This document shows, piece after piece, positions 1 to 64,000 of a stretch of 64,000 nt of DNA. The position numbers were made by a program, and so were the translations under genes. The stretch spans positions 1 through 64,000 of the forward strand of contig JANXXI010000184.1 of NCBI GenBank assembly GCA_025350695.1, read 5' to 3'. Every line of letters begins with the position of its first letter. The first letter of the stretch is position 1. This stretch comes from Acidobacteriota bacterium. Its GTDB lineage: Bacteria; Acidobacteriota; Terriglobia; Bryobacterales; Bryobacteraceae. The notes beneath the pieces were generated by a model. The model worked only from the letters and a program-made list of their open reading frames with translations. It did not search any database and was not told where the DNA came from.

Positions 1-220
1 GGAGGCTTATCCTCAGCGCCGCCTTTCGCGCCTTCCTGCGCGGAAAAGTCCCCGGAAGTACTCCTCGCTTCGCCAACACTACCGACTAACTGCCGTTTTT
101 AGGATCATCGGAGTAATGTTTATCTTCGCCCGCGGTCCAGGTGAGTTGAAAACGCCTTTGCTTTGTTCTCCCTGCCTCTTCAGACGCCATAAAAGAAGCA
201 GTTGTTCCCAGTTCCTACGA

Positions 221-258
221 AATTAAAGAAGCCCTCCCGAAAGAGGGCTTCTTTAATT
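221..258. terminator. Perfect inverted repeat AATTAAAGAAGCCCTC-CCGAAA-GAGGGCTTCTTTAATT, probable intrinsic (possibly bidirectional) terminator
   Basis: 16-bp perfect stem with 6-nt loop and A/T-rich flanks, just downstream of the minus-strand TonB receptor stop. Confidence 0.85.
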
Positions 259-272
259 AGCGGATCGACTTC

Positions 273-3200
273 TTAGAACTGGAAGCGAACCACCAACTGC
301 ATAATGCGTGGATCGCGAGCGCCGCTGACGGTCCCGAAACCATTCTTATCGCGAAGAGTTCCATCTGCGTTGAACGGCAAGTTCGTCATCGTCGGATTCA
401 CCAGACCGCTAAAGTTGAGGGTGCTGTTGATGCCGCTAAACTGCGTGTGGTTGAAGACGTTAAACGCGTCGGCGCGAAGCTGCATGCGGAGACGTTCTTT
501 GATAGTGAACGTCTTCTGGAGTGTGAAGTCGTTGTTCAAGATACCGGGGCGGATCATATATCCTCTTGGAGCGGTTAGGCCGATTGTGCCGACCGGAGGA
601 ATTGTAAGAGCCGCCGGGTTCAGGCGCCGGTAGGGATCATCACTGGTTCCGGTAAGCGGATTGCCGATGACGTTGATGCGCGCCCCCTCGGTGTACGAAC
701 CAGTGAGGTTTTGATTGCCGACACCGGAGATGCTTAAGCCGATATCATACGGTTGGCCAGTTTGCGCCGCGAAGATACCGGAAATCTGCCATCCGTCGAT
801 CAGAGAGTGTAGCACTCCTGAATTGGAGATAAAACGGCTGACGCCTGGAATTTCGTAAACGTAGTTAATCGCCAAGGTGTGGGCGCGATGGAAATCAGCC
901 AGACCGTAATTGGCCTTGCGATTGTTTGAGTCAATACGGAAGAAGCTGCCATCGCCGCTAGCAGTGGTGAGGGCTCTGCTCCAAGTGTGTGACAGGCCAA
1001 ACAGGAAGCCTTTCGTGAAGCGCTTGTTCACCGTGGTTTGTAGCGAATTGTAATTCGACGTGCCGCCCATCTGATGCAGGTTGATGTTGCCGAATCCTTG
1101 ATAAGGCCGCAGGAAATCCTGATTGTAGGCATTGTTTCCGAGAATCGCATTCGGCGAGCCGGCCACTTTCGTGGGGTCCTGATTCTGGGGCAGGAACGTG
1201 GCGCCGTAAGGAATCGCATTGAGGTTCAGGCGCTGCAATAGGTGACGTGAGAGGGAACCGACGTAGGCGGTATCGAGCACCATGCCGAAAGGCAGACGGC
1301 TCTGAATACCGAAGTTAAAGTTGTACACGGTCGCCACTTTGCCCTCGAAGCTGAAAGCATCAAGAGTGGGGGGAGCCAGGAGCGCACTCTTCGGGTCGAT
1401 GTCCTTAACGAAGCCGTTGAACAGGGTGGGGGAGAAGGTAGTTGGCGGATTCTGCAACATAGCGAACACTTCGTTACCTTGGAAGCGATCGTAATAAACG
1501 CCACCACCACCACGAACTACCAGGCTTTGTTTGCCGGTTACGTCATAGGCAAATCCAAAACGGGGCGCCCAGTGGATGCCGCGGTTTTCCATCAGGTACT
1601 TCGACACATCCTTGCCGGCTTGTGCAATTCCATTTAGGATGTTGCCGGAGCCAGTGATGATGCGGCCAACCGAGGTCACCGGGTTGGTGACGGCCGGGTT
1701 GGCGGGATCGACGGCGATCTGCTGCCCGTTGACGATGGCGGGGCGCCATAGGCGTGAGGCCTTAGTTGGGTCGAATTTGTTCGGCAGGAAGGTGGATGTT
1801 TGGAGCCCCGCATCGAATTGGGGCTGAATCCAATACAGACGCAGACCATAATCAAGAGTCAAGCGACGTGTAATCTTCCAGTTGTCTTGGATGTATCCTT
1901 CGGCATTTGTATAGCGGTACATGCCGTTGGCGTATTGCGAAGCCTGCTGGAATGTTTGGAATACGCCCAAGGCGGCATTCGCGTAACCGTATCCGCTATC
2001 TAGCGGATTGCTCGCCGTATCGCCGAAGTTGAAATTGCCGTTGAACGGAGCAAACGACGACTGATCCTTGCGGCTGCGTGAAACGTAGATGCCGCTTTTG
2101 AAGGTGTGAGCGTTCCAAATCTTGCTGATGTTGTCGATGAAGTCAATTGTTGTGTTGTAGTTAACGAAGGGAGCATCGGGCGTGTTGCGGGTTGGGCCGG
2201 ATGCCAAGCGAGTGCCGCCGAAGGTGAAGCCGGGGAGGTAATCATTCTGAACGGCCGAAGGATAGAGTTGCGGCAAGTTGGATAGCCCGTTCTTGGCGCG
2301 TGTTAATCCATCACCCACGCCATCAATGTTGATCTTGTTGCCGCCGACTCCGAAAGTAGCTTCGTTGGTCATGGTCGGGTTGATCAGCGTGGTAGCGCTG
2401 AAAACTGTGCTGCGGGCGGGCCGTGCATCGCTGTGTAGGTTTGGTCCGGCGAAGTTCCCGTTCAGGACGAATGACGCGTAGTTGGTAGTGATTACGTCGC
2501 TGTTATTGACGAAACGGCCGAACACCTTCCACTTGGAACTCAAATTGTAATCCACGCGCAAGGCGTCCTCGCGGCGTGGTTGTGTATCCGACACCTGCGA
2601 CTGAAAGTTGAATCCTTTGTTCGCGGTGGATTGCGCGTTAGGCAATGGATAAAAATTGAGGATGGCGATTCCGGGTGCATACAAGCGGCTTGCAGGGATG
2701 CGGCCAAGCACTCCACCATCGGCAAAGCAGCCGAGCTGATTGGCAGCGTTGCAAGGCGAAGTGGACAAGGGGTCCCTAATGTAAGGGAATGGGTTTCCGT
2801 TGTTATCCACGGTTTGAGAGAAGTCGCCTTTACGTTCGAGCGCGGTGGGCATCGTCACATTACGCGTCGCTTGGGGCACTAGCTGCTTTTGGAATTCCTG
2901 GCTGAAGAAGAAGAACAGTTTATCCTTGTTGGTATTGAACAGTTTAGGGACAAAAACCGGACCGCCAATCGTGTAACCAGGATCGTTGTAACGATATTTA
3001 TTGCGTTGTAGGCCGTCGCGGTTGTTTTTCCAGTTGTTGGCGTTCAACCCTTCGTGCCGATGGAATAGATAGGCGCTACCATGAAATTCGGAGCTACCGC
3101 TCTTGGTCACCACGCTAATTTGGGCGCCCGAGGAACGGCCGTATTCTGCCTGATAGTTGCTGGTAAGAATTTTAAACTCCTGGACGGAATCCAAGCTGAT

Positions 3201-3827
3201 GGTGGCTAGCTGCCCGCCGTTACTTCCAGTGTCTACGTTACCGATGCCATCGAGCGTCAGGTTGTTCTGGCTGGTGCGGGCGCCGTTGGCCGATATAGAT
3301 CCAAGACCGCCGCTACCCGCTGTTTGCAGATTCACCGTGCTGACAACGCCGGGGGCCAGGCCAACCAGCGCAAGATAACCGCGGCCATTGACCGCGACAT
3401 TCTGCAGTTGCTTGCCGGTGATAGCTGCTCCGCGCTCCGCGCTCTCGGTTTGCAATTCCTGCGCTTGTGCCGAGACTTCGATTACTTGATCAATGGACCC
3501 GATCTCGGCTACAAACGTTGGCAGCGCCAGTTTGTCGTTTGCGTTCAATACGATGTTCTTCTGTTCGATCTTCCGGAAGCCGGCTGCTTGGATTACGACC
3601 GTGTAATTGCCCGGTTGTAGTTGTGGAAACGCGAAACGACCGGCACTGTCGGCCTTAGCCTCAATTATGTTTCGCTTTTCCTGATCAGTGATGGTGATTT
3701 TGGCATTGGCCAAGGCTGCGCTTTGAGCGTCCTGGATGGTTCCAGAGATAGAGCCTGATGCAGTTTGTGCCAGGACGCTAGGATGGATGAACAAGCAACA
3801 TAACGACAAAATTAGAAGTGACTTCAC
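273..3827 (-). CDS. TonB-dependent receptor, Oar-like, with N-terminal carboxypeptidase-regulatory-like domain
   Basis: 1184 aa; signal peptide; GSISGTIQDAQSAALANAKITI Cna/CarboxypepD_reg motif; plug motif SVQEFKILTSNYQAEYGRSSGAQISVVTKSG; C-terminal aromatic beta-signal (RFQF). Confidence 0.92.
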   Translation of the reverse strand: MKSLLILSLCCLFIHPSVLAQTASGSISGTIQDAQSAALANAKITITDQEKRNIIEAKADSAGRFAFPQLQPGNYTVVIQAAGFRKIEQKNIVLNANDKLALPTFVAEIGSIDQVIEVSAQAQELQTESAERGAAITGKQLQNVAVNGRGYLALVGLAPGVVSTVNLQTAGSGGLGSISANGARTSQNNLTLDGIGNVDTGSNGGQLATISLDSVQEFKILTSNYQAEYGRSSGAQISVVTKSGSSEFHGSAYLFHRHEGLNANNWKNNRDGLQRNKYRYNDPGYTIGGPVFVPKLFNTNKDKLFFFFSQEFQKQLVPQATRNVTMPTALERKGDFSQTVDNNGNPFPYIRDPLSTSPCNAANQLGCFADGGVLGRIPASRLYAPGIAILNFYPLPNAQSTANKGFNFQSQVSDTQPRREDALRVDYNLSSKWKVFGRFVNNSDVITTNYASFVLNGNFAGPNLHSDARPARSTVFSATTLINPTMTNEATFGVGGNKINIDGVGDGLTRAKNGLSNLPQLYPSAVQNDYLPGFTFGGTRLASGPTRNTPDAPFVNYNTTIDFIDNISKIWNAHTFKSGIYVSRSRKDQSSFAPFNGNFNFGDTASNPLDSGYGYANAALGVFQTFQQASQYANGMYRYTNAEGYIQDNWKITRRLTLDYGLRLYWIQPQFDAGLQTSTFLPNKFDPTKASRLWRPAIVNGQQIAVDPANPAVTNPVTSVGRIITGSGNILNGIAQAGKDVSKYLMENRGIHWAPRFGFAYDVTGKQSLVVRGGGGVYYDRFQGNEVFAMLQNPPTTFSPTLFNGFVKDIDPKSALLAPPTLDAFSFEGKVATVYNFNFGIQSRLPFGMVLDTAYVGSLSRHLLQRLNLNAIPYGATFLPQNQDPTKVAGSPNAILGNNAYNQDFLRPYQGFGNINLHQMGGTSNYNSLQTTVNKRFTKGFLFGLSHTWSRALTTASGDGSFFRIDSNNRKANYGLADFHRAHTLAINYVYEIPGVSRFISNSGVLHSLIDGWQISGIFAAQTGQPYDIGLSISGVGNQNLTGSYTEGARINVIGNPLTGTSDDPYRRLNPAALTIPPVGTIGLTAPRGYMIRPGILNNDFTLQKTFTIKERLRMQLRADAFNVFNHTQFSGINSTLNFSGLVNPTMTNLPFNADGTLRDKNGFGTVSGARDPRIMQLVVRFQF

Positions 3828-4026
3828 ACGGCCCCCTTAAGAATTGCCCCACAAGCAACGCGTTTCAAATGCGAGAAGGGCGCGATTCGGTTCCCTTCGA
3901 AAGCTAGCCCGACTCATTGCAAGCCGGGAAAAGCATCCCAAGCATATCAATTATTTGACCGACAGACAATAGCGGGACTTGCTAATTTTTGCGGTATCGT
4001 TAACGTAAAGTTTCGTTAATGTTAAT

Positions 4027-5154
4027 TTAGCTGCCGCACTCTTGAGGCGAGCCAAACGCCAACGAAACTGCCGGACGCAGCCGTTGGTGTCCGAGCAAAC
4101 GTGTCATTCCTACAAACGCTTTCACCAGATGCGGCGGCTTGCCCTTGTTCCAGTAGGAGGACATCGACCGCACGCCATGCATCGGGCAATCGAAGAACAC
4201 ACGGTCGCTCCAGCGGACCCAGCCCCGTTCGTGGTCGGGCTGATCGCCCATTACGTCCAACATATTTTGCATCAATCGCGCACCGAGCGGAGTGCGGTAA
4301 TGGTTTAAGAACAATATTTCGGAATGTCCGGATCGCACCTCATCCACGAATTCAGAAAAGGAGCATTTGCCGGTGAGGTTGATACAAGAGTTAGGTTCGC
4401 TGGCATGGCGGTCTCCGCCGGAGATCAACGGCTTGGCATACTGTTCGGCAAGCGCTGGCACCAAGCGATTTTCGTTCCAAGGACGAAGGCCATTCAACTC
4501 GAATGCGTGGATCCTCCGCTGATAGCGGTCCAGAAAATCGACGATCATTTTTTGATGGACCGCGGCTCCTGCTTTGGGTTCGTCCCACATGGGGTGGTTG
4601 AACACAATAAGGACTTCAGGAATGGAATCGAGACCAATGAGAACGTCATCGAGGAATTCCAGATCTAGCGAAGTTCGGTAGTGTTGCATCGCTTCATGCA
4701 AAGTTTGTGCGCGGTTGGGCGGCAGATTGTGGATGCCTAGGTGAATGAAGCTTCCGGTTAGCGGGACGGTCCATTCCACGGAAATAGGACTGACACCGTC
4801 TTGCGCACGCAGTGACGAAGACGCTTCAATTTCATTGTGGTCAGTGAGGGATACAAGTGGCCGTAGTTCCCGGTCCATTAATTGTTTGGATTCTACTTTG
4901 AAAGCCTGGCGCGGAGATAAAGGGGGAGTCCAAAAGCCGCGGTTGAAATTAAGATCCTGGCCATTCAGCCGCTTGTAGCGGTCGGCCTGATACTGGACGG
5001 CTGTCCGGAGTCCGGGAATTGGTTTTGAGATACGGGGGATAAAGCCCAACAGCTCACGCGAATGGTAGGTGTGGCCGTGCAGCGAAACACCGGTTTCAAA
5101 TAGTTGCGCACGGTTTCGAGACCGCCATTCAAACGACAAAGTTGAAGAGATCAT
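4027..5154 (-). CDS. PHP-domain-like metal-dependent phosphoesterase/hydrolase
   Basis: Motifs HGHTYHS, LTDHNE, FNHP and GGDRHA in order typical of PHP domains. Confidence 0.6.
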   Translation of the reverse strand: MISSTLSFEWRSRNRAQLFETGVSLHGHTYHSRELLGFIPRISKPIPGLRTAVQYQADRYKRLNGQDLNFNRGFWTPPLSPRQAFKVESKQLMDRELRPLVSLTDHNEIEASSSLRAQDGVSPISVEWTVPLTGSFIHLGIHNLPPNRAQTLHEAMQHYRTSLDLEFLDDVLIGLDSIPEVLIVFNHPMWDEPKAGAAVHQKMIVDFLDRYQRRIHAFELNGLRPWNENRLVPALAEQYAKPLISGGDRHASEPNSCINLTGKCSFSEFVDEVRSGHSEILFLNHYRTPLGARLMQNMLDVMGDQPDHERGWVRWSDRVFFDCPMHGVRSMSSYWNKGKPPHLVKAFVGMTRLLGHQRLRPAVSLAFGSPQECGS

Positions 5155-5217
5155 TCAGAGGGGAGATTTCCAAATTGCCAAGTCAGACTTTGTATTGTAA
5201 TAGATATAGAGGACGAA

Positions 5218-5535
5218 ATGTGTAGAAGCATCAAAATTCTTAGACAGCCCGCCGAAACCGCATCCGAGGAAGAAGTTCGCGCGGCGGCGCTGCAGTTTGT
5301 TCGCAAGATTAGCGGAACCCGCAAGCCGTCGAGGGTGGACCAGGCGGCATTTGATAGGGGAGTGGAGGAAGTGACTGCGGCCAGTTCGCGATTGCTCCAA
5401 ACGATGACTCAAAAAGCGCCTAAAAAAACAACGACCCCCAAGCGTCCATCGCTTGGGGGTCAGGAAATAACCTTGAACCAGACGAATCGGAGCCGGGGGA
5501 GGTGGACCCAATTCGTCACTGCGCCTGGCTATTGA
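5218..5535 (+). CDS. DUF2277 family protein
   Basis: N-terminus MCRSIKILRQPA...EEEVRAAALQFVRKISGTRKPS matches the DUF2277 pattern. Confidence 0.75.
   Translation: MCRSIKILRQPAETASEEEVRAAALQFVRKISGTRKPSRVDQAAFDRGVEEVTAASSRLLQTMTQKAPKKTTTPKRPSLGGQEITLNQTNRSRGRWTQFVTAPGY
5433..5461 (-). terminator. Intrinsic terminator for the minus-strand 82-aa gene, inside the 3' coding end of the DUF2277 ORF
   Basis: GACCCCCAAGCG-TCCAT-CGCTTGGGGGTC perfect 12-bp stem; on the minus strand it is followed by GTTGTTTTTTT. Confidence 0.75.
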
Positions 5536-5536
5536 T

Positions 5537-5785
5537 TTAGGGCGCCGCAGCGGCTTCGACCGGGACTGCGGCAACAGCCTTTTTGCGGCTGGCGCGCTTC
5601 TTTTCGGCCGGAGGTTGGCGATCAGACTTCTTGAGGTGACCTAACGCTATGGAGTTCAAAAACTTCTTTTCTCCGTGGTCATCAAACTTAATTACGATTT
5701 GTTCTTCGGTGCAGCTTACAACACTGCCGAGCCCAAATTTCTGATGCTCGACTTGAGCTCCAGAAGCATATGCGGGTTTGGCCAT
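5537..5785 (-). CDS. Small protein with a UvrD/PcrA C-terminal Tudor-like domain and Lys/Ala-rich tail
   Basis: GAQVEHQKFGLGSVVSCTEEQIVIKFDDHGEKKFL resembles the H..FG.G.V......V.F...G.K.L pattern of the PcrA C-terminal domain. Confidence 0.6.
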   Translation of the reverse strand: MAKPAYASGAQVEHQKFGLGSVVSCTEEQIVIKFDDHGEKKFLNSIALGHLKKSDRQPPAEKKRASRKKAVAAVPVEAAAAP

Positions 5786-6080
5786 TCTTTAGACGACTCC
5801 TAAAAGAATGATAACAAACTCTTTAGGTTTTGTCTAATTTCGGCCCAGGACGGCTGTTACTGGTGCGGCGCTCCCGTTTTGTTCCGTCACGCGGTCTCAT
5901 TTGCATAGGAACTGGAATGACGACAGCTTTCACCGCACGGTATACAAAGATTCCCGAGTAATGCTGCAAGACGCCCTGAAAGAGATGATCCTCGCCTCCA
6001 CTCAAGTTGGACAAACTATTCCCGGGGAAGGCTTTGCTTGAGCCGATGTTGGCTGAGGTTTGAACTTGTGATTTTAACCG

Positions 6081-7448
6081 TTATGCCCAGAGCTCGTTCA
6101 CTGGTCCGTACTGATCCCGGTCAGAAAATGGCACGTACTCGAAACCGCGGCCACTGGGGTCTTCCATCCGCTTCGTGTAGTCGATTCCCATCGCTGAATA
6201 GATGGTTGCCTCTAAGTCTTCAGGCCGGATATCTCTTTTGCGCGACCAGCCCGGATCCGCTGTAGCTTTGCCGTCTTTATCCGTTGATCCGATAATGGCG
6301 CCGGCGCGGGTCTTAGCGCCAGCCATGAGTACCGCTTGCTGCGCATAATGATCGCGCCCCGCAGTGGAGTTCAAGGCTCCTGGCACACGGCCAAATTCGC
6401 CGATGGCAATGATCAAAGTTTCCTCTAGCAGTCCGTCCTTTTCCAGGTCACCGATTAGAGGGGCAAGACCGGCATCGAAGGTTTTGGCCACGGAAAAGTG
6501 CCCGCTGTTTGGGGTGTAGATATTGTCGTGCTGGTCCCAATCGCCTTGTGTGATCTGAATGAAACGGGCTCCGGATTTTGCACGCAACATATTCCTGGCG
6601 GCGATGCAGGAGTTTCCAAATCCAGTATTGCCGTAACGATTCTTTTCTGTTTGATCGAAGGTGAAGATGCGATCCACATCGCTGTTGTACATCAATTTCC
6701 TGGCGGCGGTGGTGTAGGTGAAACTTTCGTCAACGTTGGAGCCCAATTCCTTCGATGCCGCCAATTCCGCATCCATTTTCTGTAGGGCGGCAAAGCGGGA
6801 GTTGAAGCGAGGCAGGCCGTCGCGATGGGTTGTATTGAGTAGTCCACCGCCGCCGGGGCTCATGTAAAAAGGGCTATTGCCGGAATCCAAAAACCCGGGA
6901 CCAGGTCCGTTGGTCGCATTTAAGGAGACGAACGCGGGAAGCGTGGCATTGGGATTCTGCCCCGCCAGTTCCATCGAAATCACAGATCCCATGTGCGGGG
7001 CAAAGCGCGAGTTGGACGACGCTGGATTACGCCCAATTTGGACCCAAGTCCGAGCCAACACATGGACGAGCGCCCAAGACTTCACCGATCGCACCAAAGC
7101 CACTGAACCGAGTTTGTCGGCTAAATTCGGCATCAGACCGCGGGGCCAACGGACATCCCCATAACTGGTTGGTTGAAACGCGGCGGGGGTGTAGGCGCCT
7201 TCTTTCAAATCGAAAGTATCCACGTGGCTCGGCCCGCCGGACATCAAGATCATGATGCAGTTGCGTGCTGTGGATTTTAGCGGAACGGCCGCGCTGGCCA
7301 GCGTTCCCATTGGTGCGGAAGGTAGCAGCATATAGCCGCCAACGGCAGATGCGGCATGGCGAAAAAACATACGCCGACCGATTTGCGGCCGCTTCCAGAA
7401 GCGAGTGCCTTGTTGTTCGTTGAAGTCGAATCCGAAACGATCTTTCAT
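6081..7448 (-). CDS. DUF1501 domain-containing protein
   Basis: RRMFFRHAASAVGG Tat-like N-terminus; MILMSGGPSHVDTFDLK; EFGRVPGALNSTAGRDHYAQQAVLMAGAKTRAGAIIGSTDKDG. Confidence 0.88.
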   Translation of the reverse strand: MKDRFGFDFNEQQGTRFWKRPQIGRRMFFRHAASAVGGYMLLPSAPMGTLASAAVPLKSTARNCIMILMSGGPSHVDTFDLKEGAYTPAAFQPTSYGDVRWPRGLMPNLADKLGSVALVRSVKSWALVHVLARTWVQIGRNPASSNSRFAPHMGSVISMELAGQNPNATLPAFVSLNATNGPGPGFLDSGNSPFYMSPGGGGLLNTTHRDGLPRFNSRFAALQKMDAELAASKELGSNVDESFTYTTAARKLMYNSDVDRIFTFDQTEKNRYGNTGFGNSCIAARNMLRAKSGARFIQITQGDWDQHDNIYTPNSGHFSVAKTFDAGLAPLIGDLEKDGLLEETLIIAIGEFGRVPGALNSTAGRDHYAQQAVLMAGAKTRAGAIIGSTDKDGKATADPGWSRKRDIRPEDLEATIYSAMGIDYTKRMEDPSGRGFEYVPFSDRDQYGPVNELWA

Positions 7449-7470
7449 GGCTTTGCTGGTTAACCGGTTC

Positions 7471-9297
7471 CTAATAACTAAACAAAAACTCAGCCTTGTT
7501 CACGCAAACCCAGGCAAGGTCTTCAATAGCGGCATTACGTTCGGCGGTGGTTTTCGCCGCGGTCAACATGCCCCTTGCTGTTTCCAGCTCGCTATCAGAA
7601 GGGGAACGCGAAAGGAATAACAGGAACATTTCGTCGACCAACGTAGCATTGTCGGTGATCTTCGCCACTGCCTGCAAGCCCGGGGCAGTCGCCACCTTTA
7701 AGCGGTTGGTCACGAACTGATCATTCATGATGTTCAGCCGTTGCAGAATAGAAAGTTCCTGGCTACGAGGTTGTGAATCACGATTGCCTCGTAGAAACAT
7801 ATTCAAGAATGTCGCTACGTTGCCGTCCGTTCGGGGTTCGCCGGGTTCGGCGAATTCCATGGCCAATGTCGCCGGAGTCTTCAGATTCTTCACCGGATAG
7901 TTGCCGCGAACGCCGGTTGCCAGCGCGATCGCGTCATGGATCTCTTCGGCCATCATGCGTCGCGGATAATGACGGGCAAACAGTGTGACGTATTCCGGTT
8001 TCCAAGGAGCGTCGTAACGAGAGCTCATCTGATAGGCATTCGACTGCACTAAGAGGCGGAGAAAGTCGCGGAGACTGTAGTCCGATTCTATGAAGGAATC
8101 GGTTAGTTTCTCGAACAATTCGGGATGGCTTGCTTGCAACGTCCATGGCTCTGGCGGTGGATTCGCGGGGTCAAGCCGGTCGGGGTCCAGCATGTCGAAC
8201 GGTTCAACCAAACCCATTCCGAACATCTCGCGCCAGAGGCGATTGGCGAAGTTGCGGGCAAACATACGGTCGCGCCAGACACGGCGCCCGAACGATGTGC
8301 GCCAGTCTTCACTTGCCGTTTCGCCGGTGCGATACACAGGAGTCAGGTTCTTTAACGTCCCAACCGGAGGCCTATCGGGCCGGTTGCCGCTATTGGTGTT
8401 TAGATCGTATGTTCCTGAGGTTTTGTCACTGACGTCGTAGCTGAAATAGTAGAAATCGGTGGTAGGCACGTTCTTCGACGGCATATTTAGCCGCGAGAAG
8501 AATGCCGCCATTTGTTGGGCTTCAAGACGCGTTCGCCGCGCGCCCCATAGATTGATCTGATCAAGGTGGCCTCGACCGTTGTGGCAAAGCAGGCAATCGT
8601 ATTGGGCCATGCCCAGAAAATAAGTGGATGCCTTAACCAACATGTTGTCATAGGTGTCCTGCGCAGGGCCCATGGACGTTTTGCCGGTGATGGGAAAATT
8701 GGTCGCCCCGGCTTCGGCATCGTAATGATTGCCAGTTGCGGTCACAAGGTCGAAAGCCATCTGACGAATCGGTTTTTTCTCCGTGACGGATTTCTTGATC
8801 CAGGAATTGTATGCGTTGCGGCCGTCTTCACGGCGATCGAATAGGGCGGGGAAGGAGCAATTTTCGAGTAGGTCCCCAAACCACATCGTCCACTTGTCGA
8901 TGAACGCCGCGGAGTCGAGAAGCTTGTCGATGGCGGCATCTCTTTTGTTGGGCGCGGAGTCGCCGAGGAATGCGCGAATCTCAGATGGCGTTGGAAGGCG
9001 TCCTGTCAGATCGAGGCTGATGCGGCGAAGGAACTCCGCATCATTAGAAAGCTCCGCTGCTGGGACGTTCGATAGCTCCAGTTTACGGAAAATTTCGGAG
9101 TCGATGAAATTGCGGCGGGGCGCATCAGAAGCGGCAATCGCGGTTTTGGGCGTAAGCTTCGCTTGGAGCGTGCGGTGATAGACGGATTGCACTGCCCTGC
9201 TTTGACGTTGGAGGAAATCCTCACGGTTCGCGACGAAGCTACATTCGGCTCCCACGAGTGGAAAGCAAAGTATCGAGACAAGCAAAAAGCGCCGCAT
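7471..9297 (-). CDS. DUF1549 domain-containing protein with a cytochrome-c-like CLLCH motif
   Basis: ISLDLTGRLPTPSEIRAFL, YDCLLCHNGRGHLDQI and RLWREMFGMGLVEPFDMLD; start moved from 9447 to the ATG at 9297, which gives a signal peptide (MRRFLLVSILCFPLVGAEC). Confidence 0.88.
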   Translation of the reverse strand: MRRFLLVSILCFPLVGAECSFVANREDFLQRQSRAVQSVYHRTLQAKLTPKTAIAASDAPRRNFIDSEIFRKLELSNVPAAELSNDAEFLRRISLDLTGRLPTPSEIRAFLGDSAPNKRDAAIDKLLDSAAFIDKWTMWFGDLLENCSFPALFDRREDGRNAYNSWIKKSVTEKKPIRQMAFDLVTATGNHYDAEAGATNFPITGKTSMGPAQDTYDNMLVKASTYFLGMAQYDCLLCHNGRGHLDQINLWGARRTRLEAQQMAAFFSRLNMPSKNVPTTDFYYFSYDVSDKTSGTYDLNTNSGNRPDRPPVGTLKNLTPVYRTGETASEDWRTSFGRRVWRDRMFARNFANRLWREMFGMGLVEPFDMLDPDRLDPANPPPEPWTLQASHPELFEKLTDSFIESDYSLRDFLRLLVQSNAYQMSSRYDAPWKPEYVTLFARHYPRRMMAEEIHDAIALATGVRGNYPVKNLKTPATLAMEFAEPGEPRTDGNVATFLNMFLRGNRDSQPRSQELSILQRLNIMNDQFVTNRLKVATAPGLQAVAKITDNATLVDEMFLLFLSRSPSDSELETARGMLTAAKTTAERNAAIEDLAWVCVNKAEFLFSY

Positions 9298-9500
9298 AAC
9301 GAAATCGATTATATCAAATTTCGCATTGGTTAACTTTTCTCCACCAACCGCACGACTCTTGGCATCTCGTGTTACATTGGAGAAAATATTTCCAAAGTTG
9401 CGCAGCTCGAGGGATGGTAGTTTTTCCAACGTGGCCTGCGGCGTCAAAGCCTCCTCGTTCGAGCTCGCCCAATTAAATTCGCTCGCTTGAAAGGGGACTT

Positions 9501-12500
9501 ATGAAACAACATTTGCTGACTGGTCTATTGGCGATGGTCCTGTTTGGATCTTTGCCGCTCGCGGCGCAGAACGCCGCCTTAACCGGAACGATCAAGGACG
9601 TACAAGGCTCGGTCATTCCCAATGTCAAAATAACTCTTGCAAACCTTGATACGGGTGTCGAACAAAGCTCAAATGCCGATGGGTCGGGCAACTACGAGTT
9701 CCCAACTGTTCGCCCGGGCAACTATTCCCTCAGGGCTGAACAGGCTGGCTTCAAGACTTATCTACAGAGTCCGGTCACGGTTGCTGTGCAGGATCGAGCT
9801 CGCATCGATGTGACTTTGCAGATCGGTGAAACTAGTTCAGTGGTAAATGTTGAGGCCCAACCGGGCACGGTTCAAACGGATTCCTCCACGCTTGGCGATG
9901 TGGTTGAAAATAGGAAAATAGTTGAGATTCCGCTCAATGGACGCTTCTTCTTGGACCTGGCTTTGTTGACCGCCGGAACAACTGTGCCGTCCACTAATAA
10001 TCGGACTTTCCTGGCTGTTCCCAGCGGCATTGGCATGTCGGGAATTAACGCATCGGGTACGCGCGAGGATTCCACCAACTACATGTTCGACGGCCAGAAT
10101 TTGAGCGACATGGTGCAGAATCAGATCACGTTCCAGCCGAACGTCGATAGTATTCAGGAGTTCAAAGTGCAGACCAACGCTTTCAGCGCGGAGTATGGGC
10201 GCAATGCCGGCATCATCATTAATGCCGTGTCGAAATCGGGAACCAACAGGATACACGGCTCACTTTGGGAATTCGTCCGTAACGAAAAATTGGACGCGAA
10301 GAATTTCTTCGATCGCGCGGATTTGCCGATTCCTCCTTTCAAGCGAAATATTTACGGATACTCCGTAGGCGGTCCGATTATCCGCAACCGAACGTTTTTC
10401 TTCACTAGTTATGAAGGGCGTCAGGGTAGGGAGGTGGCGAACATCAACAGTCAAGTGCCGACGACTGCGGAACGGGCGACTGTGACCAATCCCGCGATTA
10501 CGAAACTGATCGCCTTGATTCCCGCCGCGAACACTGGAACCAACCGCTGGTTAGCCACGGCTCCCCGCAAGCGGGAATTGAATCAATTCACCGGTCGCAT
10601 TGATCACAACTTTTCTTCGCGCGATATCGTGTTCGGCAACTTCATTTCCAACCGTGACAGCCGCACCGAGCCGACTCTACAAGGCAACACGCTGCCGGGC
10701 TTCGGCGATTTTCGTCCAGCGCAACGCTACCTGCTTTCACTAGGCTACACGCACGTGGTTGCGTCGAACATGACCAACGAATTCCGCGCTGGCTTGAACC
10801 GCGTCCACATCAGCTTTACGCCGGACGTGTTGGGTGTCTACGATCCCAATACTTTTGGCCTTACGACGGGTTCGCCGGTGCTGCCGAACATTAACGTTTC
10901 CGGCGTGATGCGCTTTGGCGGGATTGATGGATTCCCGCAAGGGCGCGGCGATACCACGATGCAATATTCCGATACGATGGCGATAATCAAGGGCCGGCAT
11001 TCGATCAAGTTCGGTGCGGAGTACCGGCGATTCCGGAACAACAACTTCAATGGCGGAACGGGCGGGACGATTACTTTCGCATCCCTTGCCACCTTCCTGG
11101 CAGGCACCCCCTCAAGCGCCACGCAGACAAAGATTCCCGTGAATACGAGTCTTCGGGTGAATGCACTGGGGACGTTTATTCAGGACGATTTCAAGGTGAA
11201 TTCCAAATTGACAATGAACCTGGGCCTGCGCTGGGAGTACAACGGCGTGCCTAGCGAGAACTACAATCGTATGGCTATTTTTGATTTTAGCCAGAAGAAA
11301 CTTGTGCAAGTTGGAACCAACGGCGTTGAGGGGCCCTACGCCAAGCAGTACGACAACTTTGGCCCGCGCATTGGTCTATCTTATGATCCATTCGGCAAAG
11401 GCAAGACAGTGATCCGCACAGGCGTTGGTCTTTATTACGATCAACCGGTGACGAATTTGGTGAGCAACCTGGGCGCCAATCCTCCCTTTTCTTCGTCAGT
11501 GAATTTCACTAGTGGAGTGGTGCTGGCTTCGCCTTACAGCCAACCTGGCGGTGGCCCAGCGCTAATTGCCGCCCAAGCCGTGGACCCTAATTTCAAGAGC
11601 GGCCGGCTGCTTTCCTACAACATCAACATCCAACAGGAAGTGGCGGGTACGGTGTTTCAAGTAGCTTATGTTGGTTCCGGCGGACGGCATCTCCGGATCA
11701 ACGGGGACTACAACCAAGGCATCAAGGGCGTTCGTCCGATCGCCGGATTTTCCAGCATCAACATCAATGAATCCGCATCCAGTTCCAACTACAACGGCAT
11801 GTGGCTTTCGGCGAATCGCAAATTGGCCAAGGGTCTTACGTTTAGCGGATCGTATACTTTCTCGAAGTCGATCGACACGAATTCGGTTTCAAGCTCAAAC
11901 CCGCAGGCGCAGGATTTCCGCAACCTTAAAGGGGAGCGGGCGCTTTCCGATTTTGATGCGCGGCAGCGGTTTGTGCTGAGCGGTGTTTACCTTCTTCCAT
12001 TCAAAGGTTCCGGCGCGTTGATGGGACGGCTTGCCGAAGGGTGGAGCATTTCGCCGATCATCAATCTTCAAACAGGCAGCCCGTTCAGCCCCATCATTCC
12101 GTTGTTGGCTGACGGTAGTGGAAGCTTGGCGGCATTTGATCGTCCCGATGTTGTGGCTGGGCAGTCGGTGAAGATCTCAGACCCGAAGCCGGAGCTTTTC
12201 TTCAATAAGGCGGCTTTTGTTCGTCATCCCGGCGGTTTCGGCAACGCTGGACGGAATATCATCACAAGCCCAGGTTTTGAGGATATGGACTTTTCCTTGG
12301 CTAAGATGACGCACCTAAAAGAAGGCATCAACTTGCAATTCCGTGCGGAGATATTCAATATCTTGAATCATCCGAACTTCACGCAACCGAATAATACGGT
12401 GACTTCGACGGACTTCGGACGCATCACGGCGACGCGGACCGCGCGCGGAGATCTTGGATCTTCACGGCAGCTGCAGTTGGGTTTGAAGATGACTTTCTAG
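9501..12500 (+). CDS. TonB-dependent receptor, Oar-like
   Basis: 999 aa; ALTGTIKDVQGSVIPNVKITL domain; SIQEFKVQTNAFSAEYGRNAGIIINAVSKSGTN; C-terminal LGLKMTF. Confidence 0.93.
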   Translation: MKQHLLTGLLAMVLFGSLPLAAQNAALTGTIKDVQGSVIPNVKITLANLDTGVEQSSNADGSGNYEFPTVRPGNYSLRAEQAGFKTYLQSPVTVAVQDRARIDVTLQIGETSSVVNVEAQPGTVQTDSSTLGDVVENRKIVEIPLNGRFFLDLALLTAGTTVPSTNNRTFLAVPSGIGMSGINASGTREDSTNYMFDGQNLSDMVQNQITFQPNVDSIQEFKVQTNAFSAEYGRNAGIIINAVSKSGTNRIHGSLWEFVRNEKLDAKNFFDRADLPIPPFKRNIYGYSVGGPIIRNRTFFFTSYEGRQGREVANINSQVPTTAERATVTNPAITKLIALIPAANTGTNRWLATAPRKRELNQFTGRIDHNFSSRDIVFGNFISNRDSRTEPTLQGNTLPGFGDFRPAQRYLLSLGYTHVVASNMTNEFRAGLNRVHISFTPDVLGVYDPNTFGLTTGSPVLPNINVSGVMRFGGIDGFPQGRGDTTMQYSDTMAIIKGRHSIKFGAEYRRFRNNNFNGGTGGTITFASLATFLAGTPSSATQTKIPVNTSLRVNALGTFIQDDFKVNSKLTMNLGLRWEYNGVPSENYNRMAIFDFSQKKLVQVGTNGVEGPYAKQYDNFGPRIGLSYDPFGKGKTVIRTGVGLYYDQPVTNLVSNLGANPPFSSSVNFTSGVVLASPYSQPGGGPALIAAQAVDPNFKSGRLLSYNINIQQEVAGTVFQVAYVGSGGRHLRINGDYNQGIKGVRPIAGFSSININESASSSNYNGMWLSANRKLAKGLTFSGSYTFSKSIDTNSVSSSNPQAQDFRNLKGERALSDFDARQRFVLSGVYLLPFKGSGALMGRLAEGWSISPIINLQTGSPFSPIIPLLADGSGSLAAFDRPDVVAGQSVKISDPKPELFFNKAAFVRHPGGFGNAGRNIITSPGFEDMDFSLAKMTHLKEGINLQFRAEIFNILNHPNFTQPNNTVTSTDFGRITATRTARGDLGSSRQLQLGLKMTF

Positions 12501-12538
12501 GTCGCTAGCTGGCTGACTGGCTCCGCTTGAAGCCGAGC

Positions 12539-12590
12539 GGGCTGGCCAGGGCGCCAGCCGCGGACCAGGGGGTCCGCCCGGGGTCCGCCC
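12539..12590. repeat. Two back-to-back GC-rich hairpins, REP-like or terminator
   Basis: GGCTGGC-CAGGGC-GCCAGCC (12540-12559) followed directly by GCGGACC-AGGG-GGTCCGC (12560-12577) and a further GGGGTCCGCCC copy. Confidence 0.5.
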
Positions 12591-12660
12591 AGCCCCACTT
12601 CGGACCTACCTACCGTGATAGTATCTTGAGAAAATCTAATTTTAATTAAGGGTTGGTCGA

Positions 12661-14022
12661 ATGAGAGTTTGCTTTTTTGTCTTCATGGCCGTGGGGCCTT
12701 GTTTGGGGCAGTATAAATCGGTTAATCCTCAGATAACTAAGATTGTTGAATCCGTTTCAGAGCAGCGAATTATTGAAACGCTCAAGAAGCTGGAGGGGTT
12801 CGGAACGCGCAACCTACTTTCGACGCAGACGGATCCGGTTCGTGGGATCGGCGCGGCGCGGCAGTGGATCTACAATCAATTCCGAAGTTACAGCCCGAAG
12901 CTGGAAGTGACCTACGATCAGTACAAGGTAAAGAAGATCAACGAGCCAAATTCCCGTGTGCCGCGCGATGTGGATCTTTATAACGTTGTTGCCGTATTAC
13001 CAGGCAAGGTGCATCCGCAGCAACGGATCATCATCAGCGGTCACTACGATACTTTGGTGCTGAAGGGTCCGACGGGGAATAGCACGACGGCTGGTGAAAC
13101 TCCTCCGTCAGGGGATCCGAACGGGCATGAACCCGGTGTTTCCGATAACGCAAGTGGCACGTCCTGCGTGATGGAATTGGCGCGGGTGATGAGCCAATAC
13201 GAATTCGACAAGACGATTGTGTTTATCGCATTCGCTGGGGAAGAAGAGGGTCTCATCGGAAGCACGCTGTATGCGGCAAAAGCCAAGAAAGCCGAGCAAC
13301 AAATTGAGGCTGTGCTGAACAATGACATCATCGGTTTTGAGGCTTCGGGCAGCGGGCGGAGCGATAGCCGGCGTGTGAATGTGTTTAGTGACGACCCGGC
13401 CGATTCGCCGTCGCGTACGTTGGCCCGTTATGCGCGGGAGATTGGCGAGCGTTACGTGCCGATGATGAAAGTGGATAACGTCTTCCGATCGGATCGCGTC
13501 AGCCGTGGTGGGGATCATACGCCTTTTTCTCTCGAAGGCTACGCAGGGGTGCGATTTTCTTCTCCGCAAGAAAATTTGGCGAACGAACATACGGTGACTG
13601 ATACTTTCGCGAATACTTCGCCGGGGTACATTACTCGAGTGACGAAGGTGAATGGAGCGGTGGCGGCTTCGCTTGCACTGGCTCCGAAATCGCCGGCTGT
13701 TTCCGAGCTGGTGGAACGGAATGGCAAGAAGACCCCGAGACTTCTTTTGACGCGCGGCGCATCAAGGTCTGATGCCGTTCTGAAGTGGAAGCATGAAGCA
13801 GAATCCGACCTGGCGGGGTATGCGGTTGTGGTGCGCTCCACGACTGCGCCCTATTGGGAACGGGATGTGTTTGTTGGCAAGGCCAATGAGTACACTTTTT
13901 CGGACCTTTCGATCGACGAGCTTGTGTTCGGCGTTAAGGCGGTGGATAAGGATGGCAACGAAAGTTTAGTGTCACCCTACGTTCCGGTTGGCCGGCCTAA
14001 GCGTGTGATTGAAACATATTGA
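12661..14022 (+). CDS. M28 family metallopeptidase (secreted)
   Basis: GHYDTL...HEPGVSDNASGTSCVMELARV...IAFAGEEEGLIGS with C-terminal Fn3-like region. Confidence 0.88.
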   Translation: MRVCFFVFMAVGPCLGQYKSVNPQITKIVESVSEQRIIETLKKLEGFGTRNLLSTQTDPVRGIGAARQWIYNQFRSYSPKLEVTYDQYKVKKINEPNSRVPRDVDLYNVVAVLPGKVHPQQRIIISGHYDTLVLKGPTGNSTTAGETPPSGDPNGHEPGVSDNASGTSCVMELARVMSQYEFDKTIVFIAFAGEEEGLIGSTLYAAKAKKAEQQIEAVLNNDIIGFEASGSGRSDSRRVNVFSDDPADSPSRTLARYAREIGERYVPMMKVDNVFRSDRVSRGGDHTPFSLEGYAGVRFSSPQENLANEHTVTDTFANTSPGYITRVTKVNGAVAASLALAPKSPAVSELVERNGKKTPRLLLTRGASRSDAVLKWKHEAESDLAGYAVVVRSTTAPYWERDVFVGKANEYTFSDLSIDELVFGVKAVDKDGNESLVSPYVPVGRPKRVIETY

Positions 14023-14110
14023 GCTTCGACTCGGTGCTTGGTAGACCGCTCCCTTACGATCACGGCTCGCTGCCGGTGTTCGAGGTGATTGTTTGTTCGA
14101 GCAGCGGATG

Positions 14111-17100
14111 CTAGAAGAGCAGCTTGAGGGCGAACTGCATCCTTCTTGGATCGCGAGCCGATGTAATGCGGCCGAAGGCGTCGTTGGCGTTCAAGCCGTT
14201 TGAGCCGGCGGTGAAACTTCCGTTCGCGGCGCTGTAGTTCGTATGATTGGGTGCGTTGAACGCCTCAGCGCGAAATTGTAGCTTCAACCTTTCTCGCAAT
14301 TGGAAGGTCTTGAACGTGGATACGTTTACGATGAACGCTGCCGGCTGCCGCACTGTACTGATCGATCGAGGCACGTTGCCGAATGTGTAAAGCGATGGGT
14401 TGATAAACGCTGAGGAATCAAACCACTGGATACCTCGACCGGGATTGGGGTCCACGAAATCGTCAGGTAGAGATGGGGCTCGCAGAATGTTCGGACGGTC
14501 GGCTAGGCCGTTATTGGCTCCACGGATTACCAAAGGTTGACCGGAGCTAATGGTTGTCACCGTATTCAATTGCCAGCCGCTGATGAAGTTGCTTAGCGTG
14601 CGATGATCAGCGCGCCACGTTTTTCCCCGGCCGACCGGGATCTCAAAGATGCCGCTGATGGTCAGGCGATAGGGGACGTTTGAAGGGTCCTCGGCGCGCT
14701 CGGCGGCTCGGTTATATTTCCCATTCTGATAGCCAAACGTTCCGGTGCCTTCGCCACCTCCGAAGTTCAAAGGATTAGCGACCGTATCGCTGATCAATTT
14801 TCCCCAGGTAAAAGAAGCGAGCAGACGGGCGCTCGAAGACAGCCGCTTTTCGACCGTCGTCAGCAATGCGTTGTAGTTGGAGTTTCCCAGGCGTGGGGCG
14901 CGAATTGTAATGGTGCTGATGTATGGATATTGCAGCAGCAATTGCCGACGAGTGATGGTCGAAGCGCCAAGAGTGCTGGGCACTTTGCCTGAATAGGGAT
15001 TATCTAACCTATCGTTGAGTTGGTTCAGCAATCCGTATTGGCTGAGAAGATCCGGGCTGATTTGGTTGTAATCATAGCTGCCCCCGAATAAGTGGATCGA
15101 GTGATTGGCTGAGTAGGCCGCATCCACCATCCAGGTGCGCGACAGACGTCGTTGGATCGAGATGTTCCATTGTTGGGACATCGGAGTGACCCCGTATTGC
15201 TCCTGATAGGTTGCACTGCCGGAAGTGGCGAATAGGTTGGGTCCCAACTTGGCGCCTTCGGGCTGCGTGGGCGCGAAGGGAAATCCATCCTTCAATTGGA
15301 AGGCCGGCAAAACAGTGCTGCCGCCGGGGGCGTTGTATACCGTTTGCGTTGTTGCAAAGCCGTTGGTGCTTCCGAAATTATCCGTATAGAAAGACCAGAG
15401 CGACGGATAGAAGATGCTGTAGCCGCCACGGATTGCCGTCCGTTGATTCCCGAAAACGTCCCAGGCAAAACCAATGCGCGGAGCGATGTCGTTGTAATCG
15501 GCATTTACGGAACTACGTCCGAAATCCTGACAGGCATATTCGGTGAGACCCTGCAGTCCGTTGAGCGGGTTCTTGGCGAATGGATCAAAGCGGGAAGTAC
15601 CGCAGCGTCTTTCGTAGGGCTGCTGTTGCAGATCGTAACGAACCCCCATGTTAACGGAGAGTCTGCGCGTGGGACGCCAATCGTCATTAATATAGAAGCT
15701 AGCTGATTTGCCCACTTCCGATTCGCCAAGGTGCGTGGTGACAGAAGCACTGCCGACCGCGCCCAGTAAATAAGAAGCGAAGGCGGAGCCAGTGGCCGTT
15801 GTATTGGCTAACGCATTGTTGGTTAGAGCGGCGGAGAAGTTGAAGGTTCCCGATGGGTTGCTCTTCTGCAGATTGTTGGCCTGGATCAGACGCATTTCAG
15901 TGCCGAATTTGATGGAGTGATTTCCTCGGACATAGTTGACGCCGTCATATAGCTGCCAGACTAAGCCGCCGCGATGGCCAACCGTGCCCGTGCTGAAACC
16001 GGGAAGGCCGTTACTAATCGCTGGGAAGACGTCGCCGGGAACAACGGCGGGCAGCCCCAGTTTTTGCGGCCAACCTTGATCGGCGCTAGGAACGGCGAAG
16101 CCAAAATTCTGACGAGCGAGGCCGATGCGGAATTCGTGGAACAGGTTGGGCTTGAGGACATAGCTATCGGACAGCACGACGTTGTGGCCGCCGAATGGAT
16201 CATTGCGACCGCGAATCACGTTGCTGGGATACAAATTGCCGGCGCCCTGATCGGTGAACTGCAAGTAGTAAATATAGCGGCCTGAAATGTTGTGCTTGTC
16301 GTTGAAGCGATGGTCTAGCCGGGATGTGGATTGATTCATCCGCTTGTAGCCGCTGACTGCGCCGTAGTAGTTGTTGAGAAGGGTTAGCGGATTGTCAGGA
16401 GTGCGGTTGGCCAGCGGATAAAATGCCAGAATGTTTTTGGCAACTGGATCGATGCGATTGGTGGGGATGACGTTATTGGGGAATGCCAATCGCGCCGTTC
16501 CAGTTCCGTTGGGTCCGGTGGTGAGAGTGTTGAGATCGTAGATGGTTAGCTTTCGGCTTTGCCCGTCGTAGAGTTCAGAGAAATCTCCGGCACGCTGGGC
16601 ATCGGAAGGCATGGTGTAAAACCCGGAATTGCTGCTGACGAAGCGATAGCCATCGTAGTTGAAAAAGAAGAAGCTGCGGTTGGCGCCGTTGTAGAGTTTG
16701 GGGATTTTAATGGGTCCGCCGATCGTGCCACCAAAATGGTTGTAACGCAGCGGGAGCTTGGGGCGCGCAGTGCGGTTATTGGTCCAACTGTTGGCGTCGA
16801 TTGCGTTGTTGCGCAGGTAGTGGTAGAGCGTGCCATGGAATTGGTTTGTGCCGGACTTAGTCACCAAATTGACAACGCCGCCGAGTGTGAAGCCGTATTC
16901 GGACGACATGGTATTGGTTTGCACTTTGAATTCCTGGACTGCGTCTGTGACGGGATTGACGTTGACATCGGGCACGTAGGGGTTGATGCTGCTAAGGCCG
17001 TCGACGATCAGGTTGTTGCTGGCGATGGGGCCGCCGTTGATGCGGATGGCGGAGACGGTGAGGCCGCGGTCGGCGAAGCCATTGGCGTCGGGGCCGAAGG

Positions 17101-17593
17101 CGGATTGCACGGAGGGCGCGAGAAGCACGAGGGAAAGGGCACTGCGTCCATCAACGGGGAGCTCTTCGATGGCGCGGCTTTCGATGACTTTGCCGAGTGT
17201 GGCGGTGCCTGTGTCAACAAGGGGTGCATCCGCCGTAACGAAAATTTCCTCTGCAACGGAGCCCAATTCAAGGCGGATATCGATTTGCGCGCGCTGATCC
17301 ACTTCAAGTGTGAGGCCGTTACGTACGGATTTCCGGAAGCCGGATTTTGAGATGGTTAAGCGATAGTTGGGGCCCGCTGGAAGGTCGTTCAATATGTAGT
17401 TGCCGCTTTCGTTGGTAGTGGCGGGGTATTCGAAATTCGTGCCTGTGTTGGTGAGGGTGATCGTGGCATTCGGGACAGGGGATCCGGTGGAATCGGCGAT
17501 ACTGCCGAAGAGTGAGGCGCGGCTCTGTTGCGCGTGACTGGTTGCGGACACCATGACAAGCACGGCGAGTGAACGGAACAGTTGGTGACCCAA
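14111..17593 (-). CDS. TonB-dependent receptor, Oar-like
   Basis: SLFGSIADSTGSPVPNATITLTNTGT; AVQEFKVQTNTMSSEYGFTLGGVVNLVTKSGTN; C-terminal FALKLLF. TTG at 17593 with AGGAG upstream gives a clean signal peptide; the ORF track start is 17677. Confidence 0.9.
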   Translation of the reverse strand: MGHQLFRSLAVLVMVSATSHAQQSRASLFGSIADSTGSPVPNATITLTNTGTNFEYPATTNESGNYILNDLPAGPNYRLTISKSGFRKSVRNGLTLEVDQRAQIDIRLELGSVAEEIFVTADAPLVDTGTATLGKVIESRAIEELPVDGRSALSLVLLAPSVQSAFGPDANGFADRGLTVSAIRINGGPIASNNLIVDGLSSINPYVPDVNVNPVTDAVQEFKVQTNTMSSEYGFTLGGVVNLVTKSGTNQFHGTLYHYLRNNAIDANSWTNNRTARPKLPLRYNHFGGTIGGPIKIPKLYNGANRSFFFFNYDGYRFVSSNSGFYTMPSDAQRAGDFSELYDGQSRKLTIYDLNTLTTGPNGTGTARLAFPNNVIPTNRIDPVAKNILAFYPLANRTPDNPLTLLNNYYGAVSGYKRMNQSTSRLDHRFNDKHNISGRYIYYLQFTDQGAGNLYPSNVIRGRNDPFGGHNVVLSDSYVLKPNLFHEFRIGLARQNFGFAVPSADQGWPQKLGLPAVVPGDVFPAISNGLPGFSTGTVGHRGGLVWQLYDGVNYVRGNHSIKFGTEMRLIQANNLQKSNPSGTFNFSAALTNNALANTTATGSAFASYLLGAVGSASVTTHLGESEVGKSASFYINDDWRPTRRLSVNMGVRYDLQQQPYERRCGTSRFDPFAKNPLNGLQGLTEYACQDFGRSSVNADYNDIAPRIGFAWDVFGNQRTAIRGGYSIFYPSLWSFYTDNFGSTNGFATTQTVYNAPGGSTVLPAFQLKDGFPFAPTQPEGAKLGPNLFATSGSATYQEQYGVTPMSQQWNISIQRRLSRTWMVDAAYSANHSIHLFGGSYDYNQISPDLLSQYGLLNQLNDRLDNPYSGKVPSTLGASTITRRQLLLQYPYISTITIRAPRLGNSNYNALLTTVEKRLSSSARLLASFTWGKLISDTVANPLNFGGGEGTGTFGYQNGKYNRAAERAEDPSNVPYRLTISGIFEIPVGRGKTWRADHRTLSNFISGWQLNTVTTISSGQPLVIRGANNGLADRPNILRAPSLPDDFVDPNPGRGIQWFDSSAFINPSLYTFGNVPRSISTVRQPAAFIVNVSTFKTFQLRERLKLQFRAEAFNAPNHTNYSAANGSFTAGSNGLNANDAFGRITSARDPRRMQFALKLLF

Positions 17594-17867
17594 GAAAACT
17601 CCTGCATAACATCGTATCCCATGGCTGGTTTGAAAATCGGAGGAGTAGGCTCGTTCCATGCGCGATGGCGCAACCAAATGCGGATGTCATTTCTTTGAAA
17701 CGCACCATTCGCTTCGGCGCGTGTCCCGCTTCCCTGTTGAGGATTGATTCATCCGGCGCGGGTTCCTTTAGTTTAGGCAAGGCTCTCCAACTGGCGATAG
17801 TTCGCTTGCGGGCCGCGCTGCGCGACAAGCCGCTAAAACAATCGGCAATTCGTAATGGCAGCTACCC

Positions 17868-18189
17868 GCTCTTCCTGATATACATTGAAAATTCATCCAC
17901 CGCCATACGGGCGTTGCGGGAGCACGCGGCTGCAAACGCCAGCCCGGAGCGTCAAGTGGCCTTGCAGGAAGACGGCTGGAATGGTGAGCGCAATGACATC
18001 ATCTTACGGAGCACCGTGAGCGGTGAATACCGCTCTGAAATATCGTCCGCGAGGATTGTGAGTCCAAGCGAGCTCGAAGTGTTAGAGCCTGACAAAACTG
18101 AAATCCTAACGCTCGCGACTTGTTATCCCTTCCCCGCGTTTGGCGCAGCGCCGGACCGATTCATATTACGGTCCAAGCGAATCTGTTGA
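17868..18189 (+). pseudogene. Degenerate class D sortase remnant
   Basis: SGEYRSEISSARIVSPSELEVLEPDKTEILTLATCYPFPAFGAAPDRFILRSKRI matches the sortase D TLVTCYPF..G.APKRF..R region, but the catalytic GHRD segment is missing or damaged. Confidence 0.7.
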
Positions 18190-18213
18190 GCGACCCTGGC
18201 GCGGCTTTGCCCC

Positions 18214-18417
18214 TTATGCCGGCGAAGTGAACCACTGCCAGATTATGTACAGTTCCGCCGCCACGAAAAGTGTTCCAAAGATTCCCTGGTGGTACTGCGC
18301 CAACCAGAGTGGCAGGTAGGTATCGAGGTTGTCCTTGCGTTTCCCGGTTTATCGACCCGCAACTACAGTTAACGGGCAATGACCAAGGTTCCAGGCAAGA
18401 AACAAACATTGAATCAT
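18214..18417 (-). pseudogene. Remnant of a small membrane protein with an in-frame stop
   Basis: MIQCLFLAWNLGHCPLTVVAGR*TGKRKDNLDTYLPLWLAQYHQGIFGTLFVAAELYIIWQWFTSPA* reads through TAA at 18351-18349 in one frame. Confidence 0.5.
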
Positions 18418-18653
18418 CACCCGCGAACTTAGCGCATCGGCGCACCGATACTGATGCCTGGCCCCATCGATAGGGATTCCTATGATGCATATTACGAAGA
18501 AGAACCAAATCCTGTGTGAAACAGCTTTGTGCGGACTAAAGCTCGCGAATTGGGGCGCAGCGACGGCTTAACCATAGTCTTCCCAGAGCTAAGCTGTGAG
18601 CATGTTGGGTTGAGAGGGCTAGTCGAAGTGCTTACCCCATTATGGCTACCTCT

Positions 18654-18770
18654 CCGAAAAACGGGGACATGACGAAATGATATCTTTTTTCGTTATCGCA
18701 AGCGTTTGATTTTCCCAAAAGGGTAACTTTCGAAGAAAGGCTGTCTGTTCCGTCACTCCCCGTTTTTCCG
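18654..18770. mobile_element. Short MITE-like element with about 20-bp terminal inverted repeats
   Basis: Left end CCGAAAAACGGGGACATGACG; reverse complement of right end CGGAAAAACGGGGAGTGACG. Confidence 0.5.
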
Positions 18771-19002
18771 TTGCTTTTGTTGTGGGGCGAATCGTTTTAT
18801 CAACGGCTTAGGGAGTTGGCGTTTCTCAACGCCGAGTTTGATCGAATTTCTCTTTCGGCAACACGCGTCAAATCTGGAGAAAAAACTATTACTGAACCGG
18901 TTTAAGTCGAAATGCACTGTAGCAGCGAGGTGCGGTTACTCAGAGGTTCACGGTAGCTCGTCGCTGTTCTGAAAATTAAAAATTCAAGGTGCATCAATCA
19001 GT

Positions 19003-19752
19003 ATGTCAATTTTTCCCCGCTCCATTCAAAGTCTAGCCGTGATCAGTTTTCTTTCCATTTGCGCTCATGCGACGCTCGTTCAATCATTTGACTCGAACGC
19101 ACTGACTGGCTCCGGCCAAGGCCAGAGCGGACTCATGAATTCGGCTCTCTATATTCCAATTCTCCCCAGCCCTTGTACAAGCAACACTCAGATGTATGCC
19201 GAAGGCAGCTGGTCGGTTGGCCCCAACGCGAACAATTGCCACGGACTCTGGGCCCCAACCACTGCGCAATCGGGAACGGGTTCAAACTTTCTCATTGTGA
19301 ACGGAAGTGCGGTCAACAACGGTCGAATATATTCTCAAGTTGTCAATACTGGCGGCGCTAATTCAGGCACTTTCTCCGGTTACTTCACAGGGTTGTTCGT
19401 GGAACATCCGGCTAACTTAAGTATCAACGTGTACGATGGAGTCACCTCGACATTGCTTGGAACAAGATCATTTGACACGAATTTGGCTGGGGGATCCTTT
19501 CCTCCTCCCACTCCTACTCCTGCTGCTTGGGTCCTGCAATCAGTGGATTTCGCCGGTGTCACTGGCTCTTCAATTGTTTTGGAAATTTCCCTAAACAATG
19601 CTATCGCCGGTGGTAACGACTTTGGCGTCGATACGCTGGACGTTGCATTTAGGTCGGCTGGCGCTGGTGCCCCCACTCCAGAACCGGCGACCTTTTTGTT
19701 GAGTGGCGCGGCCCTCGTCGGGCTAGCTCTATTCCGCTCCGAGCGCCGTTAA
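19003..19752 (+). CDS. PEP-CTERM sorting domain-containing protein
   Basis: Signal peptide; C-terminal TPEPATFLLSGAALVGLALFRSERR; shares NDFGVDTLDV and CHGLW motifs with two other window proteins. Confidence 0.88.
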   Translation: MSIFPRSIQSLAVISFLSICAHATLVQSFDSNALTGSGQGQSGLMNSALYIPILPSPCTSNTQMYAEGSWSVGPNANNCHGLWAPTTAQSGTGSNFLIVNGSAVNNGRIYSQVVNTGGANSGTFSGYFTGLFVEHPANLSINVYDGVTSTLLGTRSFDTNLAGGSFPPPTPTPAAWVLQSVDFAGVTGSSIVLEISLNNAIAGGNDFGVDTLDVAFRSAGAGAPTPEPATFLLSGAALVGLALFRSERR

Positions 19753-19784
19753 AGGACACGGGTTAATCGCGCCCCGCATCTCTT

Positions 19785-20525
19785 CTATTTAGCCGCAATA
19801 TGAAGGGCGACGACGCCGAAAGTCATGTAGTGGTACTGCACCGTTCGGAAGCCCGCCGCGCTCAGATCCTGAGCAAGCTCAGGTGCGGCGGGGAATTTGC
19901 GCACCGATTCCGGAAGATATTTGTACGCCTTGGGCGAGCCGGAAATCACCCCCCCGATTATAGGAAGCACTTTGGTGGAATAGAAGTTGTAAACGGATCG
20001 AAACGCAGCATTCGGCGGTTGCGTGAATTCCAATACAGCTGCAACTCCGCCCGGTTTAAGGATGCGCAACATTTCTTCGATTCCCTGTCGATAGTTTGCG
20101 AAATTCCTAAACCCGAAGGCGACGGTGACAACATCAACAGAACAGTCACGCAGGGGCAACCTTAGCCCATCGGCTTCAAACAGTGGTGACTTCAATCGTC
20201 CCGCGGCAAACTTGTTTCCCGCCTCAATCAACATAGGATGGCAGAAATCGCTTCCCAGCGCCGGAACGCTTGTCGCTTTTTCAAGCAGGATCGTCATGTC
20301 TCCCGTTCCGCAGCAAATGTCCAAAGCCTTCACGTCGGGCTTGTTTAGGTACGGCTTTAGTCGCGCCACGGTCTGGTTCCGCCAATATTTGTCTATGTTG
20401 GCCGATAGCAGGTGATTTAGAAGGTCATACCTTGGGGCAACTTCGGAAAACATCCCACGTACCCATCGTGAGGCCTCCTCTTCGGTCTGTGTCCCTTCTG
20501 GCGTTGTACCGCTAGAAATGCTCAT
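19785..20525 (-). CDS. ubiE: Demethylmenaquinone methyltransferase (UbiE/MenG)
   Basis: MFSEVAPRYDLLNHLLSANIDKYWRNQTV; ALDICCGTGDMT; VTVAFGFRNFANYRQGIEEMLRILKPGG. Confidence 0.95.
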   Translation of the reverse strand: MSISSGTTPEGTQTEEEASRWVRGMFSEVAPRYDLLNHLLSANIDKYWRNQTVARLKPYLNKPDVKALDICCGTGDMTILLEKATSVPALGSDFCHPMLIEAGNKFAAGRLKSPLFEADGLRLPLRDCSVDVVTVAFGFRNFANYRQGIEEMLRILKPGGVAAVLEFTQPPNAAFRSVYNFYSTKVLPIIGGVISGSPKAYKYLPESVRKFPAAPELAQDLSAAGFRTVQYHYMTFGVVALHIAAK

Positions 20526-21586
20526 GCCAACGCTGCTTTGATCGCTTCCAGCACTTTATCTTCCGAGAGTCCAGAGGTGATCTTGACCCGTCCGATCGCC
20601 GTAGGCAACACGAAATGCACCGAACCTTGAATCGTTTTCTTGTCCTTGGCAAGTCGACCCAACAGGTTCGTTGGTTCGATCCCCGCCGTTGAAGGAATTG
20701 GGCCATACATGTCGATTGCTCCATGCACGCGCTCCGCCGTTGCCCCATCAAGGAAGCCTGTCGATTGAGCCAGATGCGTCGCCGCCGTCATGCCGAAGCT
20801 GACGGCCTCTCCGTGCAGGAAACGCGAGTATTGCGTCTCCGCCTCAAGTGCGTGCCCAATAGTATGTCCAAAATTCAAGATGCGTCGCAGATCGCCTTCC
20901 TTCTCGTCGGCCGTCACTACCTCGCACTTAATCCGCACCGATTCGCTAATCATTTGCTCAACGGCTTGGGGTTCCTGCGCTAACACTTTATCGCGATGTT
21001 TGGTCAATAACTCGAATAGCTCAGGACTGCGGATAATACCTGTCTTTACCACCTCAAACAATCCCGCCCGATATTCCCTCACGGGCAACGTTCGCAGGAC
21101 GTCCGGGTCAGCCAGCACCGCCGCGGGTTGATGAAACGCTCCGAAAAGATTTTTGCCCCCCACTAGATTCGCGCCCGTCTTACCTCCAATGGAAGCGTCC
21201 ACTTGGGCCAGCAAAGTTGTCGGAACCTGAATCACCGGTATGCCACGCATGAAACTTGCCGCAAGAAATCCACCAAGGTCACCAACAATTCCGCCCCCAA
21301 AGGCGATCACCACCGAGGAGCGATCCGCTCCTTTCGCCAACATTTGCTCGGCCAGCGCTTCAACTTCGGAAAGACGCTTCCGGCTTTCCCCGCCCGGAAA
21401 AAACAGCACGTCGAAAGGAAACTGTCCCGTCAGCTTGTCTCCATGCAACCGCCACAGGTCCTCCGTTGTGACAACAAACAACTTACCGTGCTTGGCGGGC
21501 AAAAAATCGCGCACTCTCGCAAGCATTCCGCGCTCAACATGACATTGATAAGAAGCGGTATTGGTTTTTACCGCGTGGGAGGGCAT
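20522..21586 (-). CDS. aroB: 3-dehydroquinate synthase
   Basis: AFGGGIVGDLGGFLAASFMRGIPVIQVPTTLLAQVDASIGGKTGANL; ILNFGHTIGHALE; 4-nt overlap with ubiE. Confidence 0.95.
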   Translation of the reverse strand: MPSHAVKTNTASYQCHVERGMLARVRDFLPAKHGKLFVVTTEDLWRLHGDKLTGQFPFDVLFFPGGESRKRLSEVEALAEQMLAKGADRSSVVIAFGGGIVGDLGGFLAASFMRGIPVIQVPTTLLAQVDASIGGKTGANLVGGKNLFGAFHQPAAVLADPDVLRTLPVREYRAGLFEVVKTGIIRSPELFELLTKHRDKVLAQEPQAVEQMISESVRIKCEVVTADEKEGDLRRILNFGHTIGHALEAETQYSRFLHGEAVSFGMTAATHLAQSTGFLDGATAERVHGAIDMYGPIPSTAGIEPTNLLGRLAKDKKTIQGSVHFVLPTAIGRVKITSGLSEDKVLEAIKAALA

Positions 21587-21594
21587 ACCTTTTT

Positions 21595-23142
21595 TTGTAC
21601 CATGTTAATGAATTGAGTACCCGAAACTATCACGAAACTATTGAAACCGACTTCCTCGTTATCGGAGCCGGCGTCGCGGGCCTTCGGGCGGCAATCGAAC
21701 TGTCCACGCATGGCAAAGTGCTGGTCGTCGCCAAGGATAGCCTCAAAGAATCGGCCAGCGAATACGCCCAAGGCGGCATCGCCGCAGCCCTAAGCGACGA
21801 TGACGAAATTTGGCTTCACGAACAAGACACCCTTTCCGCCGGCGACGGGCTTTGCGATCCCGAAGCGGTCCGGGCCCTGGTCGCCGAAGCTCCATCCGCC
21901 ATCGAAGAACTAATTGAATGGGGGGCCGAATTCGATCGTAAGGACGGCGAACTTATGTTCGGGCGCGAAGGCGCTCACAGCCGCAACCGCATCCTGCACG
22001 CACACGGCGATTCCACTGGCCGCGAAATCGCCCGGGCGCTCTACTTCCACGCCGTCAAGCAACCTAACATCACGTTTCGTAGCTTCTCAGCCGTCACCGA
22101 TCTGTTAGTGCATCAAGGCCGTGTCACCGGCGCCGTCGCCTTGAGCGATAGCCCCATCGCCATACACGCCCGCGCCACTCTGCTTGCCACCGGCGGATTA
22201 GGCCGCGTGTTCCTCGAAACCACCAACCCCCACGTGGCCACCGGGGATGGTGTCGCCATCGGATGGAGAGCCGGCGCTGAAATCCGCGATATCGAATTCG
22301 TTCAGTTTCATCCCACCGCCTTGCACGTCGAAGGCGCACCTCGGTTTCTGCTCTCCGAAGCCTTGCGAGGCGACGGAGCCTACCTCATCAACGCCTCCGG
22401 GGACCGCTTTACGAATGAGCTCAATTCCCGCGATCAGGTTTCGCGCGCCATTGTCGGCGAACTCGAAAAGCGCGGCGATCCACATGTCTTTCTCGACATG
22501 CGCCATTGGCCGGCAGGTTTTGCCAAATCGCATTTTCCAAGGATCTTTCAAACTTGCAAGGCCTACGGTCTCGATATGTCCCAGCAGCCAATTCCCGTGC
22601 ATCCCGCGGCTCATTACGCCATGGGCGGCATAACGACAGACCTCGAAGGACGCACTACTCTTCCCAACCTCTATGCCGCCGGTGAGGTGGCCAGCAACGG
22701 CGTTCACGGCGCTAATCGTTTGGCGTCGAACTCCTTACTCGAAGGACTTGTATACGGGGCGCGTGCTGCCCGCCGAATGGCGGCTGAAGCCCAAGCCCTC
22801 CACCTTGCTGGAGCCGAACCAGAGCTCGAACTATTCCCTGAGATCTCCGAACTGGAGACCCGCACCATCGCCTGGCGTCAATGCGGCCTTGTCAGAAATC
22901 AGGAAGGCCTGCAAGCCGCATTGTCCAAATTGGCGGTAGCCATGAAGCCAAAGTCCGCCGCCGGTCGCCCCGATTACGAACTGCGCAATGTAGATCTCGT
23001 GGCTAGTTTAATAGCCCAAGGCGCACTAGCCCGCAAAGAATCCCGAGGTGGCCACTATCGTTCCGATTACCCGGAGCGGTCGAAAGCATTTGAGAAGCAT
23101 TCCCTACAATCCAAGGCAGAACCAATCGTTCGGTTCAGCTAG
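21595..23142 (+). CDS. nadB: L-aspartate oxidase
   Basis: FLVIGAGVAGLRAAIELS; SEYAQGGIAAAL; HPAAHYAMGGITTDLEGRTTLPNLYAAGEVASNGVHGANRLASNSLLEGLVYG; start uncertain (TTG codons). Confidence 0.95.
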   Translation: MYHVNELSTRNYHETIETDFLVIGAGVAGLRAAIELSTHGKVLVVAKDSLKESASEYAQGGIAAALSDDDEIWLHEQDTLSAGDGLCDPEAVRALVAEAPSAIEELIEWGAEFDRKDGELMFGREGAHSRNRILHAHGDSTGREIARALYFHAVKQPNITFRSFSAVTDLLVHQGRVTGAVALSDSPIAIHARATLLATGGLGRVFLETTNPHVATGDGVAIGWRAGAEIRDIEFVQFHPTALHVEGAPRFLLSEALRGDGAYLINASGDRFTNELNSRDQVSRAIVGELEKRGDPHVFLDMRHWPAGFAKSHFPRIFQTCKAYGLDMSQQPIPVHPAAHYAMGGITTDLEGRTTLPNLYAAGEVASNGVHGANRLASNSLLEGLVYGARAARRMAAEAQALHLAGAEPELELFPEISELETRTIAWRQCGLVRNQEGLQAALSKLAVAMKPKSAAGRPDYELRNVDLVASLIAQGALARKESRGGHYRSDYPERSKAFEKHSLQSKAEPIVRFS

Positions 23143-23169
23143 GTCTTCAAACGCAAGGCCGCTTGTCAT

Positions 23170-24390
23170 CTAAACTATGTCCGGGAACTGCCGCTTCATT
23201 CGTTTGAACAGCCAATGTCCGAAGAAGAAAAGGAAGATTGAAAAGATCGTCATCTTCAGCATCGGTTCAAACTCCGGAGCCCGGCCTTCCAGCAGGATTA
23301 ACCGGTAGCCGCGCACGAAAGCGTACATCGGATTGCGCCGGAACAAGGGCATTGCCTGCTGAGGCAATGATTTATCGGAATAGCAAATTGGGGTCAGAAA
23401 GAACCACAGCGTCAGAATAAACCCGTTGATTTGCGTAAGGTCACGGATGAAGACCCCAGCCACCGCCATCAGCCAGCACATCCCCATCGTAAACAGGATC
23501 TGCGGAATGATCACCACCGGCAGCCAAGTCATGGACCACTGCAGATGTCCCTTGGCCGCCATCATGAAAAACAGGTAGACAATGAAGGCGAGGGCTCCGG
23601 TAATCAAACCGGAGAGCGTAATGTTCACCGGCAAAATTTCCACCGGGAAAAGCAGCTTCTTTACAAAATTCCGATGTTCCCACACAATGAACGGCGCGCG
23701 CGCCATCGATTCAGCAAAGGCAAGCCATGGCATCATGCCACAAAGAAAAAACAACGCGTAACCGGCCGGACCAGGGTCCCCTTCATACTTGGAATGGAGC
23801 ACCACGCTGAAGACGAAAAAGTAAGTGGCCATCAACAAAATTGGCTGCAGCAATGTCCAGAAAATGTCCCCAAACGATCCTTTGTAGCGCGAATAGATAT
23901 CCCGCTCCACCATGGCTTGTATCAGGCTCCAGTTGCGCCCAATCGTCACAAAGGGGGCCGCTAAGGCCCGCAATAGCGTCTTGGGCAACAGGCTCAACCG
24001 TAAGCGTCTCATCGATGTCAGTCGCTGCCGCAAAACGCGGATCGCGCCAGCCGAAACCTCAGCGTCTACCAATAAAAAGTGCTGCCCACGCTCATATGCC
24101 CAACCATCGGTTGCATGCACTAGGCTAATCCAGAACTGATAGAGTCCGTCCTCGGCAGGCGCCGGGATCGTTAAGGTTCGCCGGCCAGCTTCATCCACCG
24201 GCTCCCACTCTCCTTCAAATAGAAACGCTCCAGTTGCCGGTTCATAGGCTTGATAGGACAAAGCAGCTTGACCGGTGCTTTGAAAGATTTTCCGCCAAGC
24301 CGGCCGCAACTCTACGTCCACTTCCAACGAGTTCGTTTTCGCGACGCAAGTTCCTTGCCCAAGCCAAGACATAAATCTATTCGCCCCCAT
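23170..24390 (-). CDS. ABC-2 type polysaccharide/O-antigen export permease (Wzm-like) with N-terminal beta-sandwich-like extension
   Basis: VERDIYSRYKGSFGDIFWTLLQPILLMATYFFVFSVVLHSKY and LFPVEILPVNITLSGLI; probable start at 24390 or 24372 next to the upstream stop. Confidence 0.85.
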   Translation of the reverse strand: MGANRFMSWLGQGTCVAKTNSLEVDVELRPAWRKIFQSTGQAALSYQAYEPATGAFLFEGEWEPVDEAGRRTLTIPAPAEDGLYQFWISLVHATDGWAYERGQHFLLVDAEVSAGAIRVLRQRLTSMRRLRLSLLPKTLLRALAAPFVTIGRNWSLIQAMVERDIYSRYKGSFGDIFWTLLQPILLMATYFFVFSVVLHSKYEGDPGPAGYALFFLCGMMPWLAFAESMARAPFIVWEHRNFVKKLLFPVEILPVNITLSGLITGALAFIVYLFFMMAAKGHLQWSMTWLPVVIIPQILFTMGMCWLMAVAGVFIRDLTQINGFILTLWFFLTPICYSDKSLPQQAMPLFRRNPMYAFVRGYRLILLEGRAPEFEPMLKMTIFSIFLFFFGHWLFKRMKRQFPDIV

Positions 24391-26380
24391 CGTAAAGCCA
24401 CGACGGGTATCGCGCCTTGATTGGACCACTCTTCCGGCCCACCGCGTAAATTCCGTCGCCGCGCAGATCGGTCGAAAGCTGGTACCGCTCAAGAAGGTGT
24501 TTCACCCAGCCGTGGCCCGGTTGGGGTTCATCAAGAAAGGGTCCAGTCTCAAGCAACGTTACGTCGAATCCGGCATCACTCAGAAGACGGTGGATTTCCC
24601 GCGGCGTGTATTCCCGATTGTGTCGCGCCTCCACCTCCTCACCGGGTTTCGAGGGGCGGATGTAAGCGGGGAAAAATCCCGGATGATAGCCCTCAAGAAT
24701 TGCTTTGATGGCCCTCATGGATCCGATATTGGGCGTTGTCAAAACGAAGTGTCCCCCTGGCTTCAGGATGCGGTTAACTTCGCTCATCATGTGCATCGGG
24801 TCAGAAGGCAAGTGTTCGATGAGTTCGCCGCACAGCACCGTTGCGAAATGTTCGTCCGGGTAAGGGAAGGGGTCTTTTTCGGCGTCGAACAGGTCCACGT
24901 CGCACGAAAAAACTTCGCCGGAATCGCTCTCCACCGTTTTGGGATCGGTGTGCCCTGCCTCGCCGTAATAACAGCCGCGCACTTCGCCATAGCCAAGCTT
25001 CGTTTTCAGCGAAGGGGTGATCTGTAGGTACGCGCCCATCTCCAAAATGCGATCATCAGGACCGCCGCGCGGAGTAATGTCCAAGGTTTTAGCAAGCCGC
25101 GTAATATGTGTCTCGGCGTAATCACGAGACTCGTTACTCCACCCCAGTATGTACTCCGGTTCAACCTTCGCCGGAGGTTTCGGTGGCTCAATTTCCGGGT
25201 CGATTTCAGCCAGCGCCTCTTCTAATTGCTCGGGCAGCTTCTCTTCCGGCTGTTGCCACGGCGTCTCATCTCGCACAGCGGTCAGGAAATCCGCGTATCG
25301 TCGCGCAGCCAGGCCCCAGTTGCATTCCTCGGCCACCCACTCGCGAGCCCTCGCCCCTAAATTGCGTCCCAACTGCGGTTGTGAAACCAGAAGATTCAAA
25401 TACTCGAAAATCGTATCCTCTTCGCGCGCATCCACGGGAACTTTCAAACAAACCGAATCAGGAAATTCGGCAAAACTGCCGACGTTGCTGACCAACACAG
25501 GCTGACCCAATCCAAGCGAGCGCAGCAAGGTTCCGGAACTCTCGCCAACGGTCGGAAAGCGCAAGTTCAGCACGATATCCACCGCCGAAATATAACCGGC
25601 GAAGTCCTCCGGTGGCGTAAATCCCATCATGCGCACATGGCGCGAAAGTCCCAGACCGCGGATGATTTCCGCAAGTGGGAATTCAGGATGGGGTTCCCCC
25701 ACCAGAATCATTTTGACGTCGTCCCGCAAGCGCACCAGACGCCGAAATGCCCGCAATGATTCAGCGATGCGTTTGTAAGGTTTCAGGAATCCAAACACGC
25801 CGATTAGCGGAGTCGCCTCGTCCAGCCCCAGCTTGTCGCGGTAGGCCATTCGCTCGGAATCAGGTAGCCAAGCGCCATGCGGGATGCGCGCCACCGGCCC
25901 CGTAAAGCCGGCCTTACGCAGATCTCCTTCCACGGCTTTGCTATGCACAATAGCCGCTTTTGATTTCTGCAGGATTCGGCGCATCATTGGCACGCCCTCG
26001 TAATCCGGACCGATTTCCAGCTTGCGAACGCGCTCGGCGAAAGCCAACGCTCCGGCTCCGCCATCATGTTCGCACTCGCGAACATAAGTATCCCAATCGT
26101 TGCGCTTAATGGTCAGCCCGGCAATCAAATGATGCAGATTCGATTCATGCATCACCACCGTGCCAGGATATTCCATGGCCATCTCGTAAACAAACTCATG
26201 GTGGGGGTTGTTACCTATTTGGTACAACAAGACGTCGTATTTCTTGGCTTCAAACAAAGCAGGCTTTGAAGTGTATACATCCACTTCCGCGATTTGCTTC
26301 AGATGATCAACAAGGACGGCGGAATAGTCCGCAATGCCACTCTTCGTGGGCGGCATGGGGGAAAAGAACGCGATCTTCAG
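24377..26380 (-). CDS. Bifunctional glycosyltransferase (GT-B) fused to a class I SAM methyltransferase
   Basis: N-terminal half GVFGFLKPYKRIAESLRAF, NLRFPTVGESSG; C-terminal half FATVLCGELIEHLPSDPMHMMSEVNRILKPGGHFVLTTPN. Extended to CTG at 26380 to recover LKIAFFSPMPPTKSG. Confidence 0.85.
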   Translation of the reverse strand: MKIAFFSPMPPTKSGIADYSAVLVDHLKQIAEVDVYTSKPALFEAKKYDVLLYQIGNNPHHEFVYEMAMEYPGTVVMHESNLHHLIAGLTIKRNDWDTYVRECEHDGGAGALAFAERVRKLEIGPDYEGVPMMRRILQKSKAAIVHSKAVEGDLRKAGFTGPVARIPHGAWLPDSERMAYRDKLGLDEATPLIGVFGFLKPYKRIAESLRAFRRLVRLRDDVKMILVGEPHPEFPLAEIIRGLGLSRHVRMMGFTPPEDFAGYISAVDIVLNLRFPTVGESSGTLLRSLGLGQPVLVSNVGSFAEFPDSVCLKVPVDAREEDTIFEYLNLLVSQPQLGRNLGARAREWVAEECNWGLAARRYADFLTAVRDETPWQQPEEKLPEQLEEALAEIDPEIEPPKPPAKVEPEYILGWSNESRDYAETHITRLAKTLDITPRGGPDDRILEMGAYLQITPSLKTKLGYGEVRGCYYGEAGHTDPKTVESDSGEVFSCDVDLFDAEKDPFPYPDEHFATVLCGELIEHLPSDPMHMMSEVNRILKPGGHFVLTTPNIGSMRAIKAILEGYHPGFFPAYIRPSKPGEEVEARHNREYTPREIHRLLSDAGFDVTLLETGPFLDEPQPGHGWVKHLLERYQLSTDLRGDGIYAVGRKSGPIKARYPSWLYDGGE

Positions 26381-27063
26381 GGCATTAACTCCATGGAAAA
26401 CGTGCCAAGTGTGAAGGGTACTTTAATCAACAAAGGGGTGCGAGCCACAGTCTTAGAGAAGAATATTTCAAACGTGGAATTAGCCACTGGCCCCTTGAAG
26501 CTAACGCGGAATCTGTCGGCTTGCATCTCCGCTCCTCCAATCGAAATGGCCTGACTCCCCAACATTTCAAACTGCAAGTCATACGGGCCACCATAGTAGA
26601 TTATTTGAGCTCCTGGCACGCGCCCTTTTATAAGTTCTTGGCGCGCGAAAAACAAGAAACCAAGCGCGTCATGGGGACAGGATACGGTATTGAACTCCTT
26701 AGTTCCGCCGCCCTCAGTTTTCCTCTTGGCGCTGGCTGCGGCCAAATCAAAAGTAGTGGTCTCTTTCGATTTCCTCGCGCCATGCACCGTATCCCGAGAA
26801 AATTCAAGACTACAAAACTTCTCATTGACCGACGAATTGAACCGGTCCAGAACCTGAAACGCGGGAATCGACGCATCAAGGGTCAATTCAAGTTTCCAGT
26901 CGCCATCAACGGGGATCGTCTTCAGCTGCGCCTCGCCAAGCGGTACTCCGCCCGGCCAGTTCAGTTGATATCGCAACACCTCAGGGCCGGTCTTCGCCGT
27001 GGCTGCGCTCAGGGGCGCGACAGCCAACATGAAAAGTGCAACAGAAGCGCAAAGGGTTTTCAT
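26377..27063 (-). CDS. DUF3108 domain-containing protein
   Basis: Signal peptide; EVLRYQLNWPGGVPLGEAQLKTI ... VPFTLGTFSMELM typical of DUF3108. Confidence 0.7.
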   Translation of the reverse strand: MKTLCASVALFMLAVAPLSAATAKTGPEVLRYQLNWPGGVPLGEAQLKTIPVDGDWKLELTLDASIPAFQVLDRFNSSVNEKFCSLEFSRDTVHGARKSKETTTFDLAAASAKRKTEGGGTKEFNTVSCPHDALGFLFFARQELIKGRVPGAQIIYYGGPYDLQFEMLGSQAISIGGAEMQADRFRVSFKGPVANSTFEIFFSKTVARTPLLIKVPFTLGTFSMELMP

Positions 27064-28208
27064 GATTGTACTGCCGCTGCTTTTTTCGCGCGTGTTCCTT
27101 GGCCTTCGCCCACCGCTTCGTGATAAACCTCAAGCGTCATTTGCGCCGTCCGGGCCCAGGAAAATTGAGCCGCATTCTTTTGCCCCAGCCGCTCCATCCG
27201 TTGCCGAAGCTCGGGATTCAACAGCAGATCGCGCATGGCCCGTACAATCTCACCGGTCGAGTCGGGATTGAATAGCAACCCTGCGGAATCGGCAACCTCT
27301 GGCATGGCCGATGTGTTGGAACAAGCTACAGCCCGTCCGCAAGCCATCGCTTCCAGAATGGGAAGTCCAAAGCCTTCGTAGAAACTCGGGAATACGAAGA
27401 TTTCACAGGCACTGTAGAGTTCCATCAATTCTTTTTCACTTACGTAGTCGGTGAAGTGAATCCGGTCCTTCACAAGCGACTTTTTCGCCGCTTGGTGCAC
27501 GTGCGGTGCGAACCAGGTTTCTTTGCCCACAAGCATCAGATGATGGGGCAGTTCAGGATAGGCGCATAACAACTCTTCAAAAGCATGAATTAGGCCGATC
27601 TGATTCTTGCGGGGCTGCAAATCCCCGACTGTGAGGATGAATGGCCCTGGAACTTTGAATCGTCCCTCCACGAATGCCTTGGATGATTGCCGAGGCTGTG
27701 GATGGAACGAAGCCGAAACCCCGGCCGGTACGACAGCAATCCGCGCCGGATCCAGTCCATAAGCCCGTGCTATCCCTTGCCTTGAAAACTCGCTCAGTGT
27801 CAACACTCTTGATGCGTTGTTGACGGTCCGCTTCACCGTGTATTGAAGCTGCAATCGTCGAGATCTCGTGAAAAACTCAGGGTGCTCGAGGAAACTGACG
27901 TCGTGCACGCTGACAACCACTGGCACAGGGCAGGCAAGGGGAGCGGTAAACTGTACATGCAGTAAGTCAGCTCCGTCCCTGCGTACTTGTTGCGACAAGT
28001 CATAGCCCAATCGAATGAAGGGATTGTCCGATGTTTTCCGAGTCTCAATCGAGGACGGAACATAGGCTTCGGCCCCAGGCGCAGAAACGTAAGCAACAAA
28101 TTCCGAATTGTCGTCTAACGCCGCGAACCCATTAAGGAGATTCCGTACATATGCTTCATTCCCCGTTAAATGGCGCCCTATGGCGTGTGCATCCACACAA
28201 AAACGCAT
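27060..28208 (-). CDS. Glycosyltransferase family 1/4
   Basis: ILTVGDLQPRKNQIGLIHAFEEL; VFPSFYEGFGLPILEAMACGRAVACSNTSAMPEV. Confidence 0.92.
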   Translation of the reverse strand: MRFCVDAHAIGRHLTGNEAYVRNLLNGFAALDDNSEFVAYVSAPGAEAYVPSSIETRKTSDNPFIRLGYDLSQQVRRDGADLLHVQFTAPLACPVPVVVSVHDVSFLEHPEFFTRSRRLQLQYTVKRTVNNASRVLTLSEFSRQGIARAYGLDPARIAVVPAGVSASFHPQPRQSSKAFVEGRFKVPGPFILTVGDLQPRKNQIGLIHAFEELLCAYPELPHHLMLVGKETWFAPHVHQAAKKSLVKDRIHFTDYVSEKELMELYSACEIFVFPSFYEGFGLPILEAMACGRAVACSNTSAMPEVADSAGLLFNPDSTGEIVRAMRDLLLNPELRQRMERLGQKNAAQFSWARTAQMTLEVYHEAVGEGQGTRAKKAAAVQS

Positions 28209-28255
28209 GCCCTACCTTTAGTATAGCCCTTGACTAAGACCGTGGGCGGCAACTC

Positions 28256-29440
28256 CTAGTCCCCGGCAGCAAACAACTTCGCTGACTCCAGTTTCTCCCA
28301 AGCAGCTTGCCACGTGTAATCCCTTTCGTATAAACACCTTCCGGCGCTTCCAAGTTGCGCCACAGCGGTTGGATCGTTGAGGAGCTTTAATATCGATTGG
28401 GAGAAGTTAACAGCCGTATCCTGCAGAATAATCTCTTTCCCAGCAGCGCAGGCCAGTCCCTCAGCCCCAAGGTTAGTGGACACTACCGCAAGGCCCGCCG
28501 CCCAGGCCTCCAGTATTTTGATTCGCGTGCCGCTCCCAGAACGTAACGGAACAATCGCGATTCGAGCCGAGGCCAAAGTCTCCACTGCGTTTTCCACCGG
28601 GCCGGTAACCTCAACCCTCGGGTCATTCGCCACCATAGACCGTATGGAATCCGGATGCAGTCCAACGACCCGCCAGGTTGTATCCGGTCTGGCGGCTATA
28701 ATAAGCGGCCAAATCTCTTTCGCAAACCAGCCCACAGCGGCCTTATTTGGCGGATATTCCATGTTTCCGGAAAATACCAGATCGAATGACTTTGCTGTCT
28801 GAGGTAATGGAACACGCGGAATTGAATTTGGAAACGCGAACGTTTGTTTTGTAAACCCCGCAATCGAAGCGGAGTCCGTCTCCGAGCAGGTCAGCAACGA
28901 ATCGAACTGTGGCAGCAGGTTCTGTTCGATGCTTCTACACGATGACGCCCATCGACGATGCGCCATCGAAACCGGCCACCGGTCCGTGCGCGCATAGCTT
29001 TCGAATAAATTGGATTCGATGTTGTGCAGGTTCAGGCAAGTGCGCTTCGCGTGGGGCTTCACCACCCTCAACAGCGGGGCGCACCATAGATGCTCGAAAA
29101 CCGCCATTTCATACTGCGCTGCCCCTATCGCCTTTACGATCTGATCTTCATACCCCTGGAAGCGGTCCACCAAGGGCGGAACTCCGCGAAGCAACCGCAT
29201 TGCATTTCTCAAGACCTTTGAAACCAAATCGCGCCCATGGTGGATCAACGGAATCGTATGGACGTGTTTAACCAACCCCTTTGGAAAATGCGTCGCCGGA
29301 CTGGCATTTTCCGGCTGCGCAAAAACGATCACATCCAGTTCATAGCGGCGGGCCAAAAACTCAACCAAGGAAGCGGTTCGAAGAGCGCCTCCCCCGATGG
29401 CTGGATAAGGTGCTTCAGGGGATATCATCAAGGCCCTCAT
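28256..29440 (-). CDS. Glycosyltransferase (GT4-like, PEP-CTERM/XrtA-type sugar transferase fold)
   Basis: RALMISPEAPYPAIGGGALRTASLVEFLARRYELDVIVF; VFSGNMEYPPNKAAVGWFAKEIWPLI; GSGTRIKILEAWAAGLAVVSTNLGAEGL. Confidence 0.88.
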   Translation of the reverse strand: MRALMISPEAPYPAIGGGALRTASLVEFLARRYELDVIVFAQPENASPATHFPKGLVKHVHTIPLIHHGRDLVSKVLRNAMRLLRGVPPLVDRFQGYEDQIVKAIGAAQYEMAVFEHLWCAPLLRVVKPHAKRTCLNLHNIESNLFESYARTDRWPVSMAHRRWASSCRSIEQNLLPQFDSLLTCSETDSASIAGFTKQTFAFPNSIPRVPLPQTAKSFDLVFSGNMEYPPNKAAVGWFAKEIWPLIIAARPDTTWRVVGLHPDSIRSMVANDPRVEVTGPVENAVETLASARIAIVPLRSGSGTRIKILEAWAAGLAVVSTNLGAEGLACAAGKEIILQDTAVNFSQSILKLLNDPTAVAQLGSAGRCLYERDYTWQAAWEKLESAKLFAAGD

Positions 29441-30468
29441 CCGCTGCGCCTCCGAAAACGGGCGATGGCTTCAACATAAACTTCACGAGTCAGCGTGGCA
29501 GTGCGTCGCCACGAAAATTCACGGGATCGTTGAAGACCTGCCTGCTGCAACTGGCTTCTGCGGTTCTCATTGACAATCATGGTGCGCATGGCATCCACCC
29601 ATTGACCGGCGTCATCCGCGTCGCAATGGATCACCGTGCCGCCCGCCAATTCCACTAATGCTGGATCGCGCGATGCTATCACTGGAGTCCCGCAGGCCAT
29701 CGCCTCCAACACCGGAAGCCCGAAACCCTCGTACAGGGACGGATACACAACCGCTAGAGCTCCCGAATAAAGATCGGGCAACGAGGCGTCGGTCACTTCC
29801 CCGATGATCTCAAGTTCAGGGTGCGGTTTGATCGGCGGGCAATCGGCGCGCCGCCTGCCGGCCAACACCAGCTTTACAGGAATCTCCGCGTACAGCCGCT
29901 TCCACGCCTCAACCAAAAACGGAATATTCTTCCGTGGTTCAAGCGTGCCGACAAAAAGGAAATATGGTTCTTTAGCCGGTGTCTCCGCAGGTCGAAAGCT
30001 CTCATCAGCTGCCAGCGGAATGGCCACCACCCGCTCAGCCGGAAGCCGGAAACGCGCCATCACTTCCCGGCGCACGGCCTCGCAATCAGTAATCACCATG
30101 GTCGCCAAGCCCAGCTTGAGCAAAAACGGCGTTCGGCGGCGAATGCGCCCAGCGCCATGATGCCAAGCCGGATTCATCCATGGGGAAAGATCGTGAACGG
30201 TCATCACCGCCGGGCAAACGGGCAAATACGGGACCGCGAAATCGGGGCCGTGGAAAACGTCAACCTTCAACCTTCGCAATTGTTTCGGCAACCCATACGC
30301 CCACCAGCGCCTCTCCAAATTGCTCAGCCCTTCGCGTCCCTGATCCGTCAACTGAATAAATTCGTCTTCCGGAAAATCCGCAGCCAGCGCTTTTGAGAGC
30401 GCCGAAGTGTACCTGGGGATGCCGCCACTTGAAACGGTTAGGGGTGTACTGTCGATGGCGACTCTCAT
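29437..30468 (-). CDS. Glycosyltransferase family 1/4
   Basis: MRVAIDSTPLTVSSGGIPRYTSAL; FLFVGTLEPRKNIPFLVEAW; VVYPSLYEGFGLPVLEAMACGTPVI; start refined to ATG at 30468. Confidence 0.92.
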   Translation of the reverse strand: MRVAIDSTPLTVSSGGIPRYTSALSKALAADFPEDEFIQLTDQGREGLSNLERRWWAYGLPKQLRRLKVDVFHGPDFAVPYLPVCPAVMTVHDLSPWMNPAWHHGAGRIRRRTPFLLKLGLATMVITDCEAVRREVMARFRLPAERVVAIPLAADESFRPAETPAKEPYFLFVGTLEPRKNIPFLVEAWKRLYAEIPVKLVLAGRRRADCPPIKPHPELEIIGEVTDASLPDLYSGALAVVYPSLYEGFGLPVLEAMACGTPVIASRDPALVELAGGTVIHCDADDAGQWVDAMRTMIVNENRRSQLQQAGLQRSREFSWRRTATLTREVYVEAIARFRRRSG

Positions 30469-30547
30469 TCTTTGGCGGACAATTCTATATTGAAACAGAT
30501 TTAGGCCCACTACGGGTAAACTAGACTGTAGAAGTCGTTTCCAAGAA

Positions 30548-32215
30548 ATGGATCAAGCCCCAAATACTGAAACCCACGAAGAGCCCCGGCCCCGTCCGCC
30601 GGGGCCTTCGAAGTTTAATTGGCAACTAGCGACCGGAGTAGCCGTGGGCCTGTTGATCCTCGCTGCCGGGCTTTTTCCCGTTCCCCCCAAAGAAGAGGCT
30701 AAGAAGAAAACTCGCGCCTTGATGACCTCCTCTCTAGAGGTCCACACCACGCCGCCTGGCGCCTCCATTCGCATCAACAATGAGGTCAAATGCACCTCCG
30801 ATTGCACGCTTGAATTAGTTGAAGGTGAGCACCAGATTCAGGCCTTCCTTCCTGGCTACGAGCCGCGCGTTTCCACGGTGAACCTTTCCGCCGGCGTGCC
30901 GATCACCATCGACTTAACGATGGATCCTCAAACCATGGGGGTGCGCGTTCTCAGCGATCTGCCAGCAGGTAAAGTGACGCTTGACGGGGAAAGTGTCGGC
31001 CTGTTGCAAGACGGCCAGCTAGGAGTGGACCGCATTTCGGCGGGGAAACACAAAATAGAATTGCGTTCCGCCAAAGGGTCGGCCGAGTTTGAGTTCGAAT
31101 CCAGCCCGGGAGCGGCTCCGCAACTGACTTCTCCAATAACCGCGGTTTCACTATTTGCCTCGGCGATGGGATATTCCGAGGGTAAGGGATACCTGTACGT
31201 CAACGAACCTCCCGTGACCCTGCAGATGGACGGGAATCCGATGGGTGAAGTAGGACCTCGTGGCCTGCAACTGGTCAACCTCCAAGCCGGCGACCATTCC
31301 TTCGTAATGGAAGAAGGGCAGAGGCAGAAAAAATTGACGGCTTCCCTTGGTTCGCAGCCGGTGTTGCTGTTTTTTGTCCGGTTCGATCCGAACATCGGTA
31401 GCTTGCTGGTGAAATCAAATGAGGACGATGCGACGGTTTTCCTTGACGACAGTGAGTACTGGCAGAAGACCAAGAAGGGGAAGGTTGAGATCAAGAATCG
31501 GGCTGTGGGGCCGCTACGAGTTCGTTTGGCAAAGTGGCAATTTACCGCGACGCCATTTGCCGTGAAAACGGAGATCAAAAGGGGCGAGCAGACGGAGTTG
31601 GTTTTCCAATTGAACCGCAACGCAGTGGCCGTACCGCCAACTCCTTCAAAAATTGAACTGCCTCCGGCCTTGCGCGAAAACCCAAAGCCCGTGCCCATGC
31701 CACCCGTTACTCCACCCGGAACCATTGTGACGCAACGCGGGGATCCGTTTCTATCCCTTTGGGAGGATCAGACAAACTGGAGCGAACAGCGTGGGTGGCG
31801 CGTGAAGAAAGGTGGCAATTTTGTGTTTCTTGCCAGACGGCCTGTGTCCGGGATCGTGCGGTTCAGCTTGTCTCTTGTGAAAGGAAAACGCCTGGAATGG
31901 TTCGCCGGGTTCCGAGACGCGAGCAACTTCGTCCGCTATCAAATGGATGGCAAGGACTTCATTCGCAAGGAATATGTCGATGGTAAATCGAATGAGGTTA
32001 AGACACCATGTGAATTAAACATCAAAGGTAGCATCACGGTCCAACTACGGATCTCGCAAGGCCAGATCGTCAATGAACTGCTCGATGGTTCAGCTTGGAA
32101 GAAGATTGACTCGGTGGACGCCGCGGGACGAGATTTCTCAGCTGGCCGTTTCGGACTCTACCTTCCTGGTGACGACTCTTTTGCGGTGTCCAACTTCTAC
32201 TATTCGGGGAAATAA
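30548..32215 (+). CDS. PEGA domain-containing protein with single N-terminal TM helix
   Basis: SLEVHTTPPGASIRINNEVKCTSDCTLELVEGEHQIQAFLPGYEPRVSTVNLSAG. Confidence 0.8.
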   Translation: MDQAPNTETHEEPRPRPPGPSKFNWQLATGVAVGLLILAAGLFPVPPKEEAKKKTRALMTSSLEVHTTPPGASIRINNEVKCTSDCTLELVEGEHQIQAFLPGYEPRVSTVNLSAGVPITIDLTMDPQTMGVRVLSDLPAGKVTLDGESVGLLQDGQLGVDRISAGKHKIELRSAKGSAEFEFESSPGAAPQLTSPITAVSLFASAMGYSEGKGYLYVNEPPVTLQMDGNPMGEVGPRGLQLVNLQAGDHSFVMEEGQRQKKLTASLGSQPVLLFFVRFDPNIGSLLVKSNEDDATVFLDDSEYWQKTKKGKVEIKNRAVGPLRVRLAKWQFTATPFAVKTEIKRGEQTELVFQLNRNAVAVPPTPSKIELPPALRENPKPVPMPPVTPPGTIVTQRGDPFLSLWEDQTNWSEQRGWRVKKGGNFVFLARRPVSGIVRFSLSLVKGKRLEWFAGFRDASNFVRYQMDGKDFIRKEYVDGKSNEVKTPCELNIKGSITVQLRISQGQIVNELLDGSAWKKIDSVDAAGRDFSAGRFGLYLPGDDSFAVSNFYYSGK

Positions 32216-32216
32216 C

Positions 32217-33398
32217 ATGACTTTGTTTCGATGGGTTCTGGTAGTCGTCCCCGTGGCGGCGCTGTCTGGGGCCGCCGATCAATCGAAGATGGGAGAAGGC
32301 AATGCGCGGGCCGTTATGCTCTCGGCTGGCTCCCCAAGAATTCAGCAGGCTCATTCTTATTTGCGTAGCCAGGCTATGCGGATTCAAGATGGCAAGTTGC
32401 GAGCAAACACGACGTCGATCCTCGTTGACCCGGACGTTTGCGTCACCTCAAAAGCGGTGCTCACTGTGCAGAAGAAAGAGGCGATCCTAAAGAAGTTGCA
32501 AAACGAAGGCTTGATCACTTCCACGATAGACGACCGCATGCTGAACGGAGTATTTCCTCCACTACGCGACGAAGCAGGTGAGTGTCCCAAGCTCCCTCAA
32601 CCATACACTTCAGCTCCTGGCAGTGGGTTTGGCGGCCATCATTCTCATCCCGGGGGCCTTGCTGTTCACGCTTCTTTCAATTTAACGAATGCTTTGAGCT
32701 TAGCCCAAGGCTACCGCCAGGTTTACGGACCGGACGTTTTCATCAGCGAAGACCTCATGATAGCTGCGCCCCTTTGGCACGATTGGGCGAAGACCATGGT
32801 GTTTCAATGGAACTCCGATGGAACGGAATTCGCCGAATACAACTTCGGCGGCAACGGCAAGACGGACGCCTGGGGCGGAGCAGGGGATTCCCGCACCGGG
32901 GCGCATCACATTCTAGGTCTAGCGGAAATCATCAAACGCGGATTGCCGGCCGAGTTCCTGGTGACGGTTGCGTCAGCCCACGCGTCTCCGGCCAGTGGCA
33001 ATGAGTACAAGGTAGTGAACTGGATTCGCACTGCCGCCATTGTGGCGGGTGTCGATGCGGTGAGCGCCGGATATCTCGGCAAAGACCCTCAGGGGCGATT
33101 CAGGCTACCCGCCGTTCGAAGTTGGAGCGAGCCGGGCAACCTGTTGGTCGAGTATATGCTTCATCATTTGTCAGACGCGGATTTTGTGTGGACGGGTCCG
33201 GCGGCGTCGGCAGTCGATCAGGCTTTGAAGAAACTGTCCACCAAGTTCGGTTTCGATGCCGGGAACATCGCTGAGTTCAACAATCAGTTCCGCAATCCTG
33301 TACTAGCTCATCTGACTGCGGAACGGTTGTTGATATTGCAGGGCAACGGCGGTGAGGCGGCACTGGCTGCGGAAGTGGCGAAAGCGCTGGGCCGATAG
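32217..33398 (+). CDS. Secreted HD-domain-like protein
   Basis: Signal peptide MTLFRWVLVVVPVAALSGA; GGHHSHPGGLAVH ... APLWHDWAKTMVFQW ... GAHHILGLAEII histidine/HD pattern; start refined to ATG at 32217. Confidence 0.55.
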   Translation: MTLFRWVLVVVPVAALSGAADQSKMGEGNARAVMLSAGSPRIQQAHSYLRSQAMRIQDGKLRANTTSILVDPDVCVTSKAVLTVQKKEAILKKLQNEGLITSTIDDRMLNGVFPPLRDEAGECPKLPQPYTSAPGSGFGGHHSHPGGLAVHASFNLTNALSLAQGYRQVYGPDVFISEDLMIAAPLWHDWAKTMVFQWNSDGTEFAEYNFGGNGKTDAWGGAGDSRTGAHHILGLAEIIKRGLPAEFLVTVASAHASPASGNEYKVVNWIRTAAIVAGVDAVSAGYLGKDPQGRFRLPAVRSWSEPGNLLVEYMLHHLSDADFVWTGPAASAVDQALKKLSTKFGFDAGNIAEFNNQFRNPVLAHLTAERLLILQGNGGEAALAAEVAKALGR

Positions 33399-33405
33399 AT
33401 ACCAC

Positions 33406-33772
33406 TCAGACGAAGACGTCGACTGAAACTTGAAAGAAATTGGCCAATTGACCACATCGGAGACGTAGCCTCTTGAGGCAAAAATGTCCAATAGATTCGC
33501 CTGTTTGAGCCCTCGCTGTTCCATGAGGTAGACGAGCATTTCATGGGGAGTTGGATTTGGCAGGGGATGATGTTTCGCTTCATAATCCTGAATGAGGCGA
33601 ACCATCAATTCCAGAACAGCATTTTCTTCAAGAGTGCGGCGAACTCCTACATCCATTAGTGCTTCTACCGCGATAAGGCGCGCTGATGCTCCTCGTTCGT
33701 TTCGATGATGCGTGGAAGAGTCCGCGCCAAGACTCGGGAGTATTTCCTGTCATCAATCGCTAATTCGCCCAT
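33406..33772 (-). pseudogene. higA: higA-type antitoxin pseudogene
   Basis: MGELAIDDRKYSRVLARTLPRIIETNEEHQRAL [frameshift] AVEALMDVGVRRTLEENAVLELMVRLIQDYEAKHHPLPNPTPHEMLVYLMEQRGLKQANLLDIFASRGYVSDVVN [deletion/frameshift] LANFFQVSVDVFV*. Confidence 0.8.
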
Positions 33773-34053
33773 TTTTTCCACCCTCCTCGCATGTATTGGG
33801 AATGGGTGAGGATCTCTTCACCATTACCAAATTCGCTTGAAAGTCCACTTTGACGATCAAGCGGTACGAATTGCGCCTGATATTGAAGATCAATAAATTT
33901 CCCCACTGATCAGCATCCGGAGCAAAATACGAACCTCGTGAATGTCACGCCACCGACAACTTCGAGCCGTCTTGTGCCAGCGGGCCAACTCTCGTGCTGC
34001 TCCGCATGTTTGTCTGCAAATTGCCTGATTGTAGCCAAGCTAATCACATTCAC
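33760..34053 (-). pseudogene. higB: higB-type mRNA interferase pseudogene
   Basis: Segments in three frames: MNVISLATIRQFADKHAEQ / ELARWHKTARSCRWRDIHEVR / APDADQWGNLLIFNIRRNSYRLIVKVDFQANLVMVKR / EILTHSQYMRGGWKKWAN*. Confidence 0.8.
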
Positions 34054-34115
34054 GGCTTAGGTTTGCATATCGCGAGTGCGAGGTCAAGGTTCAACTTCAG
34101 GATGTACTGAACAAG

Positions 34116-34143
34116 CCCCATGCCACTCTGGTGCGGCATGGGG
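34116..34143. terminator. Hairpin downstream of the TonB receptor
   Basis: CCCCATGCC ... GGCATGGGG 9-bp perfect stem. Confidence 0.6.
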
Positions 34144-34164
34144 GCACTTCACCCGAATGGGCGA

Positions 34165-37100
34165 TTAGAACGTCAGCCGCAACTGTACGGTGATCCAGCG
34201 GTTGGTGGCCGCTGATTGCGATGTGATCTTACCGAAGTTCGTATTTGTCGGATCCGTACTCGGTCCATTCATTTGCGACCGGTTCGCCACATTCAACGCA
34301 TCAAGGCGCATCTGCATGTTGACCCGTTCGTTGATCGGAAGGTTCTTCGCCATATTTGCATTCCATTGGTTGGTCATATCGGCCCTGATACCCGCAATGC
34401 GCGTGGGGAATTGCCGCTTGTGGAAGGAGTTCGCAGTCTTTGCTGAAGTTCTCTCGAAGTCGGCGGTATTGAACCACGTATCGAATGTCTGGTTTACGTT
34501 GCCGACATTGCTCACATCGCTTCCGTAGTAGAACGGATTGCCCCAATCGAGAAGCGGGCCTGGCTGCCATTCATAGGTTGCCGCCGTTTGCCAACCGCCA
34601 ATCAAGTAATTCACCGCCTTGTTGACGTTTGAGAAAAGCGGGCGTCCCTTGCCGAAAGGAAGCTGATAGATGGACGTCATCGTGAAGCGATGCGGGCGTC
34701 CGTTGTTCGACAGACGCTCGGTGGGCGTTGCGTCGTATTCGTAGTAATAGAAGTCATGATCGCGAATCTTCAACCCGGTGTAACCTGCATTGAGATTGAA
34801 GCCCTTCGAAAAGCGGCGTTCAAAGTTCAACCGGAATTCATGAACGTTGTTCGATCCGGAATTGGTCGTGTTGTTGGTGACGCCATTCATTTGTGGGAAC
34901 GCGCGCAACAAAGTAGACTTGCGGATCGTCGACGAAGTAAAGAATCCATTTGTATTCATATCGGCCCAAACCAGCGGCGTGAACTGGCTCGCATTGAAAT
35001 TGCCGATAAAGAAAGGGTTGGTTACGTTGGCATTCAGGTTGTTGGCAATGGTGTCATTGCGAACGTTGCCCGAGGCCCAATATTGCTCGGGTAAAGGGCT
35101 AAGGCTATGACCGATCAGAATGCGATCGGAGTGCGAGCCGGCATACTGCACGTCTATCATCATGCTCGACCCGAACGAACGCTGCAGACTTACCAGCCAA
35201 CGCTGTTGCCTCGGCCGCGATTCGTTATAGTCGGTAAAGCCGAAACCACGGCCTTGCTTACCCATTACGCCAAGCAGTTCGCGTGTTGGAACGTCAAAGC
35301 GCGTGCCATCGGAACGGATCGGGAATGGATCAACCAGCGGGCTCTTCCCGTTGTTTGGATTCGCATTGTCAGGGAAATTCCAGGTTTGTCCGAAGTTGTT
35401 AGTGATGGTTGGGCTGGTGCTGCGCGAGAAACCGGATTGATCCACTCCGAAGTTGAGAACATTCAAAGTGTCGAAGTAGATTCCGTAGCCAACGCGAATT
35501 ACTGTCTTGTCGTTCATTTTGTAGGCTGCGCCAACGCGGGGCAGGAACATCAACTCGTTCTTGTTCAGAGCGCGCGGCGTGCTTCCAATACCGGCGTACG
35601 TATTGCCGCCTTTGACGATGAAGGCGCCGGCGGCTAATTCAGGAATGGGGTTCTTGGCATATGCCGCTTGTGAAGCCGCAGCGATGGGAACATCGAGCGT
35701 CGGATCAAAGGCGCCGATCAGGCGGTTATAACGCTCGGTCGCGCCCTTTTCATACTCGACGCGCAGACCCATGCTCAGCGTAAGTTTTTCAGAGAAGCGC
35801 CAACTGTCTTGCACGAACCACGCGTAGTAGGGGTTGAACAAGGCGAATGTGTCATTGGTCGCCGCGCTTATGCCGTTGGGCGTGCCCAAAATGAACGACG
35901 CCCAACCCAAACCGAGGTTGGAGGAAGGTGTATTGCCATCGTCATCCTTGCGCGTATAGGAGTTGCTGAACGTGAAGTTACCGGATGTGTTGCCACCGCC
36001 GCCGCCAGTGCGGAACTGATCGCGAACATCAAATGCGGCGCGCATGCTATGTCTACCAAAAGTCTTATTCACTTCAGCCTTGGCGGTGAGACCGCGCGTA
36101 CGGGTCCAGTTGGTGATGCCGCCGGGGCTGATCTGGGTGTAGCCGTTTACGTTCATTAATGGCAGGATATTCAGTCCGGCAGCCTTCTGATCAATATACG
36201 TTGGCAGTCCGATATCGCTGGCTTTATAGGACAGCGCCTTCGGTTGAATGTTGCCCTCCCGGAACTGTTCAAACGCTACGTTGAAATCCCACAGGGTTGT
36301 GGAATTCTGCGTGTAAACCACGTCGAAATTCGCGCCCTTGTTATTGCGGACCAAACCGCCAAGGTTTAGGCCGCGAGCGCTTTCGTAAGTCCAGTCACCA
36401 CGATCTTCCGGCCCGAAATCGTTGAATGACCAGCGGCCGTAGCTACGCCACTTGTCGGAGATCTGATAGTCCACACGGTTGGAGTAGGCCTTGTAATCCC
36501 AGTTGTAGGGCGTCTGCGACGCAAGATAATTGTTGGTCGGGTCAGCAAGCGGATCGAGAGGATTGTTGTTGGGATTCGGATAGAGCTTGGTGATGGCGTC
36601 GTAGGACGGGTTGGCAAAGCGGCTCTTCGGAATTACGTTGCCCGGGAAAGGGGTTCGAATGATGTGCGTTGCGCGAGCCGGGTCGGGTCGCGCCGTGGCG
36701 GGGTCATACACCTGGTAAAGGGCGGCGTTCTTCAAGGTTAACATGTCGCTGAAGTCTCCTTGACGCGCTCTGAGTGAGGGTACGGTGCGGTTGAATGTGG
36801 AGGGATCTTCGTTCTTGACGTCTTTAAACGCGTTGTAGGTAAAGAACCAGAACAACTTGTTGCGTCCGTTATAGACTTTGGGAATCACTAGCGGTCCGCC
36901 AGCCGAAGCGCCCCAATTATTGGACCGGCCAGTGGGCTGCTTGTCGGTATTGCGGAGTTGTTCGGCCAACGTATGATTACCGGCTGCTTCCGCCGCGTTG
37001 ATATTCCGGTAATAGGTTTGCTTCGTGAAAAATGGCGTCCCCTGCCAGCGCTGTTGCCAATGCTGCCACGTGGCTGTGCCGTGCATTTGGTTGGTACCCG

Positions 37101-37824
37101 ATTTCGAGATCATCGTGATCGCCGCGCCGGAGGATTGCCCAATCGCCGCATCGAAATTCGACGTTTCCACTTTGAATTCAGCTACTGCGTCGGTGTAGGG
37201 TAGATAGGCTGTCCGGCGTCCAGGGCCCTGATTGGGCGATCCGTCAAGCGTCCATGAGTTACCACCGACATTGCCGCCAACGTTATAGTCCGAACCACCG
37301 GCGTTCGAGTGCAGGGCCAGGTAGTTGTTCACTCCGCCCGTTTGTATGCCGGGGACTAGTTTCACCAGTAGAATGGCGCTGTTTCCCATAATCGGCAATT
37401 CCATCACCGACTTGTTGTCCAGTACGCGGCCCGACGTGACAGCATTGACTTCGAGCAGTGGAGCTTCCCCAGTGACTGAAACAGTTTCGGCAAAGCCGCC
37501 GATTTCGAGTTTCAGTTCCACTTCGCGGCGACTGGACACTGGCAGAGTGACGCCCTTGTGAACCAGCTTCTTGAAACCGCTGAATTCACCGGTGATTTCG
37601 TATTGGCCGGGAAGCAGCAGCGAGGCTTCGTAGTAGCCGGTGTCATTGGTTTTGGAGGTTGTGGTGACGCCAGTATCGGCATTGCGGATGATAACGGTGG
37701 CTCCAGAAATCGAGGCTCCTTGAGCATCGAGAACTTTGCCGTAAATAGTGGATCGGGTTTCCTGTCCGACGCTCGAGGATGCGAGCAAACATAGCGCCAG
37801 AAATTGACGTGAGATGCGGTTCAT
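34165..37824 (-). CDS. TonB-dependent receptor, Oar-like
   Basis: 1219 aa; STIYGKVLDAQGASISGATVIIRNADTGVTT; AVAEFKVETSNFDAAIGQSSGAAITMISKSGTN; C-terminal VQLRLTF. Confidence 0.93.
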   Translation of the reverse strand: MNRISRQFLALCLLASSSVGQETRSTIYGKVLDAQGASISGATVIIRNADTGVTTTSKTNDTGYYEASLLLPGQYEITGEFSGFKKLVHKGVTLPVSSRREVELKLEIGGFAETVSVTGEAPLLEVNAVTSGRVLDNKSVMELPIMGNSAILLVKLVPGIQTGGVNNYLALHSNAGGSDYNVGGNVGGNSWTLDGSPNQGPGRRTAYLPYTDAVAEFKVETSNFDAAIGQSSGAAITMISKSGTNQMHGTATWQHWQQRWQGTPFFTKQTYYRNINAAEAAGNHTLAEQLRNTDKQPTGRSNNWGASAGGPLVIPKVYNGRNKLFWFFTYNAFKDVKNEDPSTFNRTVPSLRARQGDFSDMLTLKNAALYQVYDPATARPDPARATHIIRTPFPGNVIPKSRFANPSYDAITKLYPNPNNNPLDPLADPTNNYLASQTPYNWDYKAYSNRVDYQISDKWRSYGRWSFNDFGPEDRGDWTYESARGLNLGGLVRNNKGANFDVVYTQNSTTLWDFNVAFEQFREGNIQPKALSYKASDIGLPTYIDQKAAGLNILPLMNVNGYTQISPGGITNWTRTRGLTAKAEVNKTFGRHSMRAAFDVRDQFRTGGGGGNTSGNFTFSNSYTRKDDDGNTPSSNLGLGWASFILGTPNGISAATNDTFALFNPYYAWFVQDSWRFSEKLTLSMGLRVEYEKGATERYNRLIGAFDPTLDVPIAAASQAAYAKNPIPELAAGAFIVKGGNTYAGIGSTPRALNKNELMFLPRVGAAYKMNDKTVIRVGYGIYFDTLNVLNFGVDQSGFSRSTSPTITNNFGQTWNFPDNANPNNGKSPLVDPFPIRSDGTRFDVPTRELLGVMGKQGRGFGFTDYNESRPRQQRWLVSLQRSFGSSMMIDVQYAGSHSDRILIGHSLSPLPEQYWASGNVRNDTIANNLNANVTNPFFIGNFNASQFTPLVWADMNTNGFFTSSTIRKSTLLRAFPQMNGVTNNTTNSGSNNVHEFRLNFERRFSKGFNLNAGYTGLKIRDHDFYYYEYDATPTERLSNNGRPHRFTMTSIYQLPFGKGRPLFSNVNKAVNYLIGGWQTAATYEWQPGPLLDWGNPFYYGSDVSNVGNVNQTFDTWFNTADFERTSAKTANSFHKRQFPTRIAGIRADMTNQWNANMAKNLPINERVNMQMRLDALNVANRSQMNGPSTDPTNTNFGKITSQSAATNRWITVQLRLTF

Positions 37825-38004
37825 GAGTTAAGCCCCTCTTGTTTAGGTTGTGAACTTTGCGTGCGTGAAATTATATCATGGGAACATCGTTATAATCGCT
37901 AATTGAAGAGCGCGGGATTACTGGACTTCGCGGTGTCTCCAACACCTGGGCAGGGCGTCCTGGGCGGCCGCCCGCCGATCGAGCTTCGGCCTACTATTAC
38001 ATCG

Positions 38005-38703
38005 TTAGATGATTGTCTTAAGGGCTTGCTCGAGATTATGCGGAACGAACCCAAATGGGCCGGGAGCGCTTTTGAATCGGATCTTGCCGTCACGCCCTAT
38101 CAAATACAGGCGATCCGGCCAGCCTGAATAATCCTGTTCGGTCCGGTTTGAGGCTCGATCCACCAGGGCGGGAATGCGAATGCCCAATTTGCGAACGCAC
38201 GCCGAGGCAGTTTGGGTTCGTTCTTCGTCTGACCGCGCGGCCGGGAATAGAACCCCATCCCGGACGTTAGCCTGCATTTGCCACAGATCCGTGGGATGAG
38301 CTTCGGTGATGTAAACAACGTAGAATGCAACGCGGTCCTTGTAATCGTCATAGAGCTTATTAAGCGCGGGAACCTCCCGGCGAAAGGGTGGTCATGTGTA
38401 ACTACCGAACACGAGGACCACTGGTTGTTCTCGATACTCATTTGAGAGATGCACCAGCTTGCCTTCACCGAGCATGGGCAACTCAAAATCCGGGGCATTG
38501 TCTCCTATCGATAAACGTCCTCCACGGGCCGACATCCAAAGCGGGCGGAAGGGGAGGATCATCATGGAAACCCCGGGGACTTTGGCCATGATTGCGCCGA
38601 AAGTGTCGGGAGTTTGCAACATTGCCAGGTAAAGCAGGCAAGTAGCAAATCCGTAGAGGCCTACAAAGGTGACCAGAATCATTACTAAGCGCTTTTTCCA
38701 CAC
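38005..38703 (-). CDS. Iodothyronine-deiodinase-like selenoprotein (UGA at 38394-38392 read as Sec), membrane-anchored
   Basis: ORFs 38392-38703 and 38005-38277 share a frame with only TGA between them. Joined: ...APDFELPMLGEGKLVHLSNEYREQPVVLVFGSYT-U-PPFRREVPALNKLYDDYKDRVAFYVVYITEAHPTDLWQMQANVRDG...VDRASNRTEQDYSGWPDRLYLIGRDGKIRFKSAPGPFGFVPHNLEQAL. Confidence 0.85.
38365..38391 (-). promoter_or_regulatory. Candidate bacterial SECIS element
   Basis: After UGA: CCACCCUUUCGC-CGGGA-GGU-UCCCG; 5-bp perfect stem, GGU apical loop, 17 nt from UGA to loop; two further G-C pairs possible past a single bulged C. Confidence 0.65.
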
Positions 38704-38748
38704 TTGGAGAGGGTATCACGATATCCAGCCTTGCCGATAAGATAATCC

Positions 38749-40452
38749 GTGAGCCGCATTTCAATCCTCCTTCTCTTCTTCAGTCAATTCGGTCTTTGGA
38801 GTCAGACCCCTAGTGGGATAGGATTCAAGGTCACTCCAGTTAGTCTGAGTTTCACTCAATTGACGAATGCGACAACCTTGCCCGCCGCGCAATCTATTGC
38901 AATCGCGACGATTACAGGTGTGACTTCAGTTGTGAATTCGGTTACCGTCTCACCGCCGGTTAGCCAGTGGCTTACGGTAACGCCACCCAGCGGGCGTTTG
39001 CCGGTTTCGATTAAGGTGGCCGTTAACCCCACCACACTTCCTGTTGGCATATACACCGAGACGCTGGTGGTGACCCCGGATGGCGCAAATCCGGTTCCGT
39101 TCAGCATTCCTGTTACTTTGCAGGTGCTTTCGCCCCCTTCGGATTTGACGATAGCCGCTGCCTCGCTCTCCTTCACATACAAACTGGGTGACCCGGCATC
39201 GGCCTCCCAACAGATAAACTTGGGGACCACCGGAGGCTTATTAAGTTGGTCGGCTTCGGTGACGGGCGCTAGCTGGTTGAGTCTGCCTGTGTCGTCAGGA
39301 GTGATTTTCCCCGGTTTTACCGCTTCCCTTTCGGCCAGCGTGGTCACAGCCGATCTTGCGCCAGGCAGCTATAAGGCGACCATTCAAATCAGCACGCCGG
39401 ACGCGCTAACTAAACAGAAAAGCATCGCTGTCACGCTTGTTATTCAACCTGGATTGCCAGTGATAATTTCCACTTTCCCGGCGCAGATTTCGGTTGGTTC
39501 GGGGGACGTTAACGTAACGATCAATGGAATCCGTTTCTACAAGGACACGGTGTTTCGAGCCAATGGCGCGGCGGTAAAGGGCAATGTACTTGGAATTACG
39601 GCAGCAACTATTCTCCTGCCGGCGGCCCTGTTTACGGCGCCGGGAAACATCAGCATTGTGTCGTCGAACCCGAACCCTGGTGGCGGGGATTCAACGGTCT
39701 GGCAACTTCCCGCAAGCACGAACGGGCCGGTAATCGCAGCCATGACAAATGCCGCCAGTTATTCGCCTAGCTCCATTTCACCGGGTACTGTTGTCACATT
39801 TTTCGGAAGAGGATTGGGCCCGGTAACTCTGACCGAGTTTGACAATACGCAGCCCATCATTCAGAATTCTCTGGCCGGAACGCGGGTGTTTTTTCAAAAC
39901 ACGGCGGCGACCATCCTCTATACCTCGGCGACTCAAGTCAGCGCCATCGTTCCCTATGGAATTCCGCCTGGGGCCACCATTGCCGTGGTGGTTGAGTACA
40001 ACTCGGTCGCCTCTCCTCCCATTCTGATTCAGTTGGCAACGACTGCACCGGCAATTTTCTCCACTTCAGGGATAGGTACTGGTCAGGTTGCAGCCTTCAT
40101 CGTGGATGCAACCACTGGCAAGATGTTCTTGAACAACGACAAGAATTTCGGAGCCAAGGGGCAGATCTTGATCTTCTATGCAACAGGGGAAGGACTCAGC
40201 GGCTCGATCATACCGATCGATGGCCAAATAGCCACCACGCCCGCGGCGATCATCAATCCCGCCGTATCCGTCGATATCGGAGGGGCTCCAGCGGAGATCC
40301 TCTACGCTGGTCCGTCGCCTGGACTGGTAAACGGAATTCTACAGATAAACGCGAAGATTCCGGGCAGCGCCACATCCGGTAAGGCCGCGCCGGTGGTGCT
40401 TCGAATCGGATCGGGCACGAGTCAGGTTGGGATCACTATGAATTTGAAGTGA
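38749..40452 (+). CDS. BACON-like/IPT repeat protein with TIGR03437-type C-terminal domain
   Basis: NAASYSPSSISPGTVVTFFGRGLGP ... ATILYTSATQVSAIVPYGIPPGATIAVVVEYN ... PGLVNGILQINAKIPGSATSG. Confidence 0.85.
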   Translation: MSRISILLLFFSQFGLWSQTPSGIGFKVTPVSLSFTQLTNATTLPAAQSIAIATITGVTSVVNSVTVSPPVSQWLTVTPPSGRLPVSIKVAVNPTTLPVGIYTETLVVTPDGANPVPFSIPVTLQVLSPPSDLTIAAASLSFTYKLGDPASASQQINLGTTGGLLSWSASVTGASWLSLPVSSGVIFPGFTASLSASVVTADLAPGSYKATIQISTPDALTKQKSIAVTLVIQPGLPVIISTFPAQISVGSGDVNVTINGIRFYKDTVFRANGAAVKGNVLGITAATILLPAALFTAPGNISIVSSNPNPGGGDSTVWQLPASTNGPVIAAMTNAASYSPSSISPGTVVTFFGRGLGPVTLTEFDNTQPIIQNSLAGTRVFFQNTAATILYTSATQVSAIVPYGIPPGATIAVVVEYNSVASPPILIQLATTAPAIFSTSGIGTGQVAAFIVDATTGKMFLNNDKNFGAKGQILIFYATGEGLSGSIIPIDGQIATTPAAIINPAVSVDIGGAPAEILYAGPSPGLVNGILQINAKIPGSATSGKAAPVVLRIGSGTSQVGITMNLK

Positions 40453-42901
40453 CGCTGCCCGATGCCCCGGGGTTAAGTGGAGTAAGGAGAGCGGCGATGA
40501 TTCGTTTGGCGATAATCTTGCCACGCTCACCGACTTCGCCAATCGGGCCAACGCAACTTGGACATCCTGATTCGCACGGGCAGTGTGCAAACAGTTCCGC
40601 TGTTCCTTGCAGCAACTTTTCGGTCATGTCCCACAAAGGCGCACTGCCGCCGATGCCGCCAGGGTAGTTGTCGTATAGATATAGATTTGGTTCAAATCCT
40701 CGAATCAGTTCCGATGGGTTTTCTGTAATCGCCACCGAAAGGTCGCGCGGGTCGCACATCAGCAACAGGGCCGCCACTGCCCGAAGTCCGTTGCCTAGCC
40801 CCACTAATCCGTTCTGTTTCTCCGTCGGTGTCAAGTCGGTGAAGTCCGCCAGGAAGGGCTCGGGGAAATGCAGCCAGAACGATGTTGTATGCATTTCCTG
40901 CTCAGGCAAAGACAGGTGTCCTGCTCCAATGTTTTCGAGCGTATAGAACTTCACTTTTTTGAAGCCGACGATCTGAGTATTCACCCGAACCTCGCCATGT
41001 AAGGCAGCGGCGCTACTGACCGGCTTGGTGGCAAATTCGTTGAGGATTTTCACTTGTGTGTAATCGATCGCGTCGGTGAAATAGTCGCATTCCACTTTTC
41101 GCACATAGGCTTTGCGGTTATCGTAATCGAACTTCTCGACTTGGTATTGCCGCGCGTCGTGGAGGTAAATTGCCTTCTCGTGGAGCGAGGTCAGCGCCAC
41201 GGGAAAGGAAACTTCGGCGATCACTTTGGGCTCGCCCGTCGTATCGATCACCACAAAATTATCACTCGTAACGGCTCGCAGACTGACCGCGTCGGCCGGG
41301 TAGGAATCGCTGGTCCAGTGCCATTGCTCTCCGGCCTGATGAAGCACGCCGAGTTCCTGCAGGAAACGGCACATGTCGCCCACCGCATGCGGCCCGAACT
41401 TTTCGCTATCGCGGATGGGCAACTCAAAGGCGGCGCACTTCATGTGACTGAGTAGAATCTCCAAATTGTCGGCATTGATAAATGCGCTTTCCGGGCTGCG
41501 GTTGAAGAAATACTCGGGGTGCTCGATGATGTATTGGTCGAGTGGCGCACTGGAAGCCACGAGCACGGCAAGCGATGTATTCTGCCGTCTTCCGGCCCGG
41601 CCAGAACGCTGCCAAGTGGAAGCTATGGTTCCCGGATAACCGGCCATTACGACGGCATCGAGCGAGCCGATATCCACGCCCAATTCCAGAGCATTCGTCG
41701 AGACTACTGCACGGATTTTGCCTTCCCGTAAATTCTTCTCGATCTCGCGCCGCTCTCGCGGCAGGTAGCCGCCACGATAGCCCCGCACCGCGCCTGGGCC
41801 GCGCGGTGGCTTGTCGAGAGCATCCTTCAGGTAGGTGGTTAGCACCTCAGTCGCCAAGCGGTTATTGGCGAAGATGAGCGTTTGTTGGCCCCTTTCGACA
41901 AATTCAATCGCCAAACGCCGCGCCTCATGCAAATAGCTGCGGCGGATTCCAAGCTGGCGATTAATGACTGGCGGATTGTAGAAGACGAAGTATTTCTCAC
42001 CGGCCGGAGCACCGTTGTTATCGACCAGCGAAAAAGGCTGCTCAACGAGTGCTTCAGCCAACTGCTTGGGGTTGGCTATGGTTGCAGAACAGCAAATGAA
42101 TTGCGGCTTAGATCCGTAGAATTCGCATATGCGCTTCAGACGTCGAATCAAGTTGGCTAAATGGCTGCCGTACACACCCCTGTAGTAGTGCAGTTCATCG
42201 ATGATGAAGTAGCGCAAATTCTCAAAAGCCTTGGCCCACTTGGTGTGATGGGGCAACACACCGCTGTGCAACATGTCGGGATTCGTGAACACCACGTTGG
42301 CTCTTTCGCGAATCGCACGCCTGGCATCTTGTGGTGTATCGCCATCGTAGGTGAACGCCCGGATGTCTGAGCCCATCGCTTCCACCAGGCCGTTGAACTC
42401 CTGAAGTTGATCTTCGGCGAGGGCTTTAGTGGGAAACAAATACATCGCGCGGGCGCCAGGATCAGTCATCAAGTGGCTTAGCACGGGCAAGTTGTAGCAG
42501 AGAGTCTTGCCGCTAGCGGTTGGCGTAACCACGACCAGGTTCTTGCCCGCCGTCGCCAGATCAAACGACTCGGCTTGATGCGAGTAGAGATGTCCGATGT
42601 TGCGCTTGGTTAAAGCTTGCGCCAGCTTTTCTGGAACTTGAGGAGGAATGGGAGAGGTTTGGCCAATTCTAGCGGGCTGATGATGAATGGAGCGAATCGG
42701 GGAATTGCCGTCACCCATCCCTTCACGAAAACGGTTGAGAGCGCCTTCCACACCTGCGGGGCGGCCCAAGGCTTGCTTTACTTTTTCAGAAACGTCATCT
42801 AATGCTGACTTGGAAATTGAGTCGGGAGAGCTTGAGTCGGGGGAATTTGGTCTAGTGGAGGGATCACTTGACGCGTCTGGGAAGCCTAAAGAGAGATTCA
42901 T
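40436..42901 (-). CDS. DEAD/DEAH-box helicase with C-terminal DUF1998, MrfA-like
   Basis: TPTASGKTLCYNLPVL, DELHYYRGVYGSHLANLIRRL, ELGVDIGSLDAVVMAGYPGTIASTWQRSGRAGRR; C-terminal CPCESGCPSCVGP four-Cys motif. Confidence 0.92.
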   Translation of the reverse strand: MNLSLGFPDASSDPSTRPNSPDSSSPDSISKSALDDVSEKVKQALGRPAGVEGALNRFREGMGDGNSPIRSIHHQPARIGQTSPIPPQVPEKLAQALTKRNIGHLYSHQAESFDLATAGKNLVVVTPTASGKTLCYNLPVLSHLMTDPGARAMYLFPTKALAEDQLQEFNGLVEAMGSDIRAFTYDGDTPQDARRAIRERANVVFTNPDMLHSGVLPHHTKWAKAFENLRYFIIDELHYYRGVYGSHLANLIRRLKRICEFYGSKPQFICCSATIANPKQLAEALVEQPFSLVDNNGAPAGEKYFVFYNPPVINRQLGIRRSYLHEARRLAIEFVERGQQTLIFANNRLATEVLTTYLKDALDKPPRGPGAVRGYRGGYLPRERREIEKNLREGKIRAVVSTNALELGVDIGSLDAVVMAGYPGTIASTWQRSGRAGRRQNTSLAVLVASSAPLDQYIIEHPEYFFNRSPESAFINADNLEILLSHMKCAAFELPIRDSEKFGPHAVGDMCRFLQELGVLHQAGEQWHWTSDSYPADAVSLRAVTSDNFVVIDTTGEPKVIAEVSFPVALTSLHEKAIYLHDARQYQVEKFDYDNRKAYVRKVECDYFTDAIDYTQVKILNEFATKPVSSAAALHGEVRVNTQIVGFKKVKFYTLENIGAGHLSLPEQEMHTTSFWLHFPEPFLADFTDLTPTEKQNGLVGLGNGLRAVAALLLMCDPRDLSVAITENPSELIRGFEPNLYLYDNYPGGIGGSAPLWDMTEKLLQGTAELFAHCPCESGCPSCVGPIGEVGERGKIIAKRIIAALLTPLNPGASGSVTSNS

Positions 42902-42962
42902 GTTCCTTCGCCTTTTCTTTGCTATGGTACACGAATTCGCGGCCCCCAGGGGAACTCGAATT

Positions 42963-43304
42963 TTAGTTTGCTTTATTTCTTATAAATTCGTACCTTTCCA
43001 GTGTCGCCGCGATGCGGTAGGGGCGTTCGGAGATTAGTTCGACGGCTTCTTCCCGCGTCTCCGTTCGAGTCACCTTCCCCATACATCGTATGCGAACCTG
43101 GGTTCCGGCGCTTACAGTGGAGGGAAGGGTGACCAAGTACTCTATGGGATCCCCGACCTCCATGAGGCTTTGAGAGGTAAACAACACCCCACCGGAGCTC
43201 ATGTTATGAGTTTCACCTGTTAAGTGGACGGGGATTGAGCCCGTCTTCACCAGTTCGACTGGCAGGTTCAGTTGAAAGCGTTTTGTTCTTCTTTGTTCCG
43301 ACAC
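42963..43304 (-). CDS. PilZ domain-containing protein
   Basis: RRTKRFQLNLPVELV...GETHNMSSGGVLFTS pattern. Confidence 0.85.
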   Translation of the reverse strand: MSEQRRTKRFQLNLPVELVKTGSIPVHLTGETHNMSSGGVLFTSQSLMEVGDPIEYLVTLPSTVSAGTQVRIRCMGKVTRTETREEAVELISERPYRIAATLERYEFIRNKAN

Positions 43305-43842
43305 AACACGTCCAATGTAATGTGAACAACTTAATACGTCAATAGCGATGGTACCAAAGCTAAATGCATCTCTTCAGTACTTTGCACGCGTTCTTTAAGT
43401 TTCTTTCCAGTACACAGGCGGATTAGCCATTCAGGATTAGTTCCTTCAATCCTTTACTATCTGCTTTATTTTGAATCGTTTACATCCGTAAATAAGGTTG
43501 GTTTCCTACAGTTCGTTAATCTCTCCGTGGCTGCAGTTTCGATAGAACCAATGGCAAAGAAATTTTAACTTTTTTCCAGCCCTCAATGTCGCTTTTTCGG
43601 CGTTTGGCACGAATTTGGACCTGAACTCAGTATTTCAACAAACAGGGTTAAAGGACTAATCGAGCTTAATCTAAATGGTTGAAAGGAAATTAGATGACGG
43701 AATTCCGGCGCTTGTGACGTTACCTATTGAACGAAGCGGAACACTATTTCGATGGGCTTGATGTTGTTAGAAAGTACTACTACCAGGTAAACCAATGGCC
43801 CCTATTAGGCCCACTGAATCAGAATGACGCTACAATAGAAGC

Positions 43843-46602
43843 TTGCTCAAAAGGATCACCGTGCATGGCGCACGGCAGCATAACCTCAAGAACATTGACG
43901 TATCCATCCCGCGAAATTCTCTAACCGTGTTTACTGGTTTAAGCGGGTCGGGTAAGTCTTCGTTGGCCTTCGACACAATCTACGCGGAAGGGCAGAGAAG
44001 GTACGTCGAAACCCTTTCCCCTTATGCGCGGCAGTTTCTGGATCAAATGGAGCGTCCTGAGGTCGATTCGATTGAAGGGTTATCGCCGGCTATTTCGATT
44101 GAGCAGAAGACGACTAACCGCAGCCCTCGGTCCACGGTCGGCACTGTTACCGAGATTTACGATTACCTTCGGCTCCTATATTCCGCCATCGGTGTGCCGC
44201 ACTGTCCAAATTGCCACATTGAGATTCGCCAACAATCGAGCGAACAGATTTTGGAGCAAGTCCTGGCCATGAAGCAGGACGAGCGGATTATGATCCTGGC
44301 TCCCATCGTGCGCGGTCGCAAGGGCGAATACAAGAAGGAACTGGAGAAACTGGCGCGGCAGGGGTTCGTTAAAGCGCGGATTGACGGCGAGCTCCGTTCG
44401 CTTGATGAAGACATTCAGTTGGACAAGCGTAAGAACCACAGCATCGACGTGGTGGTGGACCGGCTGCTGTTGAAGGCGGGCGTGGAAAAGCGTCTTGAGG
44501 CCTCCCTCCAAACAGCGACGCAGTTGGCTAATGGGTTAGTAATTGTCGCGGTGGTGGATGGCGAAGAGAAATTCTTTTCACAGAAACTAGCCTGCCCAAA
44601 TTGCGGGGAAGGCGTACCGCAACTTGAGCCTCGCTCCTTCTCTTTCAACAGTCCCTTCGGAGCTTGCTCCACATGCAACGGACTTGGTAGCCGTTGGTCG
44701 TTTGATCCGGCGAAAATCGTGGTTGACCCGGCAAAGCCGCTGTTCGATGGAGGTCTTGGCCCGGGTGGTAATTCCGGTTCGGTGTGGAACCGCACGGATG
44801 AATTTGCCAGGCGCACCAAGATTCCGGTCTCCAAGCCGTTCGACAAGCTTTCGAAGACCCATCAGGAACAACTGATGGATGGGGGTGTCGGATTTCCCGG
44901 CATCTTGAAGCTGCTCGACAGCCTGTACAGGGAATCGCAAGATAGCGAATTTCTGGGCGATTGGGTCTTGTCTTATATGTCACCCATCACTTGCGCGGAT
45001 TGCGGCGGTAAACGGTTGAAGGCTTCGAGCCTGGCAGTGAAGGTTAAGAATACGACTATTGCTGATTTCACGGGCATGTCGCTGCTGCGGGCGGTTAAAG
45101 AGGCGCGCGGTTGGCAATTGGCTGAGCGTGAAGAACAAATTGCCGGCCGTATTCGGGAAGAGATTCAGAACCGCTTGGAATTCTTGCTGGCTGTTGGTCT
45201 CGACTATCTAAGCTTGGATCGTTCGGCGATTTCTCTTTCTGGGGGCGAGGCTCAGCGTATCCGGTTGGCGACTCAGATTGGGTCGAAACTGCGTGGCGTT
45301 CTTTATGTTCTGGATGAACCATCGATAGGCCTTCACCCGCGCGACAATGACCGTCTTCTTGAAACGCTAACGCATCTGCGCGATTTGGGAAATACAGTAC
45401 TGGTCGTAGAGCATGATGAGGAAACTATCGGCAGGGCCGATTACGTTGTTGACCTGGGTCCGGGAGCGGGCCGGTTGGGCGGATATGTGGTTGCCGAGGG
45501 AACGCCGGCGGAAATTCGCAAGAACAGGAAATCGCTGACAGGGCAGTATATGTCGGGGGCGCTTTCAATTCCCGTGCCGACCGTGCGGCGCACCGGCAAC
45601 GGGAAGAAGATCACAGTAGAAGGCGCCACCGAACACAACCTTCGTAACGTCTACGTGGAATTTCCTTTAGGCGCTTTGACTGTGGTCACTGGTGTAAGCG
45701 GCAGTGGTAAATCGACTCTTGTGAACGACATTTTGTACCGGGCCTTGGCTCGGGAGGTTTGGGGTTCACGAGCAGAACCGGGCAAGCACGAAAAGATTAC
45801 TGGCATTGAAGAAATCGACAAAGTGATTGAAATCGACCAGTCGCCCATTGGGCGCACGCCTCGTTCGAATCCAGCGACTTATACGGGCGTCTTTTCGCCA
45901 ATTCGCGATCTGTTCGCCATGCTGCCCGAGTCTCGAGAACGCGGCTACAAGCCTGGCAGGTTCAGCTTCAACGTCAAGGGTGGGCGCTGCGAAGCTTGCC
46001 AAGGGGACGGTCTCAAACGCATTGAAATGAACTTTTTGCCTGACGTGTATGTCACGTGCGATGCGTGCCGAGGCCGCCGCTATGGTCACGAAACGCTACA
46101 GGCCAAGTACAAAGGCAATTCCATTGCCGACGTTCTGGAAGCGACCGTGGAGCAAGCGGTGGGTATTCTTGAGAATATTCCGAACATCGAGAACAAGCTT
46201 CGAACGTTAGTGGATGTCGGCTTGGGGTACATTCACTTGGGGCAATCCTCGACGACCCTATCCGGGGGAGAAGCCCAGCGCATCAAACTGGCTAAGGAAC
46301 TGAGCAAACGGCAAACCGGCAAGACGCTTTATATATTGGATGAACCGACCACGGGCTTGCACTTTGAAGACGTGCGCAAGCTGCTGGATGTGTTGGCGCG
46401 TCTGGTGGATTTGGGCAACTCCGTGATTGTCATTGAACATAATCTTGACGTAATGAAGTGCGCCGATTGGATCATCGACCTGGGTCCCGAGGGCGGTGAC
46501 CGCGGTGGACACATAATCGTAACGGGCACGCCGGAAGAGGTTGTGCTCAATAAAGACAGCTTCACGGCTCAGGCTCTTGCGAAGGTTTTGCATAAGAAAT
46601 GA
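43843..46602 (+). CDS. uvrA: Excinuclease ABC subunit UvrA
   Basis: [47 protein letters not shown]; two ABC signatures [12 protein letters not shown] start. Confidence 0.98.
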
Positions 46603-47558
46603 GCAAATACAAACAGCAGCCGATTGACTTCGCCGGTCTGAAGACGATTTCCGTATTTTCACGAGGCGGCAAAGTTCGCGTGGAAGATTTTGCCCGCACT
46701 TATGAAAAGGGCGGCGGCCTGAAATCGCTCGTTGATTCGATGCCTGCAATCCTTGCAGGTGATTCCTTTCGCGCCGTGGTGGATCGCATTCTGGAAGCCA
46801 AGGCCAAGGGTAAACCCGTGCTGTGGGGATATGGCGGCCACGTCATCAAGTGTGGGATGGCTCCCATTCTGCTGGATCTGGCGCGTCGCGGATTGGGCCA
46901 CGGGTTTTCCACCAACGGTTCGGGTTCGATTCACGATTTCGAGATTGGCATAGCCGGTTGGACCAGCGAAGACGTCGAGGCGGTGTTGCCCGATGGAACA
47001 TTTGGGTCGGCCGAAGAGACAGGGCGCTGGATGAACGAGGCAATTAGCGAAGGGTCGGCCGGTGGGTTGGGTATGGGAGAGGCCTTGGGCCATAAGCTGG
47101 AAAGCTGCGGCAAGCCGGAATTCGCGTCGAAGTGTATCCTGCTTAGCGCTTACCGTTCGAGCATTCCGGTGACAGTGCATGTGGCAGTTGGCACCGACAC
47201 CCCGCACACGCACCCGGCAGCGGTTGGCGCGGCGATTGGCGCGTCAACATACCAGGATTTTCGCTTATTCTGCTCCATGGTGAAGGAGCTGAACGGCGGC
47301 GGCGCCTACATCAATTTAGGTTCGGCGGTGGTGATGCCCGAGGTGTTTTTGAAAGCTGTCTCCTCTGTTCGCAACCTTGGTCACGAGCTGAAAAACTTCA
47401 CGACGGTTAACCTTGACTTCATCCAACATTACCGGCCGAAGGTGAATGTAGTTGACCGTCCCCACGCTGGCAGCGGGGGCAAAGGATATTCCTTGACGGG
47501 GCATCATGAGATCATGATTCCTTTATTGGCGGCTGCGCTGATTGAACAATGCGACTGA
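46599..47558 (+). CDS. Conserved hypothetical protein, deoxyhypusine-synthase-like family
   Basis: [54 protein letters not shown]; 4-nt overlap with uvrA. Confidence 0.55.
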
Positions 47559-48235
47559 GCGAACCATTTTGGAATTATTGGGATCTGCTGATAGGCATTG
47601 GGCTGATCGCGCCAGCCTATGCCGCGAGCGCCTTGGTCATGGTGATGGGGACCGCGCCGAAAATCGTCAAAGCGAATTTGGGAACGCTGGTGTTTTATTT
47701 GGTTTTGTTCAGCGCGATGTACTTCGTTCTTAGCGGGAAGTATTCCAAGTCAGTCAAGGACGGATTGGCTTGGGTACCGGGCGCCGTCGCCAGTTGGAAA
47801 GCTGCGCTGGCGGGTGTTGTGCTGGCCTTTGCAGTTTCGATGCTGGGGGCATTGCTGCCTAGCGCCGACCCGGTAACGCCTGTGTCCGGATACTTAGAAT
47901 CTAAGTTGGGATTGTGGCTTATTTTAATTGCTTCGACAACCATCATGCCCGTTTGTGAGGAAATAACTTTTCGCGGGTTTGTCCTTCCTTTGTTAGCCGA
48001 TACCCTTGGAGTCTGGCCCGCCGTTGGCGTCACTGCCATCCCGTTTGCGCTGCTTCATGGGCAGCAATATTCGTGGGCTTGGCAGTCAATTCTTGTTTTG
48101 CTGCTTACTGGGATCGCTTTCGGTTGGATGCGGGTTGCCAGCCGATCAACGATTTCCGCAAGCGTCATGCATGCCAGCTATAATTTGATTCCGTCACTCT
48201 TTTCGATTGCGGATCATCCCGAACTATCGAGATAA
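47549..48235 (+). CDS. CPBP family intramembrane metalloprotease
   Basis: MPVCEEITFRGFVLPLLADTLG...ALLHGQQYSW...SRSTISASVMHASYN. Confidence 0.88.
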   Translation: MRLSEPFWNYWDLLIGIGLIAPAYAASALVMVMGTAPKIVKANLGTLVFYLVLFSAMYFVLSGKYSKSVKDGLAWVPGAVASWKAALAGVVLAFAVSMLGALLPSADPVTPVSGYLESKLGLWLILIASTTIMPVCEEITFRGFVLPLLADTLGVWPAVGVTAIPFALLHGQQYSWAWQSILVLLLTGIAFGWMRVASRSTISASVMHASYNLIPSLFSIADHPELSR

Positions 48236-48236
48236 C

Positions 48237-48932
48237 ATGAGGATCAAAGAACCGTTCTGGAATTATTCGGACCTTGCCATCTTTCTTGGCCTTGTTCTTC
48301 CATCGCTGTTGGTTACGGGCCTGATAATGGCATTACTCCGCGGAGCGCCGAAAGCGGTTGCTCTGATCATCGGGCAATCGGGGCTGTACGTGACGCTTTT
48401 CGTTGGACTCTATCTGGTGCTGAAGAATAGATACAACGAGCCGGTGTGGGAGGGTCTCGGTATGGTCGGGTCTCAAGTCGCCCAATGGAAAGCAGCGGTG
48501 TTCGGTATCGCGCTGGCCTTTGCTCTTTCCGGTTTTGGACTCCTACTCCGCACGCCCCAAATGACCGATCCGATGAAGGAATTGTTGGACGGGGATCTAG
48601 CCGTCATAGTGGTCGGCATCGCCGCCACAACGGTCATGCCGGTGTGCGAGGAGCTAGCTTTCCGCGGCTTCCTCTTTCCGCTGTTTGCCCGCACTTTCGG
48701 CACGGCATTGGGCATTCTCTTCACAGCGTTGCCATTTGCGCTGATGCACGGTCCGCAGTATGAATGGCACTGGCAACACATGCTGCTGCTGACCATGGCC
48801 GGCTGCGCCTTTGGCTGGATGCGAGCTTGGACAGGCTCCACCATATCAGCCAGTTTAATGCATGCCGCCTACAACATGACGTTCATGTTGGGATATATCG
48901 CCAATCAAAAGGAACTTTCCGGAACATGGTAG
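48237..48932 (+). CDS. CPBP family intramembrane metalloprotease
   Basis: [22 protein letters not shown]...[10 protein letters not shown]...[14 protein letters not shown]; tandem paralogue of the upstream gene; start refined to 48237. Confidence 0.88.
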
Positions 48933-49954
48933 AAACCATTCAGTGGACGCCCGCGGGCGTCGTGATGATTGACCAGACGAAGCTGCCGCGCGAGACGGTT
49001 TTTGTCACCTGCAAGAACTACGAAGAAGTGGCCGAGGCGATTCGTTCGATGATCATCCGTGGCGCCCCTGCAATTGGCGTGGCCGCTGCGATGGGTGTGG
49101 CGATTGGCGTGGGGCAAGCTAGCGAAGCGAATCTTGATGCCCAGTTCGAGGCGATCTGCAATACTCTTGCCGGAACGCGACCGACGGCGGTGAATTTGTT
49201 CTGGGCGATCGACCGGATGAAGCGGCTGTACGCTGGCCATCGCGGCAAGCCGATTGCGGAAATCAGGGCAGTACTTACGGCCGAAGCACAGGAAATTTAC
49301 CATGAGGACATTGCCATTTGTAAGCGTATCGGCGCGCATGGGGCGGGGCTGGTGCCGGACGGCAAAACTGTCCTGACGCACTGCAACGCCGGAGCCCTTG
49401 CGACGGCCGGTTACGGTACGGCGCTTGGTGTGATCCGCGCGGCAGTCGAGGCAGGGAAGAAGATTGATGTGTTCGCTGACGAGACCCGCCCCTTTCTGCA
49501 GGGCGCGCGTTTGACGGCTTGGGAGTTGATGGAAGACGGCATTCCCACGACGCTAATCACCGACAACATGGCTGGGCATTTCATGAAGGCCGGGCGTATT
49601 GGATGCGTGGTGGTGGGCGCCGATCGCATCGCCGCTAATGGGGATGTGGCTAACAAGGTCGGTACGTATACGGTGGCGGTGCTTGCTAAAGAAAACGGCG
49701 TGCCTTTCTATGTGGCGGCCCCTATTTCGACGCTTGATCTGACTTTGGCGACGGGCGATTTGATTCCCATTGAAGAGCGAAGCGCGGCGGAAGTGACGCA
49801 TGTATTCGGCGTGGAGATTGCCCCGAAGGGCGTCGGGGTGGAAAACCCCGCGTTTGATGTGACGCCGAATCGTTATGTGACAGGGATTATCACGGAGCGT
49901 GGCGTGGCGACGGCCCCGTTTGAGCAGTCGCTACGGGCACTGGTGGGAAAATAA
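48926..49954 (+). CDS. mtnA: S-methyl-5-thioribose-1-phosphate isomerase
   Basis: [100 protein letters not shown]; start refined to 48926. Confidence 0.95.
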
Positions 49955-49980
49955 TCGTCCTATAATTGAATGGAGGCAAG

Positions 49981-50292
49981 ATGACTGCAACTCTTACTAC
50001 TCAAATCGAGATCGACAGCGGAGGCGTCGCGTGGCTTGCCGGTACACAGGTAAAGGTTGTGGAGATCGTTCTGGACAAACGGGCCCATGGTTGGAGCCCG
50101 GAAGAGATCCATTTTCAACACCCGCATCTTTCCATGGCTCAAATTCATGTAGCCTTGACGTATTACTACGAAAATCAGGTGTTGCTCGATGGGCAAATCG
50201 ATCAACGAATTACGGCTGCACGTTCACTGGCGCGCAAGTCCTCGGATCCTGTCTTTCGCAATAAACTCGTCGCGTTTAAATCATCAGTTTGA
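49981..50292 (+). CDS. DUF433 domain-containing protein (putative antitoxin)
   Basis: AWLAGTQVKVVEIVLDKRAHGWSPEEIHFQHPHLSMAQIHVALTYYYEN. Confidence 0.8.
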   Translation: MTATLTTQIEIDSGGVAWLAGTQVKVVEIVLDKRAHGWSPEEIHFQHPHLSMAQIHVALTYYYENQVLLDGQIDQRITAARSLARKSSDPVFRNKLVAFKSSV

Positions 50293-50636
50293 AACCGTCG
50301 TTCCTTATGGACGTTCACGTCCCATTTGCAGTCACCGTCGCGCTCAAGCTGCGTGGAATTGAAGTTTTAACCGCCCAGCAAGACGGCTGCTCGGAGTTTG
50401 ATGATGTGGCGCTGCTGATTCGCGCTGCAGAACTAGTGCGCATTCTCGTCACTCAAGATGATGACCTGCTGCAGATTGGGGCTTCGTGGCAGGCTGAAGG
50501 CCGCAGGTTCGCTGGGATAATTTACTCACACCAACTTCAGATCACGATTGGCCAATTGGTTAAGGATATCGAGCTGATAGCTACCTTGACTACAACTGAC
50601 GAGTGGATGGGTCGCATCGAATACCTGCCCTTTTGA
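50289..50636 (+). CDS. DUF5615 PIN-like protein (putative toxin)
   Basis: FLMDVHVPFAVTVALKLRGIEVLTAQQDGCSEFDD...ILVTQDDDLL; overlaps the DUF433 stop. Confidence 0.8.
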   Translation: MKPSFLMDVHVPFAVTVALKLRGIEVLTAQQDGCSEFDDVALLIRAAELVRILVTQDDDLLQIGASWQAEGRRFAGIIYSHQLQITIGQLVKDIELIATLTTTDEWMGRIEYLPF

Positions 50637-50647
50637 ATTTTTCTGAC

Positions 50648-50959
50648 TTACGGGGCCGTTGGGCAATAATCGCTCTGCTCCGCTAAAGCTTCCATACTGG
50701 CGCGAGCGATAAATCCGGACCTTGTCTCTCCATGCTTCCTTGCTGAATCATCAATAGCCGTTAGCAGCTTCTTGGGCAGCCTTGAATAGCAAAGCCATCT
50801 TCAATTAGCAATTCCAGGTGCCCTTTATTGCTTCCGAGGCTTTGGTTACGTTACCGCTTCGTCTAAGCTATCCCCCGCGGAAAAGCATCCCTTCAGATCG
50901 GGAATAGTGACTCCGTGACAGGAATTCTTTTCTTTGTGAATGGCCAACGGGAAAAGCAT
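50648..50959 (-). pseudogene. hicB: hicB-type antitoxin pseudogene
   Basis: MLFPLAIHKEKNSCHGVTIPDLKGCFSAGDSLDEAVT / VTKASEAIKG / HLELLIEDGFAI / LPKKLLTAIDDSARKHGETRSGFIARASMEALAEQ in different frames. Confidence 0.85.
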
Positions 50960-50960
50960 T

Positions 50961-51146
50961 TTAGTTTTGTAGACCTGCCTGTTTGAAGATGCCGCGAACC
51001 GTACTCAATGGTAAATCCTTTTTCGGATGAGGGACAGTGACCAGTCCCTTCTGTTCGGAATGGCGAAAGTGGTGGTGGCTGCCCGTAATGCGAACCAATT
51101 TCCATCCTGTCTTGTTCGGCTTTCGGATTACTGAACCGCTGTCCAT
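50961..51146 (-). CDS. hicA: HicA-type mRNA interferase toxin, apparently intact
   Basis: GWKLVRITGSHHHFRHSEQKGLVTVPHPKKDLPLSTVRGIFKQAGL. Confidence 0.85.
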   Translation of the reverse strand: MDSGSVIRKPNKTGWKLVRITGSHHHFRHSEQKGLVTVPHPKKDLPLSTVRGIFKQAGLQN

Positions 51147-51169
51147 CTATGTGTCGTACGCAGACCCCT

Positions 51170-53071
51170 CTAAGCAGGGTCCACGCGAACCACCGCATAC
51201 GGTAACAGCGTGATCTCCAAATCCTCACCCATCTCCACCAAACGGCCCGGCCTCGCCCGCCACTCCTTAGGCTTCCCTGTCGCATCGGCGTAGCTGTGCT
51301 CATCGAGCGATTTCACTCGAACCCTGCCGCTCATGCCCGCCTTGCTCCATCGGACGACTTGCAACTCAGCACTGAAGTTCGCGGCGATGCAGCAGCGCTT
51401 GGCGCCCTTACTCAGCGCCAGACCCGCCGCCTTAAACTTGTCGCCTGATGCAACTTCGGTCACCTCGCCGCCGGAAAACTCCGCCACATCGGCTAACACA
51501 TGATAGATGGGAAATACGGCATCGACCGAAGTCATCACGCCAGCACTACCAGACGCTTCGTAGTAAGTTACTGATGCTGCGGAAGCTTCGCTCAGGTACT
51601 TGATGCTCCCTAGTGTCCACGCGGCGCCGAATAGGCTGTTCATTCTTGGGTCAGGCACGGTTGGTTGTTTCGATACTTGGTTAAATCGCGGCCGCAGTGT
51701 CACGGGTGAAATTGCAATTGGCTTCGTTCCCAAAAAGTGCCTGGCCGACCGAACAGTGTCGCCCTGCGACGACAAATTCTCCACCAGACTTAAGTTATCG
51801 AAGGAATGGACTTGAGGGTTGACGGAATAGGCCGCCAAGTCAATCGTCTCTAGAACGGGCCTTCCTCGGTTCAGCTCGGCAAAATATTGATTCGTGCCTC
51901 CGCCAATCGGCGCGCCCTTCAAATGCCGCCGAGCCAGACGCAACCACTTCTCGCTGGTCGCCGGCTCATCGTTGTGGAAGACCAGGTAACGAGCCACACG
52001 CAGGCCCGCAGCCGATTTGGTGAAAGTCTTCAACTCAGCGTCAGCATCATTGGAAACAAAAAGAGCCAATTCCAAACCCGCCCGATTCGCGAGTGCACTA
52101 GCAGCCGCGCGCTTCAGTAACTCCGGATACGCTGGGTCGTTCAACTTCAAATCCACACGAAGATGCGCGGCGTTCAATGCTCCTAATAATGGCATCGATG
52201 GCGAATAACCCGACCCGATCATCGGTAGCTTAGTTTTCGCATTGCCGGTCGTGAAAAAAATCTCTTTGCTTTCACTGCTCACTACCGGCTGGGTAGATTC
52301 CGCAACGATCTTCACCGTCACCGTCTGCTCAATCGCGTCCCCTTGCCGCACTTGCACAGGGAAGGGAAGCGCCAAGGGCGTGCAATAGGTTTTGAAATTC
52401 CCGTCCGTCCAATTGCGATGATCCTCAGTCTCGAACGTATCGCCCTCAAAACGGACTTCTGCCTGAACCCCTGGCCTCACAGTATGGGTGATCGCCCGCA
52501 AGCCAATGAACGGCTGATTGGGTGAAACGGAACTTGGGAATGTGCCGGTTTCAACCAGTCCACCCTCTTTTTCCAGCACAGCCTTCTGACCCACGCACCC
52601 TTCCAGTGGATGCAGCACGGCAAAGCCGATCCGATTTTTCATGAAGGCCGTGCGCGCCTTGCCGGCGAACTCAAATCGAAGAACGCCGGTGGCCTCCCCC
52701 GTAATCCGGCCCTTCCATCTAAAATCAATATCGCCTTCGGCGCACTGAACGTCGAAGTTGACCAGGAAGTGCTCCGCACTTTTTTCAATAACAAGGTTTG
52801 AAACCTTTGGCGTCACCGTTCCCCAGGATTTATCGCGTACAGCAGCATAGATTCCACGCAGCACTTCGGAACCGTTGAATCTAATGAACCGCAAGAAACC
52901 CAGGTCAGGCTCAAAGAGGGCGCTCCAGGGGCCCGCGGTCAGTTCGATCGGCGCCCTCGGGGCCCCAGCCACGCCATAAAGGATTTCGTTACGGCCAGCG
53001 GCCCGGCCCGTAGCCGACCCCAAAAGGGCCAGCGCTCCACCCAGCAATTGACGGCGATTCAATGGTGTCAT
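51170..53071 (-). CDS. Tat-exported hypothetical protein, possibly D-apionate-lactonase-like
   Basis: NRRQLLGGALALLG Tat-like N-terminus; FLRFIRFNGSEVLRGIYAAVRDKSWGTVTPK...ITGEATGVLRFEFAGKARTAFMKNRIGFAVLHPLEGC...RNWTDGNFKTYCTPLALPFPV. Confidence 0.5.
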   Translation of the reverse strand: MTPLNRRQLLGGALALLGSATGRAAGRNEILYGVAGAPRAPIELTAGPWSALFEPDLGFLRFIRFNGSEVLRGIYAAVRDKSWGTVTPKVSNLVIEKSAEHFLVNFDVQCAEGDIDFRWKGRITGEATGVLRFEFAGKARTAFMKNRIGFAVLHPLEGCVGQKAVLEKEGGLVETGTFPSSVSPNQPFIGLRAITHTVRPGVQAEVRFEGDTFETEDHRNWTDGNFKTYCTPLALPFPVQVRQGDAIEQTVTVKIVAESTQPVVSSESKEIFFTTGNAKTKLPMIGSGYSPSMPLLGALNAAHLRVDLKLNDPAYPELLKRAAASALANRAGLELALFVSNDADAELKTFTKSAAGLRVARYLVFHNDEPATSEKWLRLARRHLKGAPIGGGTNQYFAELNRGRPVLETIDLAAYSVNPQVHSFDNLSLVENLSSQGDTVRSARHFLGTKPIAISPVTLRPRFNQVSKQPTVPDPRMNSLFGAAWTLGSIKYLSEASAASVTYYEASGSAGVMTSVDAVFPIYHVLADVAEFSGGEVTEVASGDKFKAAGLALSKGAKRCCIAANFSAELQVVRWSKAGMSGRVRVKSLDEHSYADATGKPKEWRARPGRLVEMGEDLEITLLPYAVVRVDPA

Positions 53072-53244
53072 TCAGGGCAATTGTATCGTGTTTGCCACCC
53101 AATTTACGTAATCCCAATTGACACCTGCCCCTGGCATCACTATCATAGATTGTTGCACCCACTATCATGCCCAAATTTTGCATCATTTACCGGGCGTCAA
53201 TTATTGGGGAGCGATATTACGTCTAATCTCATTCGAGTGAATTT

Positions 53245-54213
53245 ATGATCAAAGTCGAAGGTCTCTCAAAGAGATACGCGCGCCACGTCGCCGTCGACAA
53301 CATTTCCTTCGAGGTTGAAAAAGGAAAGATTGTCGGCTTTCTGGGGCCCAATGGGGCCGGAAAGACAACCACCATGCGCATTTTGACCTGCTTCATGCCG
53401 CCTTCTGAAGGGTTTGCGGAAGTCGCCGGGTTCAATGTGATGGATGCCCCGATGGAGGTGAAAAGGCGAATAGGCTACCTGCCTGAAACGCCGCCACTCT
53501 ATCCGGAAATGGAAGTTGGTGAGTACCTCACCTTCGTTGGCAAGCTGAAGGGGCTTTCGGGCACCGATCTAGCCAAGCGGGCTGAGGAAGTCGCCGAACG
53601 CTGCAACGTTGCCGATGTCCGCAACAAGCTGATCAGCAAGCTTTCGAAAGGGTATAGGCAGCGCGTCGGGCTGGCTCAAGCCATTATTCATAATCCTGAA
53701 GTGCTTATACTTGACGAGCCCACCTCTGGCCTTGATCCCAAACAAATTATTGAAACTCGCGATCTTATCAAGAGCCTTGCCGGGGACCACACCATCATCC
53801 TTTCCACCCACATTCTTCCCGAGGTGGAGCAGACCTGTGAATCGGTGATCATCATCGCAAATGGGAAAGTGGTCGCCCGTGATTCGGTGGAGAACCTAAC
53901 CAGCCGCCTACGAGGAGCTGAAACGGTAGCGGTTGAAGTGGAGCCGCGTAGCGGCGAACTGGATTCGGGCGCCGTTCAAGCCAAGCTGGAACAGGTTTCC
54001 GGGGTTAGCCGTGTTGTGCTGAAAGATTCTAAGACTGGCCGCTCGTATTTTGAAGTGGAAAGCCTCCAAGGCCGGTCGGTCCGCGCGGAACTTGCTCGGG
54101 CGGTAATTGAATCGGGCTGGAATTTGAATGAACTTCGCGGAGTGAACGTGAGCCTTGAAGACATCTTCCTTCAACTGACGAGTGCTGACCAGCCTTCCAA
54201 GGGAGACGCATAA
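53245..54213 (+). CDS. ABC transporter ATP-binding protein (GldA-like)
   Basis: GFLGPNGAGKTTTMRILTCFM; LSKGYRQRVGLAQAIIHNPEVLILDEPTSGLDP. Confidence 0.95.
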   Translation: MIKVEGLSKRYARHVAVDNISFEVEKGKIVGFLGPNGAGKTTTMRILTCFMPPSEGFAEVAGFNVMDAPMEVKRRIGYLPETPPLYPEMEVGEYLTFVGKLKGLSGTDLAKRAEEVAERCNVADVRNKLISKLSKGYRQRVGLAQAIIHNPEVLILDEPTSGLDPKQIIETRDLIKSLAGDHTIILSTHILPEVEQTCESVIIIANGKVVARDSVENLTSRLRGAETVAVEVEPRSGELDSGAVQAKLEQVSGVSRVVLKDSKTGRSYFEVESLQGRSVRAELARAVIESGWNLNELRGVNVSLEDIFLQLTSADQPSKGDA

Positions 54214-54980
54214 TGAATAACATCCTCGCGATTATTCAAAGAGAGATGAATAGCTATTTCCGTTCCCCTATCGCCTATGGTTTGATGGCGTTCTTCGGGT
54301 TGATTACGGGATGGTTTTTTTACGTCGCAGTTGCTTTTTTCATGCAGGCGTCGATGCGTTCGGCCATGCAAGGCGGCGGCGGTCCGATGAGCGTGAATGA
54401 ATATGTGATCCGTCCGATGCTTATGAATGTAAGCGTTATCGGGCTGTTCATCATACCCATGATCACCATGCGTTTGTTCGCCGAAGAAAAACGGTCGGGA
54501 ACTATCGAACTCTTGCTCACTTCTCCAATCACGGACATTCAGATCATCCTCGCCAAATGGATCTCCGCGCTTCTGATGTATTGCGCCGTGCTCGCTTTGC
54601 CTTTGATCAACATCTTGGTGCTTTTCGCGTTTGGAAAACCCGATTGGAAGCCGATGCTGATTGGCATTCTCGGCCTCGTCCTCCAGGGTGGGGCGCTGCT
54701 GGCGATCGGAACGTTTATTTCCAACACGACTAAAAACCAAATAGTCGCTGGTGTTTCCACGTTCGCCATTTGCCTATTGCTTTGGGTCCTCGATTGGGTC
54801 AGTTCTTTTGAGTCCGCGGCTTGGGCCAAGGTCGTTTCTTATATGTCGGTAGTCGCCCATTTTGAGCCCTTCTCGAAAGGTGTGGTCGACACGAAAGACG
54901 CGATTTTTTATTTATCCCTGATTTTCCTCGGGCTGTTCCTCACGGCGCGCTCGATGGAATCGTTGCGGTGGAGGTCCTAA
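54213..54980 (+). CDS. ABC-2 type permease (GldF-like)
   Basis: IIQREMNSYFRSPIAYGLMAFFGLITGWFFY; FAEEKRSGTIELLLTSPITDIQIILAKW. Confidence 0.9.
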   Translation: MNNILAIIQREMNSYFRSPIAYGLMAFFGLITGWFFYVAVAFFMQASMRSAMQGGGGPMSVNEYVIRPMLMNVSVIGLFIIPMITMRLFAEEKRSGTIELLLTSPITDIQIILAKWISALLMYCAVLALPLINILVLFAFGKPDWKPMLIGILGLVLQGGALLAIGTFISNTTKNQIVAGVSTFAICLLLWVLDWVSSFESAAWAKVVSYMSVVAHFEPFSKGVVDTKDAIFYLSLIFLGLFLTARSMESLRWRS

Positions 54981-54983
54981 CGA

Positions 54984-56342
54984 ATGAATCGGCAAACGAA
55001 ATATACCGCATACGCATCGGTCTACGTCTTGATTATTGTGGGCGTTTTGGGAACGGTGAATTTTCTCGCCAACCGCTACAACAAGTCGTTTGACTCAACG
55101 GCCAATAAGAATTTTAGCCTTTCCGAGCAGACCGAAAAGATCGTGAAGAATTTGACCCAGGATGTCAAGATTAGCTATTTCGACGAAGCGCAGAGTCTGG
55201 AAAGGTCGCGCGATTTGCTGGATCGCTACAAGAACCTGTCCCCAAAGGTCACGGTTGATTTTGTGGACGTCAAGAAGAAGCCGATTGAAACCAGAGCCGC
55301 CGGGATCAAGAACTGGGGGGCCGTTCAGATTCAGTCCGGATTGAAAAAGGAAGACGCACGCAGCTTGTCTGAGGAAGCTGTTACTGGCGCAATCATTCGA
55401 GCCATCAAGACTGGCCAGAAAACGGTTTGCTCGGCTACCGGAGCAGGGGAAAAGACCTTCGAGGAAAGCAAGGGTGAAGGTCTAAGCACAGCGAAAACGG
55501 AACTCACCAATAGCAACTACGTTACTAAGTCGTTCAATCTTGCATCTGATCCGAAGGTGCCGGCTGATTGTGCCGTGCTTCTGTTGGCCGGTCCGCAGGT
55601 GGACTACTTCGCTCCCAGTATTCAAGCAGTGAAGGAATATGTGGAAGCCGGCGGCGATGCCCTAATCCTGCTTGATGCTCCACTAAAGATGGCCAAAATG
55701 CAAATTGCTGAGAATGCGGATTTGGCAAAGATGTTAGAGGGCTGGGGCGTGAGTCTCGGCAAAAATCTTGCGATCGATCCCAGAAGCCCACTCGGCGCCG
55801 CTGTTTCGTTTGCTGTCGCTTACGATCAACATCCGATTGTAAACGACATGAGGGCGCCAACCGGGTTCCCTTATGCGCGCACGGTTGATCCAAAGGCTGA
55901 AGGCGCTGGTAAGGCCACGAAGTTGTTTTCAACCTCAGATTCCAGTTTTGCCGTCACCGACATGAGCCCGAAGGAAGTGGCGTTCAAGGAAGGACGGGAC
56001 AAAAAAGGTCCACTGAATTTGGCCGTGGCCGGCGAGCATAAGGCTCCGGACGATAAGAAAATTGGCGATGGTAAAGGCCGCTACATCGTGGTTGGCTCCA
56101 GTGCGTGGGTCTCCAACGATTTCATTTCCATCCGCGGTTTGCAAAATAAAGACCTATTCGTCAACATGGTCAATTGGCTTTCGGCCGACGAGGATTTGAT
56201 TTCAATTCGCCCCAAAGATCCTGAAGATCGCCGTTTGACCATCAGCCAGTCGCAGATGAACATGCTGTTCTTCTTCAGCGTCTTAGTTCTGCCGATTGTG
56301 GTGATCGCCAGTGGCGTCATGATGTGGTTGCGTAGGAGATAG
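54984..56342 (+). CDS. GldG-like ABC-type auxiliary protein
   Basis: NFLANRYNKSFDSTANKNFSLSEQTEKIVKNLTQDVKISYF; C-terminal TM helix. Confidence 0.88.
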   Translation: MNRQTKYTAYASVYVLIIVGVLGTVNFLANRYNKSFDSTANKNFSLSEQTEKIVKNLTQDVKISYFDEAQSLERSRDLLDRYKNLSPKVTVDFVDVKKKPIETRAAGIKNWGAVQIQSGLKKEDARSLSEEAVTGAIIRAIKTGQKTVCSATGAGEKTFEESKGEGLSTAKTELTNSNYVTKSFNLASDPKVPADCAVLLLAGPQVDYFAPSIQAVKEYVEAGGDALILLDAPLKMAKMQIAENADLAKMLEGWGVSLGKNLAIDPRSPLGAAVSFAVAYDQHPIVNDMRAPTGFPYARTVDPKAEGAGKATKLFSTSDSSFAVTDMSPKEVAFKEGRDKKGPLNLAVAGEHKAPDDKKIGDGKGRYIVVGSSAWVSNDFISIRGLQNKDLFVNMVNWLSADEDLISIRPKDPEDRRLTISQSQMNMLFFFSVLVLPIVVIASGVMMWLRRR

Positions 56343-56349
56343 TGCGGCC

Positions 56350-57684
56350 ATGAAAGTGAAAGGATTGATGACGTCCGCAGCGCTGCTTGCCGCCCTTGGC
56401 GGAGCAGTTTGGTGGTCGAATAAGGATGAGGAAGCGAAGAAGGGTCAGCCGGCGAAAGACGCCCCGCCCAAAATCCTTACCGTTGCCGACGCTGAAGTAG
56501 CTGAACTTCGTTTTCAGCACAAGGGCGGCGAATCAACTATTGTGAAACGCGGAAAGGATGGACGTTGGGAAATCACCGCCCCGAAGCCCTTACCCGCCGA
56601 TCAGTCAGCAGTGGGCGCTATCCTTGGCGCTTTGGCTCCCTTCAGTTCCGATAAATTGGTGGAGGAGAAGACCGATAATCCCGCTAACTTCGGATTAGCC
56701 CAACCGGCCGCTGAAATCACCGTCGTTAAGAAGGATGGCAAGACAATCAACATTCTTTTTGGCGATGACACCGCCATTGGTTCAAGCACCTACGTTAAGA
56801 TTGGCGCCGAACCACGCATCTACACGATTGCCTCCAAAGCCGCCATCGACAAGGATTGGAAGGACCTGCGCGACAAGCGCTTGCTGACTTTCGATTCCGG
56901 AAAACTTTCCCGGCTGGAAATTCTGAACGGCAAGGAAACCGTCGAGTTTGGTAAAAGTGGAGCCGATAGCTGGACCATTTTGAAACCGTCAACCATGCGC
57001 GGCGATAACTTCGCGGTTGAGGAGTTGGTCCGTAAACTGAACGAAGCCAAAATGGAAGATGCGCCTGATGACGCTGCTGCTGCCGATGCTATTCGAAAGT
57101 TTTATGGCTCGGCGCTGGTGGGTAAAGCTCGTACGGCGGACTCGTCCGGAACTCAGGAATTGGAAGTTCGTAAAGGTAAAGACGGTGCTTACTACGCCAA
57201 GTCCTCCGCGGTGGCCGGGGTTTACAAGGTAGCCAATGAACTAGGCGAAGCCGTCGCCAAGGGGCTGGACGATTACCGCAACAAGAAGGTTTTCGATTTC
57301 GGCTTCCAGGAACCTACTCGCCTTGAAGTCAAAGGCTCCGCGCGTGCCTGGGTCTTTGAGAAAACCAAGAACGAATGGAAGCTTGATGGTAAGGTGATGC
57401 AAGCCGACCAACTGCAGGCGCTGATTGATAAGCTTCGTGACCTAAGCGCCGTGAAGTTCAAGACCGCAGGCGGCGGAAACCCGCATTCGGAATTCACGAT
57501 AACCACGCAAGATGGTAAAACAGTGGAGAAGGTAATCGTGACTAAGTCCGGCGATAGCCTGCTTGCTACCAGGGCAGGCGAGACCGCTGTCTATGAACTT
57601 GACGGGTTGAAAGTGGAGGAAATTCTGAACGCCGCATCGGCCGTTAAGGACGCTTCCGCCGCCAAGCCGGCCGCGAAAAAATAA
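56350..57684 (+). CDS. DUF4340 domain-containing protein
   Basis: VAELRFQHKGGESTIVKRGKDGRWEITAPKPLPADQSAVGAILGALAPFSSDKLVEE; position after gldG-like gene. Confidence 0.85.
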   Translation: MKVKGLMTSAALLAALGGAVWWSNKDEEAKKGQPAKDAPPKILTVADAEVAELRFQHKGGESTIVKRGKDGRWEITAPKPLPADQSAVGAILGALAPFSSDKLVEEKTDNPANFGLAQPAAEITVVKKDGKTINILFGDDTAIGSSTYVKIGAEPRIYTIASKAAIDKDWKDLRDKRLLTFDSGKLSRLEILNGKETVEFGKSGADSWTILKPSTMRGDNFAVEELVRKLNEAKMEDAPDDAAAADAIRKFYGSALVGKARTADSSGTQELEVRKGKDGAYYAKSSAVAGVYKVANELGEAVAKGLDDYRNKKVFDFGFQEPTRLEVKGSARAWVFEKTKNEWKLDGKVMQADQLQALIDKLRDLSAVKFKTAGGGNPHSEFTITTQDGKTVEKVIVTKSGDSLLATRAGETAVYELDGLKVEEILNAASAVKDASAAKPAAKK

Positions 57685-57688
57685 CTGA

Positions 57689-59026
57689 GTGAACGCTCTT
57701 CATACCGATCTCTACCAGTTGACCATGGCCGCCGGATACTTCCAGGCGGGCAAGACCAAGGATCGGGCCACGTTCGAAATGTTCGTCCGGCGCATGCCCT
57801 ACAATCGGAATTTTTTTCTGGTTGCTGGGCTAGAGCAAGCTGTCGATTACATCCTAAACTTGAGCTTTGAAGCCGATCAAATAGTCTACCTTCGGAATCT
57901 GCCTCAATTCCATAACGCCCCCGAAGAATTCTTCGAGGCTCTGGCTCATTTCCGTTTTACAGGCGACGTCTTCGCTGTTCCAGAAGGGACCCCCATCTTC
58001 GCCGGAGAACCATTGCTGACCGTCCGCGCCCCTATGGTTGAAGCGCAGTTGCTTGAAACCTACTTACTCTCCACAATTGGGTTCCAGACAACCATTGCCA
58101 CTAAAGCCGCACGGATTGCGGAGGCGGCTGGGGAGGCCGGTGTGGTTGAGTTTGGTTCCAGGCGCGCGCATACGCCAACTGCAGCCGTGTTGGGTGGCAG
58201 GGCTGCTTACATTGGCGGTTGTATCGGGACCAGTAATGTGGAAACCGGCTTTCGCTTCGGCGTTCCAGTGATGGGTACGGCTGCCCATAGTTGGGTCATG
58301 TCGTTTCAATCCGAACGTAAGGCATTTGAAGAATTACAGAAGCTGCTTGGTAACGCCACCGTCTATCTGATCGACAGTTACGATACGCTTGAGGGCGCAC
58401 GTATTGCCGCCTCACTGGGCAAACCTATGTGGGGCGTACGCCTTGATAGCGGGAACCTTTTGGAGCTGGCCCGCAAGGTTCGTGTCATCCTCGATCAAGC
58501 TGGATTCACCGATGCCAAGATCATGGCTACCGGTGACCTGAACGAGTATCGCATCCTTGAAATGACCGCCGCTGGCGCTCCAATTGACCTATATGGTGTT
58601 GGAACCGATTTGGCCACGGCCGTGGACTGTCCGAGTTTGGGCGCGGTATACAAATTGGTGGAACTGGATGAGAACGGTGTGAAGCGATTCACGGCCAAAT
58701 ACAGCCTTGAAAAACACAGCATGCCCGGCGCCAAGCAGATCTTCCGTTACGCTACTCATGACGAAGTGGCGTGCGAGTGGGAATGTCCTGCTGAGGCCGA
58801 TGGCGTGCAGGCGCTGCTACGGCCGGTAATCATCGGTGGCGAGCTGATTGAACCTTTACCGAAGCTAGACGAAATCAGAAACTACGCGGCCGATTCGTTG
58901 AAGAAACTTCCTCGTGTCTGCCGCAGCCTGTATGGATCGGAAAATCCATGGAAAGTGCGTTACAGCCCCAAGCTGCTAGAGGTAGACAAGGAAGTTCACG
59001 CACGAATTGCTGGTGTGGGGAAGTGA
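57689..59026 (+). CDS. pncB: Nicotinate phosphoribosyltransferase
   Basis: LHTDLYQLTMAAGYFQAGKTKDRATFEMFVRRMPYNRNFFLVAGLEQA; GVRLDSGNLLELARKVR; GTG start. Confidence 0.93.
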   Translation: MNALHTDLYQLTMAAGYFQAGKTKDRATFEMFVRRMPYNRNFFLVAGLEQAVDYILNLSFEADQIVYLRNLPQFHNAPEEFFEALAHFRFTGDVFAVPEGTPIFAGEPLLTVRAPMVEAQLLETYLLSTIGFQTTIATKAARIAEAAGEAGVVEFGSRRAHTPTAAVLGGRAAYIGGCIGTSNVETGFRFGVPVMGTAAHSWVMSFQSERKAFEELQKLLGNATVYLIDSYDTLEGARIAASLGKPMWGVRLDSGNLLELARKVRVILDQAGFTDAKIMATGDLNEYRILEMTAAGAPIDLYGVGTDLATAVDCPSLGAVYKLVELDENGVKRFTAKYSLEKHSMPGAKQIFRYATHDEVACEWECPAEADGVQALLRPVIIGGELIEPLPKLDEIRNYAADSLKKLPRVCRSLYGSENPWKVRYSPKLLEVDKEVHARIAGVGK

Positions 59027-59035
59027 GGTGGGGAA

Positions 59036-59581
59036 ATGAAAACGGTTTATTTCGACATTGATACACAACTCGATTTCATGGTTCCTTCCGGTTCGCTTTA
59101 TATCCCCGGCGCTGAACAAATCGTGGGCGAAGTGGCGAGATTAAACCGGAAAGCAGCCGTCGACGGTTCCCTCGTTATTTCCACGATGGATGCGCACTCC
59201 GAAGATGACCCTGAGTTCAAACTGTGGCCGCGTCATTGCGTTCTGGGCGCTCTTGGCCAACGAAAGGTTAGCGCAACGCTCCTCGATGGGGCCGTAACTA
59301 TTCCCAATTCTCCAGACCTTGCCGATTGGCGTGGGGCTCCGCAATTACTGCTGGAAAAGCAAACCGTTGATTGCTTCACGAATCCTAATTTGACGGTCAT
59401 TCTGAGGGAATGGAATGCTGCCACGTTCGTTGTTTACGGAGTGGTGACCGAGATCTGCGTCAGGAACGCTGTGGTTGGCCTCTTGCCGTTTGGTAAGCCC
59501 ATCCACGTTGTTCGATCAGCAATTCAGCATCTGGAAGAGGAAAAGGCCAGCGCTTTCCTTTCTAGCGTCAGCGTCATATAA
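59036..59581 (+). CDS. pncA: Isochorismatase-family nicotinamidase
   Basis: YFDIDTQLDFMVPSGSLYIPGAE; VYGVVTEICVRNAVVGLLPFG; directly downstream of pncB. Confidence 0.82.
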   Translation: MKTVYFDIDTQLDFMVPSGSLYIPGAEQIVGEVARLNRKAAVDGSLVISTMDAHSEDDPEFKLWPRHCVLGALGQRKVSATLLDGAVTIPNSPDLADWRGAPQLLLEKQTVDCFTNPNLTVILREWNAATFVVYGVVTEICVRNAVVGLLPFGKPIHVVRSAIQHLEEEKASAFLSSVSVI

Positions 59582-59590
59582 ACCAAGAAA

Positions 59591-59617
59591 AAAGCCAGAG
59601 CAGGTTGCTCTGGCTTT
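59591..59617. terminator. Intrinsic terminator between convergent genes
   Basis: AAAGCCAGAGCA-GGT-TGCTCTGGCTTT perfect 12-bp stem. Confidence 0.85.
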
Positions 59618-59644
59618 CCTTGACGCAAGTGAACAACTAAGTGG

Positions 59645-60337
59645 CTATATCCGTCGTCGTATTCCAATACCTGCCAGTAAGATCCCAGTGAGCAATAATG
59701 TGCTCGGTTCGGGTGTGGGGTTGATAATAGCCCCGCCGATATACGGAGTCACATCCAACGTATCGATGCCGAAATCATTTCCATCGGCAAACGAAGTTAT
59801 GTTGAAAACCTGCACTGTAACTGTGTTTGTAGTGGGAACGAATGCGACGGACATTTTGGCCCACAGAGGATTAGGGACCGGAGGATTGATGCTAGTGTTG
59901 AATTGAATCGTACTTAGCCGGTTGGCGTCGTCTGTACTATTTCCAGTGAATACCCGAAGTTCAAGTCCAGCGGGCGCCTGAAGATAGAGACCGGTTATGT
60001 AAGCACTGAAAACGGAAGAGGCCGAAGGGATCACGCCAGTGACTGTTTGAGTGTAAACAACACCTCCAGCGGTACTGCCGTTCACTACCATATATTTGCT
60101 TCCAGCTTGTGCCGGTATATTGGCCCAAAGTTTATGGCAGTTCGCTGCGTTGGAATCAATCGCGTAGGTACCCTCGGCGAGAAGCGAGGAAACGGGGGCA
60201 TTTACGTTACAAGCAGTCAGGGTCAGGTTGGATGTCCCTGGACTAATGCTCGTCTCAAAACTCTGAATTACAACCCCAAATAGGGTGGCTGAAGATGTAG
60301 AGACTAGAAAACAACAGGACAGGATTTTTTTGACCAT
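59645..60337 (-). CDS. PEP-CTERM sorting domain-containing protein
   Basis: Signal peptide; C-terminal NPTPEPSTLLLTGILLAGIGIRRRI; paralogue of 60441-61133. Confidence 0.88.
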   Translation of the reverse strand: MVKKILSCCFLVSTSSATLFGVVIQSFETSISPGTSNLTLTACNVNAPVSSLLAEGTYAIDSNAANCHKLWANIPAQAGSKYMVVNGSTAGGVVYTQTVTGVIPSASSVFSAYITGLYLQAPAGLELRVFTGNSTDDANRLSTIQFNTSINPPVPNPLWAKMSVAFVPTTNTVTVQVFNITSFADGNDFGIDTLDVTPYIGGAIINPTPEPSTLLLTGILLAGIGIRRRI

Positions 60338-60370
60338 TTGGTGGACCTCAACTTTTTTTATTTGTTCTCA

Positions 60371-60413
60371 AGAACCCTCACTTTCGGTCGGTATTCCGAA
60401 ACGAGAGGGTTCT
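60371..60413. terminator. Hairpin between the two PEP-CTERM genes
   Basis: AGAACCCTC ... GAGGGTTCT outer stem with inner CTTTCGG/CCGAAA pairing. Confidence 0.55.
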
Positions 60414-60440
60414 CTGATAATGTTTTTGAACGAAAAAACC

Positions 60441-61133
60441 TTACAACTTCTTCCGTACGGCCAACGCAAGCAGTGCAACTCCCGCAAGCAGGAACGTTGC
60501 AGGCTCAGGGGTCGCGACGAGGGCCGCGCCGAACTGGGTCACGTCCAAACTATCGACGCCAAAATCATTACCGCCCGTTGAGGTGCTTGTATTGTAGATT
60601 TGAACCGTTACTTGGTTCCCTGTAGGAACAAAGGAGAGCGATTGTAGCGTCCATGTTGGGCTCGGCACGGCTGGAGGATTAACGGCACTCGTGAACTGTA
60701 TTTGCGAGGCAGGCGTTCCCAGCGAGGACGTTCCATTGTAAACGCGCAATTGGAGAACTGCCGGACCGGACGAAAACAGGCCCGCAAAATATGCGCTGAA
60801 GACGCTATTCAAGTTTGCCGTGACACTCACAGTCTGTTGGTAAACAAGGTTTCCAGTACCTGTGCTTCCATTCACAATCATGTAATTGGAGCCTGCCTGA
60901 GGGCCAACCGATGCCCATAGCGGATGACAAAGGGATGAACTACCGCCAATGGAATAAGTGCCTTCTCCAGTCAGACCGGGAACGGGGCAACCCAAAAGGG
61001 CTAAACTTGTCGACCCTGGGGCGATTGCTCCAGTTTCAAAGGTCTGAATTGGAGTTGCAAAGGAGAAGACGGAAGCGAAGGACAAAAGTAAAACGTGCGA
61101 GAGAATTGGGTGAGTCTTGATCACTGCGAACAC
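60441..61133 (-). CDS. PEP-CTERM sorting domain-containing protein
   Basis: Signal peptide; C-terminal TPEPATFLLAGVALLALAVRKKL. Confidence 0.88.
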   Translation of the reverse strand: MFAVIKTHPILSHVLLLSFASVFSFATPIQTFETGAIAPGSTSLALLGCPVPGLTGEGTYSIGGSSSLCHPLWASVGPQAGSNYMIVNGSTGTGNLVYQQTVSVTANLNSVFSAYFAGLFSSGPAVLQLRVYNGTSSLGTPASQIQFTSAVNPPAVPSPTWTLQSLSFVPTGNQVTVQIYNTSTSTGGNDFGVDSLDVTQFGAALVATPEPATFLLAGVALLALAVRKKL

Positions 61134-61510
61134 CTCTTGTTTGTTAATTTTCTTAATTTCTATTTTAGGCGTAGTAGTACTACAACTGTTTTACACCTAC
61201 TCAATAATCCTACATACTAGGAGTACTAGTCAAGAGAAAATGTGGGGTGCCTCCCTCGTTTGGAGGGAAGGATATACTTTTTGTTTTGATTCTAAAAGGG
61301 TTAGCTGTAAACTAAGAGAGTGACCTGCTAGTACCAGCATGGGCATATCGATAGTGTATTTGCACAAATCCAGATTCTTAGATGCCTTTGATTCGGGATT
61401 TCCGGTTCAAACTGATTTTTTTCGAACGGGGCTCGCTATAATCAAACAGGTCGCAAAGAAGCCCCCTCCTTTGCGATGTCGTTTTATTGCCAAAGTGTCG
61501 ACGAATATCC

Positions 61511-61984
61511 CTATTCTGGTCCGTCGGGGATTTCGATCAGCTTTGCGTTTCGGTACAACCGTTCTAAGTCGTAGTACGCTCGTTTCTCTTCGGAGAAGAC
61601 GTGGACGATGTAATCGCCGTAATCCATCAGCACCCACTCGCCCGTTTCATACCCTTCGATACTCGATGGCCGATCGTTTAGTTCGCGCTTCAAACGGCCT
61701 TCCACTTCATCGCAAATCGCCATGTTTTGGCGAATATTCGTTCCATTTGTGATGATGAAAAAATCAGTGAAAGACGTTATATCTCGCAGGTCTAGGACGC
61801 GAATTTTACGGCCCTGCTTATCTTGGATCGCCTTTACAACCTCTTCCCAAGCGTACGAATCTTCCTGAAGCACGTCTTCGACGGGCGCGGATTCGGATTC
61901 GAGCTTTGGGGCCTTTGATGCTGCGGCTTTCTTTTTCGGCAACGCCGTTTTGACTGCTTTCTTTGCCGCCGTTTTGGTGGCCAA
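61511..61984 (-). CDS. rsfS: Ribosomal silencing factor RsfS with Lys/Ala-rich N-terminal extension
   Basis: VLDLRDITSFTDFFIITNGTNIRQNMAICDEVEGRLK...GYETGEWVLMDYGDYIVHVFSEEKRAYYDLERLY. Confidence 0.93.
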   Translation of the reverse strand: MATKTAAKKAVKTALPKKKAAASKAPKLESESAPVEDVLQEDSYAWEEVVKAIQDKQGRKIRVLDLRDITSFTDFFIITNGTNIRQNMAICDEVEGRLKRELNDRPSSIEGYETGEWVLMDYGDYIVHVFSEEKRAYYDLERLYRNAKLIEIPDGPE

Positions 61985-62076
61985 TTTCTTTGTGACTGCT
62001 TTCTTTAATGCTATGGGGCTCAGTCCTCCTACAATCGGTATCGTACTACAGTTGAGGCATAATAATAGAGGAAACC

Positions 62077-62907
62077 TTGCTGACGATCCGTTTGGCCGCC
62101 ATTTTTGTGCTGACTTCCATCGCTTGCCGCGCCCAGGACTCCATTCGGGTCCGTTCCGCGGCTGAAGACTTGGAACGCGTGCGTGAATTAGTGGCTGTGG
62201 GCGCCGCCCCTCGACATCAACTCGAGTTGGCCGAAGAGAAATTGCAGGAAGCTAAGCAAGCGCAGTCGCTCGATACGCTTTTGTTTAGTCAGGTCAAAAT
62301 CGAGGAATTGACTGAGTCCCAGGCGAAAGAAATGGTGGAAGCCGCCACGGGTTTCGTGGATCGCGAAAAGCTCCGCCTTGATCAAGCCTTGAAAATGGTG
62401 GAGAACGGACTTCGTCCCAAGCATTCTCTTGAACCATTCGAAGACAATCTGACAAGGGCTAATCATACGCTGGGATTGGCGAAATCCAGAGCTTCACTAG
62501 TTCAGGAATTAGTGGCCATCGTAATGGCGGAGAAGGAAGCGGCAGAGCATCCCGCCGAGCCTGAAACACCGAAGGGCCCTAAACCAGTGTTTGAAAAATT
62601 TGACGGAAAAATGGCGTTCAGCACTGCTGAACTTAAGCAGGTTATGCTGGCATACGAGAAACGGTTTTCCTCACCTTTGCCGATCAGCGCTAGAGGGGAA
62701 ACCGCGGTACACAAAGCGCTGGGGTACGATCATCGCGGCCGAGTCGACGTCGGACTTAAACCGGACGGTGAACAAGGTCTGTGGCTGCGTCATTACCTGG
62801 AAGTAGCCAAAATCCCCTACTTTGCTTTCCGTAAGTGGGTACCCGGTCAGGCTACTGCTCCCCATATTCACATTGGTCCGCCAAGCACGCGCCTGGTGGC
62901 CGATTAG
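62077..62907 (+). CDS. Secreted coiled-coil protein with M15-like (HxxxxxxxD...HxH) C-terminal domain
   Basis: Signal peptide MLTIRLAAIFVLTSIACRAQ; C-terminal HKALGYDHRGRVDVGLKPDGEQGLWLRHYLEVAKIPYFAF...APHIHIGPPSTRL. Confidence 0.45.
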   Translation: MLTIRLAAIFVLTSIACRAQDSIRVRSAAEDLERVRELVAVGAAPRHQLELAEEKLQEAKQAQSLDTLLFSQVKIEELTESQAKEMVEAATGFVDREKLRLDQALKMVENGLRPKHSLEPFEDNLTRANHTLGLAKSRASLVQELVAIVMAEKEAAEHPAEPETPKGPKPVFEKFDGKMAFSTAELKQVMLAYEKRFSSPLPISARGETAVHKALGYDHRGRVDVGLKPDGEQGLWLRHYLEVAKIPYFAFRKWVPGQATAPHIHIGPPSTRLVAD

Positions 62908-62947
62908 ACCATAATATTTCTAGTTACTTATTGGAGGGAGCCTCTTT

Positions 62948-63487
62948 ATGGCCCTTGGCAAGCTTAGTGTCCTTATCTCAGTCGAACAGATTCGCGAACG
63001 GATTAATCATATCGGAGCTCGCATTGACGCCGATTACCCCAATCACGCCGAAACCGTTCACTTGATCGCCATCTTGAAAGGCGCGTACGTATTCATGGCC
63101 GACCTATCCCGCGCAATTAAGCGCCCTGTGACGGTGGATTTCATGGGAATTTCGAGCTATGGTAAAGGCAAAACCAGTTCGGGAGAAGTCCGCGTCACCA
63201 AGGATCTGGATACCGTAATCGAAGGCAACCACGTCATTATTGTTGAGGATATCGTTGACAGCGGCGTCACTCTGACCTACCTGCTGAACCTGCTGGATCA
63301 GCGCAAGCCGAAATCGATCAAGATCGCGGCGCTACTCGACAAGCCGGAGCGCCGTCTTCGTCCAATCAATGCGGCTTATGTTGGCTTCAGTATTCCGGAT
63401 GAATTCGTTGTGGGCTACGGTCTCGACTATGCTGAAAAGTATCGCAATCTGCCGGATATTTGCGTGCTTAGCGAAGAGGACGAATAA
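62948..63487 (+). CDS. hpt: Hypoxanthine phosphoribosyltransferase
   Basis: LKGAYVFMADLSRAIKRPVTVDFMGISSYGKGKTSSGEV; VIIVEDIVDSGVTLTYLLNLL; VGFSIPDEFVVGYGLDYAEKYRNLPDI. Confidence 0.96.
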   Translation: MALGKLSVLISVEQIRERINHIGARIDADYPNHAETVHLIAILKGAYVFMADLSRAIKRPVTVDFMGISSYGKGKTSSGEVRVTKDLDTVIEGNHVIIVEDIVDSGVTLTYLLNLLDQRKPKSIKIAALLDKPERRLRPINAAYVGFSIPDEFVVGYGLDYAEKYRNLPDICVLSEEDE

Positions 63488-63491
63488 CTTT

Positions 63492-63992
63492 TCACTGCAG
63501 CGAAACTAGATGCTGACCGCTAGGCAGTGTCAAAACGAAAGCCCCATCGTCACGCTTTACAAAAACCGGCTTCACTTTTAGGCCGTCCACCTCAACCGAC
63601 GCTGGCTGCCGATCTAAAACGGCAATAGCTCGCCAAGATTGCTGGTACGAAATCTCAACGGCTTTTCCGGCAACACTCGCCGTCCGCAACTGCCCGTTGA
63701 AATCCAAAACATGGAACGCAGTGTCTTGCGACGAATGTTCCGCAACCACTGGCCCCGCGGGCAGCCAAAGCGTCGTGTTACTTCGCACCGGCCACAACTT
63801 GCCATTCACAAACGCGGATCCCTCCCAAGGAATGCCCACGCCGTAAGGTGAATCCACAACTGTTTTCGTTCCCACCGTTTCGCAACGCGTCACCGACGCC
63901 GCGGCCGAGCCCACCCACGGAACATCCTCTGGGCCGATAGAATTCTCAAAATACAAAGCCACCCGAGGAAACGCCCGCGCAGCCGTGTGCAC
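63492..63992 (-). CDS. C-terminal part of a protein continuing beyond the window
   Basis: Open frame to the window edge; no recognised family. Confidence 0.5.
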   Translation of the reverse strand: MHTAARAFPRVALYFENSIGPEDVPWVGSAAASVTRCETVGTKTVVDSPYGVGIPWEGSAFVNGKLWPVRSNTTLWLPAGPVVAEHSSQDTAFHVLDFNGQLRTASVAGKAVEISYQQSWRAIAVLDRQPASVEVDGLKVKPVFVKRDDGAFVLTLPSGQHLVSLQ

Positions 63993-64000
63993 CAGCTGAA

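Follow-up and report, generated by a model that had tools for sequence, protein, structure and literature searches.

We asked how a toxin gene could remain open next to an antitoxin gene that is visibly broken. The two genes lie on the minus strand of the window (the whole stretch of 64,000 nucleotides that was analysed, from an acidobacterium of the family Bryobacteraceae). The toxin gene, hicA (51146-50961, stop included), is an open frame of 61 codons for a dsRBD-like toxin of the HicA family. Pfam HicA_toxin (PF07927) matched it over profile positions 4-58 of 58 (66.7 bits, E=2e-18), with the full-domain score above the curated cut-off of 27; hicA had no match in NCBIfam or PADLOC. A sequence-only reading of this DNA had described a complete 61-aa HicA with the motifs GSHHHFRH and VPHPKKDLP, and both motifs are indeed there. 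The closest solved HicA, that of B. pseudomallei (PDB 4c26), was matched by phmmer over its full length (76 bits, 59 residues). The canonical gene order is kept as well: the ATG of hicB (50959) follows 1 nt past the hicA stop, and in relatives the spacing between the two genes is mostly -4 to +79 nt.

The antitoxin gene is a relic (50648..50959, minus strand) that consists of a HicB-like N-domain, a broken middle and a ribbon-helix-helix-like C-terminal piece. To read it, we built an HMM from the intact HicB neighbours of HicA relatives and used it with three-frame translations. The N-terminal piece covers HMM positions 2-39 (49 bits). A 5-bp tandem duplication, GTAACGTAAC (50854-50845, minus strand), stands at the first frame change and also makes the stop that ends the residual ORF of 37 codons (50846..50959, minus strand). 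The second-frame stretch VTKASEAIKG comes next, then a second frame change, probably the loss of 1 nt in AATAAAGGGCAC (50829-50818, minus strand), and then the third-frame stretch KGHLELLIEDGFAI, a short middle piece that covers HMM positions 47-61. The C-terminal piece is in the first frame again (HMM positions 101-135, 33 bits), and positions 62-100 are missing. At the junction (50774..50796, minus strand), HLELLIEDGFAI and LPKKLL are nearly contiguous, while 36-42 residues (median 40) separate them in 53 intact relatives. An internal deletion of ~110-120 nt, which removed ~40 codons, therefore accounts for the third frame change. Read 5' to 3', hicB thus contains three frame changes, in agreement with the earlier statement that it is legible only with at least two frame switches; that description understated the damage, as it missed the ~40-codon deletion. 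None of the pieces contains a nonsense codon in its original frame. The complete antitoxin that stands beside the toxin in a functional hicAB is absent here, given two small indels and the ~40 missing codons.

Is an open hicA frame next to such a relic surprising? With three lesions per ~411 nt of hicB, the probability that the 183 nt of hicA escape is 0.26 if the locus is neutral. Because this value is so high under neutrality, the open frame is no evidence that hicA has been retained, and purifying selection deduced from the open frame was dismissed for this reason. The view that a toxin without its antitoxin is unusual was overstated, as the chance of such an outcome under neutrality is ~26% and decayed hicAB loci are documented.

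We then asked whether the toxin protein is damaged, using an alignment of HicA with 111 homologues (59 once redundancy was removed at 80%). Codon 10 of hicA (51117..51119, minus strand) is CCG, which encodes proline. At this position the non-redundant homologues carry Leu (40), Ile (12), Val (5) or Ala (1), with one gap (58 sequences with a residue), and proline was found in 0 of the 111 homologues. In B. pseudomallei HicA, Leu10 heads the list of hydrophobic-core residues, the others being Trp15, Phe27, Val36, Val38, Ile53 and Ala57 (PMC3969222). Six of these seven core residues are kept in the window HicA, and the seventh has changed from Leu10 to Pro. An AlphaFold model (22 sequences) puts residue 10 within helix 3-12, and it is used here only to locate the residue, as models of this kind say nothing about what a point substitution does. 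In addition, codon 48 (51003..51005, minus strand) encodes Ser where 51 of the 59 homologues have Gly. On the evidence of the alignment, Pro10 is probably a disabling change in the protein core; the homology of the locus to the HicA family is not in doubt, and the loss of Leu10 would be a structural defect. Several points stand against an inactivated HicA. The catalytic residues Gly22, Ser23 and His24 (GSH) are kept, Gly22 and His24 having been shown to be necessary for toxicity in B. pseudomallei (PMC3969222), and with these two residues intact and a high profile score the loss of activity is probable at most. Moreover, Pro10 falls within the final turn of a short helix, a place that can sometimes accommodate proline.

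A leave-one-out comparison pointed in the same direction as Pro10 and Ser48. At six positions HicA has a residue that none of the homologues carries there, the highest count among the sequences whose nearest neighbour exceeds 60% identity; all sequences with more such odd residues are remote, with a nearest neighbour below 55% identity (67% for HicA). By the same measure the hicB pieces show no excess (rank 47 of 71), and hicB was therefore probably constrained until recently. This would fit an early release of the toxin from constraint, with the antitoxin constrained until recently; we infer this order, as no close relative of the locus was found from which a phylogeny could show it. There is partial support for the earlier proposal of very recent deletions, in that the hicB pieces have neither an odd-residue excess nor nonsense codons in their original frames.

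Where did the module come from? The best HicA relatives are found in Paraburkholderia (65% identity) and in viral contigs (63%), compared with 55% for the best HicA among 396 sampled genomes of the phylum and about 50% for the best within its own family. The G+C content of the locus is 49.5% versus 53.9% for the window (7th percentile). A search of 120 related genomes with the locus DNA, meant to find either the empty site or a copy that is intact, gave no match beyond the genome of the locus itself. The blocks uvrA-GSU2086-CAAX-mtnA and ABC-ABC-GldG, which flank the locus, are each conserved in the family and were joined in none of the regions fetched. Because the flanking blocks are unjoined in relatives, the toxin-antitoxin genes stand at a breakpoint and an empty site is not demonstrable. 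Judged by these comparisons, the locus would fit a horizontally gained hicAB module at this breakpoint.

The neighbourhood contains further genes of note. An intact-looking pair of DUF433 (PF04255) and DUF5615 (PF18480) genes (49966-50636, plus strand) adjoins the hicAB relic in convergent orientation and is possibly another toxin-antitoxin pair; it had no match in NCBIfam or PADLOC. On the other side lies a gene for a 633-aa protein (51170-53071, minus strand) that is without a Pfam match and resembles D-apionate lactonase (314 bits to NCBIfam NF049900, which falls short of the cut-off of 750); it is present in 2 of the 9 family members checked. Farther away, two CAAX-protease (Rce1-like) genes that adjoin and overlap slightly (47549-48932, plus strand) look tandem-duplicated, and the fetched relatives have a single such gene, located between mtnA and the GSU2086-like gene.

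The explanation that we favour, with a probability of about 0.8, is a canonical, horizontally acquired hicAB in decay, whose toxin was probably disarmed before or with the loss of the antitoxin. A canonical hicAB toxin-antitoxin module would have been gained horizontally, and HicA would have been weakened or inactivated by a point substitution, or scarcely expressed, at the latest when hicB was lost (we infer this step). A harmless toxin would have left hicB unprotected, which would have allowed the 5-bp duplication, the small indel and the ~40-codon deletion, and the hicA frame would be open since it has simply not been hit yet.

Could HicA instead be a still active RNA-targeting toxin that is silent because its own promoter, operator and ribosome-binding site are lost, with at most read-through from the upstream gene? 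The intact Gly22, Ser23 and His24 would agree with this, and so would the expression signals. The gap between the gene for the 633-aa protein and hicA is 23 nt (51147..51169, minus strand) and has no good Shine-Dalgarno sequence near the ATG; the Shine-Dalgarno energy of hicA is -2.7 kcal/mol versus a median of -7.85 kcal/mol in 74 relatives. A consensus promoter scan, which is a weak test, found none near the hicA start, the sole nearby minus-strand match being at the hicA end (50987-50958), and the TGTGTA...TACACA repeat that is present upstream of hicA in several relatives is unrecognisable at the window locus. However, weak Shine-Dalgarno sites also precede several other window genes, so that weak translation of hicA is soft, supporting evidence only; read-through from the co-directional upstream gene is possible, and Pro10 in the hydrophobic core together with Ser48 points to a damaged protein. 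A silent but active HicA therefore seems unlikely. Of the three options offered by the sequence-only reading, an inactive or silent HicA appears to be the best supported, by Pro10, Ser48 and the weak translation signals. That hicB is intact in the organism and was broken by sequencing or assembly error is hardly believable. The assembly is a draft of 391 contigs and the second hicB lesion sits in a short homopolymer stretch, but a 5-bp duplication is atypical of read errors and the long neighbouring genes (uvrA, the gene for the 633-aa protein and the ABC transporter) are open. A simple read error is inadequate for hicB because of the internal deletion of ~40 codons, which also rules out programmed frameshifting as the source of the frame changes, and corrected reads that restore an intact hicB, the outcome named earlier as a refutation, are very unlikely.

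We also considered that HicA is active and neutralised by a HicB from elsewhere. The genome (a draft of 7.19 Mb in 391 contigs) was surveyed by family searches and gave 18 HicA matches and 13 HicB_lk_antitox matches; a search with PF05534 added C16 only. Most of the other HicAs are remote and have a short HicB partner (about 70-75 aa), usually upstream, and the HicB matches are mostly such partners. The sole other HicB found that matches the whole profile is intact-looking and lies on contig C297 (1481-1840, ~131 codons). There, a tRNA-Glu gene is followed by a hicA that lacks its beginning and contains a frame change, and then by hicB (C297:1230-1840); this orphan antitoxin with a broken toxin is the mirror image of the window locus. 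The search for a second hicB thus yielded one domain-complete long HicB, which resembles the window pieces only moderately (14/29, 6/12 and 9/21 identical residues). As this identity is too low, cross-neutralisation is not expected and the C297 HicB would be an unlikely substitute antitoxin. Since HicA itself is also probably damaged, the earlier idea that another antitoxin neutralises it is poorly supported and we consider it very improbable. Two further HicA matches (C134:3040-3210 and C259:49143-49310) contain in-frame stop codons, and the survey suggests that decayed hicA copies are common in this genome. Finally, hicA may have been retained on its own because its product, at reduced toxicity, took on another role. 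The open frame and the conserved RNA-binding/catalytic end of the protein speak for this, but an open frame is readily explained by chance (P about 0.26), HicA has an excess of odd residues and no ortholog was found at the locus in the 120 relatives, which leaves this explanation barely tenable. Little credence can likewise be given to a HicA that was detoxified by the core-helix proline and kept solo as its antitoxin decays, or to an unlinked pairing with the toxin-less C297 HicB.

How does the locus compare with known systems? The B. pseudomallei HicA-HicB system (PDB 4c26, 6g26; PMC3969222) has the same HicA numbering and also has the toxin gene first, whereas the window locus has Pro10 for the core Leu, Ser48 for Gly and a destroyed hicB. 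The canonical hicAB loci of Paraburkholderia and Halomonas resemble it in that hicB follows hicA at once, with HicA identity of up to 65%, and their HicB (~135 aa) has the same layout of a HicB-like N-domain and a C-terminal ribbon-helix-helix-like segment. In contrast to the window locus, these loci encode a complete HicB, a strong Shine-Dalgarno sequence precedes most of their hicA genes and several of them carry the TGTGTA...TACACA repeat upstream. In Stenotrophomonas maltophilia, hicAB is often a pseudogene and some cloned loci are non-toxic (PMC7650669); there a frameshift left the toxin non-functional, while in the window the frameshifts are in the antitoxin and the toxin has acquired substitutions. 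A 2024 HicA survey described solitary hicB and vapC genes and clustered toxin-antitoxin loci (PMC10865869). Decayed hicAB has thus already been reported, and the window locus is a further case, in which the antitoxin is the visibly broken partner.

The paradox of a lone surviving toxin is therefore mostly gone, and what is left is ordinary gene decay. Although neither point is new in principle, the locus illustrates how an 'orphan toxin' call based solely on an open reading frame can mislead, and it offers a concrete example, at the level of sequence, of how a host might survive the loss of an addiction module: in that case, the defect in the toxin core would have come first, and the decay of the antitoxin would have followed.
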